Below are positions 1-64,000 of a stretch of 64,000 bases of DNA, piece by piece (position 1 is the stretch's first letter; every line of letters starts with the position of its first letter). The notes below the pieces were generated by a model, which saw nothing but the letters and a program-made list of their open reading frames with translations, searched no databases and was not told the DNA's origin. Source of the stretch: Methanosarcina barkeri 3 (GTDB lineage: Archaea; Halobacteriota; Methanosarcinia; Methanosarcinales; Methanosarcinaceae); the NCBI RefSeq assembly GCF_000970305.1, contig NZ_CP009517.1, forward strand, positions 1,488,001 through 1,552,000, in the 5' to 3' direction. The translations under genes were made by a program, and so were the position numbers.

Positions 1-650
1 AAAGAACCAGATTTATAAGGAGCCCTTCGAAGGGCCTTTTTGACAAAAGTGATCTTTCCTTTTTGGGGAGAACTTTCTAATTTAAGTGAACTTCTTATCA
101 CGTATATTTCAATTAAAATATATTTCTCTGGCTGGCGGACTGCTGGAATCTTCACCGAAAACGTTTGTAAAATCAAAGTTAAATCGAAAGCTCGTGAACT
201 TTGAAGATTCCAAAGAGTTTAGAAGGAGCCCTTCGCAGAGCCTTTTTGATAAAATTGATCTTTACCTTTTTGGGGATTTTGTGATTGAAGTGGACCCTTC
301 TTCACGTTCATTTCAGTTTTAATATATTTCTTCGGCCGGCGGTCTGATGGAATCTTCCCCAAACATGGTTGTAAAATTAAAGTGAGATTGAAAAACCGTG
401 ACTTTAGCAGATTTAAACTGAGTTTAGAAGGAGCCCTTCGCAGGGCCTTTTTGCTAAAAGTGATCTTTCCCTTTGTGGGGATTTTGTGATTGAAGTGGAC
501 CCTTCTTCACGTTCAACTCAGTTAAAATATATTTTTCCGGCTGGCGGTTTACTGAAATGCTGAAAGCTCCCTCGAATATGTTAAGAAAAGCAGAATTGAA
601 AACCTGAGAGCTTTTGCAGATTTATAAGGAGTGCCTTGCAGAGCTGATTG
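1..650. repeat. Tandem array of about 205-bp non-coding repeats (three units, window starts inside array)
   Basis: Three successive units begin near 18, 222 and 428. Each starts with a GC-rich hairpin (GCCCTTCGNAGGGC followed by TTTTT) and continues through TTTTTGGGGA. About 90 bases into the unit comes an AAATATATTT box followed by a GGCYGGCGG block. The first 17 bases match the end of a unit, so the array continues upstream of the window. No open frame is shared between units. Diverged copies lie at 3090-3500, 5090-5270 and 8675-9010. The order TATA-like box, then about 100 bases, then hairpin plus T-run would fit a short transcription unit; this is inference. Confidence 0.8.
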
Positions 651-923
651 TTTTATTTGTCAGTAATTTTTCAGGAAGATCATTCATTGTTATCCTTTTT
701 TTCTATTGAGTGACGTCAGCGTTTTTATAAAAAATTGTTTTAATAAGGAATTATGTGTTTATTATTAGTAATAGCTGATTTAAAAATCTTTTTTAGGCTT
801 TATTAATAATGATATCCCGTTAAATTTCGAAAAGATATTATATATTGTTTGTATTTTTTTAATGTTGATTACTTTAATCTTTAAAAGTTGATCCCAATAA
901 CGATTGCCAAGTGAGGTAATACT
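651..923. other. AT-rich leader, no gene seen
   Basis: AT-rich DNA between the repeat array and the first gene. A GAGGT ribosome-binding motif at 913-917 lies six bases before the GTG at 924. No coding frame or RNA could be supported. Confidence 0.5.
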
Positions 924-2531
924 GTGGCTACAAATAAAAATAAAATAGACCCCCGATCTACCAGGCTTGTATGTGCAAAACTCTATGAAGGAGGGTTACT
1001 TAGTTCATATGAAATATTTAGTAATATTAAACGAAGACCATGCAAAGGCAAAAGTCCAGAGTTCGAATTAGATATAGATAATATTACGCAGCATGCAGAG
1101 GCAGCCTTCACACACCATATACAGTATACTTTAATAGCTATCTTACTTTCATTTCTGGCACTTATTTCCGGTTCTACACGATCTATTATTTTCGCGATAC
1201 CTGCTATCTGCTTATTATCACTAAAAAGAGTTTGGGACAGAGATATTGCATTAAAACACTTTTCAAAAGGAAGTTATGATAGCAAGTATAATTTAAATAA
1301 GTCTTCAGACGAGTCAAACATAATAAAAGGGCTCTTAAAACCTTTTTGTAATTGGATGACAAAGAACAATATAATCTCTGAGGAATGTAAACAAAAAGAT
1401 CAGAATGTTGTAATATTTGGAGATTATTTCCCATTTTTAGGTGCAGGAAAAAGAACCCGAAATTGGAATTTTGTAACTGATTTATCTAAACCAAAAAAAA
1501 GTTTAGATTCTTTAGTTGAATCACAGAATAACCAAGAAAAGGGAAATAAAACTAGTGAATTATCTTTAAGAGAATTGTACGAGGCAGTGTATAAAAGAAT
1601 AAATGCAAAAAATCTTCCGAATCTTTCATATAAATTTATCTTATTTGCAGATGGGAATAAGGAAGATGAAGTCAATTTTCTACTAAAAGATAAGTTAAAA
1701 CCGTGTGCATACGATGAAAAACTTCAAGCACTTACTGACCAATTAGTAAACGAATCAAAGGAAAGTGCTCAGCCTGAAAATATTGAATCGTTTTTTGAGA
1801 TTTGTGAAGAAGGCATCTTCAAGGACTATAGGACATATTTGAATATAAGTCACCATGACAAAAACAGATCAACATTACTCTCTACATTTCTCCGCTTTTC
1901 AAAAATAGAAAATGAGTTATTCGCAGAGTGTTCTTTTTACGTTTTAACTCCAATTGACGAAAATATATATAATATAGATAAACTTCCAAGGAGCAGTAAT
2001 TTCTTTATTAGCTCTACACTTATTGCTGCTGGTCTGATAATAGTTTATATTCTATTCTCCAAGTTGCCATATCTTGGATCGTTGTCCACTATTATTTCAG
2101 CTTTAGTTTTGCTTATTTTTTCTGTTCGTCCATTAGTTGAGATATTGGCACTCAGAGCTAAAGAAACAGAGTATAATTTTGATATTGAAGAAGTTATGAG
2201 AGGAGAACCTCACAACTATGGACTTTTGCAAACATTCAGGGAGACAATTTCAAGCTCTGATTACAAGAACTATTTTGGTGCTCAAGATATCATACTGATC
2301 CAAAATACTATAGAGAATGCTATTATAGACTCTGTAGCAGACTTATTAGATGCTAAAGGAATAGACACGTCTTTTATTAGAAGCGAAATGGTTTCCTTTA
2401 TTAACAAAGGAATAATGCAGTTTGGTGGGAAGATGGAAAATTCACAAGTTGCCTTTGGAGATGGAATTAAAGTAGCTCAGAAGATGCAACAATTTACGCA
2501 AAAGGTATTTAATGCTTCTAAGGAGGCTTAA
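924..2531 (+). CDS. Conserved hypothetical membrane protein with two transmembrane pairs
   Basis: Function unknown. The 535-residue protein starts at GTG with GAGGT six bases upstream. Two hydrophobic hairpins are visible (about residues 66-100 and 355-405), separated by a large soluble loop. The loop carries a motif VVIFGDYFPFLGAGKRTRNW near residue 165. I recall this type of motif from uncharacterised actinobacterial membrane proteins, but could not check it by search. The last 40 residues contain a glycine-rich peptide (QFGG...SQVAFGDG.KVAQKMQ) that is repeated at the start of the next gene. Short Gly/Asp-rich peptides of this kind occur in proteins of bacterial and archaeal conflict systems. 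The next gene starts three bases after the stop and its RBS lies inside this gene, so the two are almost certainly co-transcribed. Confidence 0.75.
   Translation: MATNKNKIDPRSTRLVCAKLYEGGLLSSYEIFSNIKRRPCKGKSPEFELDIDNITQHAEAAFTHHIQYTLIAILLSFLALISGSTRSIIFAIPAICLLSLKRVWDRDIALKHFSKGSYDSKYNLNKSSDESNIIKGLLKPFCNWMTKNNIISEECKQKDQNVVIFGDYFPFLGAGKRTRNWNFVTDLSKPKKSLDSLVESQNNQEKGNKTSELSLRELYEAVYKRINAKNLPNLSYKFILFADGNKEDEVNFLLKDKLKPCAYDEKLQALTDQLVNESKESAQPENIESFFEICEEGIFKDYRTYLNISHHDKNRSTLLSTFLRFSKIENELFAECSFYVLTPIDENIYNIDKLPRSSNFFISSTLIAAGLIIVYILFSKLPYLGSLSTIISALVLLIFSVRPLVEILALRAKETEYNFDIEEVMRGEPHNYGLLQTFRETISSSDYKNYFGAQDIILIQNTIENAIIDSVADLLDAKGIDTSFIRSEMVSFINKGIMQFGGKMENSQVAFGDGIKVAQKMQQFTQKVFNASKEA
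2400..2489 (+). repeat. 90-bp in-frame repeat, copy 1 (second copy 2534-2623)
   Basis: Bases 2400-2489 and 2534-2623 align without gaps over 90 bases with only scattered changes. Both are read in the same frame, as the tail of the 535-residue protein and the head of the 122-residue protein. The conserved peptide core is ENSQVAFGDG followed by KVAQKMQ. Confidence 0.9.
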
Positions 2532-2533
2532 AA

Positions 2534-2902
2534 ATGAATAAAGGGATAATACAGTTTGGCGGAAACATGGAAAATTCACAAGTTGCCTTTGGAGATGGAA
2601 CTAAAGTAGCTCAGAAGATGCAAAAAAACATTAAGGTTATAGAAGAGGAAAACAAAAAAGATATAGAAGATGATTTTGAAGCTATCAAGAGACAGTTAGA
2701 AGACTTAAACTCAAGGTTATCAGAACATAAAAGTTCTCTGGATGAGTTGGGCAAAAAGACTTTAATTCTTGAAACTGAGCTCAAAGAGAAGAATCCCAAT
2801 AAAGAAAGGATTAAAAGATGTCTAACAGAGTTATCTTTGATAGCTTTCCAAACTACAACCACCACGAATAATCTGTTGCATATATTATCTGCGTTCAAGT
2901 AA
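2534..2902 (+). CDS. Small coiled-coil protein sharing its N-terminal peptide with the upstream protein
   Basis: A 122-residue hypothetical protein. RBS AGGAGG (2520-2525) lies inside the end of the upstream gene, nine bases before this ATG. Residues 1-30 duplicate the tail of the upstream protein (IIQFGGNMENSQVAFGDG). Residues about 38-95 are charged and heptad-like (predicted coiled coil), and the end is a short helical segment. No catalytic motif is visible. Co-translation and the shared peptide suggest the two proteins assemble together through that peptide, possibly as adaptor and membrane effector. This is inference. Confidence 0.75.
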   Translation: MNKGIIQFGGNMENSQVAFGDGTKVAQKMQKNIKVIEEENKKDIEDDFEAIKRQLEDLNSRLSEHKSSLDELGKKTLILETELKEKNPNKERIKRCLTELSLIAFQTTTTTNNLLHILSAFK

Positions 2903-3089
2903 CATTAAAAGCAGTAGTCAAAGTGATGCATTACTAAAAGCGATAGTGTTTATGAAATAAATATATTCTTTAAATCGGCCAGGAGTGGAAGTTTTTCTAT
3001 ATCTGGCCATTAATCTCAATATATTTAATATATAAGTACTGTTAATAGTAGTGATCTGAGAAATTAAACTTTTTTAGTTTTTTCGAATT
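2903..3089. other. Intergenic DNA with a weak inverted repeat
   Basis: GGCCAG (2977-2982) and CTGGCC (3003-3008) form a six-base inverted repeat after the two-gene unit. This could be a weak terminator. Nothing else could be supported. Confidence 0.35.
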
Positions 3090-3500
3090 GATTTAATTTA
3101 AATATATTTTTCCTGCCGTCCGTTCTCTTAAATCGTCATCAAATTTTTATGAAAAAACCAGAGAAAATTGAAAACTCACGATTTATACAGATTCAGAGGG
3201 AGTCTTTCTCAAGGCCTTTTGAAAAAAGTGATCTTTCCCTTTTGGGGAGGTTTTTCTGATTAAAGTGAACCCTTCTCCACGCTCATTTCAGTTTTAATAT
3301 ATTTTTCCGGCCGGCGGACTACTCAATCTTCCCCGAGTACGTTTGTGAAGATAAAGTTAAGAAAAGAGAACCAAAAACACATGATTTTTGCAGTTTTATA
3401 AGGGTGATTTTGTAGGATTATTAGATTAATCGATTATTTTTCCTCGTGAGGAATTTTCTGATTCAAGCGACATTTTTCAGGTGAATTATAGGACTTATCC
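3090..3500. repeat. Dispersed copies of the about 205-bp repeat (diverged partial unit plus a good unit)
   Basis: AAATATATTT boxes occur near 3105 and 3295. The second is followed by CCGGCCGGCGGACTACTC and AATCTTCCCCGAGTAC, nearly identical to the copy at 8675-9010. The hairpin and T-run module near 3200 (GGGAGTCTTTCTCAAGGCC) is degenerate. The block separates the 122-residue gene from the minus-strand nuclease-like gene. Confidence 0.75.
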
Positions 3501-3627
3501 CAAAAGCTATTTCATTTCTACTCATTGGCAATTTCTATAATTGTTTTCATGATGAGGAGTTTGATCGGTTATTCTGATACAAGATTCAAGAAACAAATTA
3601 GAGTTTTTGGGATGTTTTATATAAACT

Positions 3628-4593
3628 TTAAAACTTTGGATCATTAATTTCAGCGTCACAAAATGGATTTGGATAAAAAGTAATTTTATCCCATTTACCT
3701 CGGAAAAGCACGCCACTTACATTCTTCATTTCTGTCTCTGAAAGAAATATCCCTTCAGTGCGATCATATAATAATTTATTAATATCAATCTCATCAATTG
3801 ACGGCTCGCAACAATCTAGAGCAATTATATAGTGAGCTTTCCTATGTTCGTCACCAAACGAGTTTCTTTTAGCCGCTTTATCGAGTAATCTTGCCTTAAT
3901 ATAATCGCACAGTATATCAGTAGGAACCTCAATGTAGTCTGAGGAAATAAATCTTGGATATCCCTTTCCCGAATCAGTTCTTTCTATTGTAAATGTGAGG
4001 CTCTCAGTGTCGATTACATCTGATGGAGTTTTAAATGTATTCTTTGTTAGTTTCTCTTTGAATATTTCTTCAAACATATCTAATGACTTTTCAACAAGAT
4101 CTTTTTGAATATGTCTTTCAATACGTTTCATCCTAGGTATTGATAATTCTGTATTTAGAGACACATCAACCCGATAAGGGTGAGATTTTAAAATTTCTCT
4201 AAGACGACTTAGTATTATGTCTGTAATATGTGGATTTTCGTTGACCCTCGTCACCTCTACATAAGAAGTAATAACTTCATCTCGAAACAGTATGTCAGGT
4301 GATTTACTTGGCAAGTAATCATCAGGTAGTAGTTTTAGTTCCTTTATTTCTTTGTTCTTTGCTATTAATAACGCGAACTCTAATTCAGAGAGTATTGAAC
4401 TAAATTTTTTCAAAGTTTTTACATCTTTTAATTTTTCTTGAATTCCTTCGCATTTATAAGATATCAGTTCTGAAATTAGGTCATTAAGGTAAAAAAGATA
4501 ACGTGAATTATGTATGTATTCTTCAAAAATTACATTTTTCAAATAAAGATTATCTATTAATGCCCAAGATAAATTTGGATATTGTTCATTCAT
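3628..4593 (-). CDS. Hypothetical protein with a PD-(D/E)XK-like signature
   Basis: Function unknown, 321 residues, ATG start, no clear RBS. Residues about 66-115 show the order expected of a restriction-endonuclease-like fold. A helix with a conserved-type Glu (SELEFALLIA) is followed by SPDILF, a turn, and YVEVTRV. In that pattern the Asp of SPD and the Glu of VEV would be metal ligands, and the usual Lys two residues later is Thr. The fold assignment is from motif order only and the Lys-to-Thr change is a caution. The rest is mostly helical with no recognised domain. It is a single gene between repeat blocks, in an island of defence-like genes. Confidence 0.7.
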   Translation of the reverse strand: MNEQYPNLSWALIDNLYLKNVIFEEYIHNSRYLFYLNDLISELISYKCEGIQEKLKDVKTLKKFSSILSELEFALLIAKNKEIKELKLLPDDYLPSKSPDILFRDEVITSYVEVTRVNENPHITDIILSRLREILKSHPYRVDVSLNTELSIPRMKRIERHIQKDLVEKSLDMFEEIFKEKLTKNTFKTPSDVIDTESLTFTIERTDSGKGYPRFISSDYIEVPTDILCDYIKARLLDKAAKRNSFGDEHRKAHYIIALDCCEPSIDEIDINKLLYDRTEGIFLSETEMKNVSGVLFRGKWDKITFYPNPFCDAEINDPKF

Positions 4594-4667
4594 AGTGCTA
4601 AACTATAATTAATACAATATGAAAATTATGAAAAAACAATTTTCTCTCTTCTTCAAAATTCTCTTGG

Positions 4668-5089
4668 GAAAGGCCCGTGCTACGCACGGTGACAATAAAG
4701 GCTTAAGACAGCTATTATCGCACTCTGGAAAAGCTAAATCTATTAAATTACTCTGGAACTATGAAAATAGAAAAAGAATAAAACTTAAAAAATAGCCAGA
4801 AATAAGTCAAAAAAGAGAATAATTGTCCTGCCTACTGAAAAAACAGGCAGGAAAAGAAATAAAATTCAAATTCACTGCTTATCCATCACTTTCCTGTACA
4901 TCCTCGCCTGGAACCCGTGATACTTCGCAAACCCTTCTGCATCCTTCTGGTCAATGGTCTGGCTGTTAAAGGAAACAAGGTCTTAGGAATACAGGGCGTT
5001 TGGAGAGATAAAGGTCAAAATTGTGAGGGCGCCCTTGTAAAGTTTGACTTTAACTGAGCCTGTTATCCTTACTTGGAATTTGTCGATAA
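4668..5089. repeat. Duplicated block: argG 3' end plus its downstream DNA (matches 12452 to about 12871)
   Basis: The block begins at AAGGCCCGTGCTACGCACGG (hairpin CCGTGC-TAC-GCACGG), runs through the argG terminator-like hairpin (CCTGCCT/AGGCAGG) and into the argG coding end. It matches the sequence downstream of and inside the intact argG with many substitutions and small indels. This marks an old direct duplication of the argG end. Confidence 0.85.
4872..5089 (-). pseudogene. argG 3'-end remnant, old copy
   Basis: About 215 bases match the C-terminal codons of argG (intact copy 12658-13845), including the region encoding the YHGFQARMY tail. Several substitutions disrupt the frame, for example TTAGGAATACAGGGCG in place of CTCGGAATAGAGCGCA. 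Similarity stops at GATAA near 5089, directly before an about 205-bp family repeat. It has no start and cannot be functional. Confidence 0.85.
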
Positions 5090-5270
5090 TTCTATCAAAA
5101 TATATTTTCCTGCCTGCGATTTGCTTAAATCTATCCTGATATAGTTGTAAAGAAAAGGAAATTTAAAAATCCTTGATTTTTGTATATTTAGAAGAAAGAG
5201 TGCTTTATAAGCTGTCTTTTAGATTAAGTTATTCCTTTTTTGAGAGGGCTGTTTTAGATCAAAAGTAGAT
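5090..5270. repeat. Diverged copy of the about 205-bp repeat
   Basis: AAATATATTTTCCTGCCTGCG near 5098 followed by GATATAGTTGTAAAG resembles the AAATATATTT/GGCNGGCGG block of the array at 1-650. The copy begins at the exact point where the argG remnant ends. Confidence 0.55.
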
Positions 5271-5374
5271 TTACGCGTTAATTTTGATTTGCGGATTCTT
5301 TTCGTTCCGTAAATCTAAATGTGAAACGAGTCAGAATTAAAGACGGGAGTCTTTTATTCAAAGATTTCTTTAAA

Positions 5375-7360
5375 TCAATATTCAAGTTCAAATTCTAAGA
5401 TGCTAAATATAATTTTTTTGCTATTTTTGTTCAACTTCCTCCAATTTTCAATTTTTCTTTTAAAATTAGCGCAAACTTTTATTCCTTCCCTATTAATCTC
5501 TTTTATTCTCTCATCACTAACACCAGAATAGACTATGATCCAAGGAACTATCTTTTTTTCAGAGTTATTCAAAGCGTTTATTTTGTTCTTAACTTGTTTT
5601 ATAACTTTTTGTGGATTATGTATAGCTACTTTACACTCGAATAAATGAATGAATTCTCGGTCTTCTAAATAAATATCTATCTGCTCATTTTCCAGTATAG
5701 TATCACAAGAAATTACGTCACAAGTTTTCATATTATTTTCTGCTAGCCAATTAAAAAATAAATATTCGAAAAATTTGCCTTTTGTATCACTCATGAACCG
5801 ATCTTCTTGAGTTTTAAGAGATTGAACAACGTATTTATTAGGTTCATAGGATGTCTCAATAGTGGATAATTCCCCATTGACTTCATCCTTAGTAAAAACG
5901 TTTTCTTCGTATGTGTAAGTAAATTCTGGATATATTTCATCATCAAAAGACCGTGGAATACTTTTGTTTGATAAGTAGTCAATAAAAACATTTTTATCCA
6001 CAGTAATCTCTTTTATTTTTATCATCCCTTCATCTAAATAATTTTCTATACATATTTCCGCCTCGTAATGTAAAGATCCTCCAAAACCAGAGCAGTCTGT
6101 TGCACAATCCAAAAAAATCAACCATCCAGAATAATCTGAAATACCGGTGCTTCCAAAAGCTTCAATTAAAATTCCATAACTGTAATCATAACACTTTTCT
6201 CCTACTCGATGTTTAAATCTCAGAACAAATATCTCTTCCTCATTGATTAGATGTCTTTTCTTTTCGATATTACCTATTAAAATTGATGTAAATGCAGGAA
6301 TTCCATTGAATATTGAAGCTTTACTACCATCTAAAACATCGACTTCATACCACATAAAATAATAGTCAAGCTTTTTGTATACTGATTTTTTATCTTCTTT
6401 AGAAAGGTATTCTGGATCTTTTAATTTGTATGTTACAAAATAATTTTCAATCAAATTTTTATTAAAGTTTTGGCAAACTAAAAGGGCATCAAATAGCTTA
6501 TTAAAATTTGATTTCTTTTTTAATTCATTTTCAAGATGTTCAATTATTTCACTCTTGATCATTCTAAAAAACCCATCTAAGGAGGCCCAATAATCTTTTT
6601 TACGTTTTTTTGGCATAAGGCTGAACCTTGAGAATTTATCAGTTTCCTCTAAAGGATAAATTTCATGTGCTAGGTGTAAGTTTTTTAGTGGAGAATCTAG
6701 AAACTTCTGTTCCCCAAGCAAAACGTACCATAGATATTGCAATGTGTATACGTACCCTAAATATGATCTATCAACTTGTTTCTCTGTTAGATCTGATTTC
6801 AAAATTGGAGCTATTTTATATGCTAATGGAACGCCATACTGCAGATCGTTTAAAAATATGCAAGTTTTTAAAATTGTTGCTGAATTTAAGGCATAGTTCT
6901 TAGGAAGCCCATTGACTGGAACAATATGATTTTCATAAATTTTCTCGAATGATTTCAGTAAGTCCACAATATCTTTAATGGACGCAGTTATTTCGTCCCA
7001 GTTAGTTGAGTTTCTAATTTTTTTTGATCTCTCTAAAATATTTTTTATGAAAATTGTTTTTTCGCATGTATTTGGTATATCGTCGATATTAACTCCAACA
7101 AATCTTGCTCTATAAAAAATATAATCTTCTTCTATACCAAAGGAATTTTCAAGAATAATTGTATCAATTAAACCTCTAAAACAAGTATTTAAGAAGAAAA
7201 CGTATCCATCTAATAATTCGTTATAGTTTACTAGACTGTGGTAATCTTTTAACCACTTTTTAAAAGAAGTTAAATCGGCCACTATATTCAATATATTATA
7301 GTATGAGAAAAAATCGTCAGCATCTCGGCTTTCAAGCTTTATATCTTCTTTACTTACCAC
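5375..7360 (-). CDS. Large hypothetical protein with C-terminal PD-(D/E)XK nuclease-like domain
   Basis: 661 residues, GTG start with a weak GGTG motif upstream. The first 500 residues are not recognised and look like a mixed helical/beta sensor or scaffold. The last about 150 residues carry a restriction-endonuclease-like signature. A helix Glu (KGKFFEYLFFNWL, near 530) is followed by ENEQIDIYL (Asp near 560) and then FECKV (Glu-Cys-Lys near 574), which is the D-xn-ExK arrangement. A strand-helix pair follows (WIIVYSG...). The family is typical of DNA-cleaving enzymes, so a DNA target is likely. It stands alone between the two argG remnants, consistent with a single-gene defence cargo. Confidence 0.75.
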   Translation of the reverse strand: MVSKEDIKLESRDADDFFSYYNILNIVADLTSFKKWLKDYHSLVNYNELLDGYVFFLNTCFRGLIDTIILENSFGIEEDYIFYRARFVGVNIDDIPNTCEKTIFIKNILERSKKIRNSTNWDEITASIKDIVDLLKSFEKIYENHIVPVNGLPKNYALNSATILKTCIFLNDLQYGVPLAYKIAPILKSDLTEKQVDRSYLGYVYTLQYLWYVLLGEQKFLDSPLKNLHLAHEIYPLEETDKFSRFSLMPKKRKKDYWASLDGFFRMIKSEIIEHLENELKKKSNFNKLFDALLVCQNFNKNLIENYFVTYKLKDPEYLSKEDKKSVYKKLDYYFMWYEVDVLDGSKASIFNGIPAFTSILIGNIEKKRHLINEEEIFVLRFKHRVGEKCYDYSYGILIEAFGSTGISDYSGWLIFLDCATDCSGFGGSLHYEAEICIENYLDEGMIKIKEITVDKNVFIDYLSNKSIPRSFDDEIYPEFTYTYEENVFTKDEVNGELSTIETSYEPNKYVVQSLKTQEDRFMSDTKGKFFEYLFFNWLAENNMKTCDVISCDTILENEQIDIYLEDREFIHLFECKVAIHNPQKVIKQVKNKINALNNSEKKIVPWIIVYSGVSDERIKEINREGIKVCANFKRKIENWRKLNKNSKKIIFSILEFELEY

Positions 7361-7662
7361 CAGCTTACACCAATAATTCTATACCTCCAATATTTAAAAT
7401 AACTTTCTAAAGATGTGTTATTCATTCTGCTCTACAGCTTTTAATTTGATTTTCGGACAATGATTCTGAGAAGGCCGCTCTCCTTCGTCGAGCGTTGAGA
7501 GCTCGGGGTATAAAATTAGATATTAAAAATGTAATCTGCTTATAAGAAAATTCAAGAGACTTACTGCCAAGCAAACAATAATCAAAACAGAAAAACGATT
7601 GGAGAATATAACTTAAAAAAGAGAAGTCCATTCCTTAAAAGGAACAGACAAAACTCACAACT
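7361..7662. other. Intergenic DNA, no gene seen
   Basis: AT-rich apart from a GC-rich patch near 7470-7515. A short inverted repeat TTCCTTTTAAGGAA (near 7635-7648) lies just beyond the stop of the argG remnant and takes the place of the CCTGCCT/AGGCAGG hairpin found after the intact gene. Confidence 0.4.
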
Positions 7663-8010
7663 TTATTTCTTCATAACCTTCTGGTACATCCTCGCCTGGA
7701 ACCCGTGATACTTCGCAAACCCTTCTGCATCCTTCTGGTCAATTGTCTGGCTGTCAAACGAAACCAGGTCCTCGGAATAAAGCGCATTCGGTGAGCTGCG
7801 GGCAAGGATCGTGAGGGCGCCTTTGTAGAGCTTCACTTTCACTGTACCTGTAACCCTTTCCTGGGACTTGTCGATAAAGGCGTTCAGGTCGGCATAAAGC
7901 GGCTCGTCCACAAGACCGTAATAGGCAAGTTCGGACCACTGGTCGTCTACGATCTTCTTGAACTTGAGTTCGCTGCGGGTCAGGACGAGTTTTTCGAGGT
8001 CGGCGTGGGC
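7663..8010 (-). pseudogene. argG 3'-end remnant, recent copy
   Basis: 348 bases, 115 codons plus stop, almost identical to the end of the intact argG, still open in frame. Its terminal residues differ (KVMKK against KVMDKQ), and its downstream terminator sequence differs too. The match stops abruptly at GTGGGCTG near 8010. It lacks the ATP-binding and most of the substrate-binding part of argininosuccinate synthase and has no natural start, so it is a remnant. High similarity suggests recent origin or ongoing gene conversion with argG. Confidence 0.9.
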
Positions 8011-8223
8011 TGTGATATGAAATAAAAATTAGTTTCAGGATAGTTCTTAGTAGTATATAGATATCTTGAGGATAATTTTAACTTCTGCTAAATTTAAATA
8101 AATATATCTAATTGTACCTTAAATAGTTTATATACGGAAGATTTAAGATATTCTATAACTCAAAAATAAGTAAGGAAAATTATCTATTCACAATAAATCC
8201 ATCTTCTGTGAGGGGGCAGAGTA

Positions 8224-8616
8224 TTGGATGAAGAACTGAAATCCAAAATTCTAATAATTTTAACAATATTAGTTTTTGGCTACGGTTTTTATTTAAGTCT
8301 TGATGATGAATATGTTTTTGGAGCTTCCGTATCAGATGAATCTGTTTTCGAGGTCAACCTGACCACTGATGTTAAATATAAGTTTTTAATTGACGGTGGA
8401 CTTCTTGGTGGCCCTTTGCATCTCGATGTTACAATAAGCAAAGGTTCTTACGTTCCTTTTGATGAAAGCTTTAAGACGGATCCTACGGATACATATAAGG
8501 TTTATTATCCTTATGAGCCGATGTTTACAGTAAAAGAAAATGGTACTTATCAGGTCCATGTCAATCCAGGTAGTTCTGGATCGTGTGATATTGCAATTTT
8601 TGACACGCACGGTTAA
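8224..8616 (+). CDS. Small membrane-anchored or exported hypothetical protein
   Basis: 130 residues starting at TTG; GAGGGGG lies upstream and no in-frame ATG gives a better start. Residues 7-24 (ILIILTILVFGYGFYLSL) form one hydrophobic segment, a signal anchor. The remainder looks like a small beta-sandwich (FEVNL, YKFLIDGG, GTYQVHVNPGSSGSCDIAIFD), reminiscent of extracellular beta-sandwich domains. It should sit on the outer face of the membrane. It lies between the recent argG remnant and the NACHT gene, on the opposite strand from the latter, and has no visible operon partner. Confidence 0.6.
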   Translation: MDEELKSKILIILTILVFGYGFYLSLDDEYVFGASVSDESVFEVNLTTDVKYKFLIDGGLLGGPLHLDVTISKGSYVPFDESFKTDPTDTYKVYYPYEPMFTVKENGTYQVHVNPGSSGSCDIAIFDTHG

Positions 8617-8674
8617 ACTATTTAAAAATATATAGTTACTTTACATAAATAATTGTAATTCAGAAAAAGAAAAA

Positions 8675-9010
8675 TTGAAAAAACTGTGATTTTTTTCAGA
8701 TTTTGCAGGAGTCCTTCGCAGGGCCTTTTTGCTAAAAGTGATCTTTTCCTTTTTGGGGATTTTGTGATTTAAGTGAACCCTTCTTCACGTTCATTTCAGT
8801 TTTAATATATTTCTCCGGCCGGCGGACTGCTCAATCTTCCCCGAGTACTTTTGTTAAGAAACAAGTTATGAAAAGTGAAAGTGAAAAACTCTTAATTTTT
8901 GCAGCTCTATAAGGGGCATTTTGCAGGGCTTCTTTAGATTAAGCGATTCTTTTCCTCTGGGGGAGGTTTTTCTGATTCAAATGATGTTTTTTCAAGTGAA
9001 TTATAGATGA
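8675..9010. repeat. Dispersed copy of the about 205-bp repeat
   Basis: Contains the hairpin and T-run (AGGAGTCCTTCGCAGGGCC then TTTTT, near 8708-8731), the AAGTGAACCCTTCTTCACG segment, the TTTTAATATATTT box, and CCGGCCGGCGGACTGCTC. It is followed by a more diverged half unit ending GTGAATTATAG, the same arrangement as at 3190-3495. Confidence 0.8.
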
Positions 9011-9217
9011 AAAAATGCCTATTGACTGCGAAATAGAAATATTCTCCATATTTTATAGTTTTTTTAGGATTGCTTTCTTTCACACTACTCATTTCTTCTT
9101 GAATGACATAGTTTTATTTACAAATGAAAGGTTTAAGTGGATTTATTTTAGTAGAAAGTGAAATTTAAATCCTATTAAAAAGTATATCTGATCATTGTTA
9201 GTATATTAATAGTAATT

Positions 9218-12200
9218 TTATTGGAGTAATATTTCTTGAGAACATTTTTTTACTAAATGAATCTCATTTGCTGCCCATTTTTCGATATATATTCTTTGTT
9301 CATGTGTAAACTCCATTGTATTCAGTTCGATATTTAATTCTTTTAAAGTACACCTACCTAATCGAGTCAGGTAAATTACTTTTAGTGAGCCAAAAATATT
9401 GAAAGCTCCTGTGATATAACTTTCAAGTTCAGCATCTTCTTCTTTAGAATGACTTTCCATTAAAATTTCAAAAAAATATGCTAAAATAACAAAAGTACCA
9501 AATAATGAATCATATATTTGTCTTAATGAGATATCTTTAGGAAATTTTTTATATATTCGCATAGGAATATTATATGGTCTATCAATTACTCTTCTTTCTT
9601 TTAGCCTCATTGACCTTTTTAATTCAAATTTCATGCGCCTAATCGCAAAGCTATGATTTAATTCTAAGCAATGCACAGGTTGTAATAATGCTAATCTTCC
9701 TATTTCCCCTAGCTCCTTAATATCAATGGAAGAGTGTCTAATCAACTCGCCGAATGACATAGAGAAAATTCCAGAAAATGTCATTCTTGGCAACATTGTA
9801 AATTTATAATCATAAAACAAAGATCTAAATCCATAAATATTCACAATGTCCTCTATGGATATTTTATTCATGCGATAAAATTCAATTCCAAAACCTAATT
9901 CCTCCTTAATGAGTTCTTTGGTGCTATCAGAACACCTTTCTAATGTTCTGTTTTTTAAGTTATCCCAGAAATCTGGATTGTTTTTCCTGAATGTATTATC
10001 TTTAGAAAAAAAGAAAAAGTTTTTTTCAAGGTTTAGGCAGATCTCGAGCGACAAAATCGATTTATTTTTAGTACCTTCACATATATTGTTTACTAGCAAA
10101 TTTTCTATAGTATCTCCAATGACTTTTCTATTGTCAATCATTGAATTTTCTATATTGTAAATGAGCTCCATCGGACTAATAACTTCTTTTACTTTAGTAA
10201 TCTTTTTATCTATATTTGCTATCGCTTTCTCTTCTTCGAGAAGTTCAATTCCAAAATCAATTGAAAAGTTAAAACAAACAGTGATGATTTCTCTAGTAAT
10301 TTTGGGGTTTGGAACAATGAATCCTAAACATCTTGAAGCAAAAGAAACCAAATTAAACTTCTCTCTGGTCTCAACTTTGTCAAACTCTTGTAGTAAATCT
10401 ATAAATAATTTGTCACCATCTTCTGATTTTTCATACCTTACTTGAAAAGCTAATTGTGCAACGTTATCCCATTCTCCCTTACAAATCTTTGGCAACAAAA
10501 CTTCACATAATTTATCATCATATTTTCTAACTATCCAATCTGCTGTGAAATACTCTAAAAAAGTTCGGTGAGTAAATTGATAAATATTTTCTCCTCTTTT
10601 TGTTGTACCAGTGTCAGTAAGAATCCAAGCTCTACCTCTACAAAAACTAATGAAGTCCTTAGCAGCTTCTTCAGCTTCGTACTCATTTTCATACAATTTG
10701 TCTAACAGATATTCTTTTGTTTTATCTATCAATTTATCTTCGATCATGCCTTTTTGCAATGATTCATTCGTAAACATTGTATAAGCTAAATATGACACGA
10801 GAGGTTTGATTCTTGTTCTAGATATTAAAATAGAAGGTGAAATTCCTCGAGTTTTATCCCATTTTTCAAAAAGCATTTCAGAACATTTTTTATAAACTTC
10901 AGGTCTGTTTGCTGGAATATAGTTCTCTTCTCTGTAAATGCTACACATTAATGATAACATTAGAGAATTTGAACGAATATCTGAGACAATTCTGCTTTCT
11001 CTCAGGAATGATTCTACCTTTTTCTCTTTTTCAGTAAGCGTTAAATCGGGATCCAAGGAAAACCATTTATTTACATACTCTTCGACCTGTTTGTTGTCAA
11101 AAGGAGCTAACTCAATTTTTTGGAACATATCATCCCGAAGGGGAACCTGCTCATATCCAACTTTACGAGATGTTACAAGAACGGGGACTGAAGGATAAAT
11201 TGTACAAAAAGATTCAATTTCATCTATAATTCTTGCTCTATGCCTTGTATCAAGAAGCTCATCAAGCCCATCAAAAATAAGCAACGCATGACCATTTAAA
11301 AGAAGATATTCAAAAGTGCAATTTGGGACATTTATAAGTTGATAGTAAGAGTGAGCTTCTTTTTTTATAAAGTCTAGTATTGAAACTCCATTCTGAGAAT
11401 TTTCTATTTGATACTCCCGAAGAGTAACAATGATAGGTACATCACAATTCCCTGGACAAACTTTCTCTAAACTTTTAGTTACAATATCATAACTAATTTT
11501 CTGTGCGAAAGTGCTTTTTCCTGCTCCTGGATCGCCCAAAAGAACTACGCGATATAAATTAGGTAGAAGTTGATCTATATTAATTAACCCTTGGTAATTG
11601 TAATATTTTGATGTCAGATCTAAAGATTCATCACTTTCGGAATCTGATCTCATTTCTTTTTTTAATAGGAAATTTGGACATACGTAAATATCATCAATGA
11701 AGGGTCTTATATTAGTATAACTTTCAGACCTAATTATCTCAAAACGTTTCTTTATAACCTCACAGTATTTTTCTATAAACCTATGTATCTCACGTGTACT
11801 TGGTTGATGCCTTCCTGAAAGAAATTCTATGTTTTTGTTTACAGTATCTAGTTGATCGGTAAGTATTTTGAATCTGTATTTTGATTTAGCTTCGTGAGCT
11901 GACAGTTCACCCATATTTATAGCCTTATCGAGTGTTATTTCACATCCCGTTATTAATACTGTAAAAATTTTTGAGGCTATTTTAGAATCATTTTTCTCAT
12001 TAGTTCCAATGTATTGTGAGAAAAGTAAATTGAATTCTTTTTTAATATCTTCAAAACTCACGTTCTTTTCTATAATGCAAGTTTCCAATGGATACATCTT
12101 AACTGCATATATTTGCCTTACAATTGATTCAACTTCAGGAGATTTTAGAAATCTGTAAATATCATCTCTCTTTATTTTCCCAATTTCTTCTTCACTTATT

Positions 12201-12367
12201 ATTTCTTCAAGAATTGATTCAAAACTAGTCTCCTTAATTATTGAGTTTACAACTTCTTCTTTTTCAAATAAGAATCCATTGATTTTTTCACTTGAGTATC
12301 CAATTAAGTATGAAAGCCCATTGACAAATAATCCTAAAGAAATATCTTGAATGAAACTTAAGTCCAT
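9218..12367 (-). CDS. NACHT-type STAND NTPase
   Basis: A 1049-residue signal-transducing NTPase. Walker A GDPGAGKS is near residue 275 and Walker B LLIFDGLDEL near 363. A sensor-like VLVTSRK and a FTHRTFLEYFTA segment follow, all typical of NACHT proteins. The first 250 residues are helical and could be an effector or adaptor. The last 450 are helical and probably act as the sensor. No nuclease, protease or TIR motif is seen in it. I chose ATG at 12367 because GGAG lies ten bases upstream; frames upstream (TTG 12418, ATG 12409) lack an RBS. NACHT proteins of this size act against phages in bacteria. A defence role here is inferred from that and from the island context. Confidence 0.85.
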   Translation of the reverse strand: MDLSFIQDISLGLFVNGLSYLIGYSSEKINGFLFEKEEVVNSIIKETSFESILEEIISEEEIGKIKRDDIYRFLKSPEVESIVRQIYAVKMYPLETCIIEKNVSFEDIKKEFNLLFSQYIGTNEKNDSKIASKIFTVLITGCEITLDKAINMGELSAHEAKSKYRFKILTDQLDTVNKNIEFLSGRHQPSTREIHRFIEKYCEVIKKRFEIIRSESYTNIRPFIDDIYVCPNFLLKKEMRSDSESDESLDLTSKYYNYQGLINIDQLLPNLYRVVLLGDPGAGKSTFAQKISYDIVTKSLEKVCPGNCDVPIIVTLREYQIENSQNGVSILDFIKKEAHSYYQLINVPNCTFEYLLLNGHALLIFDGLDELLDTRHRARIIDEIESFCTIYPSVPVLVTSRKVGYEQVPLRDDMFQKIELAPFDNKQVEEYVNKWFSLDPDLTLTEKEKKVESFLRESRIVSDIRSNSLMLSLMCSIYREENYIPANRPEVYKKCSEMLFEKWDKTRGISPSILISRTRIKPLVSYLAYTMFTNESLQKGMIEDKLIDKTKEYLLDKLYENEYEAEEAAKDFISFCRGRAWILTDTGTTKRGENIYQFTHRTFLEYFTADWIVRKYDDKLCEVLLPKICKGEWDNVAQLAFQVRYEKSEDGDKLFIDLLQEFDKVETREKFNLVSFASRCLGFIVPNPKITREIITVCFNFSIDFGIELLEEEKAIANIDKKITKVKEVISPMELIYNIENSMIDNRKVIGDTIENLLVNNICEGTKNKSILSLEICLNLEKNFFFFSKDNTFRKNNPDFWDNLKNRTLERCSDSTKELIKEELGFGIEFYRMNKISIEDIVNIYGFRSLFYDYKFTMLPRMTFSGIFSMSFGELIRHSSIDIKELGEIGRLALLQPVHCLELNHSFAIRRMKFELKRSMRLKERRVIDRPYNIPMRIYKKFPKDISLRQIYDSLFGTFVILAYFFEILMESHSKEEDAELESYITGAFNIFGSLKVIYLTRLGRCTLKELNIELNTMEFTHEQRIYIEKWAANEIHLVKKCSQEILLQ

Positions 12368-12608
12368 ACTTTCTAATCTCCAAAATAATCTGTTGAATCT
12401 CAATATCATACGAAACAAGGATATATGTAATTTTTTATTTATGTTTAAAAAGAAAGGCCCGTGCTACGCACGGTGACAATAACGGTTTAAGACAGCTACT
12501 ACTGCACTCTGAAAAAGCTAAATCCATTAATTACTCTGGAACTACGAAATAGGAAATAATTGAAACTCCACAAGTAGCCAGAAATAAGTCAAAAAAGAGA
12601 ATAATTTC

Positions 12609-12633
12609 CCTGCCTACTGAAAAAACAGGCAGG
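12609..12633 (-). terminator. Probable argG terminator hairpin
   Basis: CCTGCCT (12609-12615) and AGGCAGG (12627-12633) form a seven-base stem. On the minus strand a T-run follows about 15 bases later. The same hairpin is preserved beside the old argG remnant at 4827-4851. Confidence 0.6.
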
Positions 12634-12657
12634 AAAAGAAAAATAAAAATTACAAAT

Positions 12658-13845
12658 TCACTGCTTATCCATAACCTTCCTGTACATCCTAGCCTGGAAC
12701 CCGTGATACTTCGCAAACCCTTCTGCATCCTTCTGGTCAATGGTCTGGCTGTCAAAAGAAACCAGGTCCTCGGAATAGAGCGCATTCGGTGAGCTGCGGG
12801 CAAGGATCGTGAGGGCGCCTTTGTAGAGCTTCACTTTCACTGTGCCTGTAACCCTTTCCTGGGACTTGTCGATAAAGGCGTTCAGGTCGGCATAAAGCGG
12901 CTCGTCCACAAGACCGTAATAGGCAAGTTCGGACCACTGGTCGTCCACGATCTTCTTGAACTTGAGTTCGCTGCGGGTCAGGACGAGTTTCTCGAGGTCG
13001 GCGTGGGCTGCCAGGAGAACGGTTGCAGCCGGGTGCTCGTAGTTCTCACGGGCTTTTAAGCCAAGCACACGGTCTTCAATCATGTCGGTCCTGCCGACTC
13101 CGTTTTCGCCTGCGATTTCATTCATTTTCTTCACAAGGGCGTAGCCGCCGAGCTTTTCGCCGTCAAGGGAGACAGGGACTCCGGCTTCAAAGCCGATGTC
13201 AACAATCCTGGGCTGGTCAGGAGCTTTTTCAGGCGAGGTTGTCCACTCGTAGATCTCTTCGGGCGGGACAAAGGAAGGGTCCTCAAGCCTGCCGCCTTCG
13301 ATGCTGCGGCTCCAGATGTTTTCGTCAACGCTCCAGGGCTTGGACTTTGTAACTTCGACCGGGATTCCATGCTCTTTTGCGTAATCGATTTCCCATTCGC
13401 GGGTCAGGTTCATTTCACGCATCGGGGCAATAACATCGAGGTCGGTCTGGCGGAAAACGGCTTCGAAACGGAGCTGGTCATTGCCTTTTCCTGTGCAGCC
13501 GTGGGCAAGGGCAACTGCTCCTTCTTTTTTGGCAGCCTCAACCACTTTTTTCGCAATCAACGGGCGGGCAATTGAGGTTCCCATTACATAGCCTTCGTAG
13601 CTTCCGTTGGCTTTGATCAGGGGGAAGACGTAATCTTTAACGAATTCTTCCTTTGCATCGATCGTGTAATGCTTGTTGCTGATCTTGTTGGCTTTTGCGT
13701 CTGCCCTCTTGATTTCCTCTTCAGGCTGGCCGACATCGACTGAAATTGTAACTACTTCGTCGTATCCGTACTTTTCCTTGAGGATGGGAATGCACACTGA
13801 GGTGTCAAGCCCTCCTGAATATGCAAGTGCAACTTTCTTTGCCAT
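12658..13845 (-). CDS. argG: Argininosuccinate synthase
   Basis: Joins citrulline and aspartate using ATP, the seventh step of arginine synthesis, in the cytoplasm. The 395-residue length is normal. The N-terminal ATP-pyrophosphatase loop reads AYSGGLDTS near residue 8. [13 protein letters not shown], which contacts citrulline and aspartate, lies near 115. ATG start with GGGGT about ten bases upstream, and an ATATAT box near 13870 that could be the promoter. The gene is separate from the neighbouring carAB genes, although carbamoyl phosphate feeds the same pathway. Its 3' end has been duplicated twice downstream (7663-8010 and 4872-5089), which makes it the anchor of the accessory island. Confidence 0.97.
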
Positions 13846-13959
13846 GCTTTTTACTACCCCTTGCTTAATGGATATATGATGTGATAAGAATCAAAATGAT
13901 TGACATGTCAATCCAGTGACATGCTAATGAATTGATACATTGTGGATTCATTCGTTAAT

Positions 13960-14150
13960 AAACTGGTTTGTTAAATAGACGGTTCGTTAAATAGATTGAT
14001 TCGTTAAATAGATTGATTCGTTAAATAGATTGATTCGTTAATAAACTGATTCATCAAGTGAACTGATTCGTTAATAAATTGATTCATCAAGTGGACTGAT
14101 TCGTTAATAAGATTAATTAATTAATTAATTAATAAGATTGATTCCCTAAC
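13960..14150. repeat. Minisatellite, about 17-18 bp unit (GATTCGTTAAATAGATT type)
   Basis: Around ten imperfect copies of a unit reading GATTCGTTAAATAGATT or GATTCGTTAATAAACT, ending in an ATTAATTAATTAATTAATTA run near 14115-14132. It lies between the argG promoter and the end of carB. No reading frame continues through it. Confidence 0.85.
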
Positions 14151-14410
14151 AGATTGATTTGGAATAATAAGTGACATGTTACAGATTTGCATGTTAACGG
14201 ATCAGTAAATTCAGTAGGGTAAATAAGGTTAATAAGTTTAATAATTTTGGTAGCAGGGCATTTAATTCCTGTATTTGACAGCCAGCAGCAGGTAGATTCA
14301 AAAACTAATCATGTTTTGTCGGAGGATGTAAAAGCCACCCTGCCGACTGTGATTTACACGTAAATTTCCCGTTGGCCGACGTTTTTTATTAAGCAGTACT
14401 CTTACTCTTC

Positions 14411-14438
14411 AACAGGTAATCTTAAAGAGTTACCTGCT
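14411..14438. terminator. Hairpin downstream of carB
   Basis: AACAGGTAA and TTACCTGCT form a stem of seven to eight bases with an 11-base loop, about 25 bases after the carB stop. A T6 run follows on the plus strand, not on the carB strand, so direction is unclear. Confidence 0.4.
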
Positions 14439-14462
14439 GACAGCTTTTTTCGTTACTTCAAC

Positions 14463-17400
14463 TTACTTTTCCATCTCTTTGTGGTACTCGTTGATGGACT
14501 TGATCGTAAGTTCCTCTCCCTTCTTCATAGTCTCTATGGCAGCAGCTGCGGCTATTGCTGCCTGCAATGTGGTAATGTACGGGACCTTGAAATCAACAGC
14601 TGCCCGCCTGATCCTTGAACCGTCCCTGCGAGACTGTTTGCTTGTCGGGGTATTGATTATAAGGTCAACTTCGTCCCTGCGCATCATATCTATCACATTC
14701 GGGCTTCCGTCATGGACCTTTTTCACTACATCCATGAAGACCCCGTGCTGTGCAAGATAGTTTACAGTGCCCTGCGTGCCCATAAGTTCGAGGCCTGCTG
14801 CCTGAAGTTTCTTTGCAACGTCTACAAGTTCGGTTTTGTCTGCATTCCTTATGGAAAGGAAGACTTTTCCTGTAAGAGGTAAGACGTTGTCGGCTGCAAG
14901 CTCTGCCTTATAGTATGCCCTCCCGAAGTCGTAGTCAACACCCATGACCTCGCCAGTGCTTTTCATCTCAGGACCGAGGACAGGGTCTGCACCTGGCAAT
15001 TTATCGAAAGGTAGGAGGACTTCCTTAATCGAGACATGGTTGGGTTTTGGCTCGTCCGTGTAGCCCAGGCTCTTTAAGCTGTGTCCTGCAATTACCTTGG
15101 CTGCAATCTTTGCAAGCGGGATTCCAACGGCTTTTGATACAAAAGGAATTGTCCTGCTTGAACGTGGGTTTGCTTCAAGCACATAGACCTTCCCATCTTT
15201 TTCTGCCATCTGTATGTTAATCAAACCCTTGACCCTGAGGGCAAGAGCTATCTTGCGGGTATAATCCCTTACCTGGTCAAGAACCTCAGGCGAGAGAGAT
15301 TGAGGTGGAATTACACAGGCCGAGTCTCCGGAGTGAACACCTGCTTCCTCGATGTGTTCCATTATTGCACCGATCAGTACGTCTTTCTGGTCGCAGACCG
15401 CATCCACATCGATTTCAGAGGCTGCCTCAAGGAAATCATCAATCAGTATCGGGTGTTCGTGAGAGACCCTGACTGCCTCTTTCATATAGCGTTCAAGGTC
15501 GATTTCATCGTATACGATTTCCATTGCCCGCCCGCCAAGTACGTAGGAAGGACGCACAAGTACAGGGAAACCGATTCTCTTTGCAACCTCGATTGCTTCC
15601 TTATGGGAAGTTGCATATCCGCCTTCAGGCTGTGGAACACCAAGCTCCTGCATAAGGAGATAGAACTTTTCCCTATCTTCGGCAAGGTCCATGTCGTCAG
15701 GGTCCGTGCCCAGAATCACGGTATTAAGGTCGGTCCTGCGCTTCAATTCCTGCTTGAGGGGAATTGCAAGGTTCACTGACGTCTGTCCTCCGAACTGCAC
15801 AAGGACTCCATCAGGCCTCTCGCGCTCGATTACGTTCATCACATACTCAAGGGTAAGAGGTTCAAAAAAGAGCTTGTCTGAGGTATCAAAGTCCGTAGAT
15901 ACGGTTTCGGGGTTGTTATTAATGATATGAGTCTCTATGCCTTCTTCCCGAAGCGCAGTAACTGCATGCACAGTACAGTAGTCAAACTCGATTCCCTGTC
16001 CAATCCTTATCGGGCCTGCTCCAAGAATAAGAATCTTCTTCTTATCTGTGGAGTTTGTCTCGCAGTCATCTTCGTAAGTAGAATAGTAATAAGGAGTAGC
16101 CGCTTCAAATTCGGCTGCACAGGTATCTACCATCTTGAAAGTGGCCACAAGACCGGCAGCATGTCTGAGATCACTTATCTCCTGGCTGGTTTTTCCAGTC
16201 AGTTCGGCAAGGCGGGTGTCCGGGAAGCCCATCCTTTTTGCTTCACGCAGGAGTTCAGGGGTAAGTTCTTCTGCCCTGATTCGCTTTTCCATCTCAACGA
16301 TCTTTTTCATCTTTGAGATGAAGAAGGGATTGATGCTCGAAAGCTCGGCAATTTCCTTTACCGACATGCCCCTCTCAAGCGCATGGAAGAGCACAAAAAG
16401 GCGTTCGCTTGTAGGAGTCTTCAGGAGAGTTTTAATTTCAGGTTCTTCCCATTGTTTTATTCCTAACTGGCTATCGATATCCAGGGACTTGAAAGCCTTT
16501 AGCAGAGATTCTTCAACAGTCCTGCCAATAGCCATGACTTCTCCCGTACTTTTCATGGCTGTGGTCAGGGTTTTGTCTGCAGTTGTGAATTTGTCAAAAG
16601 GCCACCTGGGAATTTTGGTAATTACATAGTCCAGAGCAGGTTCAAAAGAGGCAGGAGTGCTCTTGGTAACATTATTTATAATCTCATCAAGTGCCATTCC
16701 AATTGCGATCTTTGCAGTTACACGGGCAATCGGGTAACCCGTAGCCTTTGATGCAAGGGCTGATGACCTTGAAACCCTTGGATTTACCTCGACAATGCGA
16801 TAATCGCCTTCTTTCAAGGCGTACTGAATATTGCACCCACCTTCGATCTTCAGGGCGCGGATAATCTTGATTGAGGCACTCCTGAGCATCTGGTGCTCTG
16901 CATCGCTTAAGGTCTGGGAAGGAGCAACAACTGCCGATTCTCCGGTGTGCACGCCCATAGGGTCGATATTTTCCATGTTACAGATCACGATACAGGTATC
17001 GTTTGCATCTCTCATGACCTCATATTCGACCTCTGCCCAGCCAAGCACACTTTCTTCTATGAGTACCTGGTTGATACGACTGCGCCTGAGCCCACGTTCA
17101 GTGATTTCGAGCAGCTCTTCTTTTGTGCGGGCAATTCCGCCTCCTGCACCACCGAGAGTGTAAGCCGGACGGACAATTAGAGGAAGCCCGAGTTCTCCGA
17201 CAACGTCTTCAGCTTCTTTTAAAGAATTAACTGCACGGCTTAAGGGAACTTTTTCCCCTATCCTGATCATCGTCTCTTTGAAGAGTTCCCTGTCTTCAGT
17301 GTTTTTAATAGCTTCAACAGGAGTCCCCAGGATCTCGACTCCGTATTTTTCGAACACACCATTTTCTGCAAGTTCACTGGTAATATTAAGGCCTGTCTGC

Positions 17401-17675
17401 CCCCCAATGCCTGCAATAATCCCGTCAGGGCGCTCTTTTTCAATAATTTTTTCTATTATCTTGGCATCAAGAGGCTCGATATAGACCGAATCAGCCATTT
17501 CAGGATCGGTCATTATAGTTGCAGGGTTTGAGTTTACAAGAACGACCTTTACCCCTTCTTCTTTTAAGGACCTGCATGCCTGGCTGCCTGAAAAGTCGAA
17601 TTCCGCAGCCTGCCCTATAGTTATTGGCCCTGAGCCTATAAGCAAAACCTTCTTTATGTCCTCGCGTTTTGGCAT
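14463..17675 (-). CDS. carB: Carbamoyl-phosphate synthase large subunit
   Basis: Makes carbamoyl phosphate from ammonia (delivered from glutamine by CarA), bicarbonate and two ATP, for arginine and pyrimidine synthesis. At 1070 residues it is the full fused form. Two homologous ATP-grasp halves follow each other. The first begins KKVLLIGSGPITIGQAAEFD, and the second begins KKILILGAGPIRIGQGIEFDY near residue 555. A C-terminal allosteric MGS-like domain starts near 935. GGAGGTGAGG lies just before the ATG, and the start overlaps the carA stop by one base (TAATG), so the two are translationally coupled. Confidence 0.97.
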   Translation of the reverse strand: MPKREDIKKVLLIGSGPITIGQAAEFDFSGSQACRSLKEEGVKVVLVNSNPATIMTDPEMADSVYIEPLDAKIIEKIIEKERPDGIIAGIGGQTGLNITSELAENGVFEKYGVEILGTPVEAIKNTEDRELFKETMIRIGEKVPLSRAVNSLKEAEDVVGELGLPLIVRPAYTLGGAGGGIARTKEELLEITERGLRRSRINQVLIEESVLGWAEVEYEVMRDANDTCIVICNMENIDPMGVHTGESAVVAPSQTLSDAEHQMLRSASIKIIRALKIEGGCNIQYALKEGDYRIVEVNPRVSRSSALASKATGYPIARVTAKIAIGMALDEIINNVTKSTPASFEPALDYVITKIPRWPFDKFTTADKTLTTAMKSTGEVMAIGRTVEESLLKAFKSLDIDSQLGIKQWEEPEIKTLLKTPTSERLFVLFHALERGMSVKEIAELSSINPFFISKMKKIVEMEKRIRAEELTPELLREAKRMGFPDTRLAELTGKTSQEISDLRHAAGLVATFKMVDTCAAEFEAATPYYYSTYEDDCETNSTDKKKILILGAGPIRIGQGIEFDYCTVHAVTALREEGIETHIINNNPETVSTDFDTSDKLFFEPLTLEYVMNVIERERPDGVLVQFGGQTSVNLAIPLKQELKRRTDLNTVILGTDPDDMDLAEDREKFYLLMQELGVPQPEGGYATSHKEAIEVAKRIGFPVLVRPSYVLGGRAMEIVYDEIDLERYMKEAVRVSHEHPILIDDFLEAASEIDVDAVCDQKDVLIGAIMEHIEEAGVHSGDSACVIPPQSLSPEVLDQVRDYTRKIALALRVKGLINIQMAEKDGKVYVLEANPRSSRTIPFVSKAVGIPLAKIAAKVIAGHSLKSLGYTDEPKPNHVSIKEVLLPFDKLPGADPVLGPEMKSTGEVMGVDYDFGRAYYKAELAADNVLPLTGKVFLSIRNADKTELVDVAKKLQAAGLELMGTQGTVNYLAQHGVFMDVVKKVHDGSPNVIDMMRRDEVDLIINTPTSKQSRRDGSRIRRAAVDFKVPYITTLQAAIAAAAAIETMKKGEELTIKSINEYHKEMEK

Positions 17676-18784
17676 TAAACCTCACCTCCGAGGACCTTTA
17701 CAACCTTGCCAAAGAACGTTTCCTCGGTATCCATCGGCCCTGCCTGGGCTTCGGGATGGAACTGTACACTGAAAATATCCAGATCTTTGTGGGAAACCCC
17801 TTCTACTGTCCTGTCATTTGCGTTCAGGTATTTTACATAGAGCCCTGTGCCGTCAAGGGAGTCAGCATCGACTGCATACCCATGGTTCTGGGAGGTTATG
17901 AAGATCTTGTTTTCAATCAGGTCCTTTACTGGCTGGTTTCCACCCCTGTGCCCGAATTTCAACTTATAGGTTTTTGCTCCCATAGCAAGGGAAATAATCT
18001 GGTGCCCGAAACAGATTCCGCAAACTGGAATCGTGCCTGCAAAAGCCTTTACGGCATTGATTGCATCCGTTGCTTTTTCCGGGTCTCCTGGCCCGTTTGA
18101 GATAAAAAGAAGATCAGGTTCGTAACCTGCAATTTCCGAGGGTTTTGCAGTTGCAGGAACCAGAGTAAGGTCAATTCCCCGTTTGTGAAGGTTGTTTATG
18201 ATATTGCGCTTAATCCCAAGGTCAACTATAACCGCATGTTTGCGTTTGCTGCCGCCTTTCCAGGCGCCTTCTGCTCCGGGAATGAAATACGGCTCTTTAC
18301 AGGTTACAAGGGAGATCAGCTCTTCATCAGTGAGCTGTGGAGAGTTCCTTGCTACATCAACAGCCTCTTCTCCGTCGTCGCTGCCTGTGATAAGGGCAGC
18401 CCTCATGGTTCCGCGCTCCCTTGCCCTGATAGTGAGCATACGAGTGTCCACACCTTCAATTCCTGGCTTTCCTTCATCCTCTAAGAATTTGTGGATAGAA
18501 CGGGATGACTTATAATGGTAAGGTTTTTTGCAGGCCTCCCTTACAACAAGCCCTTCCGCATGCATATTATCGGACTGGACGCGCTCCCCGCTGACACCGT
18601 AGTTTCCGATAAGGGGATAAGTAAACATTAAAATCTGACCCTTGTAAGAAGGATCTGTTAGAGCCTCCTCATATCCCGTGAATTGAGTGGTAAAAACAAG
18701 TTCGCCGCAAGCTGTGCCTTCGGCACCAAAACCGGTGCCCCTAATAACTGTTCCGTCTTCTAAGCCTAGTACTGCTTTCATCAT
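17675..18784 (-). CDS. carA: Carbamoyl-phosphate synthase small (glutaminase) subunit
   Basis: Hydrolyses glutamine and channels ammonia to CarB. The N-terminal domain starts MMKAVLGLEDGTVIRGTGFG. The class I glutamine amidotransferase domain shows ISNGPGDP, the nucleophile motif CGICFGHQ, and the His/Glu pair in VQFHPEA. I chose ATG at 18784 because AGGTT lies just upstream and the family normally starts near MKAVLGLEDG; an in-frame ATG at 18814 has no RBS. First gene of a carAB operon with a one-base overlap. Confidence 0.95.
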   Translation of the reverse strand: MMKAVLGLEDGTVIRGTGFGAEGTACGELVFTTQFTGYEEALTDPSYKGQILMFTYPLIGNYGVSGERVQSDNMHAEGLVVREACKKPYHYKSSRSIHKFLEDEGKPGIEGVDTRMLTIRARERGTMRAALITGSDDGEEAVDVARNSPQLTDEELISLVTCKEPYFIPGAEGAWKGGSKRKHAVIVDLGIKRNIINNLHKRGIDLTLVPATAKPSEIAGYEPDLLFISNGPGDPEKATDAINAVKAFAGTIPVCGICFGHQIISLAMGAKTYKLKFGHRGGNQPVKDLIENKIFITSQNHGYAVDADSLDGTGLYVKYLNANDRTVEGVSHKDLDIFSVQFHPEAQAGPMDTEETFFGKVVKVLGGEV

Positions 18785-18873
18785 CTGAACCTGCGAGTAA
18801 ATGTCATAAGACATGTATAAGTGTTGCGATGAATTTCCCTATTCCTTGAATTACTGGTATTTCTTGAGTTTTT

Positions 18874-18884
18874 TAATATATAAA
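18874..18884 (-). promoter_or_regulatory. Probable carAB promoter TATA box
   Basis: TTTATATATT on the minus strand, about 95 bases upstream of the chosen carA ATG. A transcript starting about 25 bases downstream would have a leader of roughly 65 bases. Confidence 0.45.
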
Positions 18885-18889
18885 TCTTT

Positions 18890-19733
18890 CAATTAAATTA
18901 TACGCCTGATAAATGGGCCTCTTCAGCCTGTTTAATATTTGAATTTTCAACGCAAGAGCTTTCTAAACTTGAAACTGTTTGGGATATTATCATTTTCATA
19001 TAAAATAGAGAGGTTCAAATTCTTTGCCGTGACTAACAATAATGCCTTTGCCGCGGACATCTCATGCGACAGGATAGAATTTGAAAGTCTCATTTTAGAG
19101 AAAAAAACTGAAGAATCTTGCATGCCACATATAATCTTTTGTTCTGCTTCTCACCTTAGGGCAGATGTATCAAAAAAGGATTATACTTGAAAAGGGAAAA
19201 GCTTTGCCAAATATTACAATCCCGGAAAGACGGAAAGAAAAAGCATAAAGAAAAAGCATAAAGAAAAAGCATAAAGAAAAAGCATAAAAAACAGAAAAAA
19301 CAGAAAAAACATAAAGAAAAAACAGAAAAAACAGAAAAAACATAAAGAAAAAACAGAAAAGTTATACTCTTTTTTCGTTGTCTCACACTTTTCTATTGCT
19401 GGTAGTTACGTAATATTTTAGAATATAATTCTAGATCCATATAACACTAGACTCGAGACCGAAAACAACAAAAATGACAAATGCCTCTGAGGAGTTTGAC
19501 AGGCCAGCCAGAGAAAATATTAAAAAAGCTTTTGAAAGGAAGAATTGATAACCTGAGTCAATATATATTAATATAATTCGTGGTGCTGAGTGATAAAACT
19601 TATATTTTCTTCGAGTTAAAATTATATTTTCTCTAAATAATAATTGTATTTTTGGTTCCATGCGAATAGAAAATCCCAGGATATCTAGAATCCGGTCAAC
19701 ATAAAACATTCGATATTTCAGGAGAAAATATTG
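18890..19733. repeat. Intergenic region with A-rich low-complexity repeats (19225-19370)
   Basis: Copies of AGAAAAAGCATAA (13 bp) at 19228-19286 pass into AAAAAACAG/AAAAAACATAAAG runs up to about 19365. The rest of the stretch is AT-rich. I see no supported gene; an 83-codon frame at 18939-19190 has no RBS or recognisable motif. Confidence 0.7.
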
Positions 19734-20651
19734 ATGGACTTTATATCTAATTTATTTGGTAAAGATAAAAATCAGAACCTTTTCGAGGCTTCTAAGTTAG
19801 GGCAGGTAAAAAACGTAGAGAAACTTCTGAATAGTGATAAAGTTGACATTAACTCGCAGGACACATACGGTAAAACTGCTTTAAATTATGCGGTCAATAA
19901 AGGATACAGAGACGTTGTAGAAGTGCTTATTAAAGGCGACGCTGATCTTAATATTCAAGATGAAAACGGGGACACTGCTTTAGTTTCTGCGGTAAAAATC
20001 GAACGTGGGGATATTGTTGAGTTGCTAATTAAAAGCGGTGCCGACCTTAATATTCAGGACGGAAACTGCGAGACTGCTTTGAAGTTTGCGGTAAAAGTAG
20101 GATACAGGAGCATTGTTGATCTTCTTCTTGAAGGTGGAGCCGATCCTGATATTCAGGACAGGAACGGTGAAACTGCTTTGATTTCTGCTGCAGATAGGGG
20201 ACAAAAGGATATTTTTGAACTGCTAATTAAAGCTGGAGCAGACGTTAATCTTCAGGACAAAAACCTTAATACTGCTTTGATTGCTGCAACAAAGATCGGA
20301 CATAAAAGTATTGCTGAGTTACTGGTTAATGCAGGGGCCGATCTTGACGTTCAGGACAAAAACGGCAATACAGCCTTGATTTATGCAGCAGATAGAGGGT
20401 ACAGGGACATTGTAGACCTGCTTCTTGAAAGTGGTGCCAATCTTAATATTCAAGAAGAAAACGGGCTTACCGCTTTGATGTTGTCGGTGCAAGCAGGGCG
20501 TACGGACATTGTTGATTTGCTTATTAAAAATGGTGCCGATTTTAATATTCAGGATGAAAATTGCAATACTGCTCTGGATATTGCGGAAGAGATGGGACTT
20601 AACGAGATTGTTGATTTGCTTATTAAAAGCGAGTCAAGTTCAAGGTCCTGA
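19734..20651 (+). CDS. Ankyrin-repeat protein
   Basis: About 305 residues made almost entirely of ankyrin repeats. After a short head ([14 protein letters not shown]) there are eight to nine repeats of 33 residues. Each has the DxxGxTAL start, the A...G...IVELL helix pair and the GADLNIQD turn. The consensus is very regular, so the stack should be stable and serve protein-protein binding in the cytoplasm. No enzymatic domain is attached and there is no signal peptide. ATG at 19734 has AGGAG nine bases upstream, better than the TTG at 19731. The partner is unknown and no operon neighbour suggests one. The gene follows a long low-complexity spacer. Confidence 0.9.
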
Positions 20652-20834
20652 CTATTCAAAAGGATAAACTCTATAGGGTCACTACAGTGAGAAATACAAC
20701 AAAATAGGTGTAATAGAATAAGGCGCTTATATAGAATAAGGCACTTATTCAAAATCATCGGAATTTTTGATTACAGTGAAGAAAATAGGAAAAACCCTCG
20801 TATGAAAAAGCCCTCGTATAATTGATATACCATC

Positions 20835-21338
20835 GTGACAATCCTTACTGCTATGAATGACAGTAAACCCGAAAATTCAGCTTTACCTTCTCACTTAACT
20901 GACCGTGCAGACCGCAATAAGGCCCTTGCCGGAAATCTCACTCCTACTTACGAATCGGTTTCTTTTTCAAATCCAGTCCTTGACCAGTTCAGGGGGCTTA
21001 TGCCTGATTTCAATAAACGTCTTTCGTCTGACAGAGATCTTGGACTTTCTTCTTCTGATCACCTCCGCTTGAGTCAGGAAACTCTTCCAAGGCTTGTTTC
21101 CAGCTCATTTACCGGAATCAAATCTGCCGGTCATTTGGAATCCGTACTCGAAAGCTCAAGAATACCTGTAGGAAAAGGGCTTGAGATCTTTCCTGACCTG
21201 CCTGGAAGAATGCTGACAGAGTCAAGGGTCTGTTTCCTTAGCGCAGACCACCTTCCTATGGCTCCTCTTTCAAGCAGGCTTTTAACGCTCAGGCAGACTG
21301 AAGATAGGCTGAATGAAGTTGAAAAAGACAGGGAATAA
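20835..21338 (+). CDS. Hypothetical protein
   Basis: A 167-residue frame from GTG 20835, or 161 residues from ATG 20853. It is polar, Ser/Leu-rich, with no transmembrane segment or recognisable motif; LTDRADRNKALAGNLTPTYE and LPGRMLTESRVCFL are its most protein-like stretches. Codon use resembles neighbouring genes, which supports it being real, but there is no convincing RBS. Function unknown. Confidence 0.5.
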   Translation: MTILTAMNDSKPENSALPSHLTDRADRNKALAGNLTPTYESVSFSNPVLDQFRGLMPDFNKRLSSDRDLGLSSSDHLRLSQETLPRLVSSSFTGIKSAGHLESVLESSRIPVGKGLEIFPDLPGRMLTESRVCFLSADHLPMAPLSSRLLTLRQTEDRLNEVEKDRE

Positions 21339-21439
21339 AGAAAGAACTGAAATGATAGGGAAAAATATATTTTCTCTTTTTTTATTTTTATATTTGGGAA
21401 GACCGTTTAATTATTTAATGAAAAAGACAGTCTTCATTA

Positions 21440-21537
21440 CCAGTTTTAGGCTTTTTACCAGTTTTAGGCTTTTTACCAGTTTTAGGCTTTTTACCAGTTT
21501 TAGGCTTTTTACCAGTTTTAGGCTTTTTACCAGTTTT
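21440..21537. repeat. Minisatellite, 18-bp unit
   Basis: Between five and six perfect copies of CCAGTTTTAGGCTTTTTA end at the stop codon of a small minus-strand frame (21536). The 18-base length keeps a frame open (SFRLFT repeated), but it shows no sign of selection as protein. Confidence 0.9.
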
Positions 21538-21661
21538 AGAGATGAGTTACCTTGATACAGATAATTATCCCTAAGAGACTTACTGCTATTGCAATAGCAG
21601 TAATGAAAATGATCAAAGCGAAACTATCGTTCTCAAACATATCATTTTTCTTATACTCCAT
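21536..21661 (-). CDS. Possible small single-span membrane protein
   Basis: A 41-residue frame: a short charged head (MEYKKNDMFENDSF), one strongly hydrophobic span (ALIIFITAIAIAVSLLGIII), and a short basic tail (CIKVTHL). No RBS precedes the ATG. A TATATAG box at about 21671-21677 would suit a leaderless start at the second Met (21640). The hydrophobic pattern is the main evidence. Confidence 0.4.
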   Translation of the reverse strand: MEYKKNDMFENDSFALIIFITAIAIAVSLLGIIICIKVTHL

Positions 21662-21835
21662 ATTACTATATATGGTATTTTTACATAAAAACTTTACAAT
21701 TTTTATCTGATTTTTAGACAGAAGAATATTGAATTAACATTTGACTTATTCTTGAAGACTGAAAACTCATTTAAGAAATTATTTCGCTTTTTACTCATGT
21801 TCGGAAACTCTTAGTTTCGTTCTTTTTTCTAAAGC

Positions 21836-23125
21836 TTAAGTGCCTGCTTTATTCAGAGCCTTTTGGAACTTCTCGAGTCCAGAGTCAAGTTCTTCATCTG
21901 TAATAACCAGTGGTGGAGAGAAACGAATTACGGAATCTCCACAGGGAAGAAGCAGAATTCCTTCTTTGAAAGCTTCCCTGAGAATTCTATCCCTTCGTAT
22001 AGGGTCTATTGATTTATCGGGTTTCACAATCTCGACTCCGACCATCATACCGAGGCCACGTACGTCCCCAATGAATGGAAAGTTTTCCTGAAGCTCCCCA
22101 AGCAGTTGTTTCATCTTGAAACCAAGCTCCTTTGCCCTATTCTTTATATTTTCCTTCTCCAGAAACTTAAGGGATGCAAGTGACGCCGCTGAAGCAAGAA
22201 GATTTCCTCCAAAGGTATTTGAATGGACTCCCTGGGGCCAGTCCATAAGCTTGCGGTCTGCAAGCATTGCCCCCATTGGAAGTCCTCCTCCAAGGGCTTT
22301 TGCAAGGCACGAGATTTCAGTTCTGACCCCAAAATTTTCCATTGCAAGAAAAGGGCCTGTTCTGAAGCAGCCTGTCTGGACTTCATCAGCTACAAGGAGG
22401 ACATCGTTATCGGTACAGATCTGCCTTATTTCCCTATGGAATTCAGGCGGAGGAACAATATACCCACCTTCTCCCTGTACAGGTTCTACGAAAACGGCAG
22501 CTGTATCCTTCGGGCTCAGTTCTCGTCTGAAAATGAGGTTTTCAAGCTCTTTTGCACACTCAATCCCGCAGGATGGATACTCCAGTTTAAAGGGACAACG
22601 GTAACAGTAAGCATAGTGAGAATGAGCTGTGCGGATAGCAGGAAAATGTTCCTTTTGCCTGGCTTTTGAGCAGGTAAGAGAAAGAGAGCCAAGAGTCCGA
22701 CCATGAAAGGAGTTATAAAAGGAGATCAGGCCCTGCCGTTTTGTTTTCCAGACGGCAAGTTTGATTGCAGCCTCCACGGCTTCAGTCCCGCTATTGCAGT
22801 AAAACACTTTTGAATAGCCTGAAAGCTCTTCTAACTTCTTCGCAAGCTTCACAGGTGGTTCAGCAAAAAAATCTCCATATGCGCAGTGAGTCACTTTTTC
22901 AAGTTGAGATGAGATTGCAGCTTTAACTTCAGGGTTGGAGTAGCCTGCGTTCATAACAGCAATTCCTGCAACCAGGTCAATGTACTCTCTCCCATCAACA
23001 TCCCTGATTACGGAACCCTTTGCGCGGTCTACAACCAGAGGATAAGGGCGGGCTGCACAGGCAGGTATTACATTGCAGTCCTGCCCGATAATTTCCCTGG
23101 CTTTCGGACCGACGATATTAAACAT
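21836..23125 (-). CDS. Class III PLP-dependent aminotransferase (4-aminobutyrate/ornithine type)
   Basis: Transfers an amino group from an omega-amino donor to a 2-oxo acid. 429 residues, fold type I. The phosphate-binding segment YCNSGTEAVEAAIKLA is near residue 105, VFVEPVQGEGG near 215, and the cofactor Asp lies in LLVADEVQTG. The Schiff-base Lys lies in CLAKALGGGLP, with SNTFGGN after it. A C-rich insert (YCYRCPFKLEYPSCGIEC) resembles that of thermococcal enzymes of this class rather than argD. The adjacent upstream gene is an aldehyde dehydrogenase on the same strand (166-base gap). Together they could take an omega-amino acid to an acid through its semialdehyde. The exact substrate is not determined. 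Confidence 0.88.
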   Translation of the reverse strand: MFNIVGPKAREIIGQDCNVIPACAARPYPLVVDRAKGSVIRDVDGREYIDLVAGIAVMNAGYSNPEVKAAISSQLEKVTHCAYGDFFAEPPVKLAKKLEELSGYSKVFYCNSGTEAVEAAIKLAVWKTKRQGLISFYNSFHGRTLGSLSLTCSKARQKEHFPAIRTAHSHYAYCYRCPFKLEYPSCGIECAKELENLIFRRELSPKDTAAVFVEPVQGEGGYIVPPPEFHREIRQICTDNDVLLVADEVQTGCFRTGPFLAMENFGVRTEISCLAKALGGGLPMGAMLADRKLMDWPQGVHSNTFGGNLLASAASLASLKFLEKENIKNRAKELGFKMKQLLGELQENFPFIGDVRGLGMMVGVEIVKPDKSIDPIRRDRILREAFKEGILLLPCGDSVIRFSPPLVITDEELDSGLEKFQKALNKAGT

Positions 23126-23291
23126 TCCTATTTCATGTTCAAAAAAATCAAGATACTGCCCAGCTTCTGTCTCTTTGTTTTTTCCCGGCTTTTTCGCTCC
23201 CTGCGTCGTTTCAAATTCTTCGGTTTTCTTCTGAGCCAGAATGTATTCCTCCTCAGCTTATTTACGCTCTCGAACCTTACTTCTATAAATT

Positions 23292-24773
23292 TTACTCCGC
23301 TGAATCAATCTGAGCTTTTTGCAATCTGCCGCTGTAGTCTATATACACGGCTTTTACCTCGGAAAATTCCTTGATGGCCTCGGTACCGGCTTCTCGAAAA
23401 CCGTTTCCTGTCCCTTTAACGCCTCCAAAGGGGAGATGGACTTCAGCCCCTATTGTGGGAGCATTAACATATGTGATTCCTGCTTCGATTTTTTCAATTG
23501 CCCTGAAAGCGTTTCCTACACTTCTTGTATAGATTGCCGAAGAAAGTCCGTACTTGGTACTATTGGCAAGTTCGATTGCCTCTTCAAGATCTGAAACCGT
23601 GAAGATCCCGAGTACTGGCCCGAAAATCTCTTCCTGTGCAATCCTCATGTCTGGTCTAACGTCCGTAAATAATGTAGGTTCGAAGAAATAACCTGGAAGC
23701 CCGGGATCAGTTCTGTTACCTCCGTAAAGAAGAGTTGCTCCTTCTTCTTTTCCTATTTTCACGTATCTCTCGGTCTTCTCAAGCTGCGCTTTGTTGATTA
23801 CAGGTCCGATATCTGTCTCAGGTAAGAGCCCGTCACCTATCCTGAGAGATTTTACTTTTGCAAGCAGCCTTTTTATGAATTCGTCTTTTATCATCTCATG
23901 CAGAATCAGTCTGCTCGTAGCAGTACAGCGCTGTCCTGTAGTTCCGAAAGCTCCCCATAACACACCCTCAAGAGCCAATTCAAGGTCGGCATCGTCCATA
24001 ACAATTACCGGGTTTTTACCTCCGAGTTCCAGAGAGACTCTTTTCATGGTTTTTGAACACTCTTCCATTACCCATTTTCCGGTATCAAGGCTGCCTGTAA
24101 AGGAAATAGCCTTTATGCGAGGGTGCCGGACTACAGCCTTCCCAACAGTTCCTCCGGGTCCTGTTACCAGATTTATTACTCCGGGAGGCAACCCTGCTTC
24201 ACTAAGCACCTCTATTAGCTTGAAAGCAAGTAGAGGTGTATCACTTGCAGGCTTGAAAACAATTGCATTTCCAGCTACAAGAGCTGGCATAATCTTCCAT
24301 GAAGGAATGGCAATCGGAAAGTTCCAGGGCGTTATTAAGCCGACTACTCCTATCGGCCTGAGTACGGTCATGCAGAACTTTTCCTTTAGTTCGGAAGTCG
24401 TTGTCTCCCCAAGCATCCGCCTTCCTTCCCCTGCGGCATAATTTGTGATATCAATGGCTTCCTGTACATCTCCCCTTGTCTCAGGGAGTACTTTTCCCAT
24501 CTCTTTTGTCATAAGGACAGCAAGTTCTTCTTTCCTTTCCTGTAAAATTCTGGCTGCCTTGAAGAGTACCTCAGCTCTTTTTGCAGCCGGGATTTCGCTC
24601 CAGAGCCTGAACCCTGCTTCAGCAGCCTCAACTGCCCTGTCCACGTCCTCGGTTCCAGCTACCTGTATTGCTGCCAGGCTTTCAAGAGTAGCCGGATTTA
24701 TATCTTCAAAAGTCTCTCCGGTTGACGAGTCTTTAAATTCTCCCCCTATAAACAACTTGTATTCCTGAACCAT
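23292..24773 (-). CDS. NAD(P)-dependent aldehyde dehydrogenase (succinate-semialdehyde type)
   Basis: Oxidises an aldehyde to an acid. About 493 residues. The NAD-binding region shows PWNFPIAIPSWKIMPALVAGN and VFKPASDTP, followed by SFTGSLDTGK. The general base Glu is in LELGGKNP and the nucleophile Cys in GQRCTATSR. EEIFGPVL and the C-terminal PFGGVKGTGNG are present. ATG 24773 has AGGGG four bases before it; the upstream TTG-type start lacks one. Its likely partner is the aminotransferase just downstream. Succinate semialdehyde, lactaldehyde or another small aldehyde are all possible. Confidence 0.9.
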   Translation of the reverse strand: MVQEYKLFIGGEFKDSSTGETFEDINPATLESLAAIQVAGTEDVDRAVEAAEAGFRLWSEIPAAKRAEVLFKAARILQERKEELAVLMTKEMGKVLPETRGDVQEAIDITNYAAGEGRRMLGETTTSELKEKFCMTVLRPIGVVGLITPWNFPIAIPSWKIMPALVAGNAIVFKPASDTPLLAFKLIEVLSEAGLPPGVINLVTGPGGTVGKAVVRHPRIKAISFTGSLDTGKWVMEECSKTMKRVSLELGGKNPVIVMDDADLELALEGVLWGAFGTTGQRCTATSRLILHEMIKDEFIKRLLAKVKSLRIGDGLLPETDIGPVINKAQLEKTERYVKIGKEEGATLLYGGNRTDPGLPGYFFEPTLFTDVRPDMRIAQEEIFGPVLGIFTVSDLEEAIELANSTKYGLSSAIYTRSVGNAFRAIEKIEAGITYVNAPTIGAEVHLPFGGVKGTGNGFREAGTEAIKEFSEVKAVYIDYSGRLQKAQIDSAE

Positions 24774-24811
24774 AAAACCCCTATAAAGCATGAATATACA
24801 AGGAAATAAAT

Positions 24812-24865
24812 ATATTCCAGAAATCTTTTGTTACAGAAATATTCCAGAAATCTTTTGTTACAGAA
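24812..24865. repeat. Perfect 27-bp tandem duplication
   Basis: ATATTCCAGAAATCTTTTGT plus TACAGAA occurs twice back to back, 39 bases upstream of the aldehyde dehydrogenase start. Confidence 0.9.
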
Positions 24866-25109
24866 GGTTTTTTTTCTGACCTGCTAGAGAGTCTGCTTTT
24901 AGTCGAATACACGACAACAAAGACATATGTAAATGAATAGAGAAATTCTAGATTAAGAAAAGACAATTAAGACTAAATAACGTCTATTAAGGTTAAACAA
25001 AGTACAGCATATTAGACTTTATACTTTTAAAAGTCTTTAAAGAAAAAAAGGTCTGAAAATCAGTTTAGCAACAGCTATTGACAGGCATAAATAATTTTAA
25101 TCTGGTTGA

Positions 25110-25130
25110 GAACTAACGCAGGGTTAGTTC
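25110..25130. terminator. Hairpin downstream of the receiver gene
   Basis: GAACTAAC (25110-25117) and GTTAGTTC (25123-25130) make a perfect eight-base stem with a five-base loop, just after the stop of the receiver gene. The T-run follows on the plus strand only. Confidence 0.5.
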
Positions 25131-25142
25131 TTACTTTGTTTT

Positions 25143-25526
25143 TTAGTAGCCTGTGTTACTACTGACAGTCTGCCAGATTCTTTTGGACAGTTCAGAAAAC
25201 TGGGTTTTTGGGTCCCCTATTTTCTGAATAAAGGAGTCTGCACCATTCTCGATTGCCTGATGCATAAGTTCGTCTCTACCCACACCTGTGAACAGGATAA
25301 AGGGTGTGTCAATCCTTTTGTCACGAATAGTTTTCAAGAACGTGATGCCGTCCATCAAAGGCATATCATAATCTGAGACTACCACGTCATACGAGTAATT
25401 TTCCAGCCTTTGAAGGGCTTCCCTTGCAGAATTTACAGTGTCCGAAGTTATATCATGGAAGACTTCTAAGAAGGTCTTTGATAGCTCCAAAAATAAAGGG
25501 TCATCATCTACAAGTAGTATTTTCAC
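25143..25526 (-). CDS. Stand-alone response regulator receiver protein
   Basis: 127 residues, one CheY-like receiver domain with no output domain. Acidic pocket Asp8/Asp9 (LLVDDDP), phospho-acceptor Asp52 (VVVSDYDMP), Thr80 (FILFTG) and Lys102 (FIQKIGD) are all in place, so it should accept a phosphoryl group from a histidine kinase. Starts at GTG with AGGAGA nine bases upstream. No kinase is adjacent, so the partner is encoded elsewhere. Archaeal single-domain receivers often act by protein contact. Confidence 0.92.
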   Translation of the reverse strand: MKILLVDDDPLFLELSKTFLEVFHDITSDTVNSAREALQRLENYSYDVVVSDYDMPLMDGITFLKTIRDKRIDTPFILFTGVGRDELMHQAIENGADSFIQKIGDPKTQFSELSKRIWQTVSSNTGY

Positions 25527-25998
25527 GGGGATCTTCTCCTGATATTATTATCTTGCAACCTTCTTGTGGGTCATTACGCCACTTATCATCTCCTATTTAC
25601 CAAAATCTTACCCACAACTACCACTAATATAAATGTCTTAATTAATATAAAAAGTTATCTTCTTTCCTTCACAAATGGAAGTTTCTGTCATTCTGGAATG
25701 AGAATTTTTGTATTTCAGAGATAAGAATCTGTCCTTTTATGCTATCTGATCTGAAACATTCTTGAAGGAGGAATACAGATATGAGAAGAAGTAAAAGTAT
25801 TTCTTAAGAAGATAATGAATAAAAAAGAAAATTGAGAATAAAGGAAGAGTAAAGGAAGAGTAAAAGAAGAGTAAGTGAAGAATAAAAGAAAAGTCAGTGA
25901 AGAATAAAAGAAGAGTAAATAAAGAATAAATAAAGAATAACAATAGAAAAAACAAAGAATAAATAATGGAGAGTAAAGGATAAATTGAAAAACGGGGA
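25527..25998. repeat. Intergenic purine-rich low-complexity DNA
   Basis: From about 25795 to 25975 the sequence is built of GAAGAGTAAA/GAATAAA steps with no unit kept exactly. No gene could be supported in the stretch. Confidence 0.6.
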
Positions 25999-27900
25999 TT
26001 ACCCCTGATTAATGAAGCTATCCAGTTCTTTTTTCAACATTTGACTAAGGATTTTTCCATCAACCATGCCCCTGTATTCCTTCATAACAATGCCCATGAG
26101 GGGACCAAGAGCTGTCGGACCTTTTTCCTTAATAAAGTCTCCTCTGTCCCTGACGGTTTTCTTGATGAATTTTTCGACTTCTTCAGGGTCAAAAGTACTG
26201 AACCCAAGCTTTGAAATCGCTTCCGATGTACTCAGTTCAGGCTCTTTTGCAAGAGAGGCCAAAAGGTCCTGGGTGGCTTCTTTTGCAATTTCCTGATTTG
26301 AAATGGCTGCGAAAAGCCCTTTGAAATGTTCATCCGTAAGGTTTTCGGTCTCTACCCCGTTTCTCCGGATTTCCGGAACGATCCCGACAAGAGTTCTGGC
26401 AATCAGGGTTGAGTTTACGTTTGAATCTTTCCTGTAGGTCTCGATCAGCTCCTCAAAGAGAGGAAGATACTTTGAATAAGCTATTTTTTCAGCAAGCTCT
26501 TTATTCAGGCCGTTTTCTGAGACAAAACGTTTCGCCCTTTCAGTAAGGAGTTCTGGAGTCTCAATTGAGTCGAAATATTCCTGCGAGATTTCGATTTGAG
26601 GCACATCGGTTTCAGGGTACATCCTTGCAGCGCCAGGAAGGGGACGCATATAGGCTGTATTTCCATCGGGAAGGGCTTTTCGGGTCTCTTCGGGAATTCC
26701 TTCTATGGCTTCTTTTGCCCTTTGAATGACCGCCTCGATTGCGAGCCTTGCTTTCTCAGGTTCGTCCGCAACCATTATTACGGCATCGCCTGCAGAAGCA
26801 CCTATTGCGTCTCTGACAGTTTTGACTTCTTTTTCGGTTATCCCGTAATTCGGAAGTTCATCAGTGTGGAAAATCCCTCCAACACCAGCAGTCTTCGCCC
26901 TGTCTGAAAATTCGGTCCCGAGCCTCCTTCCTGGCTGCACTTCTCTGCCTATAAGTCCATCGAATTTCCTGAGAAGCGCTGCAAGAACTGCGCCTTTTTT
27001 CACGCCTTTTTGCAAGACTTTGGATTTTGTGTCAACGAAAAGCCCTGTTATGTCATAGATTTCTTCACAGACGAAAGCTTTTCTTTCCATAAGCTCCTGC
27101 CTGATAAAAAGAAGATTTAACTGCCTTTCGACTTCCCTGCGGACGATGTCTTCTATAAGATCAAGCGCCTGCACACCTTTTATTTCGACTCTTGCGCCTT
27201 CGGCAATTGAGATGTTTACATCCTGCCTGATCGTGCCAAGCCCTCTCTTTACTTTCCCTGTAGACCTGAGGAACATTCCTATCTGCTCGGCAACTTCTCT
27301 TGCTTGACCGGGAGATTTGATATCAGGGGCAGTTGCGATCTCCACAAGCGGAATTCCCAGCCTGTCCAGGGAATAAATGATCGAGTCTCCGATTTCTTCT
27401 ACTTTCTGGGCAGCTTCTTCTTCCACGCAGAGACTGTCAATCCCACAGCGTCCGTCAGAGGTCTCGATATATCCGTCACTTGCAAGAAAAGCAGTCCTCT
27501 GGAATCCGCTTGTGTTCGAGCCGTCAACCACGATTTTCCTCATAACATGCATCTGGTCTACAGGCTTCATGTTGAAGAGTTTTGCAATCCCGAGGGAAAT
27601 GTCCAGGGCTTCCTTATTGAGTTCTCTTGGAGGCTCTTCATCATTTTCTATAAGGCAGGTAGTGTCATAAGCCTTATAGATATACTTTCTTCGGATCTTG
27701 GTCTGCTCCACTGCAGCCCTATCTTTTTCTCCCATCTCACTTTCCGTAGCCCTGAGATACCTGAAAAACTCGAAGTCCGATTCCTTGACATCTCTTATAA
27801 GGGTCGGACACCTGCAGAACAACTTTTCCTTCGAATCCAGCTGCTGGTGAATTTCAAGCCCGGCTTTCAGCCCAAGTTCACTATAATCGTATTTTTCCAT
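25999..27900 (-). CDS. gatE: Glutamyl-tRNA(Gln) amidotransferase subunit E
   Basis: Archaea-specific tRNA-binding and kinase subunit of GatDE, which converts Glu-tRNA(Gln) to Gln-tRNA(Gln). 633 residues as expected. The start [20 protein letters not shown] is the GatB/E signature. A cradle domain follows, then an AspRS-like insertion (about 290-400, [23 protein letters not shown]) that marks GatE rather than GatB. The C-terminal helical and YqeY-type domain ends [18 protein letters not shown]. The partner gatD is not beside it in this window. Confidence 0.96.
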
Positions 27901-28854
27901 ATTTTCACCCGAATCTAAGCAGGAAGCGCCTTAATTCTCGTTAATTTTCCTTGAATTCCCTTAAACTTTCCTTGCAAATTTTTCTTGAATAGTCTGTAGT
28001 ATTTTCTAATTTTCCGTAAGTTATCTCTAGTTGTCCTTTTAGCCCTATTTAATTCTCTTTCAAATCAAATCTTTTTCAAATTCAGCTCTTTTTATTCTCC
28101 CTTCTGTTTTAAGTCCTTCGACTCGTTACTTCCTCTCTCCTTTTAACCTTTTTGCGCTCTATTCCTTTCTTAGCTCTTTTAGGTGCTGCACTGACAAATC
28201 TCAATTGTTATCGAGTACATCTGTTATTGAATAATTGTTGAGTAATTGTTGAATAATTGTTGAGTAATTGTTGAATAATTGTTGAGTAGAAAATTGAATG
28301 TAAAAGAATTGAATGTAAAAGGTATTATAAATTGTATAAAGGTATCTCTGTATATAAGGGTGAAGCAATTTAATTGACTCGCTAAGTAATAAAATCAGTA
28401 AAGAAGTGCAGGCTCTTTCAGGTGGATAAACAAGTCACTCTTGAGCATCTTAATGTATTTTAAGTTTCGACTTTGGATACCAAGACACCTCTAGTTCGCG
28501 GGAAAGCTCATTTATACTTACCGAACTGGCATGATGAAAAAGAAACTATCCAAGGATTTTACTCCCAAAAACCTACTAAATCCGTCAGTCATTCAATATA
28601 ATGGATGATTATTCAGTATGTTAAATGATTATGGACATGATTTTGAGCATAAAATTGCTGGCTGGATTTTTAATACATTAAAAACTCTAGCAACCAGAAT
28701 TTAGAAGACACTTGATTTTGAGTTTTTGAACCACAGATGTGTATAGCTTTTTGGGTCCCCGGATACTCAACGACCGCGAAGCGGGCGGCTTTTCCGAAGA
28801 AATAAAGAAGAAAAAAAATTGTATTCGAAAAAGCAGCAATATTATCATTTTTTC
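27901..28854. other. Long intergenic region
   Basis: Pyrimidine-rich to about 28190, then a tandem TTGTTGAATAATTGTTGAGTAA repeat at about 28220-28290. After that comes AT-rich DNA with short dead frames. A GC-rich inverted patch (CCGCGAAGCGGGCGG) is near 28770. No gene could be supported. Confidence 0.55.
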
Positions 28855-28935
28855 TCTCTATTCCTTTATCTGCTTTTGTTCTCTCAAGCAAAACCTCCGT
28901 CGTCTCATAATCCAGACCTTCTCTTCTTGCAATCT
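28855..28935 (-). pseudogene. hsdS 3'-end remnant, decayed copy
   Basis: Minus-strand translation gives IARREGLDYETTEVLLERTK, matching IAKREGRDYEKAEVLRERIK of the longer remnant at 31102-31359. Upstream codons have decayed. It is the left bracket of the DUF488 cassette. Confidence 0.65.
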
Positions 28936-29247
28936 AAAAACATCTGTCTCTAATCCACAGAAAATAAACTTATTCAAGTATCAGAATTAAACAGAATCTC
29001 GAAGGACCAAAGCTCCCTTCTCGCTCTCTTCTTTTCGGAATTGATACTTTAACTATGTGAATTCTTATTGGACCTAAAACTTAATGTTACCGTAGAAATC
29101 TATAATTCTGTTAGGATTACATTTAATAAATTGATTAATTAAAAAAATCATCTAATCAAAATTTACAAAAATTTTCTAATTCAAAAAGTTATATAAAAAT
29201 CAAATGAAAATTCTATAATATAAACAAGCAAGATATCTGGTAATTTA

Positions 29248-30111
29248 ATGAAAAATCTAAATCATAAACAAAGAGCTCTTCTTTACACTATAGACAGACT
29301 CCACGAGAGGGACTTGTCTTCTAGGTTCATGATAATGAAGAGTCTTTTTTTGTCATCCCATGTAGAAAAAATAGACAAATTAATGAAATTCTATCATTTT
29401 TTTCCTCACCGTTATGGACCTTTTTCCAACGTTTGCTATACTGATATCTCTACGCTACAAAAAGAGGGCTATATCATAGAAAAGGAAAAGAAAATTGAAT
29501 TAACCGAAAAAGGAAAAATAGCTTTGAAAAGAATTGACCAGAAAGCAACATTGAAAATAAATCGAGTTGTAAGAAAACTCAACTCAGAAGAAGAAATTAA
29601 GGAATACGTATACCAAAAGTTTCCTGAGTATACCATAAGAAGCAAACTTCTTCCTTCTCAAAAAAATGTAAAATATGATCCTGGCCTTTTCACTATCGGT
29701 TACGAAGGAAGGGATATTGACCTTTTCCTTAATATCTTAATTCAGAATGCCATAGATGTTCTTGTTGATGTCAGGAAAAACCCTTTCAGCATGAAATTCG
29801 ATTTCACAAAAAATAGCCTTAAAAAGTATCTCGAAAACTCGGAGATTCGATACCTCCACATTCCTGAACTTGGTATAGAAGGGGAAAAAAGAAAAGACCT
29901 TCTCACACTCAAAGATTACGAAAAACTCTTTGAGTACTACGAAAAAACTACAATAAAAGATAATTCCGAGCTTTTAGATAATATTACCGAATTAAGTAGA
30001 AGCCACCGTGCTGCTCTAATGTGTTTCGAAGCCGATGTAAACATGTGCCATCGTGGAGTTATTGCAAGAAATATAGTTCAGAAAGAAAATGTGGAAGTTT
30101 TAAATATCTAA
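29248..30111 (+). CDS. DUF488 protein with N-terminal winged-helix-like domain
   Basis: 287 residues. Residues 1-105 form a helical, winged-helix-like region (LLYTIDRL, SRFMIMKSLFL, HRYGPFSNVCYTDISTLQKEG). Residues 140-287 are a DUF488 domain with its hallmark segments TIGYEGR, VLVDVRKNP, YLHIPELG, and the Cys/His motif ALMCFEADVNMCHRGVIA. The activity of DUF488 proteins is not established; the conserved Arg and Cys residues suggest binding or processing of a nucleotide or nucleic acid. A TATATAA box lies at about 29189. The next gene starts 54 bases downstream with a strong RBS. Such pairs are often found near restriction systems, which agrees with the hsdS remnants on both sides. Confidence 0.85.
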   Translation: MKNLNHKQRALLYTIDRLHERDLSSRFMIMKSLFLSSHVEKIDKLMKFYHFFPHRYGPFSNVCYTDISTLQKEGYIIEKEKKIELTEKGKIALKRIDQKATLKINRVVRKLNSEEEIKEYVYQKFPEYTIRSKLLPSQKNVKYDPGLFTIGYEGRDIDLFLNILIQNAIDVLVDVRKNPFSMKFDFTKNSLKKYLENSEIRYLHIPELGIEGEKRKDLLTLKDYEKLFEYYEKTTIKDNSELLDNITELSRSHRAALMCFEADVNMCHRGVIARNIVQKENVEVLNI

Positions 30112-30165
30112 AACACATAAAAGCCATGTAAAACTATTGTTCTATTTTTTGGAGGCTTTTCCTGA

Positions 30166-30924
30166 TTGAAACAGGAAACCGAGAAAATCTTAGTTCTGGT
30201 GAGGGCTACACCAGAAGAAAGTAAAAAGCATGGTTATCTTGTATGTGTTGCCGGAATAAACGAAAAAGGAGAATTCAGGAGAGTTTATCCTTTCGAATTT
30301 AGCTATGGTGAAAAGTTAATCGATTTTAAGAAGAAAGACCGGATAGAAGTTGTCCTGACTGAACCGGATAACGATCAAAGAAGAGAAAGCAGAAAGCAAA
30401 TCCGCTACAAGAACCTGCATTCTCCTATTGAGGATGAAGAGCTAAGAAACTTACTCCGGTCAAAAGTGAGTTCAATTGAAAAATTAAAAGAAGAAAATGC
30501 AAGTCTTGGAGTAGTAAAACCTGAACTTTTAGACGTAAAGATTGAAATAAACAGCACTGAAATCTACGACAAGCAGCAGTATTTCAATTTGATGGGCGAT
30601 TATCTGGTAGAGAAAAGAGAAAAAGTCAAAATGCCTGTCGAATTAAGATATCATTTCAGATGCAAAAACGATCCTGCCTGCAACGGACACCAGATAATTC
30701 TGCTCGACTGGGAACTTAACGAACTTGCAAGAAACGTCATGCGGACAGACATAGATCCAAAATCCATAGAAGAAAAGATTAGAAACAAATTCTATGACTT
30801 CATGAAGGAAAGAGACCTCTATTTTGTGATGGGAACTCATTTCCGTTTCAAAACATGGATGATTATTGGGATTTTCTATTTAAGGAAGGAAGACAAAAAG
30901 CAAAAGAATCTTTTTGATTTTTAA
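30166..30924 (+). CDS. Partner of the DUF488 protein, resembling dual-OB domain proteins
   Basis: 252 residues from TTG, with GGAGG ten bases upstream. The N-terminal half (ILVLVRATPEES, YLVCVAGINEKGEFRRVYPF, KKDRIEVVLTEP) resembles the dual-OB family often encoded beside DUF488. This is family-pattern recognition, not a search result. The C-terminal half has CKNDPACNGHQIILLDWEL, a Cys/His cluster that could bind zinc, and a basic MGTHFRFKTWMIIGIF segment. No catalytic motif is visible. It probably works with the DUF488 protein, perhaps recognising nucleic acid. Confidence 0.7.
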   Translation: MKQETEKILVLVRATPEESKKHGYLVCVAGINEKGEFRRVYPFEFSYGEKLIDFKKKDRIEVVLTEPDNDQRRESRKQIRYKNLHSPIEDEELRNLLRSKVSSIEKLKEENASLGVVKPELLDVKIEINSTEIYDKQQYFNLMGDYLVEKREKVKMPVELRYHFRCKNDPACNGHQIILLDWELNELARNVMRTDIDPKSIEEKIRNKFYDFMKERDLYFVMGTHFRFKTWMIIGIFYLRKEDKKQKNLFDF

Positions 30925-31034
30925 ACTTGAGGTTTTTTTTCATTTTTAATAGTGACTTTAAGAACCACATATACGCATTTTTCTTACTCAAATCAGGAAC
31001 TGATGATTTTTGATATTGGGTACCGATGCTCTCA

Positions 31035-31053
31035 CCGGCTGCCAGGCAGCCGG
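31035..31053 (+). terminator. Palindromic terminator-like hairpin after the DUF488 cassette
   Basis: CCGGCTGCC (31035-31043) and GGCAGCCGG (31045-31053) are a perfect nine-base palindrome with a one-base centre, followed by CCTTTCCCTT. It lies about 110 bases after the end of the second cassette gene. Confidence 0.55.
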
Positions 31054-31101
31054 CCTTTCCCTTAACACAAAAAAAGAGACTGAACTTCAAAAACAGCACT
31101 G

Positions 31102-31359
31102 TTATTTTTTCTTATCTTTTTTCCCTTTCTCTGCTTTTATTCTCTCACGCAAAACCTCTGCCTTCTCATAATCCCTACCTTCTCTTTTTGCAATTTCAGC
31201 CTCTGTCTCAACAAGTTGACCGGAAAATGCCTTTGCAAGAATGGACTGCCTTAGTTTTTCGGTTTTTTCTCTTGCCGCTGTAACATTTGATTCAATCGAA
31301 TCGGCAAAGGCAAAGAGCGCTTTAACATACCGTATTATTTCTTGTTTTATTCTTTTCAT
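31102..31359 (-). pseudogene. Type I restriction specificity subunit (hsdS) 3'-end remnant
   Basis: The 85 residues from MKRIKQEIIRYVKALFAFAD to the stop match the C-terminal end of HsdS. The conserved helix ALFAFADSIE, the segment LRQSILAKAFSGQLVE and the acidic tail IAKREGRDYEKAE are all present. Both target-recognition domains are missing and no hsdM or hsdR lies nearby. GC-rich inverted DNA (CCGCTTCGC/GCGAGCGG near 31370) lies at the break. It is a relic of a type I restriction system and the right bracket of the DUF488 cassette. Confidence 0.85.
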
Positions 31360-31461
31360 TAAGAAAAGCCGCTTCGCTTCGCGAGCGGAACAAGAACGAC
31401 CAAAATACAACAGTAAGGCTGTACTTTTCCAAATTCAAAGTTGTTTTTTTCAAACCTACAC

Positions 31462-31471
31462 CTTTATATAA
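31462..31471 (+). promoter_or_regulatory. TATA box of a probable leaderless gene
   Basis: CTTTATATAA lies 21-30 bases before the ATG at 31492. Archaeal transcription starts about 25 bases after the box, so the mRNA would begin at or near the start codon. Confidence 0.55.
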
Positions 31472-31491
31472 CTCCAGATTTACCTTCTGCC

Positions 31492-31686
31492 ATGAACAAC
31501 GGTACTGTCAGAGCAAATGTTAAAGAAGGGATGAGTGTCGGAATAGTCTTAAAAACAGACCAAAAAACCGGAAAAATTACTCGGGGCGTTGTAAAAAGAA
31601 TTTTAACCAACTCTTCAACTCATCCGCATGGAATAAAAGTACAGTTAACGGATGGCCAGGTTGGAAGAGTCAAGGAAATCTATTGA
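31492..31686 (+). CDS. YwbE family protein
   Basis: A 64-residue basic protein matching the YwbE family (DUF2196): GTVRANVKEGMSVGIVLKTD, KITRGVVKRILTNS, HPHGIKVQLTDGQVGRVKEI. The pattern is a compact KOW/SH3-like beta barrel, a type that commonly binds RNA or ribosomal components, but the role is not established. ATG at 31492 matches the family start and sits at leaderless distance from a TATA box; no RBS precedes it. Confidence 0.92.
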   Translation: MNNGTVRANVKEGMSVGIVLKTDQKTGKITRGVVKRILTNSSTHPHGIKVQLTDGQVGRVKEIY

Positions 31687-32157
31687 AAGCTGCAGGACAA
31701 ATTATATTTCGAAAATTGCAATTAAACAAGAAAAGATAACTTGCAGGAAGCAAGTTTTTATCCATTTTTTAACTCAATGTTTTGATTAATTACTCCGAAT
31801 TTCTGGCTTCCCTATTAGCTCGATGCAAAAGTCCCATTTTATAATTCTCTAAGTTCCTTTTCCGAATTGATTTTCCTGAACTGTCGGCAATCTACTTTAT
31901 TTCTTTTTTATTAAGTTGTTTCTTGGATTACTCTATTATGTAACCTTTAAACTGTCATATTAACATTTGATAGATTCTAGATTAGAACAAGTTGAATAAG
32001 GGAAATTCATTTCTGTCATCGATGCATAAATTGCAATGGAGTTCTTGATTCAAGAATCTCCTGTATGCTCTGGGGAAACGTTCTAAGTAATGTATCAGAC
32101 CTTGGATACATTTCATAGTTATTTCAAGATAATAATTTTAAAGGGGATTACTTGGAA
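31687..32157. other. Intergenic region upstream of ppsA
   Basis: About 470 bases without a supported gene. It should contain the ppsA promoter and leader, but no single TATA box stands out. Confidence 0.4.
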
Positions 32158-34605
32158 ATGTCTGAAAACAAAAGTAAGTACATACGCTGGTTTGATGAGA
32201 CATCGATTGAAGATGTTCCGCTTGTGGGCGGGAAAAATGCATCTCTTGGGGAAATGTATAGGGAACTCACTCCAAAGGGAGTAAAGATCCCAAATGGGTT
32301 TTCAGTTACTGCTGAGGCTTACTGGCATGTCCTCAAAGCCGGAGGGATTCTGGAAAAACTCAAGCAAACTATGGAAGGGCTTGATACCTCGGATGTATCA
32401 GAACTTGCAAAAAGGGGAAAAACTGCAAGAGACCTGATCCTTGGGGCAGGAATTCCGGATGACCTCTGGCAGGAAATTAAATCCGGGTATGACCATCTAT
32501 GTGAGCAGTACGGAGAAAACACGGACGTAGCCGTAAGGAGTTCGGCAACGGCTGAAGACCTTCCAACTGCTTCTTTTGCCGGCCAGCAGGAGTCTTTCCT
32601 TAATATCAGGGGTTATCCTGCACTTCGAGATGCCTGCGTACGCTGTATTGCCTCACTTTTTACTGACAGGGCTATTTCCTATAGGGTAATAAATCATTTT
32701 GATCATTTTAAAGTGGCACTGTCTATAGGGATAATGAAAATGGTCAGGTCTGATATGGCTTCCAGTGGAGTTATATTTACTCTGGATACGGAAACCGGTT
32801 TCAGGGACGTAGTTTTCATTACAGGTTCTTACGGGCTTGGGGAAAATATTGTGCAGGGACAGGTCAACCCGGATGAGTTCTACGTTTTCAAGCCAACTTT
32901 TCGGGAAGGGTATAAGCCGATTATCGAGAAGAATGTAGGGGATAAAGAAATTAAGATGATCTATGGGCAAGGCGGCTCCAAAACGCTTACCCGAAATGTT
33001 AAGGTTTCTGAGGCTGATAGACGTCGTTTCTGCATCAATGACGAAGAAGTGCTTAAACTTGCCTGGTACGCTATTACCATTGAAGATTATTACTCAAACA
33101 AAAATAAGAAACCCATGCCCATGGATATAGAATGGGCAAAAGACGGTATAACGGGAGAACTCTTTGTAGTACAGGCAAGACCGGAAACTGTTCAATCTCA
33201 GAAAAAGAGAGATGTTCTGGAAACCTATGTGCTCGAAAAGAAATCTGATATCCTTGTAAAAGGCAGGAGCATAGGAGATAAAATTGCTGCTGGAAAAGCG
33301 CACGTAATTCCTAATGTTTCAGATCTGCCTTCTTTTAAACAGGGAGAAATTCTGATTGCTGATTCAACAACTCCGGACTGGGTACCTGTGATGGAAATAG
33401 CGGCTGCAATTGTTACGAACCAGGGAGGAAGAACATCCCATGCTGCAATTGTTAGCCGGGAACTTGGAATTCCTGCAGTTGTGGGAACCGGCAACGCAAC
33501 CGAAGTTCTTGACATAAGCAAAGAAATTACTGTAAGTTGTGCGGAAGGTGAAGAAGGAATTGTGTACGAGGGAATTCTTCCTTTCCACAAAGATACTTTG
33601 AGCCTTAAGGACACAAAACGCCCTAAAACCGCAATTATGATGAACCTTGGAAATCCTGATGAGGCTTTTAACCTTTCCATGATCCCAAACGACGGAATCG
33701 GGCTTGCAAGGCAGGAGTTTATTATCTCAAACTATATCAAAATTCATCCAATGGCTCTGGTGCATCCTGAAAAGGTCAAAGACCCTAAAATCTCTCAGGA
33801 AATTGAGAAACTTACCCAAACCTCTGATAATAAAGAAGAATATTTCGTAGATAAGCTTGCTCAGGGAGTCGGAACCATTGCTGCTTCTTTTTACCCTAAA
33901 GATGTTGTAGTCCGCACAAGTGACTTCAAAAGCAATGAGTATGCAAGCCTGCTTGGGGGAAGCTACTTTGAAATAAAAGAAGAGAATCCGATGCTTGGTT
34001 TCAGGGGAGCTTCTCGCTACTTTAATGAGCGCTACAGGGAAGGTTTTGCCCTTGAATGCAGGGCTCTGAAAAAAGTCAGGGAAGTAATGGGACTTAAAAA
34101 TTTAATTATTATGATTCCTTTCTGCAGAACCGTTGAAGAAGCTCAAAAAGTAATTGCCGAAATGGAGAAAAACGGGCTAAAAAGAGGAGAAGACGGGTTG
34201 CAGGTCTATGTTATGTGTGAAATCCCAAATAATGTTCTTCAAATTGACGAATTCAGTAAATACTTTGATGGTTTCTCTATAGGCTCAAATGACCTGACCC
34301 AGCTGACTCTCGGAATTGATAGGGACTCGGAAATTCTTACTGGAGAATTTGACGAAAGGGACCCAGGGGTTATGGAAATAATGGCAATGGCCGTTAAAGG
34401 AGCAAAACGGAATGGAAGGCATAGCGGAATCTGCGGACAGGCACCCAGCGACTATCCTGAAATTGCAGAGTTTCTGGTAAAACAGGGTATAGAGTCCATT
34501 TCGCTGAATCCGGACTCGGTTATGAAAGTCACCCTTAAAGTTCTGGATACGGAAAAGGAACTGGAAGGTAAAAAAGAAGGAGAAAAAATAACCGGTATCC
34601 ATTAA
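32158..34605 (+). CDS. ppsA: Phosphoenolpyruvate synthase
   Basis: Converts pyruvate and ATP to phosphoenolpyruvate, AMP and phosphate, the entry to gluconeogenesis in methanogens. About 815 residues. The N-terminal ATP-binding domain has PLVGGKNASLGEM and AVRSSATAEDLPTASFAGQQ. The swivelling domain carries the phospho-His in GGRTSHAAIVSRELGIPAVVG (near residue 435). The C-terminal PEP/pyruvate barrel ends CGQAPSDYPEIAEFLV...SISLNPDSV. AAGGGG (32141-32146) precedes both TTG 32152 and ATG 32158; the choice moves the start by two residues. gpmI follows on the same strand 170 bases on. Confidence 0.96.
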   Translation: MSENKSKYIRWFDETSIEDVPLVGGKNASLGEMYRELTPKGVKIPNGFSVTAEAYWHVLKAGGILEKLKQTMEGLDTSDVSELAKRGKTARDLILGAGIPDDLWQEIKSGYDHLCEQYGENTDVAVRSSATAEDLPTASFAGQQESFLNIRGYPALRDACVRCIASLFTDRAISYRVINHFDHFKVALSIGIMKMVRSDMASSGVIFTLDTETGFRDVVFITGSYGLGENIVQGQVNPDEFYVFKPTFREGYKPIIEKNVGDKEIKMIYGQGGSKTLTRNVKVSEADRRRFCINDEEVLKLAWYAITIEDYYSNKNKKPMPMDIEWAKDGITGELFVVQARPETVQSQKKRDVLETYVLEKKSDILVKGRSIGDKIAAGKAHVIPNVSDLPSFKQGEILIADSTTPDWVPVMEIAAAIVTNQGGRTSHAAIVSRELGIPAVVGTGNATEVLDISKEITVSCAEGEEGIVYEGILPFHKDTLSLKDTKRPKTAIMMNLGNPDEAFNLSMIPNDGIGLARQEFIISNYIKIHPMALVHPEKVKDPKISQEIEKLTQTSDNKEEYFVDKLAQGVGTIAASFYPKDVVVRTSDFKSNEYASLLGGSYFEIKEENPMLGFRGASRYFNERYREGFALECRALKKVREVMGLKNLIIMIPFCRTVEEAQKVIAEMEKNGLKRGEDGLQVYVMCEIPNNVLQIDEFSKYFDGFSIGSNDLTQLTLGIDRDSEILTGEFDERDPGVMEIMAMAVKGAKRNGRHSGICGQAPSDYPEIAEFLVKQGIESISLNPDSVMKVTLKVLDTEKELEGKKEGEKITGIH

Positions 34606-34627
34606 AGATAAGGTGAGTCCAGAAAAT

Positions 34628-34711
34628 GTTGTGACTTACTTAGTTTTTACAACAGGCATTATGCAAAATAGGGAGTCATTCGAGTACGTAGACCTGTTGT
34701 AATGTCACAAC
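34628..34711 (+). promoter_or_regulatory. Nested inverted repeat between ppsA and gpmI
   Basis: GTTGTGAC (34628-34635) pairs with GTCACAAC (34704-34711), and TTACAACAGG (34647-34656) with CCTGTTGTAA (34693-34702). As RNA this gives two stacked stems (8 and 10 perfect pairs) separated by an asymmetric internal loop (11 and 1 bases), closed by a 36-base loop. It could be a ppsA terminator, a gpmI leader element or an orphan structured RNA. Confidence 0.55.
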
Positions 34712-34778
34712 ATGCCTTATTTATAAGATTTACGTGGATAAATTAAAAAGCAAAGTATACTTTATGGAGTTTCGTGGT

Positions 34779-36326
34779 ATGACTCAGGCAAGAAGACCTC
34801 TTATGCTCATTATTCTTGATGGCTGGGGCTACAGGAAAGCAAAAGAAGGAAACGCTGTCCTGACAGCCCGAACTCCAAACCTTGACCGACTGGAAAAGGA
34901 ATATCCATGGTGCTTTTTAAAAGCCTCCGGAGAAGCTGTAGGCCTTCCCAAAGGCATGATGGGGAATTCGGAAGTTGGACATCTGACAATAGGTGCGGGA
35001 CGAACTGTAAACCAGGACCTGACCCGAATAAACCTCTCCATAAGGAAAGGAGATTTTTTCAAAAATCAGGTTTTTCTGAGTGCAATCTCAAATGTCAAAG
35101 CTAACAATTCCTGCCTGCACCTCATGGGCCTTGCTTCCTACGGAGGCATTCACAGTTATATGCCTCATCTGTATGCTCTTATCAAACTTGCACAAGAGAA
35201 AGGTTTAGAAAAAGTCTATATACACGCTTTTCTGGACGGGAGGGATGAACCTCCAAAAGCTGCTCTGGGAGACATAAAGGAACTTGATGCGTTTTGTAAA
35301 GAGCATGGAAGCGCTAAAATAGCAACCGTCTCGGGCCGTTACTATGCAATGGACAGAGATAAACGCTGGGATAGGACAAAACTTGCCTACGATGCCCTTA
35401 CTAGAGGGATAGCTCCATATACAGCCCCAAACCCAGAAACTGCAGTTTCTAATGCCTACACTAGAGGAGAAACTGATGAGTTTGTAAAACCCACTATAAT
35501 TACTGATCAAGCAGGAAAACCCATAGCGACAGTACAGAATAAAGATTCCGTAATTTTTTTCAATTTTCGGGCTGATAGGGCAAGGCAAATAACCTGGGCT
35601 TTTGTAAAAGATGACTTTGACGGGTTTATGAGGGAAAAACGTCCTGAGGTTTACTTTGTCTGTATGACTCAATACGATGAGACCCTTGATGTGCCCGTTG
35701 CTTTTCCTCCAGTAAAGCTGGAAAATGTACTTGGAGAGGTATTGAGCAAGCATGGACTCATCCAGCTACGCATAGCTGAAACCGAAAAATACGCCCATGT
35801 GACCTATTTCCTTAACGGTGGCGAAGAAAAGCGTTATAGGGGTGAAGACCGCTGCCTTATTCCCTCGCCGAAAATCGCTACTTACGACCTTAAACCGGAA
35901 ATGAGCGCGTACGAGATTACGGACGAAGTTATCAGAAGAGTCCGGTCAGGAAAGTATGACGTTATTGTCCTTAACTTTGCAAACATGGATATGGTAGGAC
36001 ATAGCGGAATTTTTGAAGCTACAGTTAAAGCGGTAGAAGCCGTTGATAAGTGTATTGGCAGGATTGTAGAGGCCCTAAAGGAAAAAGGCGGTGTGGCACT
36101 CATTACTGCAGATCACGGAAATGCCGAGGAAATGATAGACTCAAAAACAGGAGAGCCACGTACTGCACACACTTCAAACCCGGTAAAATGCATTTACTTC
36201 GGAAACAGTGAAGTAAAAGCGCTTAAGAATGGAAAACTATCTGACGTTGCACCGACAATTCTCGAGCTTCTTGATATCTCTAAGCCGCCAGAGATGACAG
36301 GAAAGTCACTTCTTGTAAAAAAGTGA
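34779..36326 (+). CDS. gpmI: 2,3-bisphosphoglycerate-independent phosphoglycerate mutase
   Basis: Interconverts 3- and 2-phosphoglycerate using two Mn ions and a phosphoserine intermediate. About 515 residues, the standard bacterial-type iPGM length. The first metal-binding motif is [10 protein letters not shown], and the catalytic Ser lies in [26 protein letters not shown], the substrate loop [11 protein letters not shown] and the second metal site [11 protein letters not shown] follow. I chose ATG at 34779 because GGAG lies nine bases upstream and the family start is near the LDGWG motif. It has the same orientation as ppsA, forming a gluconeogenic pair. Confidence 0.95.
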
Positions 36327-36350
36327 TTAAGAGTTGTATGAAGATCAGAT

Positions 36351-36485
36351 TAATTCTGAAATTAATATAACTCTGAAACTAATATAACTCTGAAATTAAT
36401 GTAACTCTGAAACTAATGTAACTCTGAAACTAATGTAACTCTGAAACTAATGTAACTCTGAAACTAATGTAACTCTGAAATTAAA
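36351..36485. repeat. Minisatellite, 17-bp unit, eight copies
   Basis: Eight head-to-tail copies of ACTCTGAAACTAATGTA, with C/T and G/A variants, directly after gpmI. Looser ATTAAATTATAAAACATTAA repeats continue to about 36640. No protein is read through it. Confidence 0.9.
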
Positions 36486-36814
36486 ACTGAAAAACAGCAA
36501 CATTAAGTCATAAAACATTAGTTTATAAGACATCAAATTATAAAACATTAAATTATAGGCATTAAATTATGAAATATTAAGTCATAAAACACTAAATCAT
36601 AAAACATTGAGCTATAAAACATTAAAGTGTAAACTTAATATTGTATTTATTATACTTAGTTTATGCCTTCAGTGCACAAATCTATGGTTTTGTGAAGGTT
36701 TCGGTTGACGGAATAAGCTGAATAAACCAGTTCCTTCTTAAAACAGAATAGCAACAGAAGACGTTTATTATTAACAACTGCCCTATTATCTTTAATCTCC
36801 ACGAGGCATGAACA

Positions 36815-38587
36815 TTGGAAGTTAAGACAAGTTCCAAATTTAAAAATCATAGTTTGTTTGATTACTCCGGTATAAGGAAATATATTACTCGAAGATTCGA
36901 TATAGAGTCTGCAAAGATTAACTCGATTGCTATTCTGATTGGTCTTCTAACAGGGCTGGTAATAGGCATATATGACCGTTCCCTTCTGTACTTCAGCACT
37001 CTTTTCGGAATGCAACGCGGATTTTCAGTACACGAGCTCCCATCTTATTATATAATGTTCATGCCTGCTCTGGGAGGGCTGATAGTTGGGATGATCTCGC
37101 ATTTCCTGATAAAAAGGCGCTATGGGGTTGACGGGCTTATTGAAACAGTAGCAGTTCGTGGAGCAAGGCTTAATCTTACCGACTCTCTTCTTGAAGTTTT
37201 TGCGTCGATAATTTCAATCAGCTCAGGAGCTTCACTGGGAAAAGAGGCACCTGGCATTGTAGGCGGTGCCTGGACAGGAGCTTTAGTGGGACGAATCCTG
37301 AAAAATCCCGAAAAAAGACTCCAGATTCTTCTAGGCTGTGGGGCTGCTGGAGGTATCGCAGCAGTCTTCAGTGCCCCGCTTGCAGGTGTGGTTTTTGTCG
37401 TTGAAGTGATTTACGGAGAACTTGAAACAAGTACCTTTATTCCTATAGTTATTTCTTCAGTTTTTGCAACACTTGTATCAAACTCGATTATTGGAATTGA
37501 ACTTCTCCACATCCCTGCCTACTCACTTGTCAGTCCATATCGAGAGTTAGGGCTCTACCTTATTTTTGGGCTCCTTGCGGGCATAGTTTCAACAGTGCTG
37601 ATCCGAATCCTTTACTACACAAAAGATCTGTTTTCGGAAATACCTGTTCATCCCATCTTTAAACCTGCCATTGGAGGACTGGCAGTAGGTGTGATCGGGC
37701 TTTTCTATCCTCGGGTTCTTGGGATGGGCTATGGTGTGATTACGGATGCCCTGAATAACCAGTTTACCTTCAAACTTTTACTAATCCTGCTTTTCCTTAA
37801 AATTCTCGCTTTTTCTCTGAGCCTTGGATCAGGAGGCTTTGGTGGAACAATTATTCCGTCTCTGTTTGTGGGAACAATGCTTGGAGGAGCTTTTGGGACA
37901 GTTGTAGATACCTTATACCCTGGAATGACGGCAGGGCCCGGAGCTTATGCACTTGTGGGTATGGGTGCAGTCTTTGCCGGAACTACCAGAGCACCTCTTA
38001 CTGCTATTCTGATTCTTTTTGAGCTTACCAGGGATTACAACTTAATCCTCCCTCTCATGTTTGCCTGCGTTCTCAGTAATGTAATGTCAAGTGCTATGTA
38101 CCCTGAATCAATCTTTACTGAAGGACTTCGCAGGAAAGGAATCAAAATCCGTAAAGGCAGGGAAGTAGACATTATGACCTCCATTCCCGTAAAAGCTGCA
38201 ATGGTCACACATGTCCAGACTATCACCGAAGACAAAAACGTCGAAACTCTTGAAGCTCTTATGAAAGTGAGCCGACATGTTGGTTTTCCGGTCATTGACT
38301 CAAAAGGCAAACTTTCTGGAATTGTAACACTATCAGACCTCCGTAATAAGGTAAAGCCCGGAGAAGCCGGTAAAAAAATAGGAGAGATCGCTACCAGAGA
38401 AGTTGAAGTCGCCTACCCTGATGAAACTCTTGATACCGCCCTCAGACGCCTTGCCTCAAAGCAAATAGGCAGGCTTCTTGTCGTTGATAGAACGGATAAA
38501 ACAAAACTTCTTGGAATCATTACCCGGAGTGATATCGTAAACGCATACAACAAGAAAGTCGTTGAAAAATTCCGGAACATCACCTGA
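36815..38587 (+). CDS. ClC chloride channel/transporter with C-terminal CBS pair
   Basis: Moves chloride, probably in exchange for protons, across the cell membrane. 590 residues from TTG, with GAGG eight bases upstream (the nearby ATG is out of frame). The membrane domain (about 35-440) shows the ClC filter motifs: SGASLGKEAPG with the gating Glu, GSGGFGGTIIPSLFVG, and a GAVFAGTTRAPLTA segment. Two CBS domains follow (about 455-585, IPVKAAMVTHVQTITED and ATREVEVAYPDETLDTALRRL), which usually bind adenine nucleotides and regulate gating. The gating Glu favours an exchanger over a passive channel. Confidence 0.93.
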   Translation: MEVKTSSKFKNHSLFDYSGIRKYITRRFDIESAKINSIAILIGLLTGLVIGIYDRSLLYFSTLFGMQRGFSVHELPSYYIMFMPALGGLIVGMISHFLIKRRYGVDGLIETVAVRGARLNLTDSLLEVFASIISISSGASLGKEAPGIVGGAWTGALVGRILKNPEKRLQILLGCGAAGGIAAVFSAPLAGVVFVVEVIYGELETSTFIPIVISSVFATLVSNSIIGIELLHIPAYSLVSPYRELGLYLIFGLLAGIVSTVLIRILYYTKDLFSEIPVHPIFKPAIGGLAVGVIGLFYPRVLGMGYGVITDALNNQFTFKLLLILLFLKILAFSLSLGSGGFGGTIIPSLFVGTMLGGAFGTVVDTLYPGMTAGPGAYALVGMGAVFAGTTRAPLTAILILFELTRDYNLILPLMFACVLSNVMSSAMYPESIFTEGLRRKGIKIRKGREVDIMTSIPVKAAMVTHVQTITEDKNVETLEALMKVSRHVGFPVIDSKGKLSGIVTLSDLRNKVKPGEAGKKIGEIATREVEVAYPDETLDTALRRLASKQIGRLLVVDRTDKTKLLGIITRSDIVNAYNKKVVEKFRNIT

Positions 38588-38643
38588 CCAGGAACACATA
38601 TATAATCAAGATTTTATAATTTGAAGTTTAACACAATTTACGT

Positions 38644-39630
38644 TCAAGGTTTAGGCAACCTGAGGCTTGTAAGTACTTCGGGATTTACAACATTCTGAGG
38701 CTTTCCTTCAACGAATCTTTCTATATTCTGGATGCAGACAAATGTGCATTCTTCAAGGGATTCCTCAGTAAGGAAAGCTATGTGAGGCGTAAGTACGACA
38801 TTTTCCAACTTTGTCAGAGGATCGCTTACAGGCAATGGCTCTTTTTCAAAAACATCAAGACCGGCTCCAAGGATTTCTTTCTCTTTGAGGGCTTCTATGA
38901 GAGCAGCTTCATCAACCACCTTCCCTCTGGCAGTATTTATCAGGATTGCGCTCTTTTTCATTTTTGCAAGTTCTTTTGCTCCTATCATTTTTTCCGTGGA
39001 AGGAGTTAAAGGCACATGAAGCGTAACAATATCAGATTCCGAAAGTAAGGTATCCAGATCGACAAACTTTATTCCAAGTTTTCTTTCTTTTTCTGCACTC
39101 GGATGGCCTGTAACCGAAATGACATTCATGTTAAAACCATGAGCTATCTGGATAACTCTTACTCCTATACTGCCGGTACCTATTACCCCTATTGTTTTTC
39201 CCATAAGCTGATTCCCAACATAGTTTCGCCAGTCAAAATTCCCTTCTCGAAGCCTGGTGTCTGCGATATGTACTTTTCTTAGAAGATTTAGAGCCAGGGC
39301 AAAAACCATTTCAGCAACCGAATCAAATGCATAGTCAGGAACATTGGATACAACCACACCTTTTTCAGTTGCAGCTTTGAGATCTATATGATCATAGCCG
39401 GTTTGCCATACGGAAAGCATGGTTAAGTTTCGGGAGGCATTGAACGCTTTTCCCGAAAAGCCATATCTACCTACAATGACTATATCTGCATCCCTTACTC
39501 TTGAGATAAATTCTTCAACTGAAGAAGGCGTGCTTTCAAAGACCTTAAGGTCCCCGAGAATCTCAAGTTTTTTTCTATATTGTTCTGGCAGGAATACAGG
39601 ATCTGAAACAACTATTTTCATTTTTCTCAC
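38644..39630 (-). CDS. D-isomer-specific 2-hydroxyacid dehydrogenase
   Basis: NAD(P)-dependent reduction of a 2-oxo acid. 328 residues from GTG 39630, or 325 from ATG 39621. The Rossmann motif is GVIGTGSIGVRVIQIA near 150. The catalytic Arg is in NTARGKVVDEAAL, Glu in DVFEKEPL, and His in LTPHIAFLTEES. The N-terminal catalytic domain contains the GRYGFSGKAF segment. The substrate cannot be assigned; glyoxylate, hydroxypyruvate and phenylpyruvate reductases look alike. The start overlaps the stop of the YHS-domain gene (GTGA), so the two are one transcript. Confidence 0.9.
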   Translation of the reverse strand: MRKMKIVVSDPVFLPEQYRKKLEILGDLKVFESTPSSVEEFISRVRDADIVIVGRYGFSGKAFNASRNLTMLSVWQTGYDHIDLKAATEKGVVVSNVPDYAFDSVAEMVFALALNLLRKVHIADTRLREGNFDWRNYVGNQLMGKTIGVIGTGSIGVRVIQIAHGFNMNVISVTGHPSAEKERKLGIKFVDLDTLLSESDIVTLHVPLTPSTEKMIGAKELAKMKKSAILINTARGKVVDEAALIEALKEKEILGAGLDVFEKEPLPVSDPLTKLENVVLTPHIAFLTEESLEECTFVCIQNIERFVEGKPQNVVNPEVLTSLRLPKP

Positions 39631-39815
39631 TTCCTCGAACCGTAGAAACTCAGGTACTTTTCCGGGTCTTCGTCGAACTTCTTTTTACAGGAAAGAGAGC
39701 AGAAATAGTATTCTTTTCCCTTATACTCGCTCGTGAATTTTGCATTTCTCTTGTCTACTTGCATTTTGCAAACTACATCTGTTTCAGTGGACAAGGCCGA
39801 ACCCATATCGTTCAT
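39627..39815 (-). CDS. YHS-domain protein
   Basis: A small protein of about 62 residues consisting of one YHS domain: VVCKMQVD, the aromatic EYKGKEYYFCSLSCKKKF core, then DEDPEKYL. The Cys residues (CKM and CSLSC) fit metal binding, and YHS domains are linked to heavy-metal handling. GGAG is five bases before the ATG at 39815; a GTG at 39821 is also in frame. Overlaps the dehydrogenase start by four bases. Confidence 0.85.
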   Translation of the reverse strand: MNDMGSALSTETDVVCKMQVDKRNAKFTSEYKGKEYYFCSLSCKKKFDEDPEKYLSFYGSRK

Positions 39816-39925
39816 GTACACTCCCCAATTTGTCCCGATTTTTATAATTACAACTATAATTATAATCTAATTATAATTATATCTGCTATTTTTCTTCGAC
39901 ATAGATATATGTTACTTCTTCAGGG

Positions 39926-40552
39926 TTACTTTTTCTTCAAAGTCATTTTCTCTTCCTTCTTAAGTTTTAGTTTTGTCCTGTATAGTGCAAGTAAAAAGCC
40001 GTATACTGCTGGCCCAATTACCAGTCCGGTAACTCCAATTACAAGAAGAGGGGCTCCAAGTGCCAGAATTGTCAGTATTGGATGTACCGCACCTTTTTTT
40101 TCAACCAGTTTAGGTCTTAAGTAATAGTCCTGTACTGTATTTAGAGAAACACTGAAAATTAATATCTGTAAAGCTTTACTATAGTCCTCAAGTAAAACAT
40201 AGTATGCTGTAAGGGGCAGGTACACTCCAGGTAGTCCGATTAAGGGATACATTGACAGAAGAAACATAAGTGAAGCCAGAACACCTGGATAAGGCACATC
40301 GAGCAGGTACAGGCCAAAGAGGGCGATAACTCCTATTATAGCGCTTGCAACAAAATGTTGTCTGAACAGGCCGGAATAGATCACATCCAGCTCTTTTAAG
40401 AAAAATTTAACTTCTTCTTCATTTTTATCAGGTATAAAGTTAAAAATCTGATCGATTAACTTGTTTCCGGTAAGTAAAAGATAGTACGAAAAGATGATCG
40501 CTACTATAAAAGCTACTATATAAAATGGCAAAGTGGCTGTTAAAAAAATCAC
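39926..40552 (-). CDS. Truncated AI-2E family permease
   Basis: 208 residues carrying the C-terminal part of an AI-2E/UPF0118-type membrane protein. TM helices are visible at PFYIVAFIVAIIFSYYLLL, FVASAIIGVIALFGLYLL and YPGVLASLMFLLSMYPLIG. The conserved VQDYYLRPKLVEKKGAVHPI loop follows, then ALGAPLLVIGVTGLVIGPAVYGFLLALY. Full members have about 330-370 residues and around eight helices, so roughly 130 N-terminal residues are missing. The upstream 160 bases do not encode them, and a stop lies just before the GTG. Either a short family variant or a decaying gene; the latter is more likely. Confidence 0.75.
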   Translation of the reverse strand: MIFLTATLPFYIVAFIVAIIFSYYLLLTGNKLIDQIFNFIPDKNEEEVKFFLKELDVIYSGLFRQHFVASAIIGVIALFGLYLLDVPYPGVLASLMFLLSMYPLIGLPGVYLPLTAYYVLLEDYSKALQILIFSVSLNTVQDYYLRPKLVEKKGAVHPILTILALGAPLLVIGVTGLVIGPAVYGFLLALYRTKLKLKKEEKMTLKKK

Positions 40553-40715
40553 TAAAATTTTGTTGGCGGAAAGTTCTCAGTTTTAAGAGCTGTTAAGTAA
40601 ACAAGGATGATAACCTATCATCTGTTCTCAAATCTCCTGAACTCTCCTGATGCGATCCTATTCAGTACTTACTTTCCATTATCCGACAGAGTGAAGATTT
40701 TGTTTCCGAAATTGA

Positions 40716-41567
40716 TTAGTAAAATTTTTCAATTTCGTGCTTTACGTCCTTAATAGAGAACTTTTGTCTTACAAGAGGCTCTTCCTGAATCGTAGGCATT
40801 CCTTCTTCAAGCGTTTCTCGCTCATTTTTATACAAAATGCCGTTAGGAATTTTATCTCCCCATTCCAGAGACTTTTCGAAAGCTTTTAAGCGGTCAGATG
40901 GGTCATATTCTTCTTCTAGTTTATACACTCTGTCCCGGTACCACTTGAAAGTGTTTATCTTGTTAAAGGTAACGCAGGGCTGAAGAATATCAAGAAGGGA
41001 AAAACCTTTGTGTGTTATGGCAGCCTTCATAAGCTCTTTCAGATAACCCTGATCTCCTGCAAAACCTCTGGCAACAAAACTGCAGTCCTGAGAAATTGCC
41101 AGAGCAAGCGGGTTCATTTGCTCTGCAAGGACACCGTAAGGCTGGATTTTTGTGTGGGTTTTCTGAGCTGTGGTAGGAGAGGCCTGTCCTTTTGTAAGTC
41201 CGTAAATCTGGTTGTCATGTACTAACAGGGTAATATTCGGGTTACGTCGAATTGTGTGAAGGAAATGGTTTCCGCCTTCTCCGTAACAGTCCCCATCCCC
41301 TGCAACTGCTATTACGTGCAAAGAGTGGTTGGCAAGTTTTGCAGCCGTAGCTACAGGCAGGGTTCTTCCGTGCAGCCCGTTAAATGTATGGCATCTCATA
41401 TAATGAGGCAATTTTCCAGCCTGTCCTATTCCCGAAACTACAAGTACTTCCCAGGGTTCAATTCCAAGCTCTACAAGTGCCTCTTTGACAGTAGAAAGGA
41501 TATTGAAATTTCCGCACCCTGGACACCAGGCAGGAACCTGACCTTGATAATCTTCAGATGTAGGCAT
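40716..41567 (-). CDS. 2-oxoacid:ferredoxin oxidoreductase, beta (TPP) subunit
   Basis: Binds thiamine diphosphate and, with the alpha/gamma subunit, oxidises a 2-oxo acid and CoA to acyl-CoA, CO2 and reduced ferredoxin. 283 residues. The N-terminal WCPGCGNF carries a cluster-type Cys pair. The TPP/Mg motif GDGDCYGEGGNHF continues to DNQIYGLTKGQASPTT. The gene starts 14 bases inside the upstream gene, so translation is coupled. The two-subunit fused form is typical of KorAB-like enzymes; 2-oxoglutarate is the usual guess but pyruvate is not excluded. Confidence 0.92.
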   Translation of the reverse strand: MPTSEDYQGQVPAWCPGCGNFNILSTVKEALVELGIEPWEVLVVSGIGQAGKLPHYMRCHTFNGLHGRTLPVATAAKLANHSLHVIAVAGDGDCYGEGGNHFLHTIRRNPNITLLVHDNQIYGLTKGQASPTTAQKTHTKIQPYGVLAEQMNPLALAISQDCSFVARGFAGDQGYLKELMKAAITHKGFSLLDILQPCVTFNKINTFKWYRDRVYKLEEEYDPSDRLKAFEKSLEWGDKIPNGILYKNERETLEEGMPTIQEEPLVRQKFSIKDVKHEIEKFY

Positions 41568-43293
41568 GCAATTCCTCCTTCAGATTTTCAATTGTAAAAG
41601 GCCTCCCATCATACTTGAGGATCATGTGGGAAAATTCGAAACCTGTTTCTGCTCTCATTACTTTTGCAAATTGTCCCGTAGCGTTGTTTTCTATACAGAT
41701 GGTAAGATCAGCCTTCTCAAGAAGCTCAATATAATCAAACTTATCCCGTTCCGGAAGAGGGTAGACCTGGCTGAAGTGCATCATAGCAACCTTGTAATCC
41801 TTGGAGATAGTATCAATCACTTCTTTTATCACACCGTAAGTAGATCCATGCCCTACAAGCACTATTTTTGGAGAAGAGTCGCCATAAAGAAGCGGAGGGT
41901 CAATTTCTTTCTTTATAAGAGGCAATTTATTCAACAGCCTTTTCTGGACCATTTTGATCCGAGTCTCGGAATCTTCTATGATGTGTCCTTCCTCATCGTG
42001 CTCGTCGCTATCCGCTACAACGAGGTGTTTTCCGGCTTCTCCCGGGACCGCAAGAAGAGATATTCCTGTACTGGAATATTTAAAACGCTTATATACATCA
42101 ACACCTTCAAGGTCTTTTTCTCTCAGTCGATAATCGTTGTAAATTAGGTGCTCAAGGTCAAATTTTTCATACGTCCATTCGGTATCCGCAAGATATTGAT
42201 CCGATTGGATGAAAACAGGAATCTGGTACTTTTCCGCAAGCTCGAAAGCCTTATTAGTGAGATAAAAAGCCTGTTTTGGGTCTCCGGGCTCAAAAATTAC
42301 TCTTGGAAATTCTCCATGTGCTGCATAAAGGACAAAAAGCAAATCTGCCTGTTCCGTGCGTGTAGGTAAACCGGTTGCAGGTCCTGGACGCTGCATTTCC
42401 GCAATAACAATAGGAGTTTCGGTCATTCCTGCAAGAGAAAGACCTTCTGTCATCAGGGCAAATCCTCCACCTGAACTTCCTGTCATTGCTCTCACGCCTG
42501 CAAAAGAGGCTCCTATAGCCATATTAATGGCTGCAATCTCGTCCTCAGCCTGTTCAACGACCAGATTGTATTCTTCTGCTCTGGAAGCCATATAGTTTAA
42601 AATCCCTGTTGAAGGTGTCATGGGATAACCGGAGTAAAACTTGCAGCCTGACATAACAGCTCCCATTCCTATCGCATGAACCCCGTCAATAAGCATGAGC
42701 TTTCTGTACTCAGGCTCGCGAACTCCAAAAGCTTCGCAGCGGGGACAGTTAGTATGAGCATAATGATATCCCGCTTCTGCACAGGCTATATTATCCTTGA
42801 TGATCTCTTCCCCTTTATCCTTGAAAGCTTTTCTTATAACTTTTCTGAAGGCTTCAAGCCCAAGATCAAGTATCCCAAGAGCTGCTCCGGTTGCTACGGT
42901 ATTTGCCATAACGCTTTTTTTACCTACATCAAGAGCTATTTTTCTGAAAGGAATATCTATGAACTCAGGTTCTTCAAATTTCTTTTTGGTGATTTCGGAA
43001 TCATAGAGAATAAATCCCTCATTTCTCACGCTTTTTCTGTGAATTTCTATAGTGTTCAGGTCAAGAGCCAGAAGAATATCAACCATCTCTCTTGAGGCAG
43101 ATATCTCCTTATCGGAAAAACGAATTTGATAAAAATTATGCCCGCCACGTATCCTGGACATGTAATCCTGGTGCGTAAATACATGAAATCCTATCTTGGA
43201 AAAGACCTGTCCAAGAGCTCCTCCAATAGTTGCCAGCCCCTGTCCTGCCTCTCCTCCTACTCGAAGTGTATAGTCCAGAAAATTTACCCCCAA
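41554..43293 (-). CDS. 2-oxoacid:ferredoxin oxidoreductase, fused gamma-alpha subunit
   Basis: 579 residues. Residues 1-190 are the gamma domain (RVGGEAGQGLATIGGAL, YMSRIRGGHNF). Residues about 200-579 are the alpha domain (LIDGVHAIGMGAVMSGCKFY, the substrate/TPP loop SGYPMTPSTGILNYMA, and EQAEDEIAAINMAIGASFAG). The 14-base overlap with the beta gene makes an operon. The start is a TTG at 43293 preceded only by GGGGG-like sequence inside the codon region. No clear RBS is seen, so the exact N-terminus is uncertain by a few residues. Confidence 0.92.
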   Translation of the reverse strand: MGVNFLDYTLRVGGEAGQGLATIGGALGQVFSKIGFHVFTHQDYMSRIRGGHNFYQIRFSDKEISASREMVDILLALDLNTIEIHRKSVRNEGFILYDSEITKKKFEEPEFIDIPFRKIALDVGKKSVMANTVATGAALGILDLGLEAFRKVIRKAFKDKGEEIIKDNIACAEAGYHYAHTNCPRCEAFGVREPEYRKLMLIDGVHAIGMGAVMSGCKFYSGYPMTPSTGILNYMASRAEEYNLVVEQAEDEIAAINMAIGASFAGVRAMTGSSGGGFALMTEGLSLAGMTETPIVIAEMQRPGPATGLPTRTEQADLLFVLYAAHGEFPRVIFEPGDPKQAFYLTNKAFELAEKYQIPVFIQSDQYLADTEWTYEKFDLEHLIYNDYRLREKDLEGVDVYKRFKYSSTGISLLAVPGEAGKHLVVADSDEHDEEGHIIEDSETRIKMVQKRLLNKLPLIKKEIDPPLLYGDSSPKIVLVGHGSTYGVIKEVIDTISKDYKVAMMHFSQVYPLPERDKFDYIELLEKADLTICIENNATGQFAKVMRAETGFEFSHMILKYDGRPFTIENLKEELHAYI

Positions 43294-43546
43294 ATGTTTT
43301 TTCTTTTAGATTTAATTCATATAAGTTCAAGACACCAATATTAGAATCTATTTTGCAGATAGTTTTAATATCGTTGCAGCAAAACAGAGATTCTTCGACC
43401 TGACTTTGTTTTCTGTCATTGCTAACTCTATTTGGCTGTCTCTTCTTTTAGTCCCCTTATGAAATATTATTCTAAACATTAAATAATCTTGGTCATTACT
43501 CACATCCAAAAAGAATACAATCACTCAGGAAATTTCAAGAATTCAT

Positions 43547-43620
43547 AAGAAAGCCATGGAATTGACAAGAAAGCCATGGAATTGACAAGAAAGCCATGGA
43601 ATTGACAAGAAAGCCATGGA
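43547..43620. repeat. Minisatellite, 20-bp unit
   Basis: Three full and one partial copy of AAGAAAGCCATGGAATTGAC, identical to each other, upstream of the oxidoreductase operon. Confidence 0.9.
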
Positions 43621-43662
43621 CATGGACGCATATCGATTCTAAAAGAGTTGTCAAATTTCTGT

Positions 43663-43815
43663 TTAAGTGCGGACGAAGATCGTGGACCAGCCGTCCAGAC
43701 TTCCAATCGAGCCGGTTGGTATGTTAGCGAGGGTAGGGACGTAATCGAGGCAGACGTGCCAGATTGGATGTTCGTATTTGTGCGTCTCCTTGAGAGGTTA
43801 TGTACTGAGTATAAC
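43663..43815 (-). pseudogene. GC-rich coding remnant of unknown origin
   Basis: In one minus frame about 50 codons run without a stop from 43815 to a TAA at 43663. The tail reads [20 protein letters not shown] then [11 protein letters not shown]. Codons mostly end in C or G, unlike the AT-rich surroundings. It has no start codon or recognisable family. The competing plus-strand frame of the same stretch is less protein-like. A decayed fragment of a transferred gene or insertion sequence is the best guess. Confidence 0.3.
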
Positions 43816-44032
43816 TCTGTCCTCTCATGTTGAATTTTTAAATTACCAGTTTCTTGAGATTTACTTATTTGCAGAAAATTCGGTAAACTGCCTTAATTTT
43901 CCTTACACTGCCTTAATCTTCCTAATTGTGAAGATTTTCAGTTGTTTTGTAAAAATAACCCGACTTTTTGCAAGGAACCCTGCCAGAGAAACACCATAAG
44001 GTATAAATAAGAAACGCAACGTTTCCTATAAT

Positions 44033-44051
44033 AAGGAACGTATAGTTCCTT
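44033..44051. promoter_or_regulatory. Palindromic operator upstream of the MFS stump
   Basis: AAGGAAC-GTATA-GTTCCTT is a perfect palindrome with seven-base arms and a five-base centre, 25 bases before the MFS start. It is preceded by an imperfect GTTTCC-TATAATA-AGGAAC overlapping the TATA-like box. Related half sites occur at 44976-45014. Confidence 0.6.
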
Positions 44052-44075
44052 ATTCATTATGATCGGTGTATTCAC

Positions 44076-44420
44076 ATGGCAAAAAATAAGCTTCAAAGTG
44101 AAAAACTTGAACCGATGTTACTTAAGATAGCTATTATCCTGGTTATCGGTTCTCTGGCACCATTATTGGACTCAACAATGGTCAATGTGGCTATAAAGAC
44201 AATTGGAGAAGACCTTAATAGCACAATTTCTGTCATTCAGTGGACCATTACAGGATATGTGCTAGCAATGGGAATATCGGTACCGATTTCAGGATGGGCT
44301 ACCAGTCGTTTTGGCAGTAAACAAGTGTATATGAGTTCACTTTTGATTTTTTTAGTTGGTTCGGTTCTCTCGTCTCTTTCCTGGAACGTAGAAAGCTTCT
44401 CTATTAATGTCAACACGTAA
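44076..44420 (+). pseudogene. N-terminal stump of a DHA2-type MFS drug exporter
   Basis: The first about 105 residues match the start of an EmrB/QacA (DHA2) exporter. The conserved helix 1 motif LDSTMVNVAI is present, as are IQWTITGYVLAMGISVPISG and the A-motif-like ATSRFGSKQVYMSSLLIF. After WNVESF the frame gives ten unrelated residues and stops. The remaining about 350 residues and ten or more helices are absent from the next 90 bases in all frames. An internal deletion, not a simple frameshift. ATG 44076 and its promoter and operator are intact. Confidence 0.85.
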
Positions 44421-44511
44421 AAATGAGCCAGTAACAGGACCGGACTCAGCCTTGCAGATAAAAACTCAGAAAGATTCAACCGGATAATGAAGGTGAAAGG
44501 AGGAAATTGAG

Positions 44512-44871
44512 ATGTTCCTTAAGTTTATAGAAAACCTTCAAAAGCTAGGTTTCACAAGCAATGAAGCAAAGATATATTCAACTCTTATCTGTCTTAAGCG
44601 GGCTAAGGCAAGTGAAATTGCTAGAAATTCTGGAGTTCCCAGGTCTAAAATTTATAGAACACTCAGAGGAATGAAGAAAAAAGGGTATGTGCAAATAATT
44701 GAAGGTAAACCTACCTTTTTTTGCGCTGTTCAACCAGAAGAGCTAATTTTCAGGATAAGAGCCGATTTTATACATTCCTTAAATGAAATTGTAATTGAAC
44801 TTAATGCTCTAAGCCTGGATAGCAATGTTTTTTTTCAGGAAAATATTCAGAATATAAAGGCAAAGATTTGA
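44512..44871 (+). CDS. TrmB-like transcriptional regulator (DNA-binding domain only)
   Basis: 119 residues with a strong GGAGG six bases before the ATG. Residues 5-75 form the TrmB winged helix (LQKLGFTSNEAKIYSTLICL, KASEIARNSGVPRSKIYRTLRGMKKKGYVQI), followed by EGKPTFFCAVQPEEL and a short helical dimerisation tail. The sugar-binding domain found in long TrmB proteins is absent. Its position behind the MFS stump suggests it formerly or still controls that promoter. Confidence 0.85.
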   Translation: MFLKFIENLQKLGFTSNEAKIYSTLICLKRAKASEIARNSGVPRSKIYRTLRGMKKKGYVQIIEGKPTFFCAVQPEELIFRIRADFIHSLNEIVIELNALSLDSNVFFQENIQNIKAKI

Positions 44872-44975
44872 AAATAGGAAACATAAAAAATGAAATTGGA
44901 ACTATTAATTGTCAGCAGGCTTGTGAACAAATTTCTTCATTATTTTTGTCAACCTAGCCAGAAATATAAGTAACG

Positions 44976-45014
44976 TTGTTCCATTATATAGTTATTAATT
45001 TCACTAGGGAACAA
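44976..45014. promoter_or_regulatory. Inverted half sites around the TATA region upstream of the TetR gene
   Basis: TTGTTCC (44976-44982) and GGAACAA (45008-45014) are inverted copies flanking CATTATATAG. They resemble the arms of the palindrome before the MFS stump (GTTCC/GGAAC), suggesting one regulator binds both. Confidence 0.45.
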
Positions 45015-45153
45015 TATACCTGGCTTATGGAATTAATGATATACTATGTAATGTAATTTGGTCGATATAAGTTCTTATGACATAACAGATCTTAATAGAT
45101 CGAAGAAAATGCAGTATTATCATAAAACTTTTTTACGGAAGATATTGGTGAGC

Positions 45154-45801
45154 ATGGATAATAATGACCATCATTTACAGTCCTATCAGTCCGAAAGTGA
45201 TAAAAATTCCTGCAAAGGAACACGGCGTCGTGGAAAAGTACTTGAAGATGCTATACTTGAAGCTGCATGGAAAGAGCTTTGTGATGTAGGGTACAATCAT
45301 CTTACAATAGAGGGAGTAGCTGCACGAGCAAAAACTAATAAAGCAGTCGTTTATCGTCGTTGGGCTAATAAACCAGCGTTAATTTTGTCAGTTTTACGCA
45401 AATTTGTACTTCCACTTTATCCAAAAGAAGTACCAAACACGGGGGATCTTCGCAATGATGTTTTTTTCTTTCTTCATGGAATAGCAAAGCCTCTGCAAAT
45501 TATTGGTGCTGAAACCATACATAGACTCATGGTCGATCTTGGAAAAGATAAACTCTTTTCAATTCCGCAAATAATGAACCTAAAAAAAGAAGATAAGTTA
45601 ACAGCAGCAATGATAACAATTCTGAAAAACGCTGAGATGCGAGGAGAGGTCAAACTTGAAAAAATAAGTTTACGGATTATATCATTACCTTTAGATTTAC
45701 TACGATATGAGCTACTTACTACTCATGAGCCTGTATCCGATAAAATCATCCATGAGATCGTTGACGACATCTTTATGCCACTTATCCGTCATAATCAATG
45801 A
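45154..45801 (+). CDS. TetR family transcriptional regulator
   Basis: About 215 residues from ATG 45154 (earlier in-frame starts at GTG 45148 and ATG 45109 are possible; no start has an ideal RBS). The N-terminal helix-turn-helix reads AAWKELCDVGYNHLTIEGVA then ARAKTNKAVVYRRWANKPAL, the standard TetR pattern. The helical ligand domain shows no cysteine or metal motif. TetR proteins usually repress a neighbouring exporter; here the nearest is the broken MFS gene about 740 bases upstream, whose operator shares GGAAC/GTTCC arms with this gene's own upstream region. Confidence 0.9.
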   Translation: MDNNDHHLQSYQSESDKNSCKGTRRRGKVLEDAILEAAWKELCDVGYNHLTIEGVAARAKTNKAVVYRRWANKPALILSVLRKFVLPLYPKEVPNTGDLRNDVFFFLHGIAKPLQIIGAETIHRLMVDLGKDKLFSIPQIMNLKKEDKLTAAMITILKNAEMRGEVKLEKISLRIISLPLDLLRYELLTTHEPVSDKIIHEIVDDIFMPLIRHNQ

Positions 45802-45952
45802 TAAAATATATTAAAAATGTATTAAAAAATATATCAAAAATTTATTTAAAATATATTTAAATATGTTTTAATATATTTTAATTGCATTTAAAATGCATCT
45901 TTTACAACAAAACCCGTAAAATAGCATAGAACCAAAATAACTTTGATTACGG

Positions 45953-46768
45953 TTATCTCCATAAAATATCCGCTTTTTTTCTACCTGGTATTTTTCTATA
46001 TTTATATTTTGAGTACCCAAAAAGCATTGGAAATTGCAAAACAAACCCTGCAGGAATCCCAAGAGCCTCTTTTAATGGCTGATACTCAACTGCTGCTCTA
46101 TGCAGTAGTCCTACCCAACAAGTTCCAAGACCAAAAGAAGGAGCAATGAGATCAAAAGTTGTCAGGGCTATAATGCTATCAGTGTATCCAGAGGCATTTT
46201 CCGAGTAAGCATAGACAAGTCCAGGAGAGTTTCTACAAATGGGGTCAAAGCCTGCGTCAGCGAGAGCAACAAGAACAGGGAAATAACGCTTAAGAGGATG
46301 GTCTGCGTCTTTTTCCGCCATCATTCTCATCCACTCAATAGTAAGATCTGCAAATTTTTTAATCTCCAATGCATCGGTTACAACAAGCCACCTAACAGGT
46401 TGTCCATTCATTCCGGACGGAGCAAAGCGGACGGCTTCAAAAAGATCTTTGATTTTCTCGTTCTCAACAGGCTTATCTTTGAAAACCCTTATCGAGCGTC
46501 TACTTTGAATATATTTTTTAAGTTGTTCAGGGTTAATCTCCTCAATGCTAGCATTATTATCTTCAGGAGGAAATGACTGATAATTTACCATAATTGCATT
46601 AGTCGGACAAATAGCTTCACAGTGCCCACAATGAGTGCAAAATGCCTCATATTCTATAGGTAAGGACGGAGCTCCTTTTTCTCCAGGCATGACTATGTTT
46701 AGAGGACAAGTCATAGAACAAATTCCACAAGCTGTACACTTTTCCACGTCAAACGAAATAAGACTCAT
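45953..46768 (-). CDS. Ferredoxin-nitroreductase fusion protein
   Basis: 271 residues. Residues 1-70 hold two 4Fe-4S motifs (CTACGICSMTCP and CTHCGHCEAICP). Residues about 85-271 are an FMN-dependent nitroreductase domain (SRRSIRVFKDKPVE, FAPSGMNGQPVRWLVV, the later FGLGTCWVG and ALGIPAGFVLQFPMLFGY). Electrons probably pass from ferredoxin or another donor through the clusters to FMN to reduce an unknown acceptor. This fusion is widespread in anaerobes. Transcribed alone. Confidence 0.93.
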   Translation of the reverse strand: MSLISFDVEKCTACGICSMTCPLNIVMPGEKGAPSLPIEYEAFCTHCGHCEAICPTNAIMVNYQSFPPEDNNASIEEINPEQLKKYIQSRRSIRVFKDKPVENEKIKDLFEAVRFAPSGMNGQPVRWLVVTDALEIKKFADLTIEWMRMMAEKDADHPLKRYFPVLVALADAGFDPICRNSPGLVYAYSENASGYTDSIIALTTFDLIAPSFGLGTCWVGLLHRAAVEYQPLKEALGIPAGFVLQFPMLFGYSKYKYRKIPGRKKADILWR

Positions 46769-46914
46769 TTAGTAACCTCTTTTTACAAAACTACTATTTA
46801 TTTAACTCTTTGTTCTGTTCTGTTGCAATCCAGGCAAGTTTAAATATCAACTACAATAGATCACAACAAAGGAAATTTTTCAGGTCTGACAATGCAACAG
46901 AAACTTCTGCACTG

Positions 46915-47805
46915 TCAGCAGAACTGCCACACAAAGCGGTCACCCGTGCGGGTTACACGCCCCACGGAGGTCTCTGCGAAATGAGAACTGAAAAACAAAG
47001 CACGTCGGTCCGCAAGATAGTCCAGCGCCCATCTCCTTGAAACACGTGCCTGCTGTGCATCTTCACAGTACACCGAGTTCCATTCGGGGCGGTATACCTG
47101 GATGGGATGGTGCATGACATCCCCACCAAAAAGAGCTTCTTCTCCGCCGGAAGTAAGGCAGACTGCCATCTGGCCAATGCTGTGCCCGGGTACCGGATAT
47201 AAGGAGATTCCCTCAAGGAACTCCACCCCATCCGGTTCAATGATTTCTGCCTGCCCTGCCTGGATCACCGGTCGGACGCTGTCTTCATATACAATGAATT
47301 TGACGCGGCTATTCACCGGGTAGTTTTCAGGGTCGGAATAATGTCTCTTCTCGGATTTTGAGAAGACATACGTTGCATTGGGGAAGGTCGGTTCCCATGT
47401 ACCATCAACAAGCTGTGTATTCCATCCAACGTGATCCACGTGAAGGTGCGTTAGGATAACATAATCTACCATTGCCGGAGTCACATCTGCGGCTTTGAGC
47501 CGTTTCAGGTAGGGGGATTTCAACCTGTTTAACCGGGGCATCCAGATACGTTCCTTGTCGTTTCCCGCCCCTGTGTCAATAAGAATCGTATGTTGCTTTG
47601 TCCGCAGCACCCACGTATAAATACTCTGGAAGATATGCATACGGGTCTTATCCATGTTTCCGGGAACCAGCCATTTTTCATGCTCCTGAATGAATGAAGG
47701 GTCCCACTGGGGATACAGATATTCAGGAGTGTTTGAATCGAGAATAAGTTCGGGTACACGGGTAACTGTGACCTCGCCCACGCGATATACGTGATTAGTG
47801 TCCAT
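46915..47805 (-). CDS. Metallo-beta-lactamase fold hydrolase
   Basis: About 296 residues. The metal-binding signature THLHVDHVGW, the third-ligand region VPGHSIGQMAVCL, the Asp of LFGGDVMHHP and the last His in SSHFAE are all present, giving a dinuclear zinc site. The layout resembles AHL-lactonase-like hydrolases, but the substrate is unknown. ATG at 47805 is preceded by AGGTAG; a longer frame to 47847 has no support. It is divergent from an HxlR regulator, a common arrangement for regulator and target. Codons are richer in G and C than neighbours, which suggests acquisition. Confidence 0.88.
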   Translation of the reverse strand: MDTNHVYRVGEVTVTRVPELILDSNTPEYLYPQWDPSFIQEHEKWLVPGNMDKTRMHIFQSIYTWVLRTKQHTILIDTGAGNDKERIWMPRLNRLKSPYLKRLKAADVTPAMVDYVILTHLHVDHVGWNTQLVDGTWEPTFPNATYVFSKSEKRHYSDPENYPVNSRVKFIVYEDSVRPVIQAGQAEIIEPDGVEFLEGISLYPVPGHSIGQMAVCLTSGGEEALFGGDVMHHPIQVYRPEWNSVYCEDAQQARVSRRWALDYLADRRALFFSSHFAETSVGRVTRTGDRFVWQFC

Positions 47806-47876
47806 GATGCTTCTACCTTTTTGCCCGTATTTTCTTGTCCGGGCCACTTCAATCCAGATAAAAGACCGTAAGTGCT

Positions 47877-47935
47877 ATAGTATTAAAAAATGAGCAGTTT
47901 GCGAAATCGTATATACTATTATAAATGATACTATT
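47877..47935. promoter_or_regulatory. Repeated ATACTAT motif between MBL and hxlR genes
   Basis: ATAGTAT (47877-47883) is an inverted copy of ATACTAT (47913-47919), and ATACTATT recurs at 47928. The spacing of the last two is 15 bases. This is a plausible HxlR operator overlapping both promoters. Confidence 0.4.
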
Positions 47936-48316
47936 GCTTATGCAAAGATCTTCTCCTGTAGGAAAATGTCCGATCCAGATTTCGCTCTCCGTTATTGGCG
48001 GAAAGTGGAAGCCAGTAATCCTCTGGTTCCTCAAAGACGGACCGGTCAGGTTCTCTGGGATCCAGAAGAAAATACCGGAGATCACCCAGATGATGCTGAC
48101 AAAACAGCTCCGTGAGCTGGTTGCCGACGGAATGATCGAACGGACTGTCTATCCCGAGGTCCCGCCAAGAGTCGATTATGGTATTACTGATGACGGTCGC
48201 TCGGTTTTTCCATTCTTATGGCGTTAAACGAATGGGGAAACGAATACCAGAAAAAGAAGTACGGAAGCTGGAACCAGAAGTGTGCTGACACTTTTCGTGA
48301 TGACATTAAAGAGTAA
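47925..48316 (+). pseudogene. HxlR family regulator with a one-base frameshift
   Basis: The frame reads a normal HxlR winged helix (CPIQISLSVIGGKWKPVILW, FSGIQKKIPEITQMMLTKQL, RVDYGITDDGRSVFP) and then stops early at FLWR. Shifting by one base near 48208 restores the family ending LMALNEWGNEYQKKKYGSWN down to a TAA at 48316. So one base has been lost in TTCCATTCTTATGG, unless it is a sequencing error. The truncated 100-residue product keeps the DNA-binding core and may still function; it loses the C-terminal dimer helix. ATG 47925 or 47940. Confidence 0.8.
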
Positions 48317-48540
48317 GATGAGGTTATGTCAAGTTGTCGAGGGTTATGATCGAGGGTTATGATCAGGTCTATGTCAAAGACACCTCTCTCATCTCCGTCC
48401 GAAGACTTGATAGAACCATTTTGAGTGCTCTGATAAGAGGCCAAAAAAGGCCGAAAACTTCGTACCAGAAGTACTTATTATAAAAGAGACAAAGTACTGA
48501 AAATCTCTGCATAGAAATAATGACCATAGAATGATAACAT

Positions 48541-49185
48541 ATGATCGAAGACAATGTAAAAGAACTTTTAAAAACAATACCTTCTGATGTAACACTTGTC
48601 GTCGCAGTAAAATACGCATCAAAAATACAAATAGACAGATCCGTAAAAGCAGGTGTTACAGACATCGGTTTCAACCATTATCAACAGATGAAAGATTTGG
48701 CCCCATATCTTCCACCTGAGATAAAAACCCACTTCATCGGCACACTTCAGTTAAACAAGGCAAAAAAAGTAGTAAACCTGAATCCCTACTTGATAGAAAG
48801 TGTTGATTCATACGAACTTGCAGAAAAGATAAACAATGCAGCAAAAGAAAAAAAACGGATTCAGAAAATCCTCATACAAGTGAAGACAGACAAAAAAAAA
48901 CATGCCGGATTAGAGCCAGATGACCTCTTAAAGCTTCTAGACCAGATATCAACCCTCGAATATTTAAGTTTTGAAGGCCTGATGACAATCCCGCCAAAAA
49001 ACGAAGACCCCGAAGATTCAAGAAAATATTTCAAAGAATTAAAAGAATTAAAAGACAAAGCAGAGAAGCATTTAGAAAAACATATTCAGCATCTCTCAAT
49101 GGGAATGACAGACGATTATCAAATAGCAATAGAAGAAGGTGCAAGCATCGTCCGCATCGGTAGAAAAGTTTTTGATGTATCATGA
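48541..49185 (+). CDS. YggS/PLPBP family pyridoxal-phosphate protein
   Basis: PLP-binding protein thought to manage vitamin B6 and amino-acid balance. 214 residues, slightly short. The Schiff-base Lys is in VVAVKYAS near residue 24. The family motif HFIGTLQLNKAKKV follows (HxIGxxQxNK, with Leu for the common Ser-type residue). FEGLMTIPP and the phosphate-binding SMGMTDDYQIAIEEGASIVR-IGRKVF come at the end. No operon partner; weak RBS. Confidence 0.93.
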   Translation: MIEDNVKELLKTIPSDVTLVVAVKYASKIQIDRSVKAGVTDIGFNHYQQMKDLAPYLPPEIKTHFIGTLQLNKAKKVVNLNPYLIESVDSYELAEKINNAAKEKKRIQKILIQVKTDKKKHAGLEPDDLLKLLDQISTLEYLSFEGLMTIPPKNEDPEDSRKYFKELKELKDKAEKHLEKHIQHLSMGMTDDYQIAIEEGASIVRIGRKVFDVS

Positions 49186-49260
49186 TAACGTAGAATCATT
49201 CTCATTTTATAAAGTTTTGATAACTGACTTTTAAATAGTTATCAAATTTCTTTTTTAAAT

Positions 49261-49351
49261 TCATCTGAAAACTTCCTTCCACGCCCGCATGCTCACGAAA
49301 TAAGCAAATACCGGGTGATTACCTGCAATAAAGAAGGCTACCCTCAAATTT
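49261..49351 (-). pseudogene. C-terminal remnant of an unidentified protein, copy 1
   Basis: The minus frame reads VAFFIAGNHPVFAYFVSMRA then WKEVFR and stop (TGA at 49261-49263). The DNA match to 51123-51225 extends beyond the stop. Upstream codons end in an early stop, so only about 30 codons remain. The hydrophobic character suggests the end of a membrane protein. Confidence 0.55.
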
Positions 49352-49471
49352 TTTATTTTTTATCGCGAAATCGTCCATTGATTGCTTTCATTTTGGCTTT
49401 TGGATTGCCTGATTGTTGTGCGAGACTACTACGTCCGCAAGTTAAGAATCTCTATTAATCAACGAACTCAC

Positions 49472-50191
49472 TCATTCCAGGCCCCACTTTTTTCTGAACT
49501 CAAGCTTCTGCTGGCTGTTCATCCAGTGGCTGCCGTCACAGTAGGGCTTGTTCTCTGACTTCCCACATCGACAGAGGGTTACTCTGTTCCGGGATTCGTA
49601 CAGGCTGCCATCTGCAGATTCAATGGGGATACCGCCTCGAACCCAGAGGGGGCCTTCACAACTTTTTTGTTTGTCGTGAACCAGTACAATAGATGGTTCA
49701 AATTCTTTTTCAAAGGGTTTGCCTGTCTTTTTGTCCCACAGAACCAGCCGTCCCGACGGGCAGATCATAGCTTCCTCTATGGCGGTTTGTCGGGCTTCCG
49801 GGTCGTCTGATTTTTGTACGAGATTCCTTATTCCTCCAGACCGCTGGCAGAAACGGGAATGATCACAGAGCTCATGGACATCGGTGAGTTTTAGATCAGG
49901 ACCTTCAAACGTTTCCGCTTTTTCCAGGTAAGGCTTCCTGCTGGCTGTTTCGCTACCGTCAAAACCGACCTTGCTGTGGGTCCCATCACAGAAGGGCTTG
50001 TTTTCGGATGAGCCACAGCGGCATAAAATATAGGCCTTCCGCCGAGGGTGTTCCTTTATATCAATTAATTCCCTGGTGTGACCAGCGTCATCGGTGACAA
50101 TTACCTGTTCCAAAAGCGGTACTCCACCTGTAACCCGATACGGTCCGTCTTTGATTATCTTAATCCTCATTTCTTTCTCATTGACTTCCAT
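49472..50191 (-). CDS. CDGSH iron-sulfur protein with two CDGSH domains
   Basis: 239 residues with two CDGSH motifs, CRCGSSENKPFCDGTH (about residues 57-72) and CRCGKSENKPYCDGSH (about 208-223). Each can hold a 2Fe-2S cluster through three Cys and one His. A middle segment (LCDHSRFCQRSGG, MICPSGRLVLW) resembles a divergent 4Fe-4S mono-cluster domain. It is soluble with no signal peptide, so an electron-transfer or redox-sensing role in the cytoplasm is likely. GGGGGAT lies upstream of the ATG. It is divergent from the membrane-protein gene at 50542 and bracketed by two copies of an unknown gene tail. Confidence 0.9.
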   Translation of the reverse strand: MEVNEKEMRIKIIKDGPYRVTGGVPLLEQVIVTDDAGHTRELIDIKEHPRRKAYILCRCGSSENKPFCDGTHSKVGFDGSETASRKPYLEKAETFEGPDLKLTDVHELCDHSRFCQRSGGIRNLVQKSDDPEARQTAIEEAMICPSGRLVLWDKKTGKPFEKEFEPSIVLVHDKQKSCEGPLWVRGGIPIESADGSLYESRNRVTLCRCGKSENKPYCDGSHWMNSQQKLEFRKKWGLE

Positions 50192-50541
50192 AATTATAAT
50201 CCCCCATTACCTCTTATTATGCAGTACTGGATATTTAGTCTGACTATTTGCCTCTTTGATAAATTATATAGTTTTCCGATTCATACTGTTCCCATAAGAG
50301 AGCATGAAATAGGATTGATCAAATCCTCAACCAGGCAATAAGATAGTTACTACTGCGGACATATTAGATAGCTATCAGCTCAACTGACGGTTTCAAGACT
50401 GAGGGAAAAGGATCAGAGATAGACGATGATTACGGATTTCTAAATCTCATTTCTCCACTGGAGAGAAAATAAGGTTTATCAAGTCCAAGGGTGCTGGGTG
50501 AAATAAAAAATCTTTTAACTTTTTAAAACATATATAGAAAC

Positions 50542-50982
50542 GTGAACAATGAAAGTGCAATCATTGGCTCTGGCACAGGAGAAGTAGTAGTAGGAAAAGC
50601 AGTAGTAGTTTCGAGTCATGTTGTAACATTATATGGGATACCGGTTGTTTACATTGTTATTGTAGCATTATTTGTATTATTTATTTTATATTTATATTGT
50701 AGGATGACAAGAAAAGAAAGATACCGTATGAGTAAATCGAGTTACTTAAAATTGTTTTTTGCTTTGTTTATCCCGCTATTTTTTTATAATCTTTACAATA
50801 TATATAACAGTTCATGGTTTTTCAATCCCTATACCAAATCATGGTGTAATAATTTCTGGTTTACCAATCCTATTTTTTTTATTATAAGTGCAAGTGTTGC
50901 ATCTATATGGGAATCTATCTTTCCGTATTTATTCATAACTCTGAGTATATTAGTAATAAACTGCTATCGTAAGCCAGCTTAG
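50542..50982 (+). CDS. Hypothetical membrane protein
   Basis: 146 residues from GTG. A Gly/Val-rich head (SAIIGSGTGEVVVGKAVVVS) precedes the first span (TLYGIPVVYIVIVALFVLFI). The second is at LKLFFALFIPLFFYNLYNIY, and the third and fourth lie after WFTNPIFFIISASVA and IFPYLFITLSILVINC. Four spans are likely. No family recognised. RBS absent. The G-x-G-rich head recalls the short Gly/Val peptides at the N-termini of other accessory membrane proteins; this is only a resemblance. Confidence 0.6.
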   Translation: MNNESAIIGSGTGEVVVGKAVVVSSHVVTLYGIPVVYIVIVALFVLFILYLYCRMTRKERYRMSKSSYLKLFFALFIPLFFYNLYNIYNSSWFFNPYTKSWCNNFWFTNPIFFIISASVASIWESIFPYLFITLSILVINCYRKPA

Positions 50983-51122
50983 AGAGGGTCTTGAAATTAA
51001 ACTTTTATTGCAAAAACATTTGTTTAGTCTGTCATACACGGATATAACGCTAATAATTTCAACGGTGAAAATAGGAGAGTTTTAGGTATAAAGACCCCGC
51101 AGTGCCTTATTAACTCTGAAGG

Positions 51123-51225
51123 AGTTATCAAATCTCTTTTTAATTAACAATCTGAAAACTTCCCTCCACGCCCGCATGCTCACGAAGTAAGCAGATATCG
51201 GGCGACTACTGGCAAAAAAAGAAGA
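51123..51225 (-). pseudogene. C-terminal remnant of an unidentified protein, copy 2
   Basis: The minus frame reads FFASSRPISAYFVSMRAWRE then VFRL, matching copy 1 (AYFVSMRAWKEVFR). The stop of copy 1 is lost here. DNA identity with 49233-49345 is high over about 100 bases, in the same orientation. The flanking sequence to 51470 holds no supported gene. Confidence 0.55.
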
Positions 51226-51470
51226 AAAGTAGAGTGAGCAGATGTCAGAAAAAGTGTTTTATTCTTCGATGTGTTGAGTGGGTAAAACTGCATTCATTTC
51301 CAAATATCGGAGTAATAAATCTAAAAATTTAAAAAAGTTTATGGTTGAAAATTACATTCAAGCTCGATGTTTTTTTTTGCCTAACTACTTTATAACTAGA
51401 CAATTATTTTCAACCAATAAAAACATCAAAGAGCCAATTTTTCCTGTCTTCTTCAAAACTATTTGTAGTA

Positions 51471-52433
51471 TTATTCAAGGCATTGTTCCCCAGGACATTC
51501 ACGGATATACTGCATAACATCGCTCATTTTTGCACTGGCCATTGCTACGGACATATCCGCACTTCCATAATAAATACGGAGTTCATTGCCCACAAGGATC
51601 CATCCGCACGGGAAAACAACATCATTAACGTCTCCGGTCCGCTCATACATTTCACGAGGCCCGAAAATCCAGCCTTCTGACCTGTGGAGCACTTTTGTAG
51701 GATCCTCAAGGTCAAGAAGGGCAAGTCCGAGCCGATAGCTCCTTTTAGATGTTGTCTGACGTACCCCATAGTACATAATTAACCATCCATCGGATGTTTG
51801 CATTGGCGGAGGGGCTAATCCGATCTTACGGGCATCCCACCATCCTCCTTTTCGAGCGTACAGAAGGACCTTATGTTCTCCCCAGTATTTCATATCAGGC
51901 GAAAAAGATATCCAGATGTTTGCCTTTGCATCCGCAATGTTAGATACCGGTCTGTTTAATATCGCCCATCTGCCGTTAAATCTTATAGGAAAAATAGCAG
52001 CATCTTTATTTTCAGGCGGCATTATAGGACCTACTCGCTCAAAATTATCGAAATCTTCGGTATAGGCAAGTGAAGTTAAAGGACCAGAGTCCGAATAAGC
52101 CGTATATGCTATGGCCCATTTTCCCATCTCATCGATGTAAGTTATACGCGGGTCTTCAATACCATATATCTCTTCAGCATGATATGTAGGATCCGAGGTA
52201 AAGGTTGGTTTGGGATCAATTTCCCAATTGTCAATTCCATTCTTGCTTCTGGCTACTGTAAGATGAGAAAAACCTCTGTGATCTTCAACCCGTACCAGTA
52301 GTACAGTTTCATTGCCAACCATAACTGCTGCAGGATTAAACACCGAGCTGACTTTATACGGCCAATAATCAACTGTGAGTATCGGGTTATTTCTATGTCG
52401 GACAAACAATTCCCCAGGACTTTCCCATATCAT
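51471..52433 (-). CDS. GH130-type glycoside phosphorylase or hydrolase
   Basis: About 320 residues forming a five-bladed beta-propeller of family GH130. The pattern NPILT...VFNPAAV, LLVRVEDHRG, IEDPRITYI (Asp as candidate general acid), KDAAIFP, GGWWDARKIGLAPPPM and the late VFPCGWIL..IYYGSADMSV agree with mannosyl-oligosaccharide phosphorylases or mannosidases. The exact sugar is unknown. ATG 52433 has GGGG about six bases upstream; ATG 52445 is also in frame. Alone on its strand, with no sugar transporter nearby. Confidence 0.88.
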   Translation of the reverse strand: MIWESPGELFVRHRNNPILTVDYWPYKVSSVFNPAAVMVGNETVLLVRVEDHRGFSHLTVARSKNGIDNWEIDPKPTFTSDPTYHAEEIYGIEDPRITYIDEMGKWAIAYTAYSDSGPLTSLAYTEDFDNFERVGPIMPPENKDAAIFPIRFNGRWAILNRPVSNIADAKANIWISFSPDMKYWGEHKVLLYARKGGWWDARKIGLAPPPMQTSDGWLIMYYGVRQTTSKRSYRLGLALLDLEDPTKVLHRSEGWIFGPREMYERTGDVNDVVFPCGWILVGNELRIYYGSADMSVAMASAKMSDVMQYIRECPGEQCLE

Positions 52434-52790
52434 ATTGTTCCCCATTCCTGATTTAAAGTTATCATAAAATGCTGTGACGAAATGTAACTTTTACAACTGG
52501 TCACATACATAATCTGAATAATGCCATATATCTGATGATTAAAGTATTATAGACTTATTGTAAGATTAAAATATGCTCTTACGGACTTATATGCTCTTAC
52601 TGACTTTTATATAAGCTTGAAACTCAGATCTTCAGCATTACCTGGTCGATATTACCATGGTTATTCAATATGACAAATTTTTGCGTTTTTGTACAAGGAA
52701 CATAAGTCAACCAGTTCCACTTAGATCAGGAACAAAAAGGAATTGGAAACTAATTTACGAGCATGAGATAAATATCAACCAACAGACAAC

Positions 52791-52890
52791 GGAAGACAAT
52801 GGAAGACAATGGAAGACAATGGAAGACAATGGAAGACAATGGAAGACAATGGAAGACAATGGAAGACAATGGAAGACAATGGAAGACGAC
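52791..52890. repeat. Minisatellite, 10-bp unit, nine perfect copies
   Basis: GGAAGACAAT is repeated nine times without change, with a tenth degenerate copy (GGAAGACGAC). A unit of ten shifts frame, so it passes through all three frames and is not coding. Confidence 0.95.
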
Positions 52891-53007
52891 CTAAATTTAG
52901 GAATAAGATTAATATGAGTAAAAGAAGCAGTCTTTTTATTTAGCAATCTAGGCAACAATTTTTCTACTGCTAGAAAACACTAAACACAAAACATTTAATC
53001 TTTCTAT

Positions 53008-54498
53008 TTATGATTCCTGTTCAGGTTCGTGCTCCTGTATATAAGGCACCGAGAACTTTGATTCGACTGAGTCTCTATGAAAGATGTTATATGTGCAGAA
53101 AGGAATTATTCTACCGTCCGGTATGGCATAATGTACTCCGCATTTTTTGATTCTTTCGAGATCTATGTTGTATAAATCCTGAAAATGCATTGTTCCGAGG
53201 AATAGTGTATTTCTGTGAAAACGTGAGGTATTTTCCATGTCACCTTTTTTAAGGACATCGAGAATCATCCGTAACACGTTTACCGATTTTGGACCCTTCT
53301 TCTCGTCAATGTACTTTGGAACTTGCTTGATGATCTTTGCAAGGGTTAAAACTCTGCTAACTTTTCCATTCATCTCGGAGGTTGCTTCTTCCAGGAATTC
53401 AACAAAACCTTCCACATCAAGAAAACTTGTAATTGGGATAAAGTGTCCTTCTTCAAAGAAAACATAGGTCCCAGCACCGCAGTGTGGGTGGACTGCCAAC
53501 TCCGGAATAGGAACTTTTCTCACAGATGAAAGGAAACGGCTTAGTGGAACCACAAAGGATACCGGATACCAGGCATCACAGGGAATTTCTCCATTAGTCT
53601 GTTCTTCCGCAAGCTTTATGACATCAGATATGGTAATTCTCTTCCGTTCTCTCTGTGACTGATCTATTCTTCCTGTAAACGCAATGGGTTGGAAGTTCAC
53701 TCCTTTTATGATGTCAAGGTTTTCGGCTGCATAGCGGATAATCCCACCTATCTGAGAGTCGTTTACTCCTTTTGCAAGAGTTGGGACAAGCACAACACTT
53801 TCAGGCCCGAAACGTCTGCAATTTTCAACAGCTTTTTTCTTCGAAGGTAGAGCGTTAAATCCCCTGGTTTCAAAATAAGGCTCTGGACTAATTCCGTCAA
53901 AAGCAAGGTAAACAGTACGCAGTGTTGCATCTCTTAACCTTTTACAGTATTCAGGGCTATTAGCAAGGCGGACTCCGTTGCTTGCAAGCTGGATATGTGC
54001 AAAACCCAGCTCCTGGGCCAGTTCAATTATCTCCGGAAGGTCATCTCTTACTGTTGGCTCTCCGCCGGAAAACTGAATGGCAGAGCAGGGAACAGGTTTC
54101 TGGTTTCTTAGTGTTTCCATCATCTTCCTGATTTCTTCGAAGCTTGGTTCGAAAACAAAGCCTTTTACTCTTGCATTTGCAAAACAGACAGGGCATCTAA
54201 GGTTGCATCTATTAGTAACATCTATGTTTGCAAGCAAAGTCCCTGATTCATGATACCGGCAGATTCCACAGCCAGAAGGACAGCTTAAAGGACTGGCACT
54301 CTGGAAGTTTGAAATTCCTGTTCCTGTATATGAGTACTTTTCGAACTTCTTATAGAGTTCAGCATCTGACCAGTATACGTCCCTGAAATTGCCATGATCA
54401 GGACATTCTTTTTCCATTAACATTTTTCCATTTTCCTCGAAGACCGAAGCTTCAATTACTCTTTTGCATTCCGGGCAAATGGATTTTGTTAGTCTCAT
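53008..54498 (-). CDS. tes: Radical SAM protein, tetraether lipid synthase (Tes) family
   Basis: Members of this family (MJ0619 type) couple two archaeol chains at their phytanyl ends to make membrane-spanning tetraether lipids. 496 residues. The N-terminal zinc/iron-type domain (CPECKRVIEA, KECPDHGNF) is followed by a Cys cluster (CPSGCGICRYH) and the radical SAM motif CNLRCPVCFA near 98. SAM-binding features are FSGGEP near 145 and the LASNGVRLA strand. Extra conserved Cys occur in VHPHCGAGTYVF, and in KKCGVHYAIPDGR and PFCTYNIFHRD at the end. The Cys layout fits several FeS clusters. Other radical SAM proteins of this family act on pterins, so lipid substrate is likely, not certain. Monocistronic. 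Confidence 0.78.
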   Translation of the reverse strand: MRLTKSICPECKRVIEASVFEENGKMLMEKECPDHGNFRDVYWSDAELYKKFEKYSYTGTGISNFQSASPLSCPSGCGICRYHESGTLLANIDVTNRCNLRCPVCFANARVKGFVFEPSFEEIRKMMETLRNQKPVPCSAIQFSGGEPTVRDDLPEIIELAQELGFAHIQLASNGVRLANSPEYCKRLRDATLRTVYLAFDGISPEPYFETRGFNALPSKKKAVENCRRFGPESVVLVPTLAKGVNDSQIGGIIRYAAENLDIIKGVNFQPIAFTGRIDQSQRERKRITISDVIKLAEEQTNGEIPCDAWYPVSFVVPLSRFLSSVRKVPIPELAVHPHCGAGTYVFFEEGHFIPITSFLDVEGFVEFLEEATSEMNGKVSRVLTLAKIIKQVPKYIDEKKGPKSVNVLRMILDVLKKGDMENTSRFHRNTLFLGTMHFQDLYNIDLERIKKCGVHYAIPDGRIIPFCTYNIFHRDSVESKFSVPYIQEHEPEQES

Positions 54499-55524
54499 AC
54501 TCCCATCCTAACTTGAGTAACCATTCCTGACAACAAGGTACAGCTTAAATCATACATTCAGGTTCCGAAAGGCTTCTTCTTGAACTTATTTCATAGCCTC
54601 AGTTGTTAAGATTTTTAAATTTGTTAGAGTTCTCTTAGTTAACTGTTATAACTCCCAGTCTCAAGATAGCTGTAAATGCCTTATTTTTACATAAAACCCG
54701 GATCCAGAACTTTTTATCGAACAAAAGTTAACCAGAATCAAAGCTTTGCAGGACAAGATTTCGGCTTATAAAAGGAACATAATGAAAATACTTTAATTTT
54801 TAAACATCTCTTAAGTGCTTTTTCACCTATCATTTGACAAATTAATCTTTCCACCGTTACGTGAAACTAGTCTTTTCATCCGCTATCTTAAAAATTGGTC
54901 CTTCTTTCCCCCATTTATAAAATAAAGCTGTAATATTATTTAAATCCATGGAATAAAAGTAAAGATAAAGGAAAGAGTAAAAAAGTCTTTTATATATCTT
55001 TTATATAATTATTAAAAAGATATCTCATAGTTAGTGCATTTATCCAGTATATTCTCAATAAACCAGGGATAAAAACAGATGAGCACAGACGAGTTCAACT
55101 CGTATTTATTCGTGCCCGTCTGTGCTTCCTTCATAGAACACTGGCCATTGACAATTCCAGAGTCCAGTTTCGTTTCCATCATATGAAATCGAAGAATTAT
55201 CTCTTTGTTTTTAAAATTCACAGAGATTAGTCAGAATATTAAGGAAAAATAAATGACTTAAGGAGAAATAGCAAAGCCTCAACTCATATCCAAAAACTTA
55301 TCATCGATCATGTATGTATCTTTAAAAAAACGGATATTAATGATAAACTTTCACCTAATAACAAATTATTGAAATTTAGAAAAACGAAAAGCGTAGATCT
55401 TACTGAGAATACTATTCTTACTGAAACTTCTAAGTGAGTAATGGAATTAGATAAAGCTCTCAGATTTAATATATTCCCTATAAAATATGGGAGTTAAGGT
55501 TATTAATTAGTTTAGTGATGTTTT
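54499..55524. other. Long intergenic region between divergent genes
   Basis: About 1 kb without a supported gene. Its only clear structure is the hairpin at 55082-55126. A frame of about 70 codons near 55255-55435 lacks any start codon and is not convincing. Confidence 0.5.
55082..55126. other. Strong hairpin with two alternative foldings
   Basis: AGCACAGACG (55082-55091) pairs with CGTCTGTGCT (55117-55126), a perfect ten-base stem. A second palindrome ACGAGTT-C-AACTCGT (55089-55103) overlaps its left arm, so the two foldings exclude each other. It lies far from both neighbouring genes. Confidence 0.6.
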
Positions 55525-55962
55525 ATGAAGATCGGACTTGCGCAAAACAACGATATTGATGGCTGGATTAAATTACTGGAGCTTGTTAAAGACAATTTTC
55601 CAGGTCTTGACATGGACGAATATAAAAAAGGGCTGTCAATAAGGATACTCGAACAAGGCGCTTTGGTAGCGAAAGAAAACGGTGTTTTGATTGGAGCCCT
55701 ACTGTTTTCGAGAGAATCCAAAGAACTTGAGTTTCTCGCGGTACATCCTCAGTACCGCAGGCTGGGCACGGCGACTGCCTTAATCCGGCATATGTTTGCT
55801 TTTTTTCCTAAAGGCAGTTGTTTTACTGTTATAACCTACAGGGAAGATGATCCAAAAGGCAAAGCAGCGAGGGAACTGTACAAAAGAATAGGTTTTACGC
55901 CTGGCGAGCTTATCATAGTTTTCGATTATCCGTGTAAGAAATTTATATATATCAATGAATAG
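55525..55962 (+). CDS. GNAT family N-acetyltransferase
   Basis: Acetyl-CoA-dependent transferase, 145 residues. Motif A (LEFLAVHPQYRRLGTATALI) binds CoA, and ARELYKRIGFTPGEL is the usual C-terminal motif. The substrate is unknown. ATG start with no clear RBS. Alone on its strand. Confidence 0.9.
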   Translation: MKIGLAQNNDIDGWIKLLELVKDNFPGLDMDEYKKGLSIRILEQGALVAKENGVLIGALLFSRESKELEFLAVHPQYRRLGTATALIRHMFAFFPKGSCFTVITYREDDPKGKAARELYKRIGFTPGELIIVFDYPCKKFIYINE

Positions 55963-56205
55963 GCAAACTGTGCTGGAAAATGTTGAATGTAGCATGATTA
56001 TGCCTTTCTACTATTTATATTATGAGCTTATCCCGAAAATCTAAATTTCCTCTCTGAATATCGAATTTGGAATAATCACTCCTCCCTCTGGCAATAAACA
56101 CAATTATGAAATCAAAGTTGCGCTGGTGCACCCCGCTGCAAGCTAGCGAGGTATTTGACTGAAATAAAACGGTTTAGATAATTTTCTACAAAATCGATTC
56201 CTTAT

Positions 56206-56280
56206 ATTCAAATTGAATATCCAGATTTCTGAAATTCAAATTGAATATCCAGATTTCTGAAATTCAATTTGAATACTCAG
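56206..56280. repeat. Three palindromic direct repeats, 28-bp period
   Basis: ATTCAAATTGAAT (56206-56218), ATTCAAATTGAAT (56234-56246) and ATTCAATTTGAAT (56262-56274) are spaced by ATCCAGATTTCTGAA-type linkers, giving a 28-base period. Each core is a palindrome. It lies just beyond the end of gap. Confidence 0.75.
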
Positions 56281-56340
56281 AGTCACAAAAAACTTGAGTC
56301 TTTATATTAGACTTTAATCCCCACAACTTTATTTAAAACT

Positions 56341-57357
56341 TTATTTGTTAGATAATCCAATAGCTTTGTTTGTTTTCTCGATCGATTTCGAGCCGTCACT
56401 TTCCAATTCCATCATTGCCCTTATTGCATCAACGTTTTCCGGAACAACAATAGATTCTTGATGGACAGCATGGAAGAAATAAAGCTCTTTCTCAGTTACT
56501 GTAATGGATTCAGACCAGATACAAAGCTCCCACATATCGTGTCTGGGGCGTCCGATATCCCGCGCATATTCAATTATTTCGGCGGTTGAAGTAATTCCGT
56601 CCCCTATTAAACGGATTCTGGACTGAGAACCAAAGATATTCTTAACATCTTCTGCAGTGCAATCTTTATTGACATCCATATTTACAGTGTGCACATGCAT
56701 AAGAGTCGTCGGAACTTTAGTAGCTGCGGTTGTTATATTAATGTGAGGAAGCACACTCCTTACATCAGGACCATGGTGAGACGGAAGTTTAACAGGATTA
56801 AGTACGATTGCATCAACAGGTCCCTTTTTAATTTCATTGGGATCGACTGCTCTTCTTGTAAGACTTACCCTTACCTTATTTACTTCGAGTTCTCTGTCTA
56901 TAGCTGAAATAGCTCTGCAAAGTGCTGTCGTATTACATGAGACAACTCTTGTCAGGTCACGACCCACAGCCTGCTCATAATTACTTTCCGCATTAAAAGA
57001 GAAATCCGAAATGGTATGACTCTCTCCACCCTGCCAGATTGCCTTTATCCCGACTTTCTCATACATAGGCTTATTTTTTTCCCCAATCCCCCCTGGAGTG
57101 CAGTCCACAACCAGGTCAGATTTTTCCAGCATCTCTTCAATAGTTCCGGCTGCCGGCATCCCTGCTTTCTCAAAGGCTTCAACGTTCTCAGCAAGGGTAT
57201 ATATGTCATATCCTAGCCGATGTGCCACTGAAGCTTCATAGTTTGGTTTTGTCTTGGAAACTCCGACAACTTCCATATCGTCCTGAGCCTTAACAGCATC
57301 TGCAACCCTTTTACCTATAGTTCCATACCCGTTTACCGCAATTTTTGCTTTAGCCAT
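56341..57357 (-). CDS. gap: Type II (archaeal) glyceraldehyde-3-phosphate dehydrogenase
   Basis: Interconverts glyceraldehyde 3-phosphate and 1,3-bisphosphoglycerate. 338 residues. The Rossmann motif AVNGYGTIGKRVADAV is at the start, the catalytic Cys in VSCNTTALCRAI near 140, and the archaeal segment KGPVDAIVLNPVKLPSHHGPD follows. It lacks similarity to bacterial GapA outside these points, as expected for the archaeal form. ATG start. The gene stands alone; pgk is 4.3 kb further on, on the same strand. Confidence 0.96.
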   Translation of the reverse strand: MAKAKIAVNGYGTIGKRVADAVKAQDDMEVVGVSKTKPNYEASVAHRLGYDIYTLAENVEAFEKAGMPAAGTIEEMLEKSDLVVDCTPGGIGEKNKPMYEKVGIKAIWQGGESHTISDFSFNAESNYEQAVGRDLTRVVSCNTTALCRAISAIDRELEVNKVRVSLTRRAVDPNEIKKGPVDAIVLNPVKLPSHHGPDVRSVLPHINITTAATKVPTTLMHVHTVNMDVNKDCTAEDVKNIFGSQSRIRLIGDGITSTAEIIEYARDIGRPRHDMWELCIWSESITVTEKELYFFHAVHQESIVVPENVDAIRAMMELESDGSKSIEKTNKAIGLSNK

Positions 57358-58039
57358 TGTTATCCTATCCTTTTTAGTTATATCTTAGGATTATATGCAC
57401 TTAAAGTCCAAAATCAGGCACATTAGATGTAATGGTTATTTGTTTCTCAGGCAGGCGAAGGTTAACAACATCAAATTCTCAGTTTAATTGCTAACTTCCA
57501 TGTTCAGTTCAGGAATTTAAATTAAGACCCTATCCGAATAAGACCCCATCCGAATCTCGGTGTTTTAACTCCCAAAAATGATCTCCTGCGTGTATATATT
57601 CAGTATGAGTGATTGCTCGGAACAATCGAGCCACATTGCTAAGTTTTTCTATTTAGGCTTGATTTGCAAAACGTATATTACCTCATATATGCTTGACTTT
57701 CTCCCCCAAATGCATTGATAAGATTCTGCTGTGGCATAATTCTTATTTAAAGCCCCCCTTTCAGTAAGTTTAGTAATCCCGTGTTTCAGGACTTGCGTGT
57801 TATAGAGCAAAAAAGCATGAATAAACTGTTACAGTATAACAATTAAAATATTTCAAGATTTCATGCTATTTATTTCGATTTATCACGTAAGCCTCGAGAC
57901 ATTTGCATTTGGATATATAAATAAAATGTCATAGAATACAAAGCCTTTTGCATCAGTTAATTGTCCAAAAAGTAAAGAATTAAGGAGTTTTTTGAAAATA
58001 AATGAGTTGAGTTTTTCTATTCTTTATTGTCTTTAGCTG
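57358..58039. other. Intergenic region upstream of gap
   Basis: AT-rich DNA of about 680 bases. A near-duplicate AAGACCCTATCCGAAT/AAGACCCCATCCGAAT lies at about 57524-57555. No gene or RNA could be supported. Confidence 0.45.
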
Positions 58040-59284
58040 TCAGCTGCTATTATTTCCAACTGGCAGACTTTTGTTATTAAAACTATACGGAGAAGAAACC
58101 TGAAGGAGTTCATCTAGCTCTCTTACGGTCTCATTATTTACGTTCCTGCCAAGGATCCACGCAAAATTGAACACCTGCTGGCTGGGATATGTGGGACTGG
58201 GTTTAAGAACCTGTAAGTAAGAACGTGCAGCGTCAGGTAGCTCACCGTTTGGCTCTGTCAGGATAAGGAACCCATGTTTTCCCATGTGAGACAGCACTCC
58301 GCTTGGGACTACAACCCTCCAGTCCTCAGGACTTGCAAGAAGTAGGTTATGACCTGGTTCTGCATACCCCCATCCAACGCTACGAGGTATGTAGCCGATA
58401 AGCCATGAGAACATATGTCCGCTGTCCTTGTATCCAGCCCATCTTACAGCCATTTCCTGAGGTGTGCTTCCCGGGATACGCTGAACATGTCCGTACTTCG
58501 AAAGTTCTGCCATTGTCGTGCTATTGACAACCGAAGAGGGAGCAAACACATAGATGTAAGGATAATAGAGTGACCGTCTTTCAAGGATTCTTTTTGTCTC
58601 TTCAGGCACACCGTCGGGAGTTACGTAAGCAAAAGCATCTCCCATATGAGCGTTCCAGTTAGCGGCAGGATATGCATACTCAAGAGCATCCGTAGAAGCT
58701 ATAAAAACAATCTGCTTGTGATAAGACTCCAGAACTGCAATGTACTCATCCAGAACTTCGGCAAACTTAATCGGGTTTGATGCACTTATTGTCTGAGTTT
58801 TCAGATTAAGTTTCTCAACCTCATCGACTACGCGTCTGTCGATATTCCCTACAATGTACACCTGCACATTATTATCCATCGTAACTCCTTCAGGTCCCAG
58901 CCTCTCGAGTTCTTTTTTAGTGTCCTCAGGCAGTATGGTACCATTTCCAGTAACAAAAAGCATAGGTGCATTAACCGGAAAATGCTGCAGACGTGTCGTG
59001 GCAATTGCAGTTGCAGGATCATCATCTCTCACGAGAACAACCGCACCAGGCCTGTCTTTTTCCTGAGCTGCCGCATAAATAGTCTGAGAATAGACAGTAG
59101 CTGTTTGAATGTGGTTTTCACCTGAGAGTCTGGCAGTACTGCCCGTTAATTCGAGAAGCTTCTCATTTTGTGTTGTGCTTACGTCAAGAGGTTTTCCCTG
59201 AGGCTCCCATAGTAATATATGTCCAAGGATTAAAAGAACCGTAAGGGCAGTAACCGAAAGTAAAGTGTAAACAGGCTTTATCAC
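58040..59284 (-). CDS. Membrane-anchored extracytoplasmic protein with CWB2-like domain
   Basis: About 414 residues from GTG 59284 (overlap GTGA with the upstream stop; GGAGG upstream). Residues about 3-25 form a signal anchor (VYTLLSVTALTVLLILGHIL). The outer region resembles cell-wall-binding repeat 2 proteins: VVLVRDDDPATAIA, APMLFVTGNGTILPEDTKKE, NNVQVYIVGNIDRRVVDEVE. The last part (GYIPRSVGWGYAEPGHNLLL) pairs with a similar segment in the upstream protein. Asn-rich C-terminus (NNKSLPVGNNSS) could be glycosylated. The two gene products probably form one surface complex. Confidence 0.78.
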   Translation of the reverse strand: MIKPVYTLLSVTALTVLLILGHILLWEPQGKPLDVSTTQNEKLLELTGSTARLSGENHIQTATVYSQTIYAAAQEKDRPGAVVLVRDDDPATAIATTRLQHFPVNAPMLFVTGNGTILPEDTKKELERLGPEGVTMDNNVQVYIVGNIDRRVVDEVEKLNLKTQTISASNPIKFAEVLDEYIAVLESYHKQIVFIASTDALEYAYPAANWNAHMGDAFAYVTPDGVPEETKRILERRSLYYPYIYVFAPSSVVNSTTMAELSKYGHVQRIPGSTPQEMAVRWAGYKDSGHMFSWLIGYIPRSVGWGYAEPGHNLLLASPEDWRVVVPSGVLSHMGKHGFLILTEPNGELPDAARSYLQVLKPSPTYPSQQVFNFAWILGRNVNNETVRELDELLQVSSPYSFNNKSLPVGNNSS

Positions 59285-61296
59285 GCCTCTCCCTCCTTCC
59301 ATCCGGCTTTGACCATAAAATAGTTAGGGATTAACGCGGTAAAAAAACCTGCAACTGCAGAAACCCATAATGGGGTTACCCAGAGCCAGAGGTCTTCCTC
59401 GCTTGTCCACCCTCTCCAGTTAATAACGTATACTCCAATTATAAACATCCCTATGGAAGCGCTGACCATAGAAAGGACAACTACTGGAAAAGCCTCTTTT
59501 ACACCTTCCCAGTACTTTTTTTGACGCATATCGCTCATCATTGGTCCCATATAAAACAAAGATGAGATAACAATGGCAGGAACAACCATTATCAGCCACA
59601 TTATAGTTGTCGTCGGTGAGCCTAACCAGTACCCTGGCGAAAACTCAAAGTTAAGCAAGAGTGGCATACCAGAAGCCTGAAACAGGTATAAAGAAGCTAT
59701 CATCAGTGCCATCCCTATTCCTGTACTCATAATCGTAGCCGACAAAGCTCTTGCCCATGGAGGGCGCATGAATTTTACCATGTTCCCCATGGATATTACA
59801 GGCCTTTTGTGGTAAGCCATAAGGAAAGCCAGAATGCCTACAGGTCCGAATATAAGTATTGCCATCGGCCAGTAAATCCTCGGATAAAAAGAACTGTAGG
59901 GAAGGCGTTTCGGCATAATAAAAAGAGCCCATATGGCTCCGAATAATCCTATGAAAAACCATGACCATCCGAGCAAAGCAAGTCCGCTTGTTCCGGCTTT
60001 CTGATTTTTAAAGAATTGGACTTCCAGTGCAAGGTCAGCTCTTGCCTGGGCGTTATAACTTACACTTTCAGGACCTCCTACAACCCTTACATTCATAAAA
60101 GGCCCGTCTGAAGGAAAAACAAAGTAGTCAGGAGAAAGCCTCCAGAAGTACTGGTCAACGTAATTATTCAGGTCTCCTTTTTGGGTGTAAAGCAATGGTC
60201 CGTAATTACCCTGATAAGCCATAGGCAGACCTGCTGCAGCAAACTCGGGAGTCTCAGGGTTTGCAAGTACGAAGTTGTAGTACCCGTCAAAGTGGTAATT
60301 TTCAACCATACCCCATCCGAAATTATCCCAACGGCTCCTTGCCCATAGTAAAGCGTGCTTGTAAACATTCTCATCTGCAACCCGCTCCACTTTTCCAAAA
60401 ACCTCCATTTCTTTAAGAAGAGCATCCGAAAGAAGCCTCTCAGGAGCAGCTACAAGAATAACCTTTTTCTCTCCTTTTTTGAGTAAGTTCCGTAAACTTT
60501 GAGGTATGTGCCCTTCTTCAACAGGAACTACGGGTACTCTGAAGTATGCTGCAGTATATGCTGCAGGTAGTGCGTAGGCGGGTTCTTTTGCCGAAACTAT
60601 AACAATAAATGGGCTGTCTCCCAGAAGAGATAGTGACTCTTCAATAAGGGCATCCGGATTTCTTTGACCGTCCTCCTCAGTACCGTAAACAAGAGTCTGG
60701 TTTCTTGCAGAAGCTACTGGTGCCATTACTGCAGCTACAACTGGGTCAGCAGGTACTTCAAGCCTTTGGCCGGAAAACATTGTAGCCATCGAATTTCCAA
60801 CCTCAGCAGGTGTATCTCCTGGTACTCTCTGTACGTTTTTCATGGTATACCCTATACGTGATTCCTGATCAGCTCCATTTCCGTAAGCAGCTGAAAGAAC
60901 CCAGATATACCCCAAAGCACTGAGAATAATTGCAGCAGTAAGGACCGCAATTCCCCATGCAAACCACCTGTTCATGTTTAACCCTGTCCTGGCTTCATTG
61001 TCTCTTTCCTCCCTATGAAGCTGATCTGCAGAAACAAGAGAGGCAATTAACGAACAGAGGCTTGCGCCAAAAATAACAAAAAAAATCGTAACCGAACCAT
61101 AAGGTGCTGCAAAGAGAGGCTCAAGTCTGGGTATTGCAACACTTCCGTTTTCTGCGAAATATCCTACGAGCCCGAAAATAAACCCTCCAAGAAAGGCTCC
61201 TATAAGAGTAATAAAAAAAGATTTTAAAGTAAAAATCCTGCTTTTTCCAAGATTTTTTGAGCTAGTGTTCCCACTATGGTTACCCTCTTCAGCCAT
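59281..61296 (-). CDS. Large membrane protein with CWB2-like ectodomain and DUF4396-like membrane domain
   Basis: 671 residues. An N-terminal cytosolic stretch is followed by two or three TM helices (SFFITLIGAFLGGFIFGLVG, GSVTIFFVIFGASLCSLIAS, and one near residue 115-135). The extracytoplasmic domain spans about 140-440 and is CWB2-like (SPFIVIVSAKEPAYALPAAY, KKVILVAAPERLLSDALL, DNFGWGMVENYHFDGYYNF). The last 230 residues are a multi-span domain resembling DUF4396 (HKRPVISMGNMVKFMRPPWA, PLWVSAVAGFFTALIPNYF). Stop overlaps the next start by four bases. Function unknown; a cell-surface or transport role is inferred. Confidence 0.78.
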   Translation of the reverse strand: MAEEGNHSGNTSSKNLGKSRIFTLKSFFITLIGAFLGGFIFGLVGYFAENGSVAIPRLEPLFAAPYGSVTIFFVIFGASLCSLIASLVSADQLHREERDNEARTGLNMNRWFAWGIAVLTAAIILSALGYIWVLSAAYGNGADQESRIGYTMKNVQRVPGDTPAEVGNSMATMFSGQRLEVPADPVVAAVMAPVASARNQTLVYGTEEDGQRNPDALIEESLSLLGDSPFIVIVSAKEPAYALPAAYTAAYFRVPVVPVEEGHIPQSLRNLLKKGEKKVILVAAPERLLSDALLKEMEVFGKVERVADENVYKHALLWARSRWDNFGWGMVENYHFDGYYNFVLANPETPEFAAAGLPMAYQGNYGPLLYTQKGDLNNYVDQYFWRLSPDYFVFPSDGPFMNVRVVGGPESVSYNAQARADLALEVQFFKNQKAGTSGLALLGWSWFFIGLFGAIWALFIMPKRLPYSSFYPRIYWPMAILIFGPVGILAFLMAYHKRPVISMGNMVKFMRPPWARALSATIMSTGIGMALMIASLYLFQASGMPLLLNFEFSPGYWLGSPTTTIMWLIMVVPAIVISSLFYMGPMMSDMRQKKYWEGVKEAFPVVVLSMVSASIGMFIIGVYVINWRGWTSEEDLWLWVTPLWVSAVAGFFTALIPNYFMVKAGWKEGEA

Positions 61297-61312
61297 AGAC
61301 TCCCCCTAGATT

Positions 61313-61430
61313 GTCAGCTCTTATACTCAATAGAGTATCGGCTCTATATGCAATAGAGTGTCGGCTCTATATGCAATAGAGTGTCAGCTCTTATACGCAA
61401 TAAATTGTCAGCTCTTATACGCAGTATTGT
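61313..61430. repeat. Tandem 23-24-bp repeats containing CTCTAT/ATAGAG palindromes
   Basis: Five head-to-tail copies of GTCGGCTCTATATGCAATAG-AGT type, starting 17 bases upstream of the membrane-protein operon. In the middle copies CTCTAT-ATGCA-ATAGAG is a perfect inverted repeat; outer copies have diverged to CTCTTATACGCAATAAA. An operator array is possible. Confidence 0.7.
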
Positions 61431-61679
61431 CAAAATAAACGCGTCAACAAATAATTATTTATTTATAATTATACTTAGGCCTTATAAATACCCTGACGTT
61501 TTAAAAAGAACGTGCTGACTAGTGTTGGAACAGGAAAAAATATGTGAATTGACTAAATGAAAGGTTTATCAGATAAATAAAAGATTATTATAATAAATGA
61601 AAAATCTTTATTACAATAAATGAAAGGTTTATCACAATTATGGGACGAACCTAGCCTTGATATAGCTTATTGAGACCCT

Positions 61680-62918
61680 TTAACCTTTAGAAGACCTGGA
61701 TGCATAGTTTTTTAAAGCCGTAATTCCCGGTAAGGGCTCGCCAGAGAGATAGGCTATACTTGCACCTCCACCCATGCTTATATGGGAAAATTTTGATTCT
61801 AAGCCAAGTTGATCAATGGCATCTAAGGTATGTCCTCCTCCTGCAACAGAGTAGCTTGCTTGAGTTGCAGCCTTAAGAAGTTCATCCGTACCAAGCCTGA
61901 ATTTATCTAACTCGAAAATACCGGTTGGACCGTGAAAGACACATAATTTTGCTTCCTTAAGATACCTGGAATAGTTTTCGATGGTCTCTCGGCCAATATC
62001 GGCTATTGGAAGGTCCCCTTTTATCTTGTCCAGTTTAACTTCCTGACGTTCTCCACCATTGTTTAATGCTACATCCTCAGGCACGACAATCTTGTCCGAA
62101 TACTCCTTGAGTAGCGTGGAAGCAATAGGAACCTGGTTCATATATTTCTCATCTTCAATGAATTTCCTATTGACCTCGCCTACGTCGACACCCATTGCCA
62201 TCATAAATACCGTAGCTACTACACCGGTAGTAAGGATCTTATCGGCTCCATCCCGCTTGAGAATATTAGAAATGGCCTTTATAGAGTCGTTAGCTTTTGC
62301 TCCTCCCAATACGAAGATTGATGGATGCTCATGGCATTTTACGGCTTTATCTAAGCCTGTAATTTCCTTGTTCATAAGGATGCCGGCAACACTAGGCAAA
62401 ACCAATGTAAACCCTACTACGGAACACTGAGATCTGTGAGAAACCGAAAAGGCATCATTTATAAAAAGATCGAATAGTGGATGCAACTTCTTGACCATCT
62501 GGCTTTTAGCCTGTTCCTCAGGAATGAGTTTTGTGATCTCTTCGGCATTAAAACGTGTGTTCTCAAGGAGGAGGACTTCTCCTCTGGCAAGGGATTTTAT
62601 AGCGTTCTTTGCACAGGAGCTGAATATATCATCCTCGTAGATCACTTCTCGACCTAAAAGCTTTGTTGCTAGCTTTGCATGAGCTTCCAGGGTGGTATAG
62701 TCCTCATCTCCGGGTCGACCCTGATGAGATATCAAAACTACTTTTGAGTGTTCCAGGGACTGCAAAGTAGGCAAATGACTCTTAATTTTTCTATCATCCA
62801 GGATATTTCCGTTATCGTCCATGGGTGAATTAAAATCCACCCTTACAAGTACTGCTTTATCGTCAAGTACAACATCATCCATCGTCAGATAATCCTTTCC
62901 AGCTGTTTCCTGAGACAC
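61680..62918 (-). CDS. pgk: Phosphoglycerate kinase
   Basis: Interconverts 1,3-bisphosphoglycerate and 3-phosphoglycerate with ADP/ATP. About 412 residues. The substrate-site motifs VDFNSPM, SHQGRPGDE and NDAFSVSHR are present, as are ILGGAK-like VLGGAKANDS, FHGPTGIFE and the nucleotide loop SVAGGGHTLDAI. Sequence is of the archaeal type. GTG 62918 has GGGGGT six bases upstream; the more distant GTG 62936 has no RBS. It is followed downstream by the AT-rich leader of nothing obvious and transcribed alone. Confidence 0.95.
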   Translation of the reverse strand: MSQETAGKDYLTMDDVVLDDKAVLVRVDFNSPMDDNGNILDDRKIKSHLPTLQSLEHSKVVLISHQGRPGDEDYTTLEAHAKLATKLLGREVIYEDDIFSSCAKNAIKSLARGEVLLLENTRFNAEEITKLIPEEQAKSQMVKKLHPLFDLFINDAFSVSHRSQCSVVGFTLVLPSVAGILMNKEITGLDKAVKCHEHPSIFVLGGAKANDSIKAISNILKRDGADKILTTGVVATVFMMAMGVDVGEVNRKFIEDEKYMNQVPIASTLLKEYSDKIVVPEDVALNNGGERQEVKLDKIKGDLPIADIGRETIENYSRYLKEAKLCVFHGPTGIFELDKFRLGTDELLKAATQASYSVAGGGHTLDAIDQLGLESKFSHISMGGGASIAYLSGEPLPGITALKNYASRSSKG

Positions 62919-63367
62919 TATAGTACCCCCTTTCACATAGTGGCATATATCTGTTTAGTATGAAACTGACTGTAATTTAAGGTGACAGAATTGGTAGGAG
63001 GAGTTATCCCTGAACTTCAAGATTCTGATGTTTTTGACTTGAAATTGCAAAAGAATCTCTAACTAAGTTATACCAGATTGAAAAAACAGGGACAGCAATA
63101 ATAGCGTATAAGGAACTTTAGCATTTCTCGCTCTTATTCATTTTCTCCCCAAAAATAATATTCGTTTTACATTTTGGGTTTGGATAATAAAAGGCTTTTC
63201 AGTTTTCGAAAAAGCTATAACTTATGCTATTGGGCTGAGAAATCAGTAACAAAACTTATTTGGAGCCCTAGGAGTCTATGCAAATCTCAGTTTTCCAGTG
63301 TCAGTAAAGAAAATAGAACCTCAAAAGTTGATAAATATCCTCTAACAAATTTTTGTTTTGAATTGTT

Positions 63368-63378
63368 TTTATATAATT
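63368..63378 (+). promoter_or_regulatory. TATA box upstream of the candidate structured RNA
   Basis: TTTATATAATTATAAATATAATG starts at about 63368. The transcript would begin close to 63397, just where the paired element starts. Confidence 0.4.
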
Positions 63379-63398
63379 ATAAATATAATGTTTAATGG

Positions 63399-63468
63399 AG
63401 GTGGACAACAACAAAGGGGAAAAACTGTAGCTATCTGAGTCTGTCAAAGCTAACGTGTAAGTCCACCT
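63399..63468 (+). ncRNA. Candidate structured leader or small RNA
   Basis: AGGTGGAC (63399-63406) pairs perfectly with GTCCACCT (63461-63468). Inside, TAGCT and AGCTA can form a second stem. The element starts about 25-30 bases after a TATA box and ends about 100 bases before the DUF2795 ATG. It could be a 70-nucleotide RNA or the leader of that gene. Confidence 0.35.
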
Positions 63469-63569
63469 GAAGTTAAATATTGTATCCAGCACTGACTACT
63501 GGTGATCTGGAAAACAAGAACGACCTTTTATACCTAATGAAGAAAACAAGCAAGATATGGGGGAAAATT

Positions 63570-63770
63570 ATGAGAACAAGTATGGCTGATGTTCAACATT
63601 CACTGGGCGGCATTGATTTTCCTAAAAACAAGAACGAAATTGTAAAGTATGCTCAGGAACATGGAGCAAGTAGCGAAATAGTTTCGGACTTGCAGCAGCT
63701 TCCAGACAGGACATATAATAACGCTGCTGATGTCGCTCAGGAATTCAGCGGAAAACGTTTTGAGAAATAA
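63570..63770 (+). CDS. DUF2795 protein
   Basis: A 66-residue protein from ATG 63570 with GGGGG seven bases upstream. The whole chain fits the DUF2795 family: ADVQHSLGGIDFPKNKNEIV, YAQEHGASSEIVSDLQQLPD, YNNAADVAQEFSG. Family function is not established. It is small, helical and cytosolic. A longer frame to 63480 exists but the family match and RBS choose 63570. Confidence 0.88.
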   Translation: MRTSMADVQHSLGGIDFPKNKNEIVKYAQEHGASSEIVSDLQQLPDRTYNNAADVAQEFSGKRFEK

Positions 63771-64000
63771 GAAGAGACGACGATATTGTAATAAATGTAG
63801 ATAAAAAATAAATTTCTTTGTTTAAAATAAATCAGGTATCAGACGGGAGAGTAATCTTAAGGTAGATGCAGCTGAAGTTCAAAATCTCGAATACTTGCAT
63901 TTTCGGTTAAGATTTTAGAATACTTGTATTCTCCTTTAAGATTGCTATCTCCCATTAAATTAGGAAATTGCCTATGAAATTATGTTTGTTTATTAGATTG
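63771..64000. other. Trailing intergenic DNA
   Basis: Contains two related segments (AATACTTGCATTTTCGGTTA and AATACTTGTATTCTCCTTTA, about 63890-63940). No gene seen before the window ends. Confidence 0.45.

Follow-up and report, generated by a model that had tools for sequence, protein, structure and literature searches.

The closest described counterpart of the gene pair considered here is PDC-M19, a PADLOC candidate with two models, A and B, both of which are matched by the proteins of the pair in adjacent genes. The pair is thus already catalogued and is not a new kind of system. PDC candidates derive from a guilt-by-embedding screen, as presented in the available part of PMC12988326, and the PDC-M19 model says nothing on function. 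What is added here to that entry is the recognition of a DarG-type domain, of N-terminal domains that differ from pair to pair, and of restriction neighbours that change between loci. Literature search under the name PDC-M19 found no paper, searches for "dual OB" gave nothing relevant, and in the DUF488 literature, judged from a listing, no paper appeared to describe the pair. No printed account was found of the DarG-domain link, the N-terminal exchange, or the constancy of the pair beside changing restriction-modification (RM) systems, the most relevant paper and preprint lying outside this search.

Several other systems are related to single parts of the pair. For the DUF488 clade, Burroughs and Aravind (2023) reportedly predicted a role in DNA-end processing. 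The matches of A to a DUF442 phosphatase, to laforin, and to diphthine synthase/CbiL fit the superfamily of this clade. For DUF4326, a related clade, the processing of ribose phosphates of ADP-ribose has been proposed in the accessible portion of PMC9503650. DarTG resembles the pair in that the N-terminal domain of A is like the C-terminal domain of DarG; however, DarG has a macrodomain where A has DUF488, and the neighbour of A is an OB protein and not DarT. No DarT ADP-ribosyltransferase domain or macrodomain was detected in A or B with Pfam, NCBIfam, and PADLOC. DuOB (PF22557) is matched weakly by a B protein of a Sulfolobus plasmid (0.0019, below the cut-off), whereas B of the window does not reach the Pfam gathering cut-off; the B homologue at L126 scores below it. 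Type I RM systems are linked to the locus by the hsdS remnants that flank the pair and by the intact hsdRMS genes of close relatives, but neither A nor B is an Hsd subunit, and both are kept where hsd genes are missing.

The window, that is, the whole stretch of 64,000 nucleotides that was analysed, belongs to a Methanosarcina genome of 4.56 Mb in a single contig. Gene A (29248..30111, plus strand) encodes a protein of 287 aa with a winged helix and a DUF488 domain, and gene B (30166..30924, plus strand, TTG start) encodes a dual OB-fold protein of 252 aa. The two genes are 54 bp apart, and both frames are open and intact in the ORF list. DUF488 (PF04343) covers residues 157-274 of A (2.2e-26, 93.3 bits against a gathering cut-off of 22.2). 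PADLOC PDC-M19A matches A over its full length (3.1e-86) and PDC-M19B matches B over 252/252 residues (8.8e-161), while Pfam and NCBIfam profiles gave no match of note in B. The initial annotation, made from the sequence alone, had described a DUF488 plus dual-OB-like pair, and this description agrees with PF04343 in A and with the AlphaFold model of B, which matches OB-fold DNA-binding proteins. It had also credited the pair with intact frames and a strong ribosome-binding site; the frames are indeed intact, and the strong site belongs to gene B only (GGAGG, 30151..30155, plus strand). By sequence reading, gene A has only a weak GGT in this role but a clear TATA box, the TATA-box-like TATATAAAAA located 5′ of the gene (29190..29199, plus strand), which is probably its own promoter. 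A T-run 3′ of gene B (30933..30940, plus strand) is a possible archaeal terminator.

The flanks of the pair carry two degraded hsdS 3′ ends. The downstream remnant (31120..31347, minus strand) corresponds to the last ~76 codons of hsdS and sits in the minus-strand ORF 31102-31410, which matches NCBIfam PRK09737 (model positions 375-450/461, 6.1e-12) and PADLOC Specificity_I (4.9e-15). The upstream copy (28829..28950, minus strand) is more degraded and shares 80% identity over 123 bp with 31089-31209 in the same orientation. When 264 bp of the downstream remnant were used as a query, these two flanking sites were the only hsdS-tail matches in the 4.56 Mb window genome, and since there are only two such places genome-wide, the remnants are far from chance. 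Intact hsdR, hsdM, and hsdS were not found at the window locus, and HsdM was absent from the genome in a search with G022 and G023 as positive controls; the earlier statement that hsdS survives only as tails is upheld.

Among 30 genomes of the genus, a close A (79-100% identity) is present in nine, and one more, G027, has a truncated close B at L004; the G027 record is M. spelaei. An hsdS-tail match lies at most 2.4 kb from A or the truncated B in 10/10 of these genomes and within 600 bp in eight of them, against a total of 43 such matches across the 30 genomes (0-4 per genome). Intact hsdRMS genes, which the initial annotation proposed to look for at the same site in relatives, touch the pair in G023 (L054): 13 bp beyond A and B lies an intact hsdS of 444 aa in convergent orientation, and hsdM and hsdR come next. 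In G022 (L055), hsdR-hsdM-hsdS lies 2.2 kb away from A; PADLOC confirms the Hsd subunits in both. An HsdM relative at ≥90% is found in four of the 30 genomes, 1.3-23 kb from the pair in three (in G008, a 94% HsdM is ~22 kb from A), and G011 carries HsdM without A. Both A and HsdM occur in three genomes, A only in six, HsdM only in one, and neither in 20. This co-occurrence is weak, and the claim of a type I link therefore rests on physical linkage. The A/B loci of the genus have no single common genomic context: a YwbE-family gene is common to the window, L050, and L051 loci, other flanks are common to L056, L057, and L052, and neither kind of flank is present at L053 or L054. Because contexts differ, the pair and the hsdS scars appear linked across several sites, and the restriction genes look as if they came or went repeatedly. 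The former type I locus suspected in the earlier reading is thus borne out: the evidence supports that the window pair once adjoined a type I RM locus, of which two hsdS 3′ ends are left.

Protein A consists of two predicted domains (model pLDDT 84.8). The first is the winged helix of residues 1-135 (29248..29652, plus strand). The best structural match of residues 4-132 is DarG (7yk3_B, from the M. tuberculosis DarTG complex; VIA Z 12.1, rmsd 2.8, 123 aligned residues), followed by winged helices of MarR/PadR type with Z ~9. At the sequence level, 7yk3_B is likewise picked up by a profile built from 15 of these domains (E 7.7e-4 in 177,635), and the motif P-x-x-Y-G-P-[FY]-S is common to the domain and the DarG chain. 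Panacea (PF13274), whose DUF4065/Panacea antitoxins are treated in the part available of PMC8832971, reaches 14.7 bits in window A, below its gathering cut-off of 25.7. From the structural model and the profile, the N-terminal domain of A is judged to be related to the DarT-binding domain of the antitoxin DarG. Residues 29-134 also match the C-terminal end of the PADLOC HsdS model PDLC03184 (1.4e-9), so this domain is used elsewhere too. In other A proteins the winged helix is replaced by ParB_N plus HTH_ParB, by MazE/AbrB or by HTH_3 (XRE), or there is none; on quick trees of 45 pairs, the N-terminal label changes at least seven times on the B tree and five times on the DUF488 tree. An archaeal ParB-DUF488-HTH protein has been reported as CTP-binding in the section available of PMC12704722. 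The sensing role that had been suggested for the winged helix remains a supposition; the domain has a fold like the DarG C-terminal domain and is replaceable.

The second domain, DUF488 (residues 145-287; 29680..30108, plus strand), has a rhodanese/phosphatase-type fold. It matches the laforin phosphatase with Z 9.0, CbiL and diphthine synthase with Z 8.6-9.4, and a DUF442 phosphatase with a Foldseek probability of 0.96; when the whole A model was the Foldseek query, no hit reached E ≤ 0.001 (best E 0.0098). These fold matches, like those of B, are moderate (Z 8.5-10). Residues G151, Y152, D174, R176, Y202, G209, C259, E261, C267, H268, and R269 are invariant in 30 A proteins. The predicted active-site loop C259-x-E261...C267-H268-R269 (30022..30054, plus strand) comes after strand 254-259 and before helix 268-280 of the model, and its C-x-E...C-H-R motif is invariant in 30/30 A proteins and in 21/21 of a second set. 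C259 stands at the strand end and R269 at the helix start, which is the position of the catalytic loop in the rhodanese/phosphatase-type superfamily. Invariance and model together suggest that the DUF488 domain is an enzyme with a Cys-Glu...Cys-His-Arg active-site loop. Many A proteins elsewhere are a bare DUF488 with conserved catalytic-type residues.

Protein B would be an OB-fold DNA-binding protein according to its AlphaFold model (pLDDT 82.9). Residues 1-88 match RPA, RecO, PriB, and SSB (Z 8.5-10.1), and the whole model resembles two-OB HIN-200 and telomere-end proteins, with probabilities of 0.91-1.00 among the best-ranked matches. In the alignment of the family, R39, P42, R72, E74, S75, and G223 are invariant, and C27, D181, W182, and E183 nearly so. 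Of the Cys/His motifs that had been thought to point to sensing, the cluster C166, C172, H175 of B is not conserved across the family, which led to the rejection of zinc-site sensing by B; conservation is seen for the motif of A, C-x-E...C-H-R.

Against four relatives, crude NG86 estimates of dN/dS are 0.085-0.154 for gene A and 0.075-0.119 for gene B, values from which A and B are judged to be under purifying selection, with their function kept. Within A, DUF488 is better conserved than the winged helix (88.4 vs 78.5% identity in the comparison with G023, for instance). Neither gene strictly needs its partner, as A stands alone at some loci and a conserved B paralogue stands alone at others. 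A is found without B in G025, G008, G022, and G052, i.e., at four of 20 winged-helix A loci (nine in Methanosarcina and 11 elsewhere); in G025, B is deleted with a remnant of 90 bp left, and in G052, which is outside the B-positive genomes of the phylum survey described below, A is present. Within the close clade, intact B without A occurs in 0/6 and all six have A; in G027, A is missing and B is truncated. In G247, the B next to A has an internal stop. A solo-B clade of Methanosarcina, with B ~50-54% identical and no DUF488, has in the windows read an adjoining aminotransferase and groES/groEL nearby, named from their sequences.

Outside the genus, A and B behave as a conserved unit which moves together between plasmids, phages, and chromosomes. 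In a phylum survey of 392 evenly drawn genomes, PDC-M19B was present in 33 and PDC-M19A in 160, the latter mostly as generic DUF488. In the neighbourhoods read, which did not include the low-scoring or incomplete B matches of G388, G403, and G214, every B outside the solo clade has an adjacent DUF488 gene, -90 to +212 bp away where the pair is intact; there are two exceptions, the truncated B of L004 (G027) and a B at L123 (G306) that is short. In archaea the two genes point the same way, and the stop codon of one often overlaps the start codon of the next; many bacterial pairs are convergent. The DUF488 of the cyanobacterial A proteins (L125 and L130) is very distant. For 45 pairs, the distances among B proteins and those among DUF488 domains agree, with a Mantel r of 0.73 against a maximum of 0.23 in 2000 shuffles. 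Among 72,556 plasmid records, B was found in 23; a DUF488 gene is beside it in all 14 plasmid regions read, some copies are near RadC, SSB, or RecT, and the carriers include conjugative plasmids. Among 50,697 phage records, B was found in seven, all from Gordonia and each with A too, and a prophage B used as query recovered the same seven and no others. In the Gordonia phage Nymphadora, the pair is genes 42 and 43, between the integrase (39) and the immunity repressor (44). Viral contigs yielded 28 loci, some on one contig, with both genes in 25 and the contig edge ending three; no window-like B was found in those searched. In E. coli, there was no DNA-level match to a prophage pair.

The neighbours of the pair are variable. 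In 12 of 20 listed viral loci (19 proteins scanned with PADLOC, the first ten picked by eye), defence genes lie just 5′ of B in five: HsdS-HsdR (L143), a type III Mod-Res (L149, where B itself is split in two frames), a BrxH/DrmD-like helicase and then a 155-aa gene (L142), a DUF262-type protein of the HEC-06/Orf5 kind (L138), and part of a type III methylase with an unmatched 894-aa protein after it (L141). The other seven (L139, L144, L145, L147, L150, L153, L157) gave no or weak PADLOC matches. In Rhizobium pRL8, a UzuA-like gene (Uzume) is directly upstream of B; in Haloquadratum PL100, methyltransferases, hsdS/hsdM, and DUF262 genes lie within 8 kb; and several plasmid copies adjoin metal-resistance or conjugation genes. 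Beyond the close clade, the neighbours at 16 archaeal loci are mostly non-defence genes. PADLOC and Pfam scanning of the 121 neighbour proteins of these loci (ORFs ≥90 aa kept within 5.5 kb) showed, among the best 25 of 251 and 162 matches, YhcG/PDC-S02 in two proteins and methyltransferases in two; defence families being so few, enrichment in archaeal defence islands is not claimed. Overall, defence genes lie close to the pair often enough to carry weight. A pair found mainly with housekeeping genes and never near defence, the pattern named beforehand as contrary, is not what the survey returned, even though housekeeping genes adjoin many of the archaeal copies.

Since the pair is a mobile unit, also present on plasmids and phages and often beside restriction systems, it probably takes part in antivirus defence. 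The explanation preferred here, tentatively and with somewhat less than even confidence, is that of a mobile two-gene module for defence, or conflict between elements, which acts on DNA through a predicted activity. B, with its SSB/RPA/HIN-200-like double OB, would bind single-stranded DNA or DNA ends; the DUF488 enzyme of A would change a sugar-phosphate group or an end on the DNA or nucleotide presented by B; and the exchangeable N-terminal domain (DarG-type, ParB, MazE/AbrB, XRE, or none) may regulate or aim the pair. A DNA-end role fits the fold matches and the prediction reported for the DUF488 clade. The strongest rival is a toxin-antitoxin or abortive infection system. Here A would regulate in the manner of an antitoxin, its DNA- or toxin-binding domain being swapped from case to case, and B, or the A-B complex, would be a toxic effector released on infection. 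The DarG/Panacea-like domain of A and its MazE/AbrB, XRE, and ParB replacements, several of them common in antitoxins, speak for it, as do the persistence of A alone in four genomes and the state of B in the close clade, never intact without A and truncated where A is gone. The many A proteins which are bare DUF488 with conserved catalytic-type residues, the stability of the solo-B clade, and a convergent order in many bacteria, unusual for such operons, make this reading unlikely on balance. A helper of mobile elements in DNA repair, recombination, or partition, with no defence role, is likewise doubtful: carriage on conjugative plasmids, the nearby RadC, SSB, or RecT genes, the SSB/RecO/RPA-type OB fold, the solo B near groES/groEL, and the archaeal ParB fusions (one reported as CTP-binding in the available text of PMC12704722) are all in keeping with it, but the pair stays constant while defence neighbours swap, it is placed in the lysogeny module of a temperate phage, and its distribution is patchy (B in 33/392 genomes).

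The initial annotation had offered two origins for the pair, a former accessory of the lost restriction system or a stand-alone module for defence or nucleic-acid modification. A dedicated accessory of this type I system, its purpose lost along with the system, would account for the hsdS remnants at 10/10 loci and for the HsdM relatives within 1.3-23 kb; it is quite improbable, as six of nine A-bearing genomes lack HsdM of this system while A and B remain under purifying selection, G011 has the system without A, and the pair elsewhere has type III RM, a BREX/DISARM-type helicase, DUF262, Uzume, or nothing defensive for a neighbour. The historic link with type I stands, but the accessory role is too narrow alone; as the pair is maintained where the RM is absent, this role was discarded as the only explanation. 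The stand-alone alternative is favoured by this same persistence under selection and by the copies on plasmids and phages. Chance leftover genes in decay, which the scarred locus and the deleted B of G025 with its 90-bp remnant might recall, are scarcely credible given the intact frames, own TATA box, and RBS, and a decay relic was ruled out by dN/dS of 0.08-0.15 against the four relatives.

To return to the defence module, the pair stays the same while the restriction systems next to it vary, a pattern that points to a step shared by several defences. A bolder form of this idea, which must be rated improbable, is a general post-restriction module: B would bind the ends exposed by an upstream cutter or blocker, which could be a type I, type III, BREX/DISARM-like helicase, or DUF262 enzyme; DUF488 would alter them, blocking repair or recircularisation of the invader; and the N-terminal domain would be a safety catch for the host. 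More generally, a hypothetical gene pair becomes a testable module, with a predicted DNA-binding partner, an enzyme for which a candidate active site is named, and a control domain also present in the antitoxin of a system that acts against phages. Methanosarcina is genetically tractable, and its solo-B paralogue provides an internal comparison.

The dual OB-fold gene B of the candidate pair also has a solo relative in Methanosarcina. This B-type dual-OB paralogue, about 50-54% identical and standing without DUF488, is conserved across the genus (loci L002, L011-L020, L022-L024, L028-L032); in the window genome it lies on the minus strand (L002, G000:C1:2473463-2474221). In the regions read, an aminotransferase gene adjoins it and groES/groEL are located nearby. 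A ParB-DUF488 and dual-OB pair is also present in another Methanosarcina (L059, G021:C2, 8891-10759) and resembles the pairs of Sulfolobus plasmids (L124/L126).

In two archaeal genomes, B is followed by a small protein that is MazG-like as judged by eye (L171, 8456-8785; L172, 10847-11176). In genome G008, a small two-gene unit (L052, 8433-9007), which by eye looks like a RelE-type toxin-antitoxin, occupies the position of B next to A, the winged helix-DUF488 gene. One prophage copy has type III Mod-Res upstream of B, and its B is broken up, with two frames that overlap (L149, 4839-5671). At L063 (8330-9510), the DarG-like winged helix is fused to UPF0175, and the adjoining DUF3368-type gene, which is PIN-like, likely forms a toxin-antitoxin pair with this fusion; related proteins of 189-193 aa occur in L044-L049.

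Upstream of A in G023, where intact hsdRMS adjoins the pair, a second B C-terminal remnant and an hsdS-tail fragment are found (L054, 8696-8966), which would fit a former tandem duplication of the junction between the pair and hsdS. The hsdS tail that lies upstream of A in the window is perhaps this same scar.
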